The notes under the pieces were generated by a model, which searched no databases, was not told the origin of the DNA, and saw only the letters and a program-made list of their open reading frames with translations. Shown in pieces: positions 1 through 37,048 of a stretch of 37,048 nucleotides of DNA (the stretch's first letter is position 1; each line of letters opens with the position of its first letter). A program made the position numbers and the translations under genes. Where the stretch lies: NCBI GenBank assembly GCA_002049545.1, contig LLYT01000018.1, positions 1 through 37,048 of the forward strand. The letters run 5' to 3'. Source of the DNA: Deltaproteobacteria bacterium tcs-42. Lineage in GTDB: Bacteria; Desulfobacterota; Desulfuromonadia; Desulfuromonadales; Geopsychrobacteraceae.

Positions 1-1
1 G

Positions 2-166
2 CAGAAACCACAGCCACCATGGCAGGCTATTGCCGGAATGCGCGACAAGCTGATACATGAATATTTCGGGGTTGATCTGGCGATTGTGTGGCAAACCATC
101 CAGCATGACCTGGCAATGTTCGAGCAGGCGGTTTCGGAACTTTCAAAAAGCAGTCAGGATGGTTGA
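2..166 (+). CDS. HepT-like ribonuclease toxin (DUF86), 3' part only
   Basis: This open frame runs in from the window edge and ends at a TGA, giving the last 54 residues of a protein. It contains RDKLIHEY, the RX4HXY motif of HepT (DUF86) HEPN-type RNase toxins, preceded by a PWQAIAGM stretch and followed by FGVDLAIVWQTI, the usual C-terminal helix of this family. HepT toxins work with an MNT nucleotidyltransferase antitoxin, normally encoded next door; that partner would lie outside the window. The motif is seen directly; the function is inferred from the family. The upstream part, and whether the gene is intact, cannot be judged here. Confidence 0.8.
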   Translation, partial: QKPQPPWQAIAGMRDKLIHEYFGVDLAIVWQTIQHDLAMFEQAVSELSKSSQDG

Positions 167-292
167 AATCTCTACAGCGAGAAAAAATAGGGGTACCTCT
201 TGGGGTACTCACGACCTGGACAAAAAGAACGTAGTATTGATTTCAACACGTTAACCGATTGATTCGATACTGGCCTTCCCAAAAATGAAATT

Positions 293-320
293 AGCCCCTG
301 AGAAATCAGGGGCTTTTTCT
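293..320 (+). terminator. Rho-independent terminator after the hepT-like gene
   Basis: A perfect 9-bp stem (AGCCCCTGA / TCAGGGGCT) closes a GAAA tetraloop and is followed by TTTTCTTTG. It lies about 125 bp after the hepT-like stop. The rest of 167-559 has no recognisable gene. Confidence 0.85.
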
Positions 321-402
321 TTGTCAAAATACAATTTTGAAATGTTGACGCCTCAGCTGCTTTGCGCTGGGTAAAATATGGGGTGCGTCCCTATTTTTTT
401 GT

Positions 403-489
403 GATAACCGGCGGCGACACGACCTTCGCGCACCACCGAACTTTTCGAGAACCGGCCAGCGTTTTCCGTCCGGTTGATTGAATTGATAC
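403..489 (+). repeat. attC-like palindromic site 1
   Basis: First of three related imperfect palindromes. The outer arms are GATAACCGG (left) and CCGGTTGATT (right), and an inner hairpin pairs CGGCGG with a CCACCG half. The same core recurs at 1075-1181 and 1700-1812, and each copy lies between small toxin-antitoxin modules, as attC sites of integron cassettes do. The terminal core boxes (expected RYYYAAC / GTTRRRY) are badly degenerate here, so this copy is the weakest of the set. Confidence 0.5.
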
Positions 490-499
490 TATGATCACC

Positions 500-528
500 T
501 TGCGACGATTAATGCACAATGCTACAAT
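500..528 (+). promoter_or_regulatory. Sigma-70 promoter of the ParD-like/RelE module
   Basis: TTGCGA (500-505) and TACAAT (523-528) are separated by 17 bp and followed by a short leader with an AAGGGAGG ribosome binding site at 546-553. The cassette therefore carries its own promoter, as usual for toxin-antitoxin cassettes. Confidence 0.7.
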
Positions 529-559
529 TGCTGCAACCTAAACACAAGGGAGGTTGATT

Positions 560-781
560 ATGTCTACAGCCAGTGTACGCATTGACCAGGAACTAGTTGA
601 TAAAGCCGCCATTATGGCAAAAGCATTAAACCGCACAACGCCAAAGCAAATTGAGCATTGGGCTAAAATCGGCGAAATGATGGAAGATAACCCCGATCTG
701 CCATATGAGTTTGTTATTCAGGCTATCATCGCAAAAGCCGAAAAAGAAGCTGGTAAGCTTGAGGAGTATAACTTTGGCTAA
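560..781 (+). CDS. ParD-like antitoxin
   Basis: The product is a 73-residue acidic protein that begins STASVRIDQELVDKA, a ribbon-helix-helix-like N-terminus. Its middle (RTTPKQIEHWAKIGEMMEDNPDLPY) matches the ParD_like antitoxin family. It should neutralise the RelE-type toxin encoded immediately downstream and probably represses the shared promoter. I chose the ATG at 560 because AAGGGAGG precedes it at normal spacing; an upstream in-frame TTG at 554 falls inside that ribosome binding site. Its last 8 bases overlap the toxin gene. Family assignment is by motif recognition only. Confidence 0.85.
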   Translation: MSTASVRIDQELVDKAAIMAKALNRTTPKQIEHWAKIGEMMEDNPDLPYEFVIQAIIAKAEKEAGKLEEYNFG

Positions 782-1064
782 GATCACCCAAGTCCTGCAA
801 ACTCCATCCTTTAAAAAAGCTGTCAAGAAGCTCCATCAGAAGCAGAAGAAGGATCTGGACAAAGCTGTTAAGGAGCTTTTTGAAGATCCTCTTTTGGGAG
901 ATCAGAAGAAAGGGGATCTGTCATTTCTGCGAGTTTACAAGTTTAAAATGAATAAACAGACCACTCTTCTCGGTTACAGCTATCAAGACGAAACAGTTAC
1001 TCTTGAATTAATGGCTCTTGGTTCTCATGAAAATTTTTACCGAGATATCAAAAGTATTTACTGA
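774..1064 (+). CDS. RelE/ParE-family toxin, TTG start
   Basis: The 96-residue basic protein has the RelE/ParE layout. A Lys-rich N-terminal helix (SFKKAVKKLHQKQKKDL) is followed by a double-strand core (LSFLRVYKF, TTLLGYSYQDETVTLELMAL) and a C-terminal GSHENFYRDIK stretch. Such toxins usually cleave mRNA at the ribosome or inhibit gyrase; the sequence does not decide which. I chose the TTG at 774 because GAGGAG (761-766) lies 7 bp upstream and this gives an 8-base overlap with the antitoxin gene, typical of translational coupling. Upstream in-frame codons would extend into antitoxin coding sequence without a better signal. Confidence 0.82.
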   Translation: MAKITQVLQTPSFKKAVKKLHQKQKKDLDKAVKELFEDPLLGDQKKGDLSFLRVYKFKMNKQTTLLGYSYQDETVTLELMALGSHENFYRDIKSIY

Positions 1065-1074
1065 ACCGAATAAA

Positions 1075-1181
1075 TCATAACGTTTTTGATAACCGGTGGC
1101 ACCGCCAACTTGCGTGCTCCACCGAATTGTGCGAATTAAAAGGCAGACGCATTTTCCGTCCGGTTTATTGGATTGCTAGGC
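1075..1181 (+). repeat. attC-like palindromic site 2
   Basis: Starts 10 bp after the RelE-type stop codon. Outer boxes are TCATAAC (left) and GCTAGGC (right, one mismatch to GTTRRRY). Inner boxes TAACCGG / CCGGTTTAT enclose a hairpin with arms CGGTGG / CCACCG. The layout of two box pairs around a long imperfect stem is that of integron attC sites. It shares its core with sites 1 and 3. Confidence 0.6.
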
Positions 1182-1437
1182 TCTTGCTTACAAGTTGGAA
1201 TTTTTCAGGATTGCAGAGGATTTTTTCACTTAGGTCAATGTCTAGGTCTGGCCAATAGAAATGACCGACACATTCAAGTTGAACGTTAAATATTTTTTCT
1301 AAGTCAGCATTCTTAAACCATGGGAATTTCTCAAAAGGGACAAAATACTCATGCCCATCATAGAATAACCAAAAGCCATGTTGAGAAATGTTTGTAATTT
1401 CAAGCAAAGTCTTGTTTCCACGCACTGATGATTTCAT
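1165..1437 (-). CDS. DUF2442 domain protein
   Basis: The product has 90 residues and includes NISQHGFWLFYDGHEYFVPF and a C-terminal HFYWPDLDIDLSEKIL segment, the signature of DUF2442. No biochemical role is established for the family. It is commonly encoded next to DUF4160 proteins and is suspected to be part of a toxin-antitoxin-like pair. I chose the ATG at 1437, preceded by GGAG about 9 bp upstream; a longer frame begins at 1455. It overlaps the 3' end of the DUF4160 gene, so the two are probably coupled. The gene end lies inside the attC-like site 2, and the pair reads opposite to the neighbouring modules. Confidence 0.75.
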   Translation of the reverse strand: MKSSVRGNKTLLEITNISQHGFWLFYDGHEYFVPFEKFPWFKNADLEKIFNVQLECVGHFYWPDLDIDLSEKILCNPEKFQLVSKSLAIQ

Positions 1438-1636
1438 GTTTTCTGTTCTCCACAATTTTTTGGAGGCGAAGAAGTTGCCGTTTGTTCAGATGAACATAAT
1501 CTGCCAGAGCCGCGGTTGGCTCAAGCCAGAACTTTGCTTCCCCTTCTGACGAAACGACATGCACATGGATTCTCTCTTCTTCACGACTGAAAAAGAAGAA
1601 ACGATATTTCCCTTCACGAAATATTGTTGGACTCAT
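1400..1636 (-). CDS. DUF4160 domain protein
   Basis: This 78-residue protein begins MSPTIFREGKYRFFFFSREE and continues with RIHVHVVSSEGEAKFWLEP, the standard DUF4160 pattern with its HVHV core, then a helical NKRQLLRLQKIVENR tail. The molecular function is unknown. The pairing with an overlapping DUF2442 gene recurs in mobile cassettes and has led to a predicted toxin-antitoxin role, which is inference. The gene is complete and starts at an ATG. It is read from the minus strand within the cassette between attC-like sites 2 and 3. Confidence 0.8.
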   Translation of the reverse strand: MSPTIFREGKYRFFFFSREEERIHVHVVSSEGEAKFWLEPTAALADYVHLNKRQLLRLQKIVENRKHEIISAWKQDFA

Positions 1637-1699
1637 GTTGCAATTCTGCCATTTATTCCTGCAAATGCAAAGATCAAACTGACTATTTTCAATCTTGAA

Positions 1700-1812
1700 G
1701 CCTAACGTTTTAGATAACCGGTGGCGACGCTAACTTGCGTGACCACCGCAATTTTTTTGCTTTTCAAACTTGCACAGACGTATATTCCGACCGGTTGATT
1801 AGTTTGTTGCCT
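1700..1812 (+). repeat. attC-like palindromic site 3
   Basis: The left core box GCCTAAC is a perfect RYYYAAC, and the right box is approximately GTTGCCT. The inner boxes TAACCGG / CCGGTTGA surround a hairpin in which CGGTGG pairs with CCACCG and ACGC with GCGT. This is the best preserved of the three related sites. It separates the DUF4160/DUF2442 cassette from the RelB/RelE cassette. Confidence 0.65.
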
Positions 1813-1865
1813 TCCGACGATACTAGTGCTAACATTTGTGCACACACTAGGATCAGGAGCGACTC

Positions 1866-2150
1866 ATGGACACTAGAATTCAATTTCGTGTTGACGAAGA
1901 AACAAAACGCTTAGCCCAACAAATGACCGAAAACCAAGGCCGTACTCTCAGTGACGCTTGCCGTGAACTAACTGAGCAACTTGCCGAGCAACAGCGCAAG
2001 GCCTTGTCTCATGATACTTGGCTTACAGAACAAGTAAACCTTGCGTTCGACAAACTTGATTCCGGCAAAGCTGTGTTCGTCGATAATGACTCTGCAAAAG
2101 CTCAAATGGCTCAACGTAAAGCCATGGTTCGCAATCGGGGCCACCAATGA
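1866..2150 (+). CDS. RelB/DinJ-type antitoxin
   Basis: The 94-residue acidic protein has an N-terminal TRIQFRVDEETKRLAQQM segment followed by RTLSDACRELTEQLAEQQ, which is the ribbon-helix-helix fold of RelB/DinJ/StbD-type antitoxins. The polar C-terminal half would wrap the toxin. It is expected to bind the RelE-type product of the next gene and repress its own promoter. An AGGAGCG ribosome binding site lies just before the ATG. Its TGA overlaps the toxin ATG (ATGA at 2147-2150), so the two are translationally coupled. The whole module lies between attC-like sites 3 and 4. Confidence 0.82.
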   Translation: MDTRIQFRVDEETKRLAQQMTENQGRTLSDACRELTEQLAEQQRKALSHDTWLTEQVNLAFDKLDSGKAVFVDNDSAKAQMAQRKAMVRNRGHQ

Positions 2151-2422
2151 TTTTTTGGGAAGAAGAATCTTTAAATGATCGTGAAAAAAATTTTGAGTTT
2201 CTTTACGTCTTCAACCCTGATGCTGCTGAAAAAACCGATGAAATCATCGAGGCGAAAGTTGAAAATTTAATTGATCGACCCTTGATGGGCGTACAACGAG
2301 ATGAAATCCGAGGCAGATTGCTCATTATTCCTGAAGTTTCAATGATCGTCTCCTATTTTGTTGATGGATCAACGATTCGTATTCTGCGAGTTCTTCATCA
2401 GAAACAAAAATTCCCCAATTGA
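2147..2422 (+). CDS. RelE/ParE-family toxin
   Basis: The product is 91 residues and carries typical RelE/ParE features: an N-terminal helix ending in FNPDAAEKTDEIIEAKVENL, the RPLMGVQRDEIRGRLLII turn-strand, and a C-terminal VSYFVDGSTIRILRVLHQKQ strand with basic residues near the end. It is the toxin partner of the overlapping RelB-like gene. The stop codon is followed 14 bp later by attC-like site 4, the arrangement expected for a gene cassette. Whether the target is mRNA or gyrase cannot be told from sequence. Confidence 0.83.
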   Translation: MIFWEEESLNDREKNFEFLYVFNPDAAEKTDEIIEAKVENLIDRPLMGVQRDEIRGRLLIIPEVSMIVSYFVDGSTIRILRVLHQKQKFPN

Positions 2423-2436
2423 ATAGTTGGATCATA

Positions 2437-2499
2437 TGGGCAACGCTTTGCTCAGGGGCGGCGCTGCTTTTTGCGTCCGCTGAATTAACATTGTTGGGC
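2437..2499 (+). repeat. attC-like site 4 (different subtype)
   Basis: This site has a right core GTTGGGC (2493-2499), a perfect GTTRRRY, and a left box GGGCAAC (2438-2444). Between them GCTCAGGGGCGGCGC folds onto GCGTCCGCTGAATTAAC with extrahelical bases, as in many published integron attC sites. It does not share the core of sites 1-3, so the cassette probably came from another array. The 9-bp word TGGGCAACG occurs at both ends (2437 and 2495). Confidence 0.6.
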
Positions 2500-2640
2500 A
2501 ACGTGCCCAGACCAAGGTTGAATTTCCATGATTGCATTACTCAAAGTACGTTCTGCAACTTCTGTATCATATGCAACTTGAGCACGTAGCCAATAACCAT
2601 TAGACAAGCCAAAAAAACGACATAGTCTTAGAGTGCACAC
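2485..2640 (-). pseudogene. higA-like antitoxin remnant, 5' end lost
   Basis: On the minus strand this frame reads TLRLCRFFGLSNGYWLRAQV, then AYDTEVAERTLSNAI, which matches the C-terminal half of HigA-family antitoxins (FFG...YWLRLQ..YD.E.A). The N-terminal helix-turn-helix half is missing. The frame breaks exactly where the 69-bp inverted-repeat element begins at 2641. Its stop codon (2485-2487) lies inside attC-like site 4, so the gene was read antisense within the next cassette. No HigB toxin gene remains. It is too short for a functional antitoxin. Confidence 0.75.
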
Positions 2641-2709
2641 AGGGTCACATCTTAAACATTAAGCATCCCCACGAAAAAAACATACATTTAATACTTAAGA
2701 TGCGACCCT
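2641..2709. mobile_element. 69-bp inverted-repeat mini-element
   Basis: The ends are 15-bp inverted repeats with one mismatch: AGGGTCACATCTTAA on the left and TTAAGATGCGACCCT on the right. The interior is AT-rich and non-coding. The left end coincides with the break in the higA-like frame. The right end belongs to a 25-bp word repeated in tandem (2694-2718 and 2720-2744). The TTAAGATGCGACCC-type end resembles short palindromic repeats seen in related genomes; I cannot name the parent transposase. Confidence 0.55.
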
Positions 2710-2744
2710 ACTGCTTTCTCTTAAGATGCGACCCTACTGCTTTC
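2694..2744 (+). repeat. Tandem 25-bp direct repeat
   Basis: Two identical 25-bp copies (2694-2718 and 2720-2744) are separated by one T. Each begins CTTAAGATGCGACCCT and ends CTGCTTTC. The first copy contains the right terminal repeat of the adjoining mini-element. Confidence 0.9.
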
Positions 2745-2842
2745 ACATCCCGATTAACCGCACGGAATCCAACCTGAAGTATCTACCCGAATTAATCCTA
2801 TGAAAATCCATAAACACCCGTCAAACTCAGATTTAATAGGTG

Positions 2843-2870
2843 TTGTATTGTTTTTTATTTATGATAGTAT
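2843..2870 (+). promoter_or_regulatory. Probable hipH promoter with repeated AGTATCTACCC word
   Basis: TTGTAT (2843-2848) and TAGTAT (2865-2870), 16 bp apart, precede the ATG at 2902, which has AAGGG as ribosome binding site. The 11-bp word AGTATCTACCC overlaps the -10 (2866-2876) and also occurs at 2778-2788, suggesting an operator pair. Confidence 0.45.
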
Positions 2871-2901
2871 CTACCCACTAAACTATTCATAAGGGTCAGT
2901 T

Positions 2902-4251
2902 ATGGAACGAACCGAACAACAAGACATCAGGTTTCGCGGCCAGCTTGAAACCGGAGCACTGACCAGTAAAGCACTACAGGAACGTCTTTCTATGAGTCAG
3001 ACGACCCTTTCCCGGGCGGTTCAACGCAATAAGAAAGACATTCTGATCATCGGTGCCGCCCGCTCAACCAAGTATGCTCTGCGTATAAATCCGGCCGGAC
3101 TCGGCTACGAAATCCCTGTATATGAGATCGACCGGGCGGGAGATGTGCACCCCTATGCCAACCTCCACCCTCTTGCCTCAAGACAATATGGCTGGCAACT
3201 GCCGGGTAAGAAATCCCTACTGTCTGACCATCTCCCCTACCCGATTCAGAACGCTCGACCTGAAGGGTTTATGGGACGGGCATTTGCCCAGAACTTCGCC
3301 ATAGACCTCGGCTTACCGGAAAAGATCGATCGATGGTCAGATGAACACGTCATCGCGGCCCTGGCGCAAAGGGGGGAGGATTTTGTCGGTAACCTGATAA
3401 TAGGAAAGGAATCTGCTGAGCGCTATCTGATGCAGGCTCGGTCTGGAAACGTACAAGCTGTCCCTTTGGGTCGGCGACTGTCCCTATTTCAGGAATTGGC
3501 TGTGAAAGCAATTGCGGGCCAAAGCCCCGGTTCCTCTGCTGGTGGAGAGCAGCCAAAGTTTACGGCTCTCCTTGAGACTCCTGACGGTTACCAACGATCT
3601 ATCGTTAAGTTTGCCAGTCGAACCACGGATGAGGGACGTCGCTGGAGCGATCTTCTTATTTGTGAACACCTGGCAGAAGAAGCTCTGTCAGAAGCAGGCT
3701 TTTCCGTAGCACAAACCGAAATCGTCCAGACCAATGACTGGACCTTCCTGCAATCGGATCGCTTTGACAGGGTTGGGCTCTGGGGACGCTTGCCACTATA
3801 TTCCCTGATGACAATCGCCTCTGAATTCGTTGGCTATTGTGAAACCTGGGTGGACGCTGCAGAACGGTTACATGATAAGCAACTCATTGCTCAAGACGAT
3901 GTCGACTCGCTTCGCTGGCTAAGCGGCTTTGGCACCCTGGTTGGCAATACCGACATGCACCTGGGAAACATATCCCTCATCCCCGGAGAAACTGGATTTG
4001 GGCTTGCCCCGGTCTATGATATGAATCCTATGTATTACCGGCCAAAAGCTGGTGGGGTGTTACCCCAAGAGGCGATGCAGGCGGGCCCACTATCCATCAA
4101 GGTAAACAATGATAGCATTGCTCCGGTCGCAACCAGATTTTGGGAAGCTGCACAGGACGATACCCGCATCACGGATCAGTTCAGATCAATTTGTCAGCAA
4201 AACATTGGCACAATGAAGGCGCTTGATGATGGACCGTCAATGCGACTCTAA
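2902..4251 (+). CDS. HipA-type kinase, HipH/YjjJ-like solitary toxin
   Basis: The 449-residue protein starts with a winged-helix-like region (residues about 12-60, ALTSKALQERLSMSQTTLSRAV) fused to a HipA-type Ser/Thr kinase. Kinase motifs visible are the Gly-rich SSAGGEQPKF loop (about 210-219), the ATP lysine in IVKFA (K236), DRFDR (286-290), the catalytic loop GNTDMHLGN (348-356) and the metal-binding Asp in YDMNP (D373). All are intact. E. coli YjjJ (HipH) has this same fused layout, similar length and no HipB partner; no hipB lies beside this gene either. HipA-family kinases act on translation or tRNA-charging targets; the substrate here is unknown. The internal DNA-binding domain may replace HipB in autoregulation (inference). 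Confidence 0.88.
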   Translation: MERTEQQDIRFRGQLETGALTSKALQERLSMSQTTLSRAVQRNKKDILIIGAARSTKYALRINPAGLGYEIPVYEIDRAGDVHPYANLHPLASRQYGWQLPGKKSLLSDHLPYPIQNARPEGFMGRAFAQNFAIDLGLPEKIDRWSDEHVIAALAQRGEDFVGNLIIGKESAERYLMQARSGNVQAVPLGRRLSLFQELAVKAIAGQSPGSSAGGEQPKFTALLETPDGYQRSIVKFASRTTDEGRRWSDLLICEHLAEEALSEAGFSVAQTEIVQTNDWTFLQSDRFDRVGLWGRLPLYSLMTIASEFVGYCETWVDAAERLHDKQLIAQDDVDSLRWLSGFGTLVGNTDMHLGNISLIPGETGFGLAPVYDMNPMYYRPKAGGVLPQEAMQAGPLSIKVNNDSIAPVATRFWEAAQDDTRITDQFRSICQQNIGTMKALDDGPSMRL

Positions 4252-4374
4252 CCGCACGGCGGCCCCCAGCCCTCTGAAGGAAAGCATCAAGTTTAACGCA
4301 ATGCTCAGCGCATTGGAGCACAGCATAGAAAACAGATAAAGTCGTGGAGCGACATCATCTTATCTGCCAGATGC
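4252..4374. other. Spacer between hipH and MITE A1
   Basis: No intact gene. A second frame overlapping the hipH end stays open after the hipH stop and finishes at about 4340 with KESIKFNAMLSALEHSIENR, which looks protein-like. It may be an original, frameshifted C-terminus of hipH or a fragment of another gene. An inverted repeat CAGATAA (4333-4339) / TTATCTG (4360-4366) encloses a GTCG/CGAC stem without a T-run. Confidence 0.35.
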
Positions 4375-4541
4375 CTGGTGTCGTGCCATGCATGAGATGG
4401 CGGAAAATTGCGCCGGGATCTTGCGTGTCAACAAGGCGCGGTTGCCGCTGCATAGCCGTAGCTATACAGCGGAAAACGTAACGCAGTTGACGCGTAAAAG
4501 AACCAGCAAGTACCGACACTTCATGGGTGACACGATACTAG
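4375..4541. mobile_element. MITE family A, copy 1 (complete, 167 bp)
   Basis: The element starts CTGGTGTCGTGCCATGCATGA and ends TCATGGGTGACACGATACTAG, an imperfect terminal inverted repeat of about 21 bp, with a second internal inverted pair (GCGTGTCAAC / GTTGACGCGT). It encodes nothing credible. A second complete copy lies at 20888-21207 and half a copy at 6032-6101. The right tip supplies the stop codon of mgtE. CTAG at the ends could be a 4-bp target duplication of the kind made by IS5-type elements; this is inference. Confidence 0.85.
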
Positions 4542-5899
4542 AGCTTATCCAGTACCAATGAGGCAAAACTGAGCACAAAGAAAAAACCGCACATATCGGT
4601 GACCGTTGTCAACAGCGGGCTGGACACCAGTGCCGGGTCGAGCTTTGCCCGTTTCAGCAAAAGCGGGATGGCACCCCCAAGGGATACCGCCACAACGGTA
4701 TTGACCGCCAGGGCACCACCGACCACGAGACCCAGAAACGGACTGCCCTTCCACAGGTAGGCCATAAAGCCGAGCAGGATTCCGAGAGCCAGGCCGTTGA
4801 TGACGCCCAGGCTGGCTTCCTTGCCCAGGACACGCAGCAATTCGGTTGGTCGTACCAGCCCCAGAGAGAGCTCACGCATACTGACCGCAACCGCCTGATT
4901 ACCGGAGCAGCCGCTCATATCACTGACCATCGGCAGAAAAACCGCCAGGGCAATCGCAGCTGCCAGAGTGTCCTGATAGATGGCAATCATGCTGGCGGCG
5001 ATGATATTCAGTACAATATTGAGTGACAACCAGGAAAGTCTGCGCCCTGATCGAGCCAGGAGCGGCATCGAGCGGAATTCCTCCCCACCGACAATTCCCG
5101 ACAGTCCGAGAAACTGCTGGGTGCTCTTTTTCTCGTTGGCTTCCTCAACGGCTTCAGGCATAACAATGCCGCACAGCTTGTCATCAGCATCAACCACCGG
5201 CACCCCGAAGAGATTGTGATCTTCGAAGAAATTACGTAAATCTTCCAGAGACGCATCAACGTTGACCTTATATGGATTACGGATCATCAGGCTACTGAGC
5301 TTTGCCGTTCGTCTTGGAAAAAGGAGGTCGCGCATCCGCAACACACCTTGCAACCTGTCACGTTCATCGGTGACAAAGAGATACTGGACATCGTAATCGG
5401 CGTACTCTTCGCGATTGTCCTGAAGATTATCAAGGACATCTTTAACTTTTTGATCCGCTTTGAAGTCAAGATATTCTGAGATCATCAGTCCGCCCGCAGT
5501 GTCTGCATCATAGGTCAGAAACTGACGGGCTTCTTCAGCCTCCTCCGGATCCATCCGATCGATAATCGCTGTGGCGTCTTCATCATCAAGCTCACCAAGC
5601 AGGTCGGCGACATGATCACTGTCAAGCTCTTCAAGGATGGCTGCCGCATCTTCCGGCTGAAGGTCTTCAATGAAGTCCGCAGCCTGGGAGTCGGGAATAT
5701 CTTCAATGACCTCGGCTGCATCTTCCGGCTCAAGCAGGGTCAGTAACTGTGTCCGCTCGGAGTTACTCAGGCGAGAGACAGCCAGTGCCGTATCGGCAGG
5801 ATTAAGGCTGTCCACAAAGTCAATAACCTGTTGCAGGTCATTGGTCTGTAGAAGCTCGGATAACTGTTCCCAGGGTTTGTTTACATTCACTTTTTCCAT
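4538..5899 (-). CDS. mgtE: Magnesium transporter MgtE
   Basis: The protein has about 453 residues in the standard MgtE order. The N-terminal superhelical domain has repeated LEPEDAAEVIEDI / LQPEDAAAILEEL / LDDEDATAIIDRM units. A pair of CBS domains follows (around LMISEYLDFKADQKVKDVL and LMIRNPYKVNVDASLEDL). The C-terminal five-helix channel domain contains PMVSDMSGCSGNQA and ends PLLTTVTDMCGFF. It imports Mg2+ across the inner membrane, gated by cytoplasmic Mg2+ through the N and CBS domains. The ATG at 5899 fits the family start; upstream in-frame TTG and ATG codons (5956, 5944) give an atypical extension. No M-box-like leader was recognised. The stop codon lies in the tip of MITE A1, so the last residues may have been altered by insertion. 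Confidence 0.93.
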   Translation of the reverse strand: MEKVNVNKPWEQLSELLQTNDLQQVIDFVDSLNPADTALAVSRLSNSERTQLLTLLEPEDAAEVIEDIPDSQAADFIEDLQPEDAAAILEELDSDHVADLLGELDDEDATAIIDRMDPEEAEEARQFLTYDADTAGGLMISEYLDFKADQKVKDVLDNLQDNREEYADYDVQYLFVTDERDRLQGVLRMRDLLFPRRTAKLSSLMIRNPYKVNVDASLEDLRNFFEDHNLFGVPVVDADDKLCGIVMPEAVEEANEKKSTQQFLGLSGIVGGEEFRSMPLLARSGRRLSWLSLNIVLNIIAASMIAIYQDTLAAAIALAVFLPMVSDMSGCSGNQAVAVSMRELSLGLVRPTELLRVLGKEASLGVINGLALGILLGFMAYLWKGSPFLGLVVGGALAVNTVVAVSLGGAIPLLLKRAKLDPALVSSPLLTTVTDMCGFFFVLSFASLVLDKL

Positions 5900-6031
5900 A
5901 ATTTGATCCAATCCGAATAAAAGTACTGCTGTTGCCAGAGACATCCAAGGGGGCAATACAGAATCTGATTAGCTTCATCAAAATGCTCAACAAAAATAGC
6001 GACGCAATCTTGTCGAACCTTTAAGAGTTGC

Positions 6032-6101
6032 AGTTTCGTATCATGCATGAGATGTCAGAAAACTGCGCCGGGATTTTGCGTGTCAACAAGGCGCGGTTTT
6101 C
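6032..6101. mobile_element. MITE family A, copy 2 (left half only)
   Basis: Bases 6032-6101 match the left part of MITE A, from AGTTTCGTATCATGCATGAG to GGCGCGGTTTTC, then similarity stops abruptly. The right half is missing. Bases 6102-6198 show no recognisable gene, only a short minus-strand open frame without a known motif. Confidence 0.8.
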
Positions 6102-6198
6102 TACATATCGCCGCTGCAATTGGTGAAGTGCTCCGCGGCCTTCTGGATGTCGTGCCCGCTGGGTGCCTGATGAAGCCTCAGTCCGAATTCAGGAATAT

Positions 6199-6354
6199 CT
6201 ACACTCTGGGGAAGCTTACTCTGGAAGACGATAAAACAGTGGCTACGATCCGCTTGTTGCCGTCGGAAAAAGGATGATTCCTGACGATAAAGTAGAGCAG
6301 GTTGGCGGCTTTTTCCTCAACAGCGGGATAAAGGTCTATAACATCGAAGGCCTG
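6199..6354 (-). pseudogene. Fic-fold protein fragment (RhuM/Fic-like)
   Basis: On the minus strand an open stretch of about 50 codons reads FDVIDLYPAVEEKAANLLYF, then IVRNHPFSDGNKRIVA, before ending at a TAG. HPFSDGNKR is the Fic core motif (HPFxxGNKR), and LYPxxEEKAAxLLYFI is the preceding helix in RhuM-type or death-on-curing-like proteins. There is no start codon in place: the fragment is butted directly onto the TAG of the yfaZ-like gene and shares its frame. Intact Fic proteins transfer AMP or related groups to targets; this piece cannot. It is a relic of another toxin-type gene. Confidence 0.8.
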
Positions 6355-6933
6355 CTAAAACGTACCGACAAAACCAATCCGCACATCATCATCAATGGTT
6401 GACCTGCCGCTGCGATCTTCAACATCCAGACGTACATTCTGATAACCGACGAACAACTTCACCTTCGGCATGACCGCGTAAGTCAAGCGGACTCCGGTTT
6501 CGAGGAGACGCTCCGAATCACGGAAGGAGAACACCTGCGGCGCATAATCAATCCCGGCAGAAATCCCCAACCCCTCAAGGTGCGGAATCACGTAATCAAC
6601 ATTGAACCCGACACCCAGATTAATAAAATCGACGTCAGGGTCGGCCTTACCAGCGTACAGCTTCACACCGGCACCCACACCGAGACCGGCAAAGTTTCCC
6701 GGATGCCCGACAAAATCGAGGCCGAGGCTTCCCAGTCTGGTGCCACCCTCATCATTGAACAGAAAACGACCCTTGAGAAAGGTCGAGCCATAGGCCGTAT
6801 CTTCAGACAAACCGGTTTCATAGGCGAGTTGAAAGCTATCGTCATTAAAACCGATATCAAACCTATCTGCAGAGACCGTCGAGACAGAGATAAAAACGAG
6901 AAAACAGAATGAAAACAACACACGAAAAATCAT
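6355..6933 (-). CDS. YfaZ-family outer-membrane protein
   Basis: The 192-residue protein has a clear signal peptide (hydrophobic residues 4-20, cleavage probably after VSA-D). The rest is alternating beta-strand-like sequence ending in aromatic Phe (RIGFVGTF), as outer-membrane barrels do. The pattern DRFDIGFNDDSFQLAYE near the mature N-terminus and the central GVGAGVKLYAG fit the YfaZ family. Its function is unknown. GGAGG lies 6-7 bp before the ATG. It is monocistronic. The stop codon abuts the Fic fragment, so downstream sequence was replaced, but the C-terminal Phe indicates that the barrel itself is complete. Confidence 0.8.
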   Translation of the reverse strand: MIFRVLFSFCFLVFISVSTVSADRFDIGFNDDSFQLAYETGLSEDTAYGSTFLKGRFLFNDEGGTRLGSLGLDFVGHPGNFAGLGVGAGVKLYAGKADPDVDFINLGVGFNVDYVIPHLEGLGISAGIDYAPQVFSFRDSERLLETGVRLTYAVMPKVKLFVGYQNVRLDVEDRSGRSTIDDDVRIGFVGTF

Positions 6934-7372
6934 ATAAACCTCCGAAAATGGCCCGTCAGAACATCTCCAATACGGGCGACAATATTTAAATCAAGTATAT
7001 CTCAACGCTGTCAATATGTCTCATTCAACACCCCGGCGTCCAGATTAAAATATGAAAAAAAGACGGACAGACAACCCCAAACAAGGTTGGCCACTAAACC
7101 ACCGTTAAAAAATTGATTTAATCGGGATATCTTGTAAAAAAGGTCGGGGATCCTTACTGACCTGTTTTTCAGATGCCACCCTTAGACCACAATAAACACA
7201 AAGGTTTAGCTGACTCATTCGGCTAAGATTTTATTATATCTACTTTGTAATCTTTTTCTCATCTTGCTACAATTCAACTTCAATCATACAACCAACGCGG
7301 CAAGTCGCGGGGAAATTTGACCCATCATTGATGAAAATGAAAATAAATCATGATTTTAGAAAGGACATTGCA
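6934..7372. other. Divergent intergenic region
   Basis: 439 bp between yfaZ-like and the DHOD-like gene. It is AT-rich and contains a weak hairpin (AGGTC at 7141-7145 with GACCT at 7159-7163, then GTTTTT), the strong promoter at 7245-7273, and a leader of about 90 nt. I see no gene in it. Confidence 0.6.
7245..7273 (+). promoter_or_regulatory. Strong sigma-70 promoter for the DHOD-like gene
   Basis: TTGTAA (7245-7250) and TACAAT (7268-7273) are spaced exactly 17 bp. Transcription would begin about 7280, leaving an untranslated leader of roughly 93 nt that includes ATG codons at 7328-7340 in frame with the gene but without a good ribosome binding site. Confidence 0.75.
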
Positions 7373-8368
7373 ATGACAGACTTATCGACAACATATATGG
7401 GGTTGAATTTAATAAACCCGATTATCGCGGGAAGTTCAGCATTATCCAATTCAGTGGCCGGGGTCAAAAAGCTCGAAGAGGGGGGAGCGGGAGCGGTCGT
7501 CCTCAAGTCGATCTTTGAGGAGGAAATCATCCACGAAATGGATGATCTGATGAAGGGGGTCCCTGAGACAAGCCGTTACATGGAACGCTTTGATTATCAT
7601 GATCTGGTCATTCGGCGTGATCAACTTAAAAATTATACCACCTTGATCCGGGAGGCAAAAGAGAACGTCTCGATTCCGATCATAGCCAGCATCAACTGCG
7701 CCTTCTCCTATGAGTGGACAGACTACGCAAAGCGGCTGGAAACCGCAGGTGCAGATGCCATTGAGCTGAACATGTTTTTTCTGCCAACGGAGCAGAACCG
7801 CAGCGCTGATGAAATAGAGCAGACCTACTTCAAGATTATCGAAAGCGTCCTCGATAGTGTTTCCATTCCGGTCTCATTGAAGATCAGCCATTATTTCACC
7901 CATCTTGGTTCGATGATTCACAACCTGTCGAATACGGGGATTTCAGGTCTGGTGCTTTTCAACCGTTTTTACAGCCCCGATTTCGACATTGAGAAACTTA
8001 AAGTGGTGCAAACCAACGTACTCAGTTCGCCGGCGGAACTGAGCACATCACTACGCTGGATTGCCATGATGTCACAAAAGATTTCCTGTGAGCTGGTTGC
8101 GTCCACCGGTGTCCACGACGGCGCCGCAGTGATCAAACAATTGCTGGCAGGTGCCCAGGCGGTACAGGTTGTCTCGGCGCTATATCAACACAGCCCGGAG
8201 CATATCCACACAATGGTGGATGACCTGGAATCCTGGATGTGCCGCCACAACTACAAACGTCTTGAAAATTTCCGCGGCAAGATGAGTCAGGACAAGGGCA
8301 CCGATCCGGCCACCTACGAAAGGGTGCAGTTCATGAAGTATTTCACCGGCCAGAATGAGATCACCTAG
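7373..8368 (+). CDS. Dihydroorotate dehydrogenase-like flavoprotein
   Basis: The product is 331 residues with the FMN-binding TIM-barrel pattern of class 1 dihydroorotate dehydrogenase-like proteins: TTYMGLNLINPIIAGSSALS at the start, GAGAVVLKSIFEEEI, PIIASINCAF, GADAIELNMFF, SIPVSLKIS and a C-terminal LLAGAQAVQVVSALY phosphate-site strand. True PyrD enzymes oxidise dihydroorotate. This subfamily (DHOD-like, often annotated from anaerobes) has no proven substrate and usually coexists with a genuine pyrD elsewhere. The ATG at 7373 follows AAAGGA by 9 bp and gives the conserved family N-terminus. A longer frame from 7328 lacks a ribosome binding site. It is monocistronic. Confidence 0.82.
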   Translation: MTDLSTTYMGLNLINPIIAGSSALSNSVAGVKKLEEGGAGAVVLKSIFEEEIIHEMDDLMKGVPETSRYMERFDYHDLVIRRDQLKNYTTLIREAKENVSIPIIASINCAFSYEWTDYAKRLETAGADAIELNMFFLPTEQNRSADEIEQTYFKIIESVLDSVSIPVSLKISHYFTHLGSMIHNLSNTGISGLVLFNRFYSPDFDIEKLKVVQTNVLSSPAELSTSLRWIAMMSQKISCELVASTGVHDGAAVIKQLLAGAQAVQVVSALYQHSPEHIHTMVDDLESWMCRHNYKRLENFRGKMSQDKGTDPATYERVQFMKYFTGQNEIT

Positions 8369-8408
8369 CGACAGCGTCGGGAGAGCTTCTGGAGATATCA
8401 GTAAAAGC

Positions 8409-8456
8409 GGGCTGTTATCGTGAGTGTGATTAAAAATACCAGCGCAATAACAGCCC
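8409..8456. terminator. Inverted repeat between convergent genes
   Basis: GGGCTGTTAT (8409-8418) pairs perfectly with ATAACAGCCC (8447-8456) across a 28-base loop. It spans the last codons of the outer-membrane gene and the gap to the DHOD-like gene. There is no T-run, so termination is only a possibility. Confidence 0.4.
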
Positions 8457-9740
8457 ACCACTATCATTCGCCGAACCAAACTCACTGCGAATAACGGGCA
8501 ACTGTGTTAGCGGATGAGTTTGTGATTTCCTGCCCGTGGTGATGGCCCAGAATAGATCAAGTTGCAGGTTGTCAGCCAGAGAAATGACCAATTGTGGTCG
8601 AAGCAAACTGGAGTGATCCTCGATATTATAAATCAATAGCCCACTTGCTGTGACCAACGGATGAAATTGATATGACGGACCCAACAACAGGTAGTGCCGT
8701 GCCAGTAAAAAACTGAGCCCTTCGGAGATCGGTGCTGACCTGGCTACCAGGGGATATTCATTCGGGTTGTCGCTGCCGATGCCATTAAACAGATATTCAC
8801 CGAGCAATACCAGACCATTGTCAAAACGGTACCATCCTTCCACAGCGGCCATCCCGAAATCGTCATACAGATCTCCCTGCGGTTGGTCCACATCTGTGCC
8901 TTGATACCAGCTCAGTTCAGCCTTAAGCCCGACCTTCCCAACTTCTCCGCCCAGGCCGAATCCCAGCATTGAACGCCCTCTTAAACGTCCCCCAATAGCG
9001 AGGACATCGATATTTTTGAAGTTCTCACCCAAGGTCAGCAAATAGCTGTTGTCTTTTTTTTCAGCCCCGAATACAGCGATCCCGCCAACCTGTCCCGCCA
9101 TGCCGAAATAGCGAGTTGCTCTGATGGCATCCACTCCGGAACGGACATCGACATCAATGGCATCGGGGGGAAACGGGGCAATGATATCGAGGGGTGAAAA
9201 CAGGCTGATGCGACCGAATCCGACAGCTTGCCGTCCAAACGACCAATTAAAATCACCCATTTTCCCACGCAGATTGAGCCGGTCAACCTGCAACTGCCCA
9301 CTGAATCGCTCACCCTCATGCCAGTTTTTCTGCAAATCGAAACGACGATTGACCGAATTCTCCGGCAACGCAACAACTCCGGCGCGACTGACCCAGAGTA
9401 ATTGCTGATCCAGAGAAAATTCGAGATCAAAACGCTGAAGCAACTGCCCGGTCAGATCAAGACGGATACGATCAGCAGACAACGCTCCCTCCTGATCTGC
9501 AGAGGGAAAATTTTCGCTATAAAGATTGAAGGATTTCAGTGAGCCGTGAATGGAGATATCATCGAGGTTTTTCGCCACCGAATAAGACGGAGCAACGATG
9601 ATCCCCAGAACAATTATAAGCGGCAGAATCGACTTGCACGGCCGATGTAAAGGGGAAAATGTGAGCCTTGAGATGGGCGGGGCGAGCTCATCGGCGACGC
9701 TATTGAACAGGCGCATAAAAAGGACACGGAACCATTTCAC
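8430..9740 (-). CDS. Outer-membrane beta-barrel partner of the ABC cluster
   Basis: This protein of about 436 residues has an unusually long basic N-terminal region (1-36), a hydrophobic signal segment (about 37-57, SILPLIIVLGIIV then SYSVA), and strand-rich sequence (SLKSFNLYSENF, FDLEFSLDQQLLWVSR, NWSFGRQAVGFGRISLFSPL) ending in the aromatic RWYF typical of outer-membrane barrels. I do not recognise a named family. The GTG at 9740 overlaps the stop of the ABC ATPase gene (GTGA) and has GGAG 8 bp upstream, so coupling is likely. An ATG at 9716 would shorten the leader. Operon position suggests that it receives or passes on whatever the ABC system exports. Confidence 0.7.
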   Translation of the reverse strand: MKWFRVLFMRLFNSVADELAPPISRLTFSPLHRPCKSILPLIIVLGIIVAPSYSVAKNLDDISIHGSLKSFNLYSENFPSADQEGALSADRIRLDLTGQLLQRFDLEFSLDQQLLWVSRAGVVALPENSVNRRFDLQKNWHEGERFSGQLQVDRLNLRGKMGDFNWSFGRQAVGFGRISLFSPLDIIAPFPPDAIDVDVRSGVDAIRATRYFGMAGQVGGIAVFGAEKKDNSYLLTLGENFKNIDVLAIGGRLRGRSMLGFGLGGEVGKVGLKAELSWYQGTDVDQPQGDLYDDFGMAAVEGWYRFDNGLVLLGEYLFNGIGSDNPNEYPLVARSAPISEGLSFLLARHYLLLGPSYQFHPLVTASGLLIYNIEDHSSLLRPQLVISLADNLQLDLFWAITTGRKSQTHPLTQLPVIRSEFGSANDSGGLLLRWYF

Positions 9741-10414
9741 TGGTCCGACTCCAGATGACCATCGTGCAAACGGACGACCCGTTTGCCATGGGAAATCACC
9801 AGCGGATCGTGGGAGCTGAAAATGAAGGTTGCGCCCTGCTCCTGGTTCAGCCGCTGCATCAATGCCAGCAACTCTTCACTGGCGTGGGAATCGAGACTGG
9901 CAGTCGGTTCATCGGCCAGAACCACCGTCGGTTCGGAAGCCATGGCTCGGGCAATAGCAACCCGCTGTTGCTGTCCCCCCGAAAGGTCAGAAGGTTTCCG
10001 ATTTTCCAGCCCATCCAGCCCTAACAAAGAAAAAAGATCCGTTACTCGCTCACGGCGCTCTCTTTTGTCGACGCGCTGTAACATCAGGGTAAATTCAGCA
10101 TTTTCAGCGGCGGTTAACACCGGAATCAGATTATAAGACTGAAAAATGAACCCGATATTGCGCAAACGCAATTCAGAAAGCATTTTTTGATCGGCGTGAC
10201 CAATTTCCTGACCTTCCAACCAGATTTCCCCACGGGTGGGCTGATCAAGGCAGCCGATCATGTTGAGCAGCGTGGTTTTACCGCTCCCGGAAGGACCGGC
10301 AAAGACACTGAATTCTCCCGCTTCGATTGACAAAGAAAAATCATCAACAGCAACCACCTCCTGATTGCCGAGGGGATATATTTTGGTGACCGATTTCAAT
10401 TCAATTAATGCCAT
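9737..10414 (-). CDS. ABC transporter ATPase, LolD/MacB type
   Basis: The 225-residue nucleotide-binding protein has Walker A GPSGSGKTT (about 40-48), the Q-loop in IGFIFQSYNLIPVLTA, signature LSGGQQQRVAIARA, Walker B VVLADEPTASLD and a switch His in FSSHD. The YNLIPVLTAAEN stretch is typical of the LolD/MacB/FtsE branch, which powers mechanotransmission ABC systems rather than substrate channels. It would drive the two FtsX-type permeases encoded just upstream in the same direction. It is separated from the second permease gene by about 135 bp of non-coding DNA and overlaps the outer-membrane gene by 3 bases. Confidence 0.93.
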   Translation of the reverse strand: MALIELKSVTKIYPLGNQEVVAVDDFSLSIEAGEFSVFAGPSGSGKTTLLNMIGCLDQPTRGEIWLEGQEIGHADQKMLSELRLRNIGFIFQSYNLIPVLTAAENAEFTLMLQRVDKRERRERVTDLFSLLGLDGLENRKPSDLSGGQQQRVAIARAMASEPTVVLADEPTASLDSHASEELLALMQRLNQEQGATFIFSSHDPLVISHGKRVVRLHDGHLESDQ

Positions 10415-10548
10415 ATTGCGACAAACCTTCCCGGAGTATAACCATCATCTTTTACGGCAGTGCAGATTTCAATTCCCCTCACCCGGCCCCCCTTGCCCAG
10501 GAGAGGAAATCTTTCAAGTTGGCAGAAGATTAACGCCAACCGGAAATC

Positions 10549-11781
10549 TCAATGATGCCTTATCGCAGCAGCCGGACTGATCCTCCCTGCCTTGACGGCT
10601 GGATAAACCGCTGCCAGCAGGGACAAAATCAGCAAATAGACTGAAATCTTCCCCATCCAGGGGAGATCCCAACCTGCCCGCATGATGGGATCGAAAACGA
10701 CCCCGCCAAACTCGAGAGTTTCACTGATAAAGTTGCGCATATCGATACCGACCACCTGCAGATACCAGGTTGCCAGGGAGCCAAGACTACTGCCAATCAC
10801 CATCGATACCAGCCCCAGCAACAAAGCTTCGATGAAAACCAGTATGCGCAATCTCGCCGTGCTGGCTCCAACCGCCAGAATAATTCCGAATTCACGAAAT
10901 CGCTCCATAACCGACATCAACAGCGTATTAATCACCCCGATAGTGACAATCAGCATCATGATCACAAAGATAAATTTCTGACTGGCATAATCGAGCCGGA
11001 TCGCATTGTAAAGGTTGGGCATCGCCCTTTCCCAGCTCATTCCTTCCAGAGTACTGTGAGGTTTCAGCAGTTCTTGCAATTGTGGCAATACCAAATAATT
11101 AAGGTCCTGATCTTCCAGAACAATCGCCAATTCGTGAATATCATCGGGATTTCCAACCATTGCGGCAGCTCGATTGTGCCCAACCATCAGCAATCTCTTA
11201 TCAACGCTTTTTATTCCCGTTTTGATCACTCCGTGAACCCGGAACATTTCACTGACCAGTTCTCCGGAACGGTGTTGCAGGGTGACAACAAATTTATTCC
11301 CCTTCTTCAATTGAAGTTCCTTCAGTAGCAGATGACCAAGAATCGCTTCCCGCCCCTCCAGAGAGGTCAACCATTGATCATCCGGCAACCCCCGTAAAAA
11401 AGGATTGACCTGCCGTTCTACCGCAGGAACCACTCCGGTGAGCAAGATACCGCGACTTTCCCGACTTGACTGGGCCAGTCCCGGCAGATAAAGCCGTGGC
11501 AAAACCGCCTCGACACCATCAATCTGACCGATTTCCCCGGCCAGATCGTGAGGATTGAATGAGAGCTTTTCATCGCGAGTTTTCAAGTAGTCTTGCCGAA
11601 AAACCACCAGATGCCCGGTTCCTGCACGGACACCGCTATCGATCATGGCCGAATAGACTCCGTAAGAGAGATTATGAAATGCCTGGATCAGCATCAGACT
11701 GAAACTGAGGGCCGCCAGAGTTATCAGGGTGCGTCGCCGGCTACGCCAGAGGTTTTTCCAGGCCAGATTAAACAGTTCCAT
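10549..11781 (-). CDS. FtsX-type ABC permease (second)
   Basis: This protein of about 410 residues has the MacB/LolC layout. A basic N-terminus (LAWKNLWRSRRRTLI) leads into one membrane helix, followed by a large periplasmic MacB_PCD-like domain (about 45-265), then three C-terminal helices with the FtsX motif ERFREFGIILAVGAS, and a final PAVKAGRISPAAAIRHH. The ATG at 11781 is preceded by AGGAG at 5-6 bp and gives the normal family start; an upstream frame to 11871 is not supported. It probably pairs with the permease encoded upstream as a heterodimer, as LolC and LolE do. Confidence 0.88.
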   Translation of the reverse strand: MELFNLAWKNLWRSRRRTLITLAALSFSLMLIQAFHNLSYGVYSAMIDSGVRAGTGHLVVFRQDYLKTRDEKLSFNPHDLAGEIGQIDGVEAVLPRLYLPGLAQSSRESRGILLTGVVPAVERQVNPFLRGLPDDQWLTSLEGREAILGHLLLKELQLKKGNKFVVTLQHRSGELVSEMFRVHGVIKTGIKSVDKRLLMVGHNRAAAMVGNPDDIHELAIVLEDQDLNYLVLPQLQELLKPHSTLEGMSWERAMPNLYNAIRLDYASQKFIFVIMMLIVTIGVINTLLMSVMERFREFGIILAVGASTARLRILVFIEALLLGLVSMVIGSSLGSLATWYLQVVGIDMRNFISETLEFGGVVFDPIMRAGWDLPWMGKISVYLLILSLLAAVYPAVKAGRISPAAAIRHH

Positions 11782-12047
11782 AGGACTCCTGACGGACAAG
11801 CAAAAATCGACAAGACAGCTGCAACGACTATATTTAATCCAGACCTTCGAATCTTTCCCAGCATCTGACAAAGGGGGATTCGTATGCCAGGGCTAACGTT
11901 GATGCACTTGTAAAAGCTTATGGGTCGCTAAGCATTACTTTCGTCCCACAAGGTCTGGTGTTTTTTTCAGGGGCGAAAGGATGCATCAGGGATGTCCGGG
12001 TCCTGACAAAACGCCGTACGCTGCGGGGCGGACTTTTTGCGATGCCA
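11782..12047 (-). other. Long gap inside the ABC cluster
   Basis: 266 bp separate two permease genes in a cluster whose other junctions overlap or are about 135 bp. The minus strand has no convincing gene, and I see no clean terminator. It may hold a secondary promoter or processing site. Confidence 0.4.
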
Positions 12048-13268
12048 TCACTCCTCACGAATTGCGACGACGGGCTGCATTTTTGCCGCACGGTTTGCCG
12101 GCAGAAAACCAGCCAACAGACTGACGATCAACAGACAGACAGAAGGAATCAAAATGTTGCCCGGCTCAATCACCGCATGGAGCCGGGGCAGAATGGTTCC
12201 ACCAGCATAGGTAATCGGCGTCAGAGTACCGGACAGATCGACCCCGACCAGCGCCATATACAGGCTCAAGGCGATTCCGACAACAGCTCCGCAAACCAAT
12301 CCCAGACTCCCCATAATGGTGGTTTCCAGAAGAATCATGACGCGGATTTGTCCCGGTCGCATGCCAAGTGCCATCAGCACTCCAAGTTCTCGGGTCCGCT
12401 CCATGACCGCCATAAAAAACGTATTGAGAATCCCCAAACCTGTCGCGATATAAAGAATAGTGACGATAATCATTCGCGAAACATCGTAACTGGCAACAAC
12501 CTCAGCCATCTCCGGCAACATCTCACCCCAGTCCAGAATTTCCAGCGTCTCATGCAGGTCAACCCGATACTTTTCTGCCAGGGAAGCTGCATTGAACGGC
12601 TGATCGATCTTTACGGCAATTTCATGAACCTGCCCCGGCAAAACCAGAACCTGTTGCAACCAGGCTAACGGCACCAGAGCCAACGAATTGTCATGACCAA
12701 TATCACCGGTAGAAAAAATCCCCTTGACCAGCAACAGATCGTTACCAATTGACCCATCTGCTGCCTGGGTGACAAAAACCAGCTGATCTCCCGGCACAAC
12801 ATTGAGACGGCGTGCCAGTCCGGAACCGAGAACAGCACCATTGGGGTCTTCAGTGGTCAGGTAATTTCCATCAATCAAGGATTCGTGCAGGCTGGTCACA
12901 GTCTGTTCCTGCAGCGGTAAAATCCCCAGAATTTCGGCCGGCGAGCTGTTCTGCTGACGGGAAAGCAAACCGAAGCTACGCAGGCGCTGTGAATAACCGA
13001 GAACGTCCTCCTGTTCCAGAACCGTTCCAATAGATTCGTCGCTTTGAAAATGGCGGAACATGTCCCGGTCATCCTGATAGCCTTTGGCACTGATCACCAG
13101 ATGACCGTAATACTGTTCCGTGGCCGTTGCGAGCATATCACGCAACATTCCGGAAAAAACTCCCAGCGCCAGAATCAGCAGGGCGGAAGAGATAATCATC
13201 GCCGACAGAGTCAAAAGTGTACGTCTGCGATTGCGCCAGATATTACGTAATGCCAGCTGGTAAAGCAT
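12048..13268 (-). CDS. FtsX-type ABC permease (first)
   Basis: The 406-residue protein has the same architecture as the other permease: LALRNIWRNRRRTLLTLSAM then a membrane helix, a periplasmic domain beginning about GHLVISAKGYQDD, and a C-terminal three-helix FtsX block with ERTRELGVLMALGMRPGQIR and a final NRAAKMQPVVAIREE. Its start codon overlaps the stop of the LolA-like gene (TAATG), which argues for co-translation. Together with the second permease and the ATPase it should form a mechanotransmission ABC complex acting on a periplasmic or membrane-anchored client. The client is not evident. Confidence 0.88.
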   Translation of the reverse strand: MLYQLALRNIWRNRRRTLLTLSAMIISSALLILALGVFSGMLRDMLATATEQYYGHLVISAKGYQDDRDMFRHFQSDESIGTVLEQEDVLGYSQRLRSFGLLSRQQNSSPAEILGILPLQEQTVTSLHESLIDGNYLTTEDPNGAVLGSGLARRLNVVPGDQLVFVTQAADGSIGNDLLLVKGIFSTGDIGHDNSLALVPLAWLQQVLVLPGQVHEIAVKIDQPFNAASLAEKYRVDLHETLEILDWGEMLPEMAEVVASYDVSRMIIVTILYIATGLGILNTFFMAVMERTRELGVLMALGMRPGQIRVMILLETTIMGSLGLVCGAVVGIALSLYMALVGVDLSGTLTPITYAGGTILPRLHAVIEPGNILIPSVCLLIVSLLAGFLPANRAAKMQPVVAIREE

Positions 13269-14020
13269 TAACGACGCCCTTTCAGGTTGCCGAGAGAAAA
13301 GAAGTCCTCCCTTAAGTCGACATCGAACTGCAATTTGCGGTAATGCATAACCGTCTTTTCTTGCGGTTTTTCCAGTGGCAAAACGGTCATTTTCAGCGGG
13401 ATGGTTCGCCCGCTGACCGTCTGCACATCAGCAAACAAAATCTGCCGTACCAGGATATCTGCTTCGTCAAAGTAATCGATCTGCAACGGAACCAATTGTT
13501 TTTTGCCAACCTGATAGATAATTTTACCCCAGATAACCGCAGCATCCGGCTTCGGTATCCCTTCAATCCACCAACTTTCACGGTTTTCATCGAGCAAGGT
13601 AAAATCGTAATCCTGATCAATATGATTCGCTTTAACCAGATCATCATTGGTGATATGGCTCCCCATCCAGGCCCCTCCCATCATCGATGGCGGGATACGG
13701 ATCACCCGATCGACCTTGGGCAGGTAATTCCAGACTTCGTTTTCCACCTTGAGGGTTGCCACCCCCTTTTCTTTCACCGGGGCGAGAATCCGCACCAAAA
13801 ACCGCTCCCGTCCGAGTGACCACGATTCCATTTGCAGATGACGTTTCCAATGCCCCGTAACAACCGTCATTTCCATTTCAGAAATCGCTGACTGCCCGGT
13901 GTATTGCTGTTCAACAGTCCGGATCAATTCACGCAGATCGATAGCTGCAGAAGAAACAATCGATCCAGATAAAAACAGAGCAACCAAAAATAAGACTTTA
14001 ATCAAAGTAGTAAATTTCAT
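13268..14020 (-). CDS. LolA-like outer-membrane lipoprotein-sorting protein
   Basis: This is a 250-residue secreted protein: signal peptide at about 1-24 (LIKVLFLVALFLSG, then SSA-A), then DLRELIRTVEQQYTGQSAIS and a beta-rich half-barrel with VWNYLPKVDRVIRIPPSMMG and GAWMGSHITNDDLV. These are hallmarks of the LolA-like family annotated as outer membrane lipoprotein-sorting protein. LolA proper shuttles lipoproteins across the periplasm; this divergent family is usually encoded with its own FtsX-type permeases, as here. The ATG at 14020 follows GGAG at good spacing; an ATG four codons upstream lacks one. It is the first gene of the five-gene cluster. Confidence 0.85.
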   Translation of the reverse strand: MKFTTLIKVLFLVALFLSGSIVSSAAIDLRELIRTVEQQYTGQSAISEMEMTVVTGHWKRHLQMESWSLGRERFLVRILAPVKEKGVATLKVENEVWNYLPKVDRVIRIPPSMMGGAWMGSHITNDDLVKANHIDQDYDFTLLDENRESWWIEGIPKPDAAVIWGKIIYQVGKKQLVPLQIDYFDEADILVRQILFADVQTVSGRTIPLKMTVLPLEKPQEKTVMHYRKLQFDVDLREDFFSLGNLKGRR

Positions 14021-14237
14021 TGTGATCTCCATGGAGAGATTGAAAAGAGATCAACGCCTTGCACTCTGTGCCGGTAAATCCCCGTTGATTCACTTTTAAT
14101 TATAGCCTTGATTATCACTGTTTCCCGAAAGAAACGTCAATTTTTGCCTGGCCACACCATAAGTTTTTGCGAATGCATCAAATCGGAATTTGGAAGAAAC
14201 CTGCTTAAACCGACAGACAAAATTCAGTCGTCTCCGT

Positions 14238-14948
14238 TCAGGCATATAACTGATCCCAGCATAGAGACGACTGCATCAACAACTCTTCATCCCGATCAGG
14301 ATGACTGAGCAGGTAGCGAACCAATCCACACAGTTGAAAACTTCGCCCATCCAGGCCAGCCCGGGCCATCCCATCCGCAACACCTGAAAACAAAGTCTTG
14401 TAGAGCTGCAGCTGAAACTGATGCATCATGACAGGTTGCACCTCCCCAAACACCTGACCCGTCACTGCTGCTCGACAATGCTCAACATCGGTTGAGCTGA
14501 TACTGCGACAAAACAATGGTCGTACCGGATAAACAAGACACCACCCCTGATCATCCAAAAAAGCACACTTGCGCCGGAGTATCATCCGTTCATCATCATC
14601 CAGCCCACGCACATCACGCCAGAGTTGATCGAGACGCGCAACAATTTGCGCCAAATCAACAGAGTCGAGTTGGCGCAGAAACCGGGCCATAGCAATCCCT
14701 TCAAGCAGGGTGATTGAAACATTGACGACACAACAATCCTGGCATCCCGGGCCGCAGGCAAGTAAACTGCGATCACCACCTTGCTGCCGCTCAATCAGGG
14801 TTTCAGCTTCAGAACAAACCTGAGTTAATTCGGCCAGTAACGGAGCAACATCTGACTTGTCAAAGGTTGGTAAAGCAAAGCGTTTCTGCGTTTGCAAAAG
14901 AAGTTGTCTAAAATCAAAACGTTCCATATTTTCACATCCAATACCCAT
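14238..14948 (-). CDS. YkgJ-type cysteine-cluster protein
   Basis: The protein has about 229-236 residues. The motif CGPGCQDCCVVNVSI near residue 65 and later cysteines in RRKCAFLDDQGWCLVYPVRPLFCR form the CxxC..CC / C..C..RP..CR pattern of the YkgJ (zinc/iron-chelating) family. The cluster probably binds Zn or Fe-S; no reaction is established. Two start codons are possible (14948 and 14927), and neither has a strong ribosome binding site. It is transcribed divergently from rmuC, with an 88-bp gap, and does not appear to be in an operon. Confidence 0.85.
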   Translation of the reverse strand: MGIGCENMERFDFRQLLLQTQKRFALPTFDKSDVAPLLAELTQVCSEAETLIERQQGGDRSLLACGPGCQDCCVVNVSITLLEGIAMARFLRQLDSVDLAQIVARLDQLWRDVRGLDDDERMILRRKCAFLDDQGWCLVYPVRPLFCRSISSTDVEHCRAAVTGQVFGEVQPVMMHQFQLQLYKTLFSGVADGMARAGLDGRSFQLCGLVRYLLSHPDRDEELLMQSSLCWDQLYA

Positions 14949-15036
14949 GATATCACCATCTCACTTGTCGATTCGTTAGTGCTCTGTTATCGTACCACCA
15001 ACACCTTTCCAGCAACATCTTTTTCGAGGATCATCA

Positions 15037-16338
15037 ATGCCCCCTCTGACAGATAACTTGTGGATACTCACGGCAGCAGCACTGTTTATCGGTCTCATTT
15101 GTGGTTGGCTGATTGCGCGTTTACAGGGTCATAAACACCTGCACCTGCAATTAGGCCAGGAACAGGCGCAACGTGAAAAACTGCTGCAACAAGTTGCCCG
15201 TTTCGAAGCCCAACTGGCAGCAGAACGGCATGCCAGTGAAGAAAAGTTACATTTCATCGAAGCAAACCGCCAACAACTTGAAAAGAATTTTCAGGCCATC
15301 TCGGCACAAGCCCTGGCAGCCAACAACCAGAGTTTTCTCGATCTTGCTAAATCAACCCTGGAATCGTATCAGCAACAGGCCAAGGGAGATCTGGAAGCTC
15401 GCCATCAAGCCATCGGACAACTGGTTCAACCGCTCAAAGAATCGCTCCATAAGGTTGATGGTAAAATCGAGCAGCTTGAACAGGCTCGCAGTGGAGCCTA
15501 TGCACGTCTTGACGAGCAACTGAAGTCGCTGCTTAACAGCCAGGTGAAACTCGAATCAGAAACTGACAATCTGGTGCGTGCCTTGCGAACTCCGGCTGTT
15601 CGTGGCCGCTGGGGTGAGATTCAACTACGTAAAGTTGTCGAAATGGCCGGCATGGTCAATTACTGCGATTTTGTCGAGCAGGAAACCGCCGATAGTGGCA
15701 GGCTGCGTCCCGATATGACGATCAAACTCCCTAACGGTCGCAATATCATCGTCGACTCCAAAGCCCCCCTGCAAGCCTATCTTGAATCACTTGAGGCAAC
15801 AGACGAGAGCCAACGAACGGCCTGTCTGGTCCACCATGCCCGGCAGATTCGAGACCATTTACAAAAATTATCGGCAAAAAATTATTGGGAACAATTCCAA
15901 CCAACACCAGAATTTGTGGTTCTGTTTCTGCCGGGAGAAACTTTCTTTTCGGCTGCACTGGCTCAAGATCCTGCGTTAATTGAAGCCGGTGTTGATCAGA
16001 AAGTGTTGCTGGCGACTCCAACAACCCTGATCGCCCTGCTCCGTTCAGTCGCCTATGGCTGGCGGCAGGAAAAATTAACCGAAAATGCCGAGGCGATCAG
16101 TCAGCTGGGTCGAGAAATGTATGATCGACTTGCCACCCTTAATCAACATTTCACTCAAATGGGTAAAAGCCTGGAGCGCGCTGTTGACAGTTACAACAAG
16201 GGGATGGCCTCTCTCGACAGCCGGGTTCTCATTTCAGCACGTAAATTCAAGGAACTGGGTGCCGGAAGCAGTAAGGCGATCGATGCAGCAGAACAAATCG
16301 ACAAGTTGCCACGCTCACCACAGCACCCTGATGACTGA
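15037..16338 (+). CDS. rmuC: RmuC-family DNA recombination protein
   Basis: The 433-residue protein begins with a single membrane-like helix (about 7-27, LWILTAAALFIGLICGWLIA), then a long Gln/Glu-rich coiled coil (about 30-180), and then the RmuC nuclease-fold domain with RGRWGEIQLRKVVEMAGMV, RPDMTIKLPNGRNIIVDSKA, VVLFLPGETFFSAAL and LLATPTTLIALLRSVAYGWR. RmuC limits inversions and recombination between short repeats in E. coli, with a predicted restriction-endonuclease fold; IVDSKAP supplies the acidic and Lys active-site candidates. GAGGA precedes the ATG. It is monocistronic, with a separate promoter for the next gene. Confidence 0.93.
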   Translation: MPPLTDNLWILTAAALFIGLICGWLIARLQGHKHLHLQLGQEQAQREKLLQQVARFEAQLAAERHASEEKLHFIEANRQQLEKNFQAISAQALAANNQSFLDLAKSTLESYQQQAKGDLEARHQAIGQLVQPLKESLHKVDGKIEQLEQARSGAYARLDEQLKSLLNSQVKLESETDNLVRALRTPAVRGRWGEIQLRKVVEMAGMVNYCDFVEQETADSGRLRPDMTIKLPNGRNIIVDSKAPLQAYLESLEATDESQRTACLVHHARQIRDHLQKLSAKNYWEQFQPTPEFVVLFLPGETFFSAALAQDPALIEAGVDQKVLLATPTTLIALLRSVAYGWRQEKLTENAEAISQLGREMYDRLATLNQHFTQMGKSLERAVDSYNKGMASLDSRVLISARKFKELGAGSSKAIDAAEQIDKLPRSPQHPDD

Positions 16339-16364
16339 AAAAAGGTGATAAAACACTCCCTGAC

Positions 16365-16395
16365 TTCAAACTGAAATATGTTTCTATGTTATAAT
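16365..16395 (+). promoter_or_regulatory. Extended -10 promoter of the lemA cluster
   Basis: TGTTATAAT (16387-16395) is a consensus extended -10. A weak -35 (TTCAAA, 16365-16370) lies 19 bp upstream. GGAGG follows just before the lemA ATG at 16438. Confidence 0.65.
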
Positions 16396-16437
16396 GGGCG
16401 AATTGAAAAATCCAAACACAACATTCTGGAGGAAAAA

Positions 16438-17019
16438 ATGAGATTCGGAACTTTACTCATCCTGCTCTGCAGCACCCTGCTCCTCAGCAGCTGCGGTTAT
16501 AATAAAATTCAAAAAAACGAAGAAGCCGTTTTTTCTGCCTGGGGTGATGTTGAAGCAACCTATCAACGCCGTGCCGATCTCATCCCGAACCTTGTCTCAA
16601 CGGTCAAAGGCTACGCGGCCCACGAAAAAGACACCCTGACCGAAGTGACCAACGCCCGTGCCCAAGTGGGGAAGATGAACATTTCGGCTGACAAACTGGG
16701 AGACCCTGCGACCATGCAGAAGTTTCAGCAGGCTCAGGGACAACTCTCCGGGGCGCTGTCGCGCCTCCTGGTAGTTGCTGAACGCTATCCCGATTTGAAA
16801 GCGAGCACTAACTTCCGTGATCTGCAACATCAGCTGGAAGGGACAGAAAATCGGATTAATGTCGCAAGGCAGCGCTACAATGACGCGGTCAAAGTTTTCA
16901 ACACCTCGATCCGGACGTTCCCGAACAATCTGACTAACAATTTCCTCCTCAATCTGGAACGCAAGGAAGCATTTAAAGCCGATGCCGGCGCTTCGACTGC
17001 TCCAAAGGTGACTTTCTGA
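16438..17019 (+). CDS. lemA: LemA-family lipoprotein
   Basis: The product is 193 residues. A lipoprotein signal ([14 protein letters not shown]) ends with a lipobox Cys at position 19, followed by [20 protein letters not shown] and [21 protein letters not shown], the invariant LemA core, then [18 protein letters not shown]. LemA proteins form antiparallel helical bundles of uncertain function and are typically encoded next to TPM-domain proteins, as here. The ATG at 16438 has GGAGG at the correct distance; a longer upstream frame destroys the signal peptide. Its TGA overlaps the next ATG (ATGA), indicating coupled translation. Confidence 0.94.
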
Positions 17020-17762
17020 TGCGCAATCTGCTCTGCCCATTTTTTATCTTGTTATTCATCAGTTCTTCAGCCGCAGCATTGAATATCCCCAAACCAACCG
17101 GTTACGTGAATGACCGGGCTGGAATCATCTCGCAAACGGTGGAACTGAAACTGGAGCAGTTTCTACGCGAGTTTGAACAAAGTGATTCAACCCAGATTAC
17201 GATTCTGACGATTCCGACCCTGGATGGCGAAGCACTTGAAGACTATTCCCTGAAAGTTTTCGAAGGCTGGAAAATTGGCCAGAAAGGCAAAGATAACGGA
17301 GCACTCCTGCTGATTGCCAAAGCTGATAAAAAAATCCGCATTGAAGTTGGTTATGGCCTGGAAGGACGCTTGACCGACCTGCTGGCAGGACGAATTATCG
17401 ACAATGAAATTTCTCCCCGTTTCAAACAGGGAGATTTTGATGGCGGGATCGTCGCAGGTACTGTCGGTATCGCTGAAGCGGTTCGGGGGGAATACACCGG
17501 AACCGGGAGGACCAATAGTCGCAAGAAAAAGAGCAGCCCCTTTGGTTTCATCATCCCCTTACTGTTTTTCGGTGGTCCCTTTCTGTCTCGACTTGGAGGA
17601 CGACGCAGAAGCAGTCATCGCCGTGGCGGATTCTATGTTGGTGGCCCCTTTATGGGGGGTAGCGGCTTCGGCGGCGGAGGCGGTGGAGGCGGTTTCGGTG
17701 GGGGTGGATTCTCCGGCGGCGGAGGCGGTGGAGGCGGAGGTGGTGCTTCTGGCGGGTGGTAA
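17019..17762 (+). CDS. TPM-domain membrane protein with Gly-rich tail (YgcG-like)
   Basis: The 247-residue protein has a signal peptide (1-20), then the TPM phosphatase-like domain (about 27-150: VNDRAGIISQTVELKLEQFL, STQITILTIPTLDG, KDNGALLLIAKADKKIRIEV, GYGLEGRLTDLLAGRII). One membrane helix follows (about 170-190, FGFIIPLLFFGGPFL), with a basic RRRSSHRR stretch and a very Gly-rich C-terminus. TPM domains occur in photosystem repair factors and membrane-associated proteins; the activity here is unproven. Gene order lemA-TPM-TPM suggests a joint role at the envelope. The Gly-rich tail is translated from a GGC/GGA-rich repeat prone to length change. Confidence 0.9.
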   Translation: MRNLLCPFFILLFISSSAAALNIPKPTGYVNDRAGIISQTVELKLEQFLREFEQSDSTQITILTIPTLDGEALEDYSLKVFEGWKIGQKGKDNGALLLIAKADKKIRIEVGYGLEGRLTDLLAGRIIDNEISPRFKQGDFDGGIVAGTVGIAEAVRGEYTGTGRTNSRKKKSSPFGFIIPLLFFGGPFLSRLGGRRRSSHRRGGFYVGGPFMGGSGFGGGGGGGGFGGGGFSGGGGGGGGGGASGGW

Positions 17763-17921
17763 AATCTGCCGTCTTTTAAAATGACTAAACATAAACTTTT
17801 ACGGTAGAGACGCTGAGAACGCAGAGTTTACAAAGAAAACCTCAAAAAGCTTTGTTCCTGTAAATAGAGTTTTTTGATTTTCTCTCCCTCTCTCCGCCTC
17901 TGCGTTAAAAAGAGGTCAATC
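17763..17921. repeat. Spacer with GAGACGC/CTCTGCG inverted words
   Basis: 159 bp between the two TPM genes hold a word GAACGCAGAG near 17816-17825 and an inverse CCTCTGCGTT near 17897-17906, framing AT-rich DNA. Such GAGACGCAGAG-type words are common dispersed repeats. They could form a long-range stem in the operon mRNA. Confidence 0.45.
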
Positions 17922-18554
17922 ATGAAATCAGCAAACGAATTCTTCACCAAGGAAGAACAGGAAAAGATCGAAGCAGCAGTCAAAAGTGCTGAAGAAAAAA
18001 CCAGCGGTGAAATTGTTCCCATGGTTGTCGATTCTTCTTACGATTACCCCCGTGCTGAATTGATCGGTGGGGGGACACTGGCATTGGCGCTTGGTTTGAT
18101 TTCCAGCTGGGCTTTTGGCGGCGAATCGATCTGGTGGTTTCTCCCCGTTTTTATTGTTGGGTTTTTTGCTTTCCAACAATTAATCCGGCAGATCCCCGCC
18201 TTCAAACGCAAACTGATTCGTCCCGAGGAACTGACGGCAGAGGTTAATGAAAAAGCGTTGGTCAGCTTTCTTGATCAGGGATTGCATGAAACCCGCGACA
18301 GGACCGGCATTCTGATTTTGATCTCCCTCTTTGAGCACCGGGTTCAAGTCCTGGCTGACAGCGGAATTAACGCAAAAGTTCCTGAACATACCTGGGAAGA
18401 AATTGTCGATACAATTATTGAGGGATTAAAAACCGAACAGGCCTGCGCTGCAACCTGTCAGGCCATTGAACGGTGTGGTGAATTACTTCAGGAAAATTTT
18501 CCACGCAAAGACGATGACACCGATGAGCTGCCGAACCTGGTAGTCGATTCGTAG
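17922..18554 (+). CDS. TPM-domain membrane protein, second
   Basis: The product is 210 residues with no signal peptide. A TPM-type N-terminus (FFTKEEQEKIEAAVKSAEEK, SGEIVPMVVDSSYDYPRAEL) is followed by two adjacent membrane helices (about 56-73 and 77-92) and a second half with DRTGILILISLFEHRVQVLA and DSGINAKVPEHTWEEIV, the other conserved block of the TPM fold. The pair of helices thus splits the TPM domain, a known layout for the YgcG-adjacent paralogue. The ATG at 17922 follows AGAGG. It is probably co-transcribed with lemA and the Gly-rich TPM gene. Confidence 0.88.
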   Translation: MKSANEFFTKEEQEKIEAAVKSAEEKTSGEIVPMVVDSSYDYPRAELIGGGTLALALGLISSWAFGGESIWWFLPVFIVGFFAFQQLIRQIPAFKRKLIRPEELTAEVNEKALVSFLDQGLHETRDRTGILILISLFEHRVQVLADSGINAKVPEHTWEEIVDTIIEGLKTEQACAATCQAIERCGELLQENFPRKDDDTDELPNLVVDS

Positions 18555-18671
18555 CAGATCTAACCACCGGTAACCTGTCAGAGTTAGCCGCTTTCACCCA
18601 GACCCTGATGAAATGGGTCGTTTAAAACGCGAACCTCTGGTCACCACCCCGTAACGGCAATGCCTGATAGC

Positions 18672-18881
18672 TCAACTTAACCGGTTCAGTTCATCAAGCA
18701 ATTCATCAATCTCGGCGTCACTGTAATCTTTCAGCCGCGCGGCCTCCTCAATCGTATCCCAGACCGGCTCACCACAGCGGATACAGCGGATATTCTTATG
18801 AAACAGATAACCGACAGCGTCCTCTTTCAGTTCAATCAATTGTTCGATTTTCATATCCCGGGTAATCATCGGTTTTGTCAT
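18672..18881 (-). CDS. DUF1858 domain protein
   Basis: The 69-residue protein begins MTKPMITRDMKIEQLIE and contains NIRCIRCGEPVWDTIEEAA, the CxxCG block of the DUF1858/ScdA N-terminal-like family. The paired cysteines suggest a redox or metal-binding role, which is unproven. The gene starts 3 bp after the tmcAL stop, with GGGGAA as ribosome binding site inside the tmcAL 3' end, and is therefore the last gene of a sfsA-tmcAL-DUF1858 unit. Confidence 0.85.
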   Translation of the reverse strand: MTKPMITRDMKIEQLIELKEDAVGYLFHKNIRCIRCGEPVWDTIEEAARLKDYSDAEIDELLDELNRLS

Positions 18882-18884
18882 TGT

Positions 18885-20135
18885 TCAATTCCCCATTCTT
18901 AATTGTTCAAAAAAATCGCGATTGCGGCGACCTGCAGAATAATCGTGGACCAGCAATGTATAGATTTTTGTCGCCCGCAGCTCCATAGCCAATTGTTGCA
19001 GAGCTAGACGAGATGCCGCCGTTTCGGTTCCATAATAACGCTTGAGTGTCGCAAAGACACGGGAAAAGTTCTGAATCAAGGGGATGTCTCTCTGTTTGCG
19101 ACTCTGCGCCAGAAACTGCCTCCCCGTTTCACTTGCAGCCAGTAAATGCAAATAACCCGGTCCAGCCGAGAACAGTTGCCGGACGATATCCTTGTCCATC
19201 TCCAGCAAAATAGAGACCAGTATGCGCTGGATGCGGGTTCTGGTTAACTGTCGCGACTTAAGACCAACCAGCAATTCTTCCAAAGACGATACATTCTCCG
19301 CAACGCTCAAAACTCGGTTTTCTATCCCGTTTTCAACCAACCAGCAGTTAACCAGTCCGAGGGGATTGCGGAAAACTTGTGCCAATAATAAGCGGAAATA
19401 ATGATCTGCGGAGAAAAAATTTCCAGCATCGATAACCTGCCGCAACAGCTGTGAAACAGCGGCGGGGAGGAGAGCTTCAACCGGTTCCTCTGCCGCCAGT
19501 TTTCTACGTATTCCCGTTGCGCTGGCAATGCCGTTCAGGCCGATTTCGGTATCGTGATAGCCGGCTCCGATCCGTTGAATTGTTGCCGGAACAATAGAGC
19601 TGTCAACCTGTCGCAGAGATTTAAGGTATTCGATGCCAAGAATATTGTTCGGCGCAGCCAACGCTTCAGAATCGAGTTCTTCCGGCAACAGTTCGGCCAA
19701 AAGAAGTCCCCTGGCTTGCGGGTAGTTCATCCCCTGACGTAACAATCGAGAGGTTTTTTCGGCAACGATAGAATCGTGATCACACAGATAATCGGCACAA
19801 CTCTGCAACGGCGCAATCTCCCCCGATTCACTCCCAAAGCAGAGGGAATCAACACCCAGGGCGTCCAAAGCCTGCACGCCTCCCCGTGCAAAATCGGGGG
19901 CACTGCTGGCCGCCCAGGGAAGCGGCAGTTCAACAACCAGGTCGACTCCCGCCGCCAATGCCATCTCCGCACGCACCCATTTATCAACCAGGGCGGGCTC
20001 ACCACGCTGCAGAAAATGTCCACTCATCACCGCCACCGAAACATCAGCTTCAGTAACACGTAAACTTTCCCGCAAATGGTGAAGATGACCGTTATGAAAA
20101 GGATTATATTCAGTAATCAACCCGACTGCGTGCAT
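18885..20135 (-). CDS. tmcAL: tRNA(Met) cytidine acetate ligase
   Basis: The 416-residue protein opens with GLITEYNPFHNGHLHHL, whose HNGH (residues 14-17) is the nucleotidyltransferase-fold ATP motif. It continues with VAVMSGHFLQRGEPALVDKW, DLVVELPLPWAASSAPDFA and NNILGIEYLKSL, all conserved in the YlbM/TmcAL family. TmcAL activates acetate with ATP and acetylates the wobble cytidine of elongator tRNA-Met (ac4C34), improving decoding of AUG. Length matches the family. The ATG at 20135 has AAGGGA about 7 bp upstream and lies 9 bp after sfsA. Confidence 0.92.
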   Translation of the reverse strand: MHAVGLITEYNPFHNGHLHHLRESLRVTEADVSVAVMSGHFLQRGEPALVDKWVRAEMALAAGVDLVVELPLPWAASSAPDFARGGVQALDALGVDSLCFGSESGEIAPLQSCADYLCDHDSIVAEKTSRLLRQGMNYPQARGLLLAELLPEELDSEALAAPNNILGIEYLKSLRQVDSSIVPATIQRIGAGYHDTEIGLNGIASATGIRRKLAAEEPVEALLPAAVSQLLRQVIDAGNFFSADHYFRLLLAQVFRNPLGLVNCWLVENGIENRVLSVAENVSSLEELLVGLKSRQLTRTRIQRILVSILLEMDKDIVRQLFSAGPGYLHLLAASETGRQFLAQSRKQRDIPLIQNFSRVFATLKRYYGTETAASRLALQQLAMELRATKIYTLLVHDYSAGRRNRDFFEQLRMGN

Positions 20136-20144
20136 AAGCGTCCC

Positions 20145-20837
20145 TTACAGTACGACAGGGATTTGATTCCCTACCCGGTTTTCCTCCGGAGTTACAATAG
20201 TTTTATAAGCCATCGCTTCAACTCCTTCTGCAACAACGTCACGTAACAATCGTCCATATTCGGGATCAATCTCATCAGCTGGTGAAAACTCCGTTGCCTC
20301 ACTGCGCTGAATCAGAAAAAAGATCACCGCCCGAGATCCCTGCTGTTTAGCAAAAAGCAATTCTCGAAGATGTTTCTGCCCGCGGGTTGTCACTGCATCG
20401 GGGAAACATGCTGTCGTCTCACGACAACAAAGGGTGACGTTTTTGACCTCGACCCACACCGTGCTGCCCGCTTTTTCCAGATAGAAATCGATGCGACTAT
20501 CACCTAACTTATATTCCGGCTGCACCTGAAAATTTTCCAGAGATTTGATCTTATTATGGCGTAAAGCCTCCTCAACGACACGGTTGGTTCTCTGGGTATG
20601 GGTGTCGACCCAACAACCACCAACCTTGATGAGCTCGAGAGTATATTTCAATTTACGCTTCGGATTATCAGATTGAGAGATCAGAACTTTGTGACCGGCG
20701 ACAGCACATTGCTTCATACTTCCGGTATTCGGAGTGTGGGCGACAACGACACTCCCGTCCGTCAATTCAATATCGGTAAAAAAACGCTTATAACGGCGCA
20801 GTAACATTCCTTCGAGCAAGGGAGCAGGTAACTTCAT
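20145..20837 (-). CDS. sfsA: SfsA family DNA-binding/nuclease-fold protein
   Basis: The product is 230 residues with the SfsA signature: LLEGMLLRRYKRFFTDIEL, VVAHTPNTGSMKQC, KYTLELIKVGGCWVDTHTQR, DSRIDFYLE..VWVEVKNVTL and FPDAVTTRGQKHLREL. The D-(E/V)EVK triad resembles a PD-(D/E)XK nuclease fold. SfsA was named for maltose-regulated sugar fermentation stimulation; its actual activity is unclear. I chose the ATG at 20837, preceded by GGAGAT at 6 bp; a longer frame to 20906 runs into the MITE and lacks family similarity. First gene of the unit with tmcAL and the DUF1858 gene. Confidence 0.92.
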   Translation of the reverse strand: MKLPAPLLEGMLLRRYKRFFTDIELTDGSVVVAHTPNTGSMKQCAVAGHKVLISQSDNPKRKLKYTLELIKVGGCWVDTHTQRTNRVVEEALRHNKIKSLENFQVQPEYKLGDSRIDFYLEKAGSTVWVEVKNVTLCCRETTACFPDAVTTRGQKHLRELLFAKQQGSRAVIFFLIQRSEATEFSPADEIDPEYGRLLRDVVAEGVEAMAYKTIVTPEENRVGNQIPVVL

Positions 20838-20887
20838 CGGACATCTCCAAAAGGTAGAAACTCTCATTTTATCCCCTGAAAACCAGC

Positions 20888-21207
20888 CTAGTGTCGTGTC
20901 ATGCATGAGATGACGGAAAATTGCGCCGGGATGTTAACTATTCACCACCACTACTGATAGGGGCTTGTGGTACCCATGGAAAGGGCGTCTGTCGCCACGG
21001 ACGGCGACAGTCGAACGGCCATGGACGGCGCAAAGTGGCCCTTGTAATGGGTGCCTCAAGGCATTGCTGAACAGTTACCCGGGATTTTGCGTGTCAACAA
21101 GGCGCGGTTTTCGCTGCATAGCCGTAGCTATACAGCGGAAAACGTAACGCAGTTGACGCGTAAAAGAACCAGCAAGTACCGACACTTCATGGGTGACACG
21201 ACACTAG
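20888..21207. mobile_element. MITE family A, copy 3, interrupted by MITE B1
   Basis: Ends are CTAGTGTCGTGTCATGCATG on the left and TGGGTGACACGACACTAG on the right. The sequence equals copy 1 (4375-4541) except for a 146-bp family B element inserted at its CCGGGAT site. It lies between divergent sfsA and the acyl-CoA synthetase gene and probably displaces their control regions. Copy 1 shows the empty site. Confidence 0.9.
20933..21078 (+). mobile_element. MITE family B, copy 1 (nested in A3)
   Basis: The element runs from GTTAACTATTCACCACC to GCTGAACAGTTAC, with imperfect inverted ends (GTAACTATTCA / GTAACTGTTCA). CCGGGAT is duplicated on both sides (20926-20932, 21079-21085), and the eighth base is consistent with an 8-bp duplication after a local change. 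A stem CTGTCGCC / GGCGACAG lies in the middle. It has no credible gene. Confidence 0.9.
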
Positions 21208-21302
21208 CAAGCAACAATCCTTGCGGTTAAAAGGTGATAATCGTATAGTTGCACATCTAACAATTAATGCAATTAAAACCCGATAGCCACGGAGGAGAGC
21301 CA

Positions 21303-22940
21303 ATGCCCGCCAACCTGATCCCACGTACCGCTTCAGCCTACACCTATCCACTCCTGATAAAAAACCTGCTGGAAGCTCCGGCAGTCAACGATCCTCAACA
21401 GGAAATAGTTTACTGCGACAAGGCACGTTTTACCTATGCAGAATTCAGACAACGAGTCTGCAAGCTGGCCAACGCCCTGACTGCAATCGGGGTCAAACCA
21501 GGTGATACCGTCGCCATGATGGATTGGGACAGTCATCGTTATCTGGAATGTTTCTACGCAGTTCCCATGCTTGGTGCCGTTCTTCACACCGTCAATATCC
21601 GGCTGTCACCAGAACAGATCCTATACACGATAGATCACGCTGAAGACGACTACATTCTTGTCAACGAAGAATTCCTGCCCCTCCTGGAACAGATCAAAGG
21701 CCGCATCGATACAGTCAAAGGATACATTCTATTGCAGGACGGTCAGCAACAGCCAGAAACTTCTCTGACCTTTGCCGGTGAATACGAAAGTCTTCTGACT
21801 GAAAGCAGTGATGATTTCGATTTCTCCGATTTTGATGAAAACACCCGGGCAACCACGTTCTACACGACCGGCACCACCGGCATGCCAAAAGGGGTCTATT
21901 TCAGCCATCGGCAATTAGTACTGCATACTCTGGCTGGAATGGCTGCTCTGGGAACCGTAGTCCATCAAGGTCAATTTCATCAGCAGGATGTCTACATGCC
22001 AATCACCCCGATGTTTCACGTCCACGCCTGGGGGGTTCCCTATATTGCCACAGCACTCGGCATTAAACAGGTCTATCCCGGTAAGTACATGCCTGAAATG
22101 CTGCTCAAGCTGATCGACAAAGAGAAAGTGACTTTCTCTCACTGCGTACCGACGATTCTCCACCTGCTGATGAGTCATCCGCTGTTCAACGAAATTGACC
22201 TGTCAAACTGGAAAGTCCTGATCGGAGGCGCGGCCCTGCCAAAAGCAATGTGTCAGGCAGCCATGCAAAGAGGAGTCGATATCTATTCGGGTTATGGCAT
22301 GTCAGAGACCTGCCCGGTTTTGACTCTGGCACACGTGACCGAATCCGATTTAAGCGATGAAGAAGAGTTGGATATCCGCTGCAAAACGGGCCGACCAATC
22401 CCGCTGGTAGACCTGAGGATTGTCGATGAACAGATGGAAGCTGTTTCAGCAGATGGTGAAAGTGTGGGCGAAATTGTTGTCCGCGCCCCCTGGCTGACTC
22501 AAGGCTACCTGAAAGACCAACGCAATTCAGAAACCCTCTGGCGTGGTGGCTACCTGCATACCGGCGACGTCGCCAGCATAGACAAAAATAATTACGTTAA
22601 AATTACCGACCGGATCAAGGATGTGATCAAGATTGGCGGGGAATGGATTTCATCTTTGGAAGTGGAAGATTTACTCGCCACCTATCCCGGAGTTGGAGAA
22701 GTTGCCGTTATCGGTCTCCCGGATGAAAAATGGGGTGAAAAACCACTGGCGCTTATTGTGAAAAAACCGGAGAGTGAAATCAGCGAAAAAGAGTTGGTTC
22801 AGCATATTCGTGGTTTTGTTGATAAAGGAATTATCTCAAAGCAGATCATTCTGCTAAAGGTCAAATTTGTCGAGGTTATTGACAAAACCAGCGTTGGCAA
22901 AATCAACAAAAGATTGCTGCGGGAAAAACATCGGGGCTAG
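21303..22940 (+). CDS. Fatty-acyl-CoA synthetase (AMP-forming)
   Basis: The 545-residue acyl-adenylate-forming enzyme shows the P-loop-like motif FYTTGTTGMPKGVYFSHRQL (about 185-204), the aromatic/acid site YSGYGMSETCPVLTLAHV, the hinge-proximal YLHTGDVASIDKNNYVKITD and RIKDVIKIGGEWISSLEVED, and the C-terminal catalytic Lys in KTSVGKINKRLL. Such enzymes activate carboxylic acids with ATP and CoA. The protein is of the medium/long-chain type (fatty-acyl-CoA synthase family), but the exact acid cannot be fixed from sequence. The ATG at 21303 follows GGAGGAG. MITE A3 ends 95 bp upstream, so any promoter must be in that gap or in the MITE. Confidence 0.9.
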   Translation: MPANLIPRTASAYTYPLLIKNLLEAPAVNDPQQEIVYCDKARFTYAEFRQRVCKLANALTAIGVKPGDTVAMMDWDSHRYLECFYAVPMLGAVLHTVNIRLSPEQILYTIDHAEDDYILVNEEFLPLLEQIKGRIDTVKGYILLQDGQQQPETSLTFAGEYESLLTESSDDFDFSDFDENTRATTFYTTGTTGMPKGVYFSHRQLVLHTLAGMAALGTVVHQGQFHQQDVYMPITPMFHVHAWGVPYIATALGIKQVYPGKYMPEMLLKLIDKEKVTFSHCVPTILHLLMSHPLFNEIDLSNWKVLIGGAALPKAMCQAAMQRGVDIYSGYGMSETCPVLTLAHVTESDLSDEEELDIRCKTGRPIPLVDLRIVDEQMEAVSADGESVGEIVVRAPWLTQGYLKDQRNSETLWRGGYLHTGDVASIDKNNYVKITDRIKDVIKIGGEWISSLEVEDLLATYPGVGEVAVIGLPDEKWGEKPLALIVKKPESEISEKELVQHIRGFVDKGIISKQIILLKVKFVEVIDKTSVGKINKRLLREKHRG

Positions 22941-22960
22941 AACAGTCAAAAGCTGGATAT

Positions 22961-23704
22961 TTAAATACCCCCGAAAAAGCTAACAGCTTCGGGATGTTCC
23001 AACCAATATCCATCTGCATTAAGCAACATGGTCTGTCCCCGAACTACAGTACCGACGTCCCGGATTATACTTATAAGGTCACTGCCCAGATAGTTGAGTA
23101 GAACGATTCCCCGTTTAATTCCGGTTCGGTCATAGAACGGCGTTCCAAACCGCATCATCGGCTTGTAAGGCTTTTCGACTTTGCCACGTTCGATATTTAA
23201 ATCGAGGGGAGAAACAAACACTTCACTCTTGTTCAACTTTAAAGTATCTGCAAAATAATAGCGATTCTGCTTGGATTGCAGTTTACCCTTCAGGACACTG
23301 GCAGGTTCACCGTTATTGAAATTGACACGCGCCACTTCCAACCCATGAAGATCCAGATAGCGGATCTGATCATAATTTTTTTTATTTGCAGAAAAAGTCA
23401 GATATTCACTGTTGATAAGATTTAAATTGGCACTGGAATCCTCATCCAGATACGCCTTCAACTCTTCCTGCCCAGCAAGAAAGAGCAGATCACTGAAAAT
23501 TGAGGTGAAATGGTTACGCAACACTTCACGCTGTAGATTTACCGAATGTTGTTCTGCCTCACACAGCCTTTGATCATTATTTTCTGTCTGTACCTGGTAA
23601 AAAACCAGGATCATCACTCCCAGCAAAGATCCCAGGCACAATAAAAGCAGCAAAAAAGTTTTCAGCGACTGTTTATATAGTTTCTCACGTTCACGAACAG
23701 GCAT
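22961..23704 (-). pseudogene. Cache-domain sensor, output domain missing
   Basis: The 247-residue frame has a membrane helix (about 17-39, LLLLLCLGSLLGVMILVF) and an extracytoplasmic double-Cache-like sensor region: YLTFSANKKNYDQIRYLDLH, GLEVARVNFNNGEP, RYYFADTLKLNKSEVFVSPL, DLNIERGKVEKPYKPMMRFG, TPFYDRTGIKRGIVLLNYLG. In normal proteins this leads to a second helix and a kinase, GGDEF or chemoreceptor module. Here it stops after NADGYWLEHPEAVSFFGGI, only 20 bp from the acyl-CoA synthetase gene. The 3' end is folded into a hairpin (CCCGAAGCT...AGC..CGGG). It is most likely the remnant of a longer sensor, though a free-standing sensor cannot be excluded. The ATG at 23704 has GGAG upstream. Confidence 0.65.
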
Positions 23705-23854
23705 TGCCAGCATCTCCGACAAAGGCACAACAAAAATTCAAACTGTCAAGCACTCAAAACCTATGGTACAAATTAATATATCTTAAAATTAAAATAGCTT
23801 CAATATGCAAATGTAGCAGGTGAGAAAGCTGAAAAAAGAGTATTGTTAACCATT

Positions 23855-23899
23855 ATTAAAATAGGCCGGGATCACAACGGTGTCCCGACCTATTTTAAT
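23855..23899 (-). terminator. Terminator of alanine dehydrogenase gene
   Basis: ATTAAAATAGG (23855-23865) pairs with CCTATTTTAAT (23889-23899), with an inner GGGA/TCCC stem. The A/T-rich outer arms supply a T-run in both directions. It sits 20 bp after the ald stop. Confidence 0.85.
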
Positions 23900-23918
23900 A
23901 TCCATGATACATTTAAGT

Positions 23919-25037
23919 TCAGGGCTTCAGCACCTCCTCAACCGGAACATAGTCCAAACCGAATGCATCGGAAACTCCAGCATAGCAAACCTTGCCTGCC
24001 ACAACATTCAGGCCGGCCTTCATCCCTTCGTCAGCCATGCAAGCCTCTTTCCAGCCTTTGTTCGCCAGTTTAACCGCATAAGGGAGGGTTGCGTTGGTTA
24101 AAGCCATGGTCGAGGTCAACGGCACGGCACCCGGCATATTGGCGACACAGTAGTGGATAATACCTTCAACTTCATAAATCGGATCGGTATGAGTGGTTGC
24201 TTTTGATGTTTCGAAGCAACCGCCCTGGTCGATTGCCACGTCAACCAGAACCGCACCCGGCTTCATGGTCTTAAGCATCTCGCGGGTCACCAGTTTGGGA
24301 GCCTTGGCACCATGAACCAGAACCGCACCAACGACCAGATCGGCCTCTTTGACCAGCTCGCGCACAGTCGCCGGAGACGACATGGTCGGGAAGCAGTTTT
24401 TCGGCATAATTTCAGAAAGGTACCGCAACCGGGACAAGCTCATATCGAGCAGGTGAACTTTGGCGCCCAGGCCACAAGCCATCTGCGCAGCATGAGTACC
24501 GACAACACCGCCGCCGATAACTACAACATTCGCTGGCGCAACACCTGGTACGCCGCCCATCAGGATACCACGGCCACCCTGGGGACGTTCGAGATATTTG
24601 GCCCCTTCCTGAGTAGCCATACGGCCGGCAACTTCGCTCATCGGTGTCAGTAGTGGCAGAGAACCATCAGGATCGGTAATCGTTTCGTAGGTCACGCAAA
24701 TCGCTTTACGGTCAATCATCGCCCGCGTCAGTTCTTCCCCAGCAGCAAAATGGAAATAGGTAAAAACAATCTGCCCTTCTCGAATCATTGGATATTCGTT
24801 GGGTTGCGGTTCTTTAACATGCATGACCATCTCAGAACGGGCATACACATCGGCAGCCGATGGTGAGATTTCAGCACCGGCATTTTTATAATCAGCATCA
24901 CTGAAGCCACTGCCCACCCCGGCAGAGGTTTCAACCAGAACCTGATGGCCATTGCTTTTCATAATTTCAGCACCGGCCGGGGTCATGCAGACACGATTTT
25001 CTTCAACCTTAATTTCCTTGAGAATTCCAACGATCAT
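23919..25037 (-). CDS. ald: Alanine dehydrogenase
   Basis: The 372-residue protein has the full Ald signature: MIVGILKEIKVEENRV (R15), HVKEPQPNEY (K75), FTYFHFA (H96), the NAD-binding VVVIGGGVVGTHAAQMACGL region and VLVDVAIDQGGCFE (catalytic Asp). Positions agree with the substrate-binding Arg15/Lys75/His96 of characterised enzymes. It interconverts L-alanine with pyruvate plus ammonium using NAD(H), in the cytoplasm, and serves amino-acid catabolism or nitrogen assimilation. The gene is monocistronic, with its own terminator, and diverges from an Lrp-type regulator gene, the usual arrangement for Lrp control of ald. MITE B2 begins only 46 bp upstream of the start codon. Confidence 0.96.
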   Translation of the reverse strand: MIVGILKEIKVEENRVCMTPAGAEIMKSNGHQVLVETSAGVGSGFSDADYKNAGAEISPSAADVYARSEMVMHVKEPQPNEYPMIREGQIVFTYFHFAAGEELTRAMIDRKAICVTYETITDPDGSLPLLTPMSEVAGRMATQEGAKYLERPQGGRGILMGGVPGVAPANVVVIGGGVVGTHAAQMACGLGAKVHLLDMSLSRLRYLSEIMPKNCFPTMSSPATVRELVKEADLVVGAVLVHGAKAPKLVTREMLKTMKPGAVLVDVAIDQGGCFETSKATTHTDPIYEVEGIIHYCVANMPGAVPLTSTMALTNATLPYAVKLANKGWKEACMADEGMKAGLNVVAGKVCYAGVSDAFGLDYVPVEEVLKP

Positions 25038-25083
25038 AGCAGACTCCTTTTTTTATCGAGTAAGATGAATTTAAACTATCAGT

Positions 25084-25228
25084 GTAACTGTTCAGCAATG
25101 CCTTGAGGCACCCATTCCTAGGGCCACCTTGCGCCGTCCATGGCCGTTCGATTGTCGCCGTCCGTGGCGACAGACGCCCTTTCCATGAGTACCACAAGCC
25201 CCTATCAGTAGTGGTGGTGAATAGCTAC
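25084..25228 (-). mobile_element. MITE family B, copy 2 (in ald-lrp control region)
   Basis: A 145-bp copy in inverted orientation, from GTAACTGTTCAGCAATGCC to GTGGTGAATAGCTAC. Flanks CTATCAGT (25076-25083) and CTTTCAGT (25229-25236) match at 7 of 8 bases, an 8-bp target duplication. It occupies half of the 301-bp gap between the divergent ald and lrp-type genes. Confidence 0.92.
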
Positions 25229-25338
25229 CTTTCAGTTTAATATGATTTTTAGATATTACCCGTTTAACCAGTACGTTTTCCTGCAAAATAAAAAATAAAA
25301 TACTGTTATTTGCTGGATTCCACTGTTAATATTTGAAA

Positions 25339-25818
25339 ATGTCAAAGATTCCACGAAAAAATCAAATAGATGCCATTGATCAAAGAATTTTATCTGCATT
25401 GCAAAAAGATGGCCGCCTCACCTACGTACAACTGGCAGAGCAGGTCAAACTCTCTGAATCTGCCTGCTTACGCCGGGTTCGCCTGTTGGAACAAAACGGT
25501 ATTATAGATAAATATGTGATGTTGATTAATCAGGCTGCCATCGGCAAACCGGGCAATGTTTTTGTCCGGGTAACATTGGAAGGTCAGCAGCAGGAGAAGC
25601 TGCAACATTTTGAAACAGAGATCGGCCAGGTCAAAGAGGTGATGGAATGTTATCTGATGTCGGGAGACAGCGATTTTCTGCTACGGGTCATTGTCAGCGA
25701 TAATGACGACTACATGCGTATCCACAATCGCTTAACCGGGATTCCCGGGGTTCTGCGGGTTCAGTCCTCATTTGCCTTGAAAACTATCCTGAAAAAAACT
25801 GAACTGCCTCTGGGCTAA
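25339..25818 (+). CDS. Lrp/AsnC-family regulator
   Basis: The 159-residue protein has an N-terminal helix-turn-helix (IDAIDQRILSALQKDGRLTY, VQLAEQVKLSESACLRRVRL) and a C-terminal RAM ligand-binding domain (VFVRVTLEGQQ, VKEVMECYLMSGDSDFLLRV, GVLRVQSSFALKTIL). It should bind an amino acid and control transcription; divergence from ald suggests control of alanine use (inference). The ATG at 25339 is preceded two codons upstream by an in-frame TTG. Neither has a strong ribosome binding site. It converges on the arginase gene, with only 19 bp between the two stops. Confidence 0.93.
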   Translation: MSKIPRKNQIDAIDQRILSALQKDGRLTYVQLAEQVKLSESACLRRVRLLEQNGIIDKYVMLINQAAIGKPGNVFVRVTLEGQQQEKLQHFETEIGQVKEVMECYLMSGDSDFLLRVIVSDNDDYMRIHNRLTGIPGVLRVQSSFALKTILKKTELPLG

Positions 25819-25837
25819 TAAGATTTGAGGATATTGT

Positions 25838-26731
25838 TCACAGAATACTTTTGCCAAACAATGACGCCACCAATTCCACAGCAATCGCCGCCGAATGGTT
25901 GCTCTGATCAAGAATCGGATTGATTTCAACGATATCGGCTGAAGCCAGCTTTTCGCTATCGGCAATGATTTCCATCAACAACTGCGCTTCACGGTAGCTC
26001 AGACCACCCGGCACCGGCGTTCCAACACCTGGAGCCACATCCGGATCGAGTGCATCCATATCCAGGCTGAGATGCAGGCGTTTATGACCACCGAGGTAAT
26101 CGAGAGCTTCACGCGCAACCACCGCCATCCCCCGCTCATCCAGATCACGCATGGTATATGTTCTGACCCCTTTTTGTTTCAACCACCCCTTTTCACCACC
26201 ATCAAGATCGCGAAGACCGATCATGACAATATCTCTGGCTAACAGTTTTGCTCCGGGACGACCGACAGCGACAAGTTCGGGAAAACCATCCCCAAGCAGG
26301 GTTGCCACCGGCATCCCATGAATATTTCCGGAAGGGGACGTCTCCGGGGTATTGGAATCAGCGTGCGCATCTACCCAGATCACCCCCACCGGTTCGTGGC
26401 ATGTCACCCCACCGATCGTTCCGAGGGACAAGGAATGATCGCCGCCGAGGAAGAGCGGTATTTCATCCAGCTCAACCGTTTCGACCGCAGCATCGTAAGC
26501 CGCCTGGCAGACACGCTGGATCGAATCGCGAAATTCGCCGCACGACTCACATGACAGAGAATCACGCACCGGGACATACAGGTTGCCATCATCGTGCAGT
26601 TTCCGCCCCGCTGCTCTCAGCCGTGCCGATAACCCGGCGTAGCGAATAGCACTCGGCCCCATATCAACCCCACGTTGATTTTGCCCCAGGTCGATGGGAA
26701 CCCCGATAATTCGGATAGGTTTGGATTTCAT
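25838..26731 (-). CDS. rocF: Arginase
   Basis: The 297-residue ureohydrolase carries all binuclear-manganese motifs: GGDHS (H99), DAHAD (D121, H123, D125), and SLDMDALDP (D224, D226). The NTPETSPSGNIHGMP substrate loop and YREAQLLMEI, VEINP segments favour arginase over agmatinase. It hydrolyses L-arginine to ornithine and urea. The ATG at 26731 follows AAAGGA. Its location beside ald and lrp-type genes points to an amino-acid catabolic neighbourhood, but it is not in an operon with them. A short hairpin repeat (repeat C) lies 30 bp upstream of the start. The precise choice between arginase and a close homologue rests on motif reading only. Confidence 0.87.
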   Translation of the reverse strand: MKSKPIRIIGVPIDLGQNQRGVDMGPSAIRYAGLSARLRAAGRKLHDDGNLYVPVRDSLSCESCGEFRDSIQRVCQAAYDAAVETVELDEIPLFLGGDHSLSLGTIGGVTCHEPVGVIWVDAHADSNTPETSPSGNIHGMPVATLLGDGFPELVAVGRPGAKLLARDIVMIGLRDLDGGEKGWLKQKGVRTYTMRDLDERGMAVVAREALDYLGGHKRLHLSLDMDALDPDVAPGVGTPVPGGLSYREAQLLMEIIADSEKLASADIVEINPILDQSNHSAAIAVELVASLFGKSIL

Positions 26732-26760
26732 CGGCTCAGTCCTTTAAGTTGTCTGGTTTA

Positions 26761-26805
26761 TGAACCACCCCGCAGCAAACTACGGGGTGTCGAAATTCTG
26801 CAGGG
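26761..26805. repeat. Repeat C, copy 1 (hairpin in 5' leader of arginase)
   Basis: A 45-bp segment with the stem ACCCCG / CGGGGT around CAGCAAACTA, matching 32079-32123 at 40 of 45 positions. It begins 30 bp upstream of the arginase start codon. The remaining part of 26806-27122 holds no recognisable gene or promoter. Confidence 0.75.
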
Positions 26806-27122
26806 TGATCAACTGCCCACCAGATTTTGCGTCACCATTCACAGCTGGTAGGAAATTTACCTTTGACTGAGAATAATGGCTGGGTTAGAGTTGTACAATA
26901 TTCTTTTTACTTATTGCGGATATGCCAACAACAATTTATGGCTGGGAATCCTGGCAGTATAACAGATAAAACAGGCGGTTTGATATTTTGATACTTTTTG
27001 CGAAAGCATCAAAACTTGCGGACCGCCCGCCCTGGTGTTCGTCGGTCATGACAGCGTCTATTTTTTGTAGAGTTGCTCAAACACCTGAATTTATCCGTTC
27101 CAGCTTGAAAAAATGGTGAATT

Positions 27123-29045
27123 ATGACCAGATCAATTTTATCCATACCAGTACTTTTTTCTCTTCTCTTGCTCGTAATCGTCAGTGCTGTGCCGGGCACA
27201 TCCTTAGCCGCCGATCAAAAACATAAAATTCTCTATGTCGACTCCTACCACGCAGAATACCCCTGGAGTGCCGGGATCACCTCCAGCATCAAAAAGGTTT
27301 TGGCAGAGCGCTCTGATATCGAATTAAAAATCACCCGCATGGACACCAAGCGCAACATTTCTGAAAATTTTAAAAGAGCGGCGGCCTTAAAAGCAAGAAA
27401 ACTGATTAAAGAATGGCGTCCAGATATGGTTATCGCCAGTGACGATAATGCCTCTAAATATCTGGTAGCTCCCTATTACAGTGATAGCGACCTGCCATTC
27501 GTATTTTGCGGAATCAATGGAAGTGCCGATCCGTATGGTTTTCCGACCAGAAACGTTACCGGAATGATCGAAGTCGCACTGGTGGAAGAGGGGGTCGCCG
27601 CGCTACGCAAATTGACCACCAAAAACCAGCGTATCGGATACATCGCAGCCGATGTGACTTCAACCCGCCAGATTCTTGACTATGGGCGTACTGTTGTTGA
27701 TATTCCCACCGAACGAGTTCACTTTGCGAAGACCCTTGAGCAGTGGAAAACGGCTTACCGGCAGTTGCAAACAAGCGCAGACATTCTTCTGGTTGGGCCT
27801 CGACACGGCATCCCTGATTGGAATGAAGAGGAGGTTGTCGCATTTATTGCGGACAACAGCCGGATTCCTTCCGTCTCATTCTACAACTACATGTACCAGT
27901 ACAGCCTACTCTCTTTCGGCACTATTGCAGAGGAGCAGGGAGAGTACGCCGCCAGGACCGCTCTTGCCATTCTCGATGGAAAAAATCCGGCCACTATCCC
28001 CATTGTCCGCAACCACAAAGCTAATATCCTTCTCAACATGAAGCTGGCCAAAAAAATGGGAATCAAATTCCCAATCGACCTGGTACAAAATGCCAGTTTC
28101 ATCAGTGCCACAAAGAAGAAGCTGCTTTATGTCAATTCATACCATCAGGGCTACGGCTGGAGTGATGGGATTGAAAGTGGTCTGCTCAAAGCTCTCTCGA
28201 TCACAGTCCGGGACGATGGATCATTGGATACCACTGCCAGTGATGTTAAAATCAAGATGGTGCAGATGGATACCAAACGCAATTCCGGGGAGGCGTTTAA
28301 AAAACAGGCCGCCCTCAAAGCCAAGAAAATCATTGACGCGTGGCAGCCCGATATTGTCGTTGCCAGTGACGATAACGCTGCGATGTACCTGATCGCCCCT
28401 TACTACAAAAATAGTCAATTGCCATTTGTCTTCTGCGGGGTCAACTATTCCGCGGATCAGTATGGTTTTCCTACCGACAATATTACCGGAATGGTGGAAA
28501 TATCACCCACCCTTCAGCTATTGAAATCTCTGCAACCTTATGCTCAAGGGGAGCGGGTCGGATATCTGGGAACGAATCTTTTAACCGGGCGCAAGGACGT
28601 GAAATGGCTGCTGGCACAACCAGAGGTCAATCTGGTATCCACCCGACTTGTTGACACGTTTGCAGAGTGGAAATCTTCCTATCTGAAATTACAGGAATCT
28701 GTTGATATGTTATTGATGATAAACCCTGTCAGCGTCAGAGGATGGAACCATGAAGAGGCGGTCAGGTTTGTTCTTGAAGAGACTAAAATCCCCTCCGGGA
28801 CGACACTTCTGCACGCTATCCCATACGTTCTTCTTGGCCATGTCAGGTCTGCGGAGGAACAGGGCTGGTGGTCGGGGAAAGCGGCCTTGAAAATCCTCAA
28901 GGGAATTCCCCCTTCACAGATTCCCGTAGCAAAAAATCAGAGTTCCAGCCACTACCTGAATATGGAGCTTGCCAAAAAGTTAAACATACAGATCACCATG
29001 CAAGACTTTGAAGGCGCCACCTTTGTCGATATGGAAAAGCGATGA
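27123..29045 (+). CDS. Tandem-duplicated periplasmic substrate-binding protein
   Basis: The 640-residue protein has a signal peptide (about 1-30, ending SLAA-D) followed by two homologous ABC substrate-binding-like lobes. Lobe 1 spans about residues 35-325 (KILYVDSYHAEYPWSAGI, RMDTKRNISENFK, MVIASDDNASKYLVAPYY, LPFVFCGINGSADPYGFPT). Lobe 2 spans about 335-630 and repeats each block (KLLYVNSYHQGYGWSDGI, QMDTKRNSGEAFK, IVVASDDNAAMYLIAPYY, LPFVFCGVNYSADQYGFPT). No ABC permease or ATPase is nearby. The stop overlaps the ATG of a hybrid sensor kinase (ATGA), so this is probably the sensory binding protein of that kinase. The ligand is unknown. Confidence 0.85.
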   Translation: MTRSILSIPVLFSLLLLVIVSAVPGTSLAADQKHKILYVDSYHAEYPWSAGITSSIKKVLAERSDIELKITRMDTKRNISENFKRAAALKARKLIKEWRPDMVIASDDNASKYLVAPYYSDSDLPFVFCGINGSADPYGFPTRNVTGMIEVALVEEGVAALRKLTTKNQRIGYIAADVTSTRQILDYGRTVVDIPTERVHFAKTLEQWKTAYRQLQTSADILLVGPRHGIPDWNEEEVVAFIADNSRIPSVSFYNYMYQYSLLSFGTIAEEQGEYAARTALAILDGKNPATIPIVRNHKANILLNMKLAKKMGIKFPIDLVQNASFISATKKKLLYVNSYHQGYGWSDGIESGLLKALSITVRDDGSLDTTASDVKIKMVQMDTKRNSGEAFKKQAALKAKKIIDAWQPDIVVASDDNAAMYLIAPYYKNSQLPFVFCGVNYSADQYGFPTDNITGMVEISPTLQLLKSLQPYAQGERVGYLGTNLLTGRKDVKWLLAQPEVNLVSTRLVDTFAEWKSSYLKLQESVDMLLMINPVSVRGWNHEEAVRFVLEETKIPSGTTLLHAIPYVLLGHVRSAEEQGWWSGKAALKILKGIPPSQIPVAKNQSSSHYLNMELAKKLNIQITMQDFEGATFVDMEKR

Positions 29046-31357
29046 AGATAAACTCAATCAAGACAAGACTTCTGCTTCTTGTGGCGGCCGCTTTTCTTTT
29101 GACCGCAGCAAGCGTTATCGGGGTTGTCAATAACAAAACAATGCAGATCATCGACGCAAACGCTAACGATTTTTATAGCGAAAAAGTCGATACTGTCTGG
29201 CGGATGCTGGATAGAAACTACCATAAATTAGAGCAAACGGGTCTGGTTGAGGCCTACCAGGAAGATTTTCAACGCGCAGTTATTTCCGAAATTAAACGGA
29301 CCTATTACGAACAGACAGAAACACAGACCTACCCCTTTATTATTGATGGTGACGGTGCCGTCGTGGTGCATCCGCTGCTGCCAACCGGCCATACCGGAAA
29401 AGCTGAAAAGAAAATAGCTGATCAACTCCTCTCCAATGGGAACAGTCCATTTGTCACCAACTATAAAGGTGTAGACAAATGGTATAGCCAGCGCAAATTT
29501 GAGCCGTGGCACTGGGTCGTCGCCTACGCTGTGCCATTGGAGATTAAATACCAAGCGGCCGTTGAATTGCGCCTGACCCTCTCCACTATTATCGGGGGTA
29601 TTGTTGTTATCGCGCTCTCTCTCCTCATGTTCATGCTTGCGCGCAGCATTAATCCCATTATCCACTTAACAAAAATCAGTGGTAAAATGGCCGAGGGAGA
29701 TTTCAGGCAAAAATTTGACATAAAAGACGATATCAAGGGCAAGGGCAAGGACGAGGTTTCCCAACTCGGTCACAGCTTTATCCTGTTGCAGGAATCGATT
29801 GAAGAGAAAATCAGCAGTCTCAATAACGAAATTTCTGAGCGCGCAAAAATCGAGGAGCAGACCCGTTTACTTGCAACTGTGGTGGAAGAAGCGACTGAGG
29901 GAATTTGTATCATAACCCTTGACGGTATGGTCACCTATGCCAACCCGGCCTGGCTTGAAATGCATGGTTTTCAATTGACCGACACGGTTGTCGGGGAGAA
30001 TTTCAAAATCTTCCATACCGAAGAACAGTATAATCAAGATGTTATTCCCTGTCTCGCTAAAGCTGGAGCGCAACAAGAGTGCTCTGCTGAAGTCGCTCAT
30101 CTGCATCAGGATGGTTCAACTTTCGATACGGAAACGAATATTCTCCTGCTGGATGCAAAGAAGATTCAAAACCCCTGTATGGTGATATTGGCTCAGGATA
30201 TTACCGAACGTAAATCGATTGAAGAGCAGCTCCGTCATTCACAAAAAATGGATGCAATCGGCCAGCTCGCCGGTGGTGTCGCTCACGATTTCAACAATAT
30301 GCTGGGTGGTATTATGGGAGCGGCAGAGCTGTTGAAACGTTCCGGGAATCTGGGAGAAAAAGATAAAAGATATATCGACACGCTTATTAATGCCAGTGAA
30401 AGAGCTGCCGATCTCACTGCCCAGCTCTCGGCGTTTGGCCGCAAAGGAAAAACTGAGTCGAAGGCGGTGGATATCGACGCAGTCGTGTCAAATACATTAG
30501 GGATTGTACAACAAACTTTCAATAAAAATATTAATATAACAACCGCAATGGAAGCATCTGAAACAATTGTCATGGGCGATCACACCGGCTTGCAGAATGC
30601 CCTGCTTAATCTGTGTATTAATGCCAGCCATGCCATGCCGGATGGGGGTAATTTAACAATTGCCACCAGGAATATTCATTTAAACAGCAAATATTGTGAC
30701 AGCCTCCCTTTCGCTATCGAACCGGGAAAATATATCAATTTAGAGGTCACTGATACCGGTTCTGGTGTCGATGATGATCACATAGAGCATATTTTTGAGC
30801 CCTTTTTCACGACCAAGGAGGTTGGAAAAGGGACGGGATTGGGGCTGGCGTCGGTCTATGGAATGATTGAAGAGCATCGTGGAGCGATAACGGTTTCCAG
30901 TGAAAAGGGTCGTGGGACAACCTTCCATCTGATGCTCCCCTGCTCAGATGAATCGGTCAGCATTAAATCTGCGAGCTCCGAAGAATCTCAGATTCATGCC
31001 TCTGGTCGTGTCCTGCTTGTGGATGATGAAGAGATTATTCGTTTGACCGGAAGCGCCCTCCTTGAAGAAATTGGCTATACGGTCGTTACAGCGGACAATG
31101 GCCGTGCAGGCGTTGATATATTTAAAAAATCACCAACTGAATTCGACATCATCATTCTGGACATGATCATGCCCGAAATGAGCGGCTCAGAAGCTTATTA
31201 TGCCATCAAAGAGATCGATCCCGACGCTACCGTTTATATTGCATCCGGATATACAAAAGACGAAAAACTGGATGAACTGGAAAACCACGGATTAAGCGGC
31301 TTTATTCATAAACCATTCAAGCCAGACGAATTGATTAAAATGATTACCTGTTCATAG
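29042..31357 (+). CDS. Hybrid sensor histidine kinase with receiver domain
   Basis: The 771-residue membrane protein has, in order, a first membrane helix (about 8-28), a periplasmic Cache-like domain (about 35-175, with VVVHPLLPTGHTGKAEKK and WHWVVAYAVP), a second helix (about 182-202), HAMP (about 203-260), PAS (about 275-390), HisKA with phospho-acceptor H415 in GGVAHDFNNML, an HATPase domain (N-box NLCINASHAMPDGG, GTGLGLASVYG) and a C-terminal receiver with phospho-acceptor D707 and Lys in IHKPF. All catalytic residues are present. It has no DNA-binding output, so the phosphate must pass to another protein. Its ATG overlaps the stop of the substrate-binding protein gene, which suggests a two-part receptor. 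Confidence 0.92.
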   Translation: MKINSIKTRLLLLVAAAFLLTAASVIGVVNNKTMQIIDANANDFYSEKVDTVWRMLDRNYHKLEQTGLVEAYQEDFQRAVISEIKRTYYEQTETQTYPFIIDGDGAVVVHPLLPTGHTGKAEKKIADQLLSNGNSPFVTNYKGVDKWYSQRKFEPWHWVVAYAVPLEIKYQAAVELRLTLSTIIGGIVVIALSLLMFMLARSINPIIHLTKISGKMAEGDFRQKFDIKDDIKGKGKDEVSQLGHSFILLQESIEEKISSLNNEISERAKIEEQTRLLATVVEEATEGICIITLDGMVTYANPAWLEMHGFQLTDTVVGENFKIFHTEEQYNQDVIPCLAKAGAQQECSAEVAHLHQDGSTFDTETNILLLDAKKIQNPCMVILAQDITERKSIEEQLRHSQKMDAIGQLAGGVAHDFNNMLGGIMGAAELLKRSGNLGEKDKRYIDTLINASERAADLTAQLSAFGRKGKTESKAVDIDAVVSNTLGIVQQTFNKNINITTAMEASETIVMGDHTGLQNALLNLCINASHAMPDGGNLTIATRNIHLNSKYCDSLPFAIEPGKYINLEVTDTGSGVDDDHIEHIFEPFFTTKEVGKGTGLGLASVYGMIEEHRGAITVSSEKGRGTTFHLMLPCSDESVSIKSASSEESQIHASGRVLLVDDEEIIRLTGSALLEEIGYTVVTADNGRAGVDIFKKSPTEFDIIILDMIMPEMSGSEAYYAIKEIDPDATVYIASGYTKDEKLDELENHGLSGFIHKPFKPDELIKMITCS

Positions 31358-31411
31358 ATTGAAGCAGATTGTAATCAATCAAGAGTGGCAACTGAAAGAG
31401 GAAAATGTTGC

Positions 31412-32062
31412 TCAACCGGAAGTGAGCTGCGGTAAAATGAGATCTTCAGTCTGCTGTTTGAACTGCTCCAAACTGCCATCATTCTGAATCACCAGATTCC
31501 AGTCGCGATAGTGATCGAGAGAGTTCTCACTACTGTGGTTATTGGCTCCATTGAACCCCGGTCGTTCGATTTTGATAAAAGTTCCACTGTGCTTTTTGAT
31601 GATTTCCAGTTCGTTGACAAAACGGACATCATCAACCAGCACGTGAATATTATCCAGATCGTATTCCAGTAACTTCTTCTCCCAGGCTTTGGTCCAGTAG
31701 TCATGATCCTCGGCACGACGATATTCGGTTCCCCACCACTGCAGGATCCTGCGGACACTGACGGCTGACTGTCCCGGCTGGTTCTGAATCTCCTGATGGG
31801 CCGCCACAAAATTTGACCACACCGGGCATTGTTCCAGAGCACGTTGTTCGTCAATCTGGAAAATCCGAACTTTATCGTCCTGATCCCCATAAATCAGGGA
31901 GACTCGATCTTCAGCCCCTACCTGCCTGATGAAATTTTCTACCTCCTCCCGCAGCACCAATGCCATTGGCAGAATTACAATATCTGAGTTCAATTTCTCC
32001 AACAGATGTCTGGCAGCAGTGGTCTTTCCCGAAGCAGCTTTCCCGGCAAATCCGATGATCAT
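31412..32062 (-). CDS. Deoxynucleoside-monophosphate kinase-like P-loop protein
   Basis: This 216-residue protein begins MIIGFAGKAASGKTTAARHL with a perfect Walker A (GKAASGKT, residues 7-14). It includes RILQWWGTEYRRAEDHDYW and HVLVDDVRFVNELEII, the pattern of phage-type dNMP kinases (T4 gene 1-like) and related AAA-type kinases, where the Q-W-G-T-E segment lines the nucleotide pocket. It would phosphorylate dNMPs or a related small substrate; this is inferred from fold. The ATG at 32062 follows GAGGAA; codons further upstream give no better start. The 5' leader contains repeat C. It converges on the sensor kinase gene. Confidence 0.75.
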   Translation of the reverse strand: MIIGFAGKAASGKTTAARHLLEKLNSDIVILPMALVLREEVENFIRQVGAEDRVSLIYGDQDDKVRIFQIDEQRALEQCPVWSNFVAAHQEIQNQPGQSAVSVRRILQWWGTEYRRAEDHDYWTKAWEKKLLEYDLDNIHVLVDDVRFVNELEIIKKHSGTFIKIERPGFNGANNHSSENSLDHYRDWNLVIQNDGSLEQFKQQTEDLILPQLTSG

Positions 32063-32078
32063 AGATTTATTCCTCAAA

Positions 32079-32123
32079 TGAACGACCCCGCAGCAAACTA
32101 CGGGGTATCAAAATTCTGTAGGG
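32079..32123. repeat. Repeat C, copy 2
   Basis: Copy of the segment at 26761-26805, with the same ACCCCG / CGGGGT stem. It lies 17 bp upstream of the kinase start codon. A further hairpin follows: GGGGGA (32122-32127) with TCCCCC (32138-32143). Confidence 0.75.
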
Positions 32124-32177
32124 GGGACAGCACGCTATCCCCCTTATCGTGCATGCAACACATATCAATCATAATTC

Positions 32178-32208
32178 AGAACCGCCACGGCACGCTGTGC
32201 CCGGTTCT
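32178..32208 (-). terminator. Hairpin at the 3' end of prfB
   Basis: AGAACCG (32178-32184) and CGGTTCT (32202-32208) enclose a second stem GGCAC/GTGCC. It overlaps the prfB stop codon. It lacks a T-run, so intrinsic termination is uncertain. Confidence 0.45.
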
Positions 32209-33302
32209 ACTTGCCCTGCAAAAGGTACGCTTCGATAAAATCATCCAGATTGCCATCGAGGACAGCATCGGTGTTACCGGTTTCGCAATCGGTCCGATGA
32301 TCTTTTACCATGCGATATGGGTGCAAGACGTAAGAGCGAATCTGGCTCCCCCAGCCAATCTCTTTTTTGTCCTCAGAAAAAGCGTCGGCCTCTTCCTGTT
32401 TTTTCCGCAATTCCATTTCGTAAAGGCGAGCCTTCAACTGCTTAATCGCCGTTGCCCGGTTATTATGCTGTGAGCGTTGATTTTGACAGGCAACGACAAT
32501 CCCGGTGGGAAGGTGGGTGATACGAATGGCAGAATCGGTTTTGTTAATATGCTGCCCACCGGCGCCACTGGCACGAAAAGTATCAACCTTAATATCTTTG
32601 TCCTCAACTTCTACTTCAATAGAATCATCCAATTCCGGAAAAACAAAGACAGAACAAAACGAGGTATGCCGTTTTGAGTTGGCATCAAACGGTGAAATTC
32701 GTACCAGCCGATGGATACCACTTTCGGCCTTCAGGTAGCCATAAGCATAGTCACCCTCAACGGTAAAAGTGGCCCCTTTCAAGCCAGCATCGTCGCCCGG
32801 CTGATATTCGGTGAACTCGATTTTAAAACCCATCCGCTCGCAGTAGCGCAGGTACATGCGCAGCACCATATCGGCCCAATCCTGCGCTTCGGTACCCCCG
32901 GCTCCGGCATTTATACTCAAGGTTGCATTATTGGCATCGTGGGGGCCGGAGAGCATGCGGGCAAACTCCATCTGGCCGATCCGTTTGGTAATTGCCGGCA
33001 ACAACCCATTGACCTCGGTCAGAGTACCTTCGTCCTCGCCCTCTTCCCCAAGCTCAATCAATACCTCTAAGTCTTCCAGTTGCTGGCCGGCATTGGTGCA
33101 GTCTTCAACAATCTGCTTTAACTGAGCATGCTCTTTCAGACGCTCTTGAGCCAACTCACCCTGATCCCAAAAATCTGGACTGGCGATCTCTGCTTCAAGC
33201 TCAGATACCCGTTCCCGCTTTGCCGGAACGTCAAAGATACCTCCATAATTCTTGCATTTTTTCACTTAACTCTTTGACAGCTTCTTTCGGCTCACGAAAC
33301 AT
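32207..33302 (-). CDS. prfB: Peptide chain release factor 2, programmed +1 frameshift
   Basis: Translation starts at the ATG at 33302 (AAAGGAG ribosome binding site), reads 23 codons to CTT-TGA (TGA at 33231-33233), and must shift +1 to continue through 32207, giving 364 residues. The slip site is GGAGG-TAT-CTT-TGA-C, essentially identical to the classic prfB site with its internal Shine-Dalgarno. The main frame contains the RF2 codon-recognition motif SPF (RISPFDANSKRHTSF) and the catalytic GGQ (ASGAGGQHINKTDS). RF2 releases peptides at UGA and UAA. Low RF2 stalls on the in-frame UGA and promotes the shift, an autoregulatory loop. Without the shift, annotation would start falsely downstream. 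Confidence 0.96.
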
Positions 33303-33398
33303 CTGTTTCTCCTTTGATTTTTCTATTACGAAAATATTGTTATTTATGAATAGTCGGGCAGTATAACTGAACTGAGATAAAAAAACAGCCTGCAGAAC

Positions 33399-33436
33399 GA
33401 CAAAAGGCCAACCATTTTATCGGTTGACCTTTTGTC
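33399..33436. terminator. Bidirectional terminator upstream of prfB
   Basis: GACAAAAGG..CAACC pairs with GGTTG..CCTTTTGTC over an 8-base loop (ATTTTATC). The T/A tracts within the arms permit function in both directions. It probably stops the TRAP operon transcript before prfB. Confidence 0.75.
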
Positions 33437-33460
33437 GGCAAAATGATTGCAGCAATTATT

Positions 33461-33605
33461 GTAACTATTCACCACCACTATTGATAGGGGCTTGTGGTAC
33501 CCATGGAAAGGGCGTCTGTCGCCATGGACGGCGACAGTCGAACGGCCATGGACGGCGCAAAGTGGCCCTTGGAATGGGTGCCTCAAGGCATTGCTGAACA
33601 GTTAC
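33461..33605 (+). mobile_element. MITE family B, copy 3
   Basis: A complete 145-bp copy, GTAACTATTCACCACC to GCTGAACAGTTAC. It is flanked by a perfect 8-bp duplication CAATTATT (33453-33460 and 33606-33613). The right duplication ends at the base before the TRAP permease stop codon (33614). Confidence 0.96.
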
Positions 33606-33613
33606 CAATTATT

Positions 33614-35698
33614 TTAAGCAGTCACAACAGTATCCACATCTGCCCCCTGAGTCGGTCGCCGATTGTATATGAAAATCCCAACCAGGACAACCAGACCGGC
33701 CAGATGCACCCACCAGACGGTCGGCCACAACAGGGCTGCCGCTGCGGCGAGCGTCACGAGACGCAACAGAAGATTAAGTTTATTCTCCATAAACCCCTCG
33801 ATCCCCGCGGCAAATGCATAAAGACCGAATACAGCAAAGAAGAAGATCATAAACACCTGATCCAGGGAACCACCGACTAAAGGGGTATAAGCAAGCAACA
33901 GTGGCACAACATATAGCCCTTTTGCCACCTTCCACGATTGAATCCCCGTTTCCATCGGCTTGGTACCGGCGATTGCAGCTCCGGTAAAAGCAGCAAGGGC
34001 AACTGGTGGGGTCACGTTAGAGTCCTGACTGAGCCAGAATACAATCAGATGGGCCGATAACAAACCATACATCAGAGTATGTTCGCTGAGCATCGATTCA
34101 CGCACCGCACTGATCAAGTCAATCGGCACGGAATCAATAATAGCGCGTGCTGCCGCATGGTTCATCGGATTGCCGATTTCGGCCAGATGTTCCGGCGCAG
34201 CAAGCATGAAAATCGCTTTTGCGGTTTCGCTCACCTGCCCCTTAGCCAAAGCCTCGACCAACAGACCATCAGAGATCAGACCGTGCAGAGCTGGAGCAGA
34301 CAGCGTCCCGAGTACAATGTAGGCCGCAGTGACCGGCAGCCCCATACCAAGTACCAGAGAGGCCAGAGCCACCAGGATGATTGCGATTACCATACTGTGC
34401 CCCGCCCACTCGGTAATCATCAGTGAAAAAGTATTACCAATCCCGGCGGTCGCAATAACATTGACAATCAGACCAACGGCACAAAGCAATATGGCTGTCA
34501 TCACCATATTTTTTGCCCCCATCGCCATCGCCTCAATCACGGCCTTCAACCCCATTTTATTGGGACTGAACCAGGATGAAACAACGACTGCGACAATACT
34601 GATTCCAGCCGCATAGGTTGGTGTAAAACCATAAATCAACAGGACGATAAGAACCCCGATCGGCGCCAGGAAAACTATCCCCCCTTTTTTCAGAACGTCA
34701 ACTGCAGAAACCCTCTCATTATCAAGCGCCGCAACAAAGCTGCGTTTGGCCTCGATCCTGACAAAAAAAGCCACTGTTACAAAATAGAGGATCGCCGGGA
34801 GAATAGCGACCAGCACGATGGTGTTATAGGAGATCTGGGTATAGGTCGCCATGATAAAAGCGCCTGCACCCATGATGGGTGGCATCAGTTGTCCACCGGT
34901 TGATGCTGCAGCTTCAGTTCCTGCAGCAAACTTAGCGGGAAACCCCGCTTTTTTCATCAGTGGGATGGTAATAACCCCGGTTGAAGCTGTATTGGCGACA
35001 GCGGAACCGGAAATCGTCCCCATCAAACCGGAAGCCATAACCGCAACCAATCCAGGGCCACCGACCATTCTTCCAGCGACAGCACGCGCCAGATCAATGA
35101 CAAACTCCCCAGCCCCGGAGCGCAACAAAAATGCGCCAAAAAGGATAAACATAAAAACATAGGTAGAAGAAATTCGAGCAATGGTACCAAACAAGGCATC
35201 ATCACCGTAAATACTACGGAACAAAATTGTTTCGGCACTCAACCCGGCAAATTTAAAAACTCCGGGAACCAAAGGTCCCCACCAACCGACATAAGTCAGG
35301 GCAATAATGATCAACACCGGGATGAACCAACCTGCCACCCGACGAGTAAATTCGAGAGCACAGAGGATCAGAATAATCCCGACAACCCATTCTATGCTCG
35401 ACAGGCTCACACCACGGGCATAAATAGCATCTTCCATCCCGATCATATAAACAGCTGATCCGGCAGCTAACAGTCCCAGAACAATATCGGAGACACGCCA
35501 CACAGCTGCACCATCTTTTTTCAATGGATAAATTAGTGCTGCAAGCAGAGCAAATCCGGCAAAATGGAGCGCATTCTGCAAGAGTGTCGGCAGCACAGCC
35601 ACAACATTAAACCAGATATGCAACACCGATATTGCAACACCAAGAATCAGCAATATCTTTGTATGGAGTGGATGATCATCAGTTTCGGTTGTTGTCAT
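33614..35698 (-). CDS. TRAP transporter permease, fused 4TM/12TM (TAXI type)
   Basis: The 694-residue protein is highly hydrophobic, with about 17-18 membrane segments. It begins with a small-subunit-like part (about 15-135), continues with the DctM-like core containing GDDALFGTIARISSTYVFMFILF, GPGLVAVMASGLMGTISGSA, AAASTGGQLMPPIMGAGAFIM and LGMGLPVTAAYIVLGTL, and ends in extra helices. This fused architecture is typical of TRAP permeases that work with TAXI receptors. It uses an ion gradient to import an organic acid or similar solute delivered by the receptor encoded upstream. GGAGAA precedes the ATG at 35698. A MITE lies directly after the stop codon. Confidence 0.94.
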   Translation of the reverse strand: MTTTETDDHPLHTKILLILGVAISVLHIWFNVVAVLPTLLQNALHFAGFALLAALIYPLKKDGAAVWRVSDIVLGLLAAGSAVYMIGMEDAIYARGVSLSSIEWVVGIILILCALEFTRRVAGWFIPVLIIIALTYVGWWGPLVPGVFKFAGLSAETILFRSIYGDDALFGTIARISSTYVFMFILFGAFLLRSGAGEFVIDLARAVAGRMVGGPGLVAVMASGLMGTISGSAVANTASTGVITIPLMKKAGFPAKFAAGTEAAASTGGQLMPPIMGAGAFIMATYTQISYNTIVLVAILPAILYFVTVAFFVRIEAKRSFVAALDNERVSAVDVLKKGGIVFLAPIGVLIVLLIYGFTPTYAAGISIVAVVVSSWFSPNKMGLKAVIEAMAMGAKNMVMTAILLCAVGLIVNVIATAGIGNTFSLMITEWAGHSMVIAIILVALASLVLGMGLPVTAAYIVLGTLSAPALHGLISDGLLVEALAKGQVSETAKAIFMLAAPEHLAEIGNPMNHAAARAIIDSVPIDLISAVRESMLSEHTLMYGLLSAHLIVFWLSQDSNVTPPVALAAFTGAAIAGTKPMETGIQSWKVAKGLYVVPLLLAYTPLVGGSLDQVFMIFFFAVFGLYAFAAGIEGFMENKLNLLLRLVTLAAAAALLWPTVWWVHLAGLVVLVGIFIYNRRPTQGADVDTVVTA

Positions 35699-35716
35699 GA
35701 CATTAATTCTCCAGGC

Positions 35717-35754
35717 AAAAAAACGGCCACCCCATGAGTCAGTCGGGGTGGCCG
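35717..35754 (-). terminator. Attenuating terminator between TAXI receptor and permease
   Basis: On the minus strand a perfect 10-bp stem (CGGCCACCCC / GGGGTGGCCG) is followed by seven Ts (35717-35723 as A on plus). It lies between two genes of one operon, so it should reduce permease relative to receptor. Confidence 0.9.
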
Positions 35755-35767
35755 CTGAAACAGCTAC

Positions 35768-36802
35768 TTAATTAGCAATCAGATGAGCCGGGATCTTGAT
35801 ACCAACTTCTTTGTAATACTTGGCTGCACCAGGATGCAGGGGCATTGGCAAACCGGCAATCGCACTTTCAATCGCCATAGCTTTGGTTGCACCATGAATA
35901 GCATTCAGAAACGGCAGGTTTTCGTAAACTGTTTTGGTAATCCGATAAACAGCATCTTCATCAATATCGGCACGAACGGCCAGGAAATTTGGCTGGGCAA
36001 TCGTATTGATGTCTTTTTCCTGCCCTGGATAGGTTCCGGCTGCAATAACTTTACGGGTCCACAGGTTGCGGCCACCATCAGCCTGTTTCATCTGCTCATC
36101 GGTAAAGTCAAGAACCGTAATTTTATCAGCACCCATGGCTGCCATAGCTTTAGTTACAGCGCTGACTGGAGCACCCGCCGGGGTTCCCATTCCGGCAACC
36201 TGACCATTCTGCAGAGCGTCAGCAGAGGGACCATAACCAACATGAACAAGATCATAATCGGTGTTGATATCGATACCCAGATTACCCAGCAACACGGTAT
36301 TAGAGCCAATAGTACCGGAATTTTTCTTGCCCAGAGCCATGGCCTGCCCTTTTAAACCAACCAGATCGGCAACGGTACCGGTTTTGGCAAACTTTTTCAA
36401 AATAGTAAAATGCTCAACGTTCTGCCACAACATAGAGACAGAGCGCAGTTCTTTCTGTGGGCCGGCACTGGCAATCGGCCCCGTCCCATTCCAGGCATAG
36501 GAACCATAAAGGCCCTGCATAATTGCAAACTGAACTTCATTGTCGCGCAGCAGCTTTACGTTTTCACCCGAACCAGCCGAATTGATGGCCGACATACCAA
36601 TTTTCTGCTTTGGCTGCAGCTTGACCTTTACGACTGTTGAAAGGGCAACGCCGACTGGATAATAGGTACCACCGGTCGATGCTGTAGCGAGCAGGTAGTT
36701 ACGCTCTTTTGGAGCAGCTTGAACGGTTGCAACAGAACTGAATACCATAGCGGCTGCAACAACAAAAAACGTGATGTGCCTGAAACTTTTAACGATTGAC
36801 AT
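35768..36802 (-). CDS. TAXI-family TRAP solute receptor
   Basis: The 344-residue protein has a signal peptide (1-29, cleavage at VQA-A) and the TAXI signature LLATASTGGTYYPVGVALST at the mature N-terminus, then NSAGSGENVKLLRDNEVQFA, VGYGPSADALQNGQVAGMG and PMPLHPGAAKYYKEVGI at the end. TAXI proteins are periplasmic binding proteins for small organic acids such as glutamate or 2-oxoglutarate; the ligand cannot be assigned. AAGGAGG lies 6-7 bp before the ATG. MITE B4 begins 34 bp upstream of the start codon, so the native promoter is displaced or lies within the insertion. Confidence 0.95.
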   Translation of the reverse strand: MSIVKSFRHITFFVVAAAMVFSSVATVQAAPKERNYLLATASTGGTYYPVGVALSTVVKVKLQPKQKIGMSAINSAGSGENVKLLRDNEVQFAIMQGLYGSYAWNGTGPIASAGPQKELRSVSMLWQNVEHFTILKKFAKTGTVADLVGLKGQAMALGKKNSGTIGSNTVLLGNLGIDINTDYDLVHVGYGPSADALQNGQVAGMGTPAGAPVSAVTKAMAAMGADKITVLDFTDEQMKQADGGRNLWTRKVIAAGTYPGQEKDINTIAQPNFLAVRADIDEDAVYRITKTVYENLPFLNAIHGATKAMAIESAIAGLPMPLHPGAAKYYKEVGIKIPAHLIAN

Positions 36803-36835
36803 TTTGTCCTCCTTGATTCCGGGTTAATGAAATTT

Positions 36836-36899
36836 GCAACTATTCACCACCACTACTGATAGGGGCTTGTGGTACCCATGGAAAGGGCGTCTGTCGCCA
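36836..36899 (+). mobile_element. MITE family B, copy 4, interrupted
   Basis: The first 64 bases of family B, from GCAACTATTCACCACC to CTGTCGCCA, then abrupt replacement by a group II intron end. The break is at the CTGTCGCC / GGCGACAG hairpin. The right half should lie beyond the window. Confidence 0.9.
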
Positions 36900-37048
36900 G
36901 TAGAGTAGAGAGCAACCCAGCCACATTTCACTGAATTGCTCCCCCTCGTCAAACCGGACATGCGGTTTTCTCGCATCCGGCTTTCCTATTGTCTTCTCAT
37001 CATTACTATCAGGGAAGCCTGCTATAATCGCACCAGCCCTAAGTTTCC
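36900..37048 (-). mobile_element. Group II intron 3' end (domains V and VI), partial
   Basis: Read on the minus strand, a 34-nt segment (36951-36984) has the domain V form: AAAGCCGGATGCG / CGCATGTCCGGTTT with an AGC triad, a GAAAA-type loop and a two-base bulge. A domain VI-like stem follows (GAGCAA at 36910-36915 with TTGCTC at 36936-36941 on plus), then CTCTAC at the 3' boundary, fitting the YAY intron end. The reverse transcriptase gene, if present, is off the window. Confidence 0.75.

Follow-up and report, generated by a model that had tools for sequence, protein, structure and literature searches.

Little is known about how hydrophobic molecules reach the outer membrane, apart from LPS, phospholipids and lipoproteins. 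A locus that bears on it lies in a 37,048-nucleotide stretch of Deltaproteobacteria bacterium tcs-42 (contig LLYT01000018.1; hereafter the window), a Desulfuromusa-like host, where genes for a LolA-like carrier, two FtsX permeases (P1 and P2), an ABC ATPase and a candidate outer-membrane barrel follow one another in this order. Is this set the housekeeping Lol machinery of the cell or a route of its own, and what might it carry? An earlier note on this DNA had proposed a dedicated, Lol-like export cluster that mirrors LolA-LolC/E-LolD and adds an outer-membrane component.

All five genes are, as that note had stated, oriented in one direction, on the minus strand. The carrier gene (13268..14032; Pfam PF17131, E 1.2e-45) starts at ATG 14032 or at a second in-frame ATG, 14020, which the note had taken as its end. 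P1 (12048..13268) has FtsX and MacB_PCD domains (PF02687, 5.7e-18; PF12704, 1.9e-11), and P2 (10549..11781) is a second FtsX permease (PF02687, 7.9e-15); the P2 start, ATG 11781, was set by homology, the open frame extending to 11871 and the alignments of many relatives beginning at query residue 31. The ATPase gene (9737..10414; PF00005, ABC_tran, 8.1e-35) is of the MacB/LolD/DevA type, and the gene for the predicted outer-membrane beta-barrel (8430..9740), recognized by conservation and a profile match, starts at GTG 9740 or ATG 9716. The overlapping junctions announced for the cluster exist at two of four places, LolA/P1 (1 nt) and ATPase/barrel (4 nt, given the GTG start), whereas gaps of 266 nt and 134 nt separate P1 from P2 and P2 from the ATPase gene. 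The P1-P2 spacer (11785..12047, minus strand), which is outside the conserved operon, carries on its P1 side a copy, about 150 bases long, of an interspersed repeat found at 26 places in this genome, the spacer copy counted. P1 and P2 are much closer to each other in most relatives, the exception being locus L050, with about 180 bases.

The first possibility to settle is that of a sole lolCDE, which would have made the cluster simply the housekeeping system. The genome contains a standard lolCE on another contig, accompanied by its own ATPase and scoring 394.9 bits with the lolCE model TIGR02212, over the cut-off of 362.45, and a PF03548 LolA protein on contig C78; the five-gene set is thus not the housekeeping system. 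Standard lolCE over the cut-off is present in 55 of 60 genomes examined, including all 29 that carry the cluster.

Strong matches to the barrel and to the carrier occur in the same 29 of these 60 genomes (tcs-42 is one of them), below which the scores fall off by wide gaps, and in 27 of the 29 the five genes are in the same order on one contig, the other two being split at contig ends; the association is therefore not due to chance. At the scale of the phylum, the barrel is matched in 54 of 395 genomes, and among 38 further barrel loci 33 have the full set of five, contig ends truncate 3 more, and the remaining 2 are incomplete. Lack of conservation of the barrel with the cluster, which would have undone the proposal, is thus contradicted, and the data support a system of its own, distinct from housekeeping Lol, with a conserved barrel partner. 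At loci L152 and L154, the barrel is present without carrier and permeases. In 25 loci, pairwise distances are correlated among the five proteins (0.75 to 0.89). The distribution is patchy: of 13 other genomes in the genus, 3 have a strong match, none of 8 genomes from other orders of the class has one, a scan of named genomes returned two Desulfuromusa loci only, and Vibrio campbellii has all five genes. Searches of an open-licence library of papers turned up no account of the two-permease set; the set is conserved but unnamed, and other motors are found with related pairs of shuttle and barrel.

How closely does the cluster mirror Lol? Its parts are Lol-like, as the earlier note had seen, but they fail the tests that define Lol. 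Among curated models, TIGR02212 gives both permeases their best score, yet they reach 141.5 (P1) and 114.9 (P2) bits, less than half a cut-off that is strict (2 of 14 control genomes exceed it). In a quick tree with long branches, LolCE forms a separate clade (support 100), outside which the permeases of the cluster join each other (89), P1 grouping with other first-position permeases (85) and P2 with second-position permeases of related loci (99). The hook of LolC/E-type permeases is described in PMC11671585; the hairpin that we ourselves place as the hook falls 5 residues short of its LolCE counterpart from this genome in 10 of 10 P1 and 10 of 10 P2 rows. In P1 the short hairpin is conserved, and reads TQAADGSIGN in the window. 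If the permeases have no full hook hairpin, carrier docking would have to differ from that of LolC. The translated ATPase contains Walker A (GPSGSGKT), LSGGQ and Walker B, and scores 217 bits with MacB, 205 with DevA and 197.8 with LolD, all below the curated cut-offs. For LolD (TIGR02211) the cut-off is 307.75 bits, and the likely true LolD of the genome, at 283.2 bits, is also below it, so that this test discriminates poorly.

The carrier likewise belongs to the LolA superfamily and differs from LolA itself. By inspection, it has a signal peptide and no lipobox cysteine; it scores 155.9 bits against a PF17131 (LolA_like) gathering cut-off of 30, and has no match to PF03548 (LolA) at E 0.1. 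Its profile, A3, matches solved LolA-superfamily chains (9tp6, 4z48, 3buu and 3bk5; E 4.8e-16 to 1e-10). Pfam DUF1329 gives a weak hit under the cut-off (E 0.0014) and PF17131 matches the DUF1329 protein of the genome, while hhalign, in local mode, of profile A3 against a single DUF1329 sequence gave no link (P 0.22). In genome G035, the carrier gene has an in-frame stop.

The last gene probably encodes an outer-membrane beta-barrel. The product has a signal peptide (by inspection), a GRQ-xxx-FG motif and a C-terminal phenylalanine, the latter kept in 28 of 28 alignment rows, and shows 13 amphipathic nine-residue peaks compared with 6.6 +/- 1.9 in 500 shuffles, the top shuffle also reaching 13. 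It has no hit in Pfam, Omp85 included, or NCBIfam at E 0.1, and its profile matches no relevant solved structure among PDB sequences; AlphaFold2, run on three rows (window, L042 and L043), gave a pLDDT of 28.5. The profile does match other barrels: with hhalign, that of a one-permease ABC set (P 5e-17) and those of three RND sets (P 1.2e-17, 2.9e-12 and 1.6e-7), with respective probabilities of 98.8, 98.9, 97.6 and 93.9%, compared with P 0.3 or worse in reversed controls. All of these barrels adjoin LolA-like genes. The extra barrel that the earlier note regarded as distinctive is hence a conserved partner, but not a unique one, as LolA-like carriers whose motors are RND pumps or one-permease ABCs also have barrels of the same superfamily next to them. 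Compared with each other, the barrels of the one-permease ABC and the RND sets match poorly (11% and 2%, and 55% with a single sequence).

Two of the three RND-linked barrels match Pfam DUF1302 (2.2e-25 and 1.1e-6), and the other, L195, has a weak Wzi match and none to DUF1302. The relation of the window's barrel to DUF1302 runs via these RND-linked barrels and is therefore indirect: no match to DUF1302 (PF06980) is seen at E 0.1 in 28 orthologues, and the direct comparison is weak (probability 31%, P 5e-4, reversed control 0.07). Direct membership was rejected as unproven. The GRQ motif occurs in 61 of 71 window-type barrels and in 20 of 20 from other arrangements, and in 0 of 11 DUF1302, 0 of 26 LolA-like and 0 of 27 P1 proteins; the pattern was written after viewing the sequences, so these counts serve as description only. 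A similar stretch exists in DUF1302 barrels but falls outside the pattern.

These features can be set against known systems. With LolACDE the cluster shares the FtsX/MacB-fold permease pair, the ATPase and a LolA-superfamily carrier; the differences are those given above, and the two coexist. It has the MacB-type ATPase and permease fold of MacAB-TolC, but as separate genes, and within the cluster a carrier and a barrel stand in place of adaptor and TolC; no MacA- or TolC-type gene is among the five, nor was any recognized among the 18 largest flanking groups listed for 67 loci. AmeABCD of Castellaniella defragrans, as described in PMC6394551, comprises the RND protein AmeD, the LolA-superfamily AmeB, the DUF1302 protein AmeA, and AmeC, and its deletion lowers monoterpene tolerance. 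Both gene sets combine an inner-membrane motor, a LolA-superfamily carrier and an outer-membrane protein, and their barrels appear distantly related through RND-linked intermediates. The cluster differs in its motor, a two-permease ABC (FtsX permeases and ATPase) and not an RND protein, in its PF17131 rather than DUF1329 carrier, in having no YCF48/AmeC-like gene, and in a barrel that the DUF1302 model does not recognize. The genome also holds a set with RND, YCF48-like, DUF1329 and DUF1302 genes. The Borrelia BBJ23-29 set, as presented in PMC13078400, likewise joins a MacB/LolE-like ABC, a LolA-like protein and an outer-membrane barrel, with a proposed non-polar ligand, but its barrel is of the Omp85 family, it includes TPR proteins, and its one permease is taken as a homodimer. 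ApeL, ApeM and ApeN, aryl polyene transport genes in PMC8253772, provide a LolA-like chaperone dedicated to a hydrophobic polyene bound for the outer membrane; the motor there is RND, a LolB-like DUF3261 protein is present, and the gene list cited from that source includes no barrel. Overall, these comparisons suggest a cousin of the AmeABCD-type exporters that is powered by an ABC transporter, in which a carrier-barrel pair would work with exchangeable motors.

We consider it reasonably probable that the cluster is a dedicated, ATP-driven envelope transport route for a hydrophobic, lipid-like client. In such a route, P1 and P2 would form a heterodimer and, with the ATPase, a type VII (LolCE/MacB-fold) ABC transporter lifting the client from the inner membrane; the PF17131 protein would take the client into its half-barrel cavity and ferry it across the periplasm; and the barrel, apparently a distant DUF1302 relative, would accept it from the carrier and place it in the outer membrane or release it. 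More tentatively, and with slightly less than even confidence, we propose that the window represents the two-permease form of a general, unnamed pathway, in which hydrophobic molecules reach or cross the outer membrane by way of a fixed pair, PF17131 carrier and GRQ-motif barrel, and the inner-membrane motor varies (two-permease ABC, one-permease ABC or RND).

By analogy with relatives, a hydrophobic, lipid-like molecule is the probable client. No recurrent biosynthetic neighbor is found in the window's own type (67 loci), so the nature of the client is deduced from distant relatives. The flanking frames of these loci are not proper gene calls; the largest group, found at 21 of the 67, resembles a loosely connected set of signaling genes in mixed orientation, and another, at 8 loci, resembles antisense frames. 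The only group at a fixed place is a TetR gene, directly upstream in 6 of the 67 loci (scans covered 25 of the 27 upstream frames on the same strand). This regulator fits an efflux pump for external toxic compounds, in which carrier and barrel would replace MacA and TolC and the client would be an environmental toxicant, not a cell lipid, as do the protection against monoterpenes that PMC6394551 ascribes to AmeABCD and the fact that MacB, though under its cut-off, gives the best score of the ATPase. We judge such a pump unlikely: TetR of that group is absent from this place in the other 61 loci, and a one-permease relative in E. coli has genes for ACP, ketosynthase, dehydratase and aminomethyltransferase around it, in a polyene-like biosynthesis cluster.

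A second Lol line, serving a single lipoprotein or a handful of them bound for the outer membrane or the cell surface, in which the barrel would act as insertase or flippase, is somewhat more doubtful still. The standing of lolCE as best model and the superfamily of the carrier speak for it, as does the naming of lipoproteins, in PMC13078400, as a possible ligand of the Borrelia set. Against it, the permeases are far from the lolCE cut-off and their hook is shortened, no partner gene recurs among the 18 largest groups listed for the 67 loci (a list in which lipoproteins were not specifically sought), RND pumps have partner barrels of the same superfamily, and the RND analogues described in PMC6394551 and PMC8253772 are tied to small hydrophobic molecules. 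This special-purpose pathway is close to the view of the earlier note, and to one proposal made in PMC13078400. A lipoprotein client is possible, but the hints from AmeABCD, the E. coli polyene-like cluster and the TetR genes of a few loci favor a small hydrophobic molecule or a lipid.

An ABC acting as sensor or importer, for instance retrieving lipids from the outer membrane, is very improbable: sequence cannot reveal direction, but PMC11671585, PMC6394551 and PMC8253772 describe outward transport by LolCDE and the RND analogues, and the same direction is assumed for the cluster. Least credible of all, a spare housekeeping lolCDE-lolA copy beside an unrelated porin gene would account for the overall similarity to LolACDE, but is contradicted by the lolCE co-occurring in every cluster carrier and by the linkage of barrel and carrier, found in the same genomes and across the phylum.

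If the dedicated route and the wider pathway are real, many barrels labeled 'hypothetical', and many 'outer membrane lipoprotein-sorting proteins', would be parts of one pathway with swappable motors; automatically assigned labels for these genes, lipoprotein-sorting protein among them, may then be misleading. The client could be approached by lipidomics of a single deletion and, where present, through biosynthetic neighbors.

Five genes, all on the minus strand of the window, make up the cluster that the earlier note had described, and we confirmed the set as a whole. In transcription order they encode a LolA-like carrier of family PF17131 (13268-14032), two FtsX permeases, P1 (12048-13268) and P2 (10549-11781), an ABC ATPase (9737-10414), and a predicted outer-membrane beta-barrel of 436 residues (8430-9740) that has no match in Pfam or NCBIfam. 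The overlapping junctions claimed for the cluster hold for two of four: the carrier and P1 genes overlap by 1 base, and the ATPase and barrel genes by 4 bases, whereas gaps of 266 and 134 bases separate P1 from P2 and P2 from the ATPase gene (the ATG at 11781 was chosen as P2 start because the alignment of many relatives begins there). The P1-P2 spacer (11785-12047) holds one copy of an interspersed repeat of approximately 150 bases, present at 26 places in this 2.55-Mb genome, with the other 25 at 69-83% identity and some of them short; we found no Rfam family and no inverted repeat for it, and its predicted fold is not clearly above shuffles (z -1.13). Downstream, on the cluster's strand and beyond a gene of opposite orientation, lies a small YfaZ-family gene (6355-6933; PF07437, 3.7e-8). 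The window also contains a group II intron match at 36900-36985, minus strand (Rfam RF00029, 45.9 bits). Among genomes with names, two Desulfuromusa metagenome-assembled genomes came out as the nearest relatives, at 81 and 82% identity over the barrel.

The cluster is not the housekeeping Lol system. Indeed, FtsX domains are matched at five places in the genome: P1, P2 and three more. One of these three, on contig C24, passes the lolCE model TIGR02212 (394.9 bits, cut-off 362.45), while P1 and P2 score 141.5 and 114.9 bits. The earlier note would have been overturned by a genome with no other lolCDE; here, the C24 gene adjoins its ATPase gene as well as BamA-like and Skp-like genes (the latter two read from translations), and a PF03548 LolA is encoded on contig C78. 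The gene at 8220-9488 of locus L077 is the sole lolCE gene of this genome over the cut-off, so that its housekeeping LolCE may be a homodimer of the LolF type. In a set of 60 genomes including this one, the lolCE model was passed in 55, among them all 29 that carry the cluster, which answers the question of co-occurrence with a standard lolCE. The five genomes below the cut-off (G003 and G044, with partial matches of 311.7 and 303.9 bits, G008, G029 and G050) all lack the cluster.

The five genes are conserved together, as the earlier note had proposed to verify. At a threshold of E 0.001, 33 of the 60 genomes have a barrel match and 42 a carrier match, and both distributions show a gap: 29 genomes score at least 273.8 bits for the barrel (next, 72.6) and 29 at least 288 bits for the carrier (next, 201.2), and these are the same 29. 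All five genes are in one order on one contig in 27 of them, including G035, which has an in-frame stop within the carrier gene; in G005 and G020 the set is split at contig ends. The four weaker barrel matches belong to clusters of this kind as well, three of them complete (L072, L073, L075) and one, L074, truncated at a contig end. The cluster is accessory: within the genus, 3 of the 13 further genomes match the barrel strongly, and none of eight genomes that belong to the other orders of the class matched the barrel profile. Across the phylum, a profile built from 28 barrels matches 54 of 395 genomes; 3 of these were already covered, 38 further loci were read and 13 were left out. Among these 38, 33 hold the complete set (32 with the order unchanged, L162 with a different one), three (L141, L156, L161) are cut by contig ends, and two lack carrier and permeases, L152 having the barrel alone and L154 ATPase and barrel. 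As the search that led to these loci used the barrel, finding carrier and permease genes there is an independent observation. All five genes also occur, in order, on a 2.06-Mb plasmid record of Vibrio campbellii. There, genes for a GGDEF protein and a methyl-accepting chemotaxis protein flank the cluster on the same strand (L134, 7399-8868 and 14318-16381).

Pairwise distances of the five proteins across 25 complete loci correlate at 0.75-0.89, a level reached in 0 of 999 permutations, which shows joint inheritance, not contact. We placed 60 permeases in a quick maximum-likelihood tree, several branches of which are long. LolCE forms a separate clade there (support 100), and the two-permease clusters, that of Vibrio among them, contribute 40 permeases that unite at support 89. 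All 20 first-position permeases form one group (support 85); the 20 second-position permeases fall into two (supports 95 and 99), and the tree does not settle how these two connect. Branching within the first- and second-position groups is mirrored, which fits one old duplication inherited as a pair. In LolC, a hairpin hook is reported to contact LolA (PMC11671585). At the presumed hook site, the hairpin is 5 residues shorter than in the genome's own LolCE in all rows of an aligned subset (10 P1, of 27 in total, and 10 P2); the short P1 hairpin is identical in 8 of 10 rows, and a one-permease relative in E. coli also has the short form. A site kept in a changed form suggests a different mode of carrier docking.

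The barrel fold is predicted from a signal peptide (read by eye), a terminal phenylalanine, homology and an amphipathic pattern of 13 peaks (6.6 +/- 1.9 in 500 shuffles, the highest of which also reached 13), as a structure model gave no usable result. Weak carrier matches elsewhere in relatives led to 20 loci with two other arrangements: ATPase, one permease, carrier and barrel in 5, and RND pump, carrier and barrel in 14, while L186 ends at the carrier. RND assignments come from a profile built on one sequence, and some rows score low against it; the only pump scanned with Pfam, that of L184, is MMPL. An open frame of at least 422 codons lies directly downstream of the carrier in all 20. In profile comparison, the window's barrel family (71 rows) matches the one-permease ABC group (probability 98.8%, P 5e-17) and three RND groups (98.9%, 1.2e-17; 97.6%, 2.9e-12; 93.9%, 1.6e-7, the last a single sequence), with reversed controls at P 0.3 or worse; against the P1, ATPase and carrier profiles, P was 0.03 or worse. 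Not all groups match mutually, the ABC group giving 11%, 2% and 55% with the RND groups. Directly, the window's family matches DUF1302 weakly (31%, P 5e-4; reversed, 0.07), but the single-sequence RND group reaches 90% against DUF1302 (1.5e-6). Two of three RND-linked barrels scanned have a Pfam DUF1302 match (L185, 2.2e-25; L184, 1.1e-6); the third, L195, matches AMIN and, under its cut-off, Wzi. As some RND-linked barrels match both, the barrel most likely belongs, by steps, to a superfamily that includes DUF1302.

Comparable systems are known. The genome's own contig C96 has RND pump, YCF48-like, DUF1329 and DUF1302 barrel genes in one row (L080, 182-7553), resembling AmeABCD of Castellaniella, deletion of which lowers monoterpene tolerance (PMC6394551). 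The aryl polyene clusters of E. coli encode an RND pump together with LolA-like and LolB-like proteins, a set proposed to carry a polyene lipid as far as the outer membrane (PMC8253772). For Borrelia, export of a non-polar ligand has been proposed for a MacB/LolE-like ABC transporter acting with a LolA-like protein and a barrel of the Omp85 family (PMC13078400). Searches of an open-licence library showed no description of the two-permease ABC form. On plasmids of Pseudoalteromonas rhizosphaerae (L198, 5661-8810) and Haliovirga abyssi (L199, 5404-8714), an MMPL (RND) transporter gene directly precedes a gene annotated as outer membrane lipoprotein-sorting protein.

In a comparison of 67 loci, no kind of neighbouring gene keeps a constant position in the majority; a TetR regulator is directly upstream in six. 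The best hint to a client comes from E. coli, where DNA like that of a one-permease relative is present in 375 of 5,426 complete genomes. In one (NZ_CP062824.1; L197, 2638-16448), the genes run ATPase, hypothetical gene, permease, a protein annotated for outer membrane lipoprotein sorting, and lastly a hypothetical protein, a putative barrel, whose C-terminal third matches the window's barrel profile (85.8%, P 5e-6; reversed, 0.52) and no other barrel profile. This set lies among fatty-acid/polyene-type genes: holo-ACP synthase, ACP, ketosynthases, dehydratase, reductase, aminomethyltransferase and malonyltransferase. By gene types the cluster resembles the group B Streptococcus operon for granadaene (cyl), for which PMC6985545 lists most of them. 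The product of the E. coli cluster may be a polyene lipid. This supports a hydrophobic, lipid-like client for such systems generally, rather than the identity of the client in the window.

From the observed parts, linkage and relationships, we infer the transport steps: the client would most likely leave the inner membrane by entering between the two permeases, whose ATP-driven closure would expel it to the LolA-like protein; this carrier would then pass it on to the barrel, to be inserted or released. Of the proposal of a dedicated Lol-like cluster with its own barrel, dedication and barrel stand, but the cluster is more aptly viewed as the ABC-driven member of a wider carrier-barrel theme than as a Lol system with one component added.
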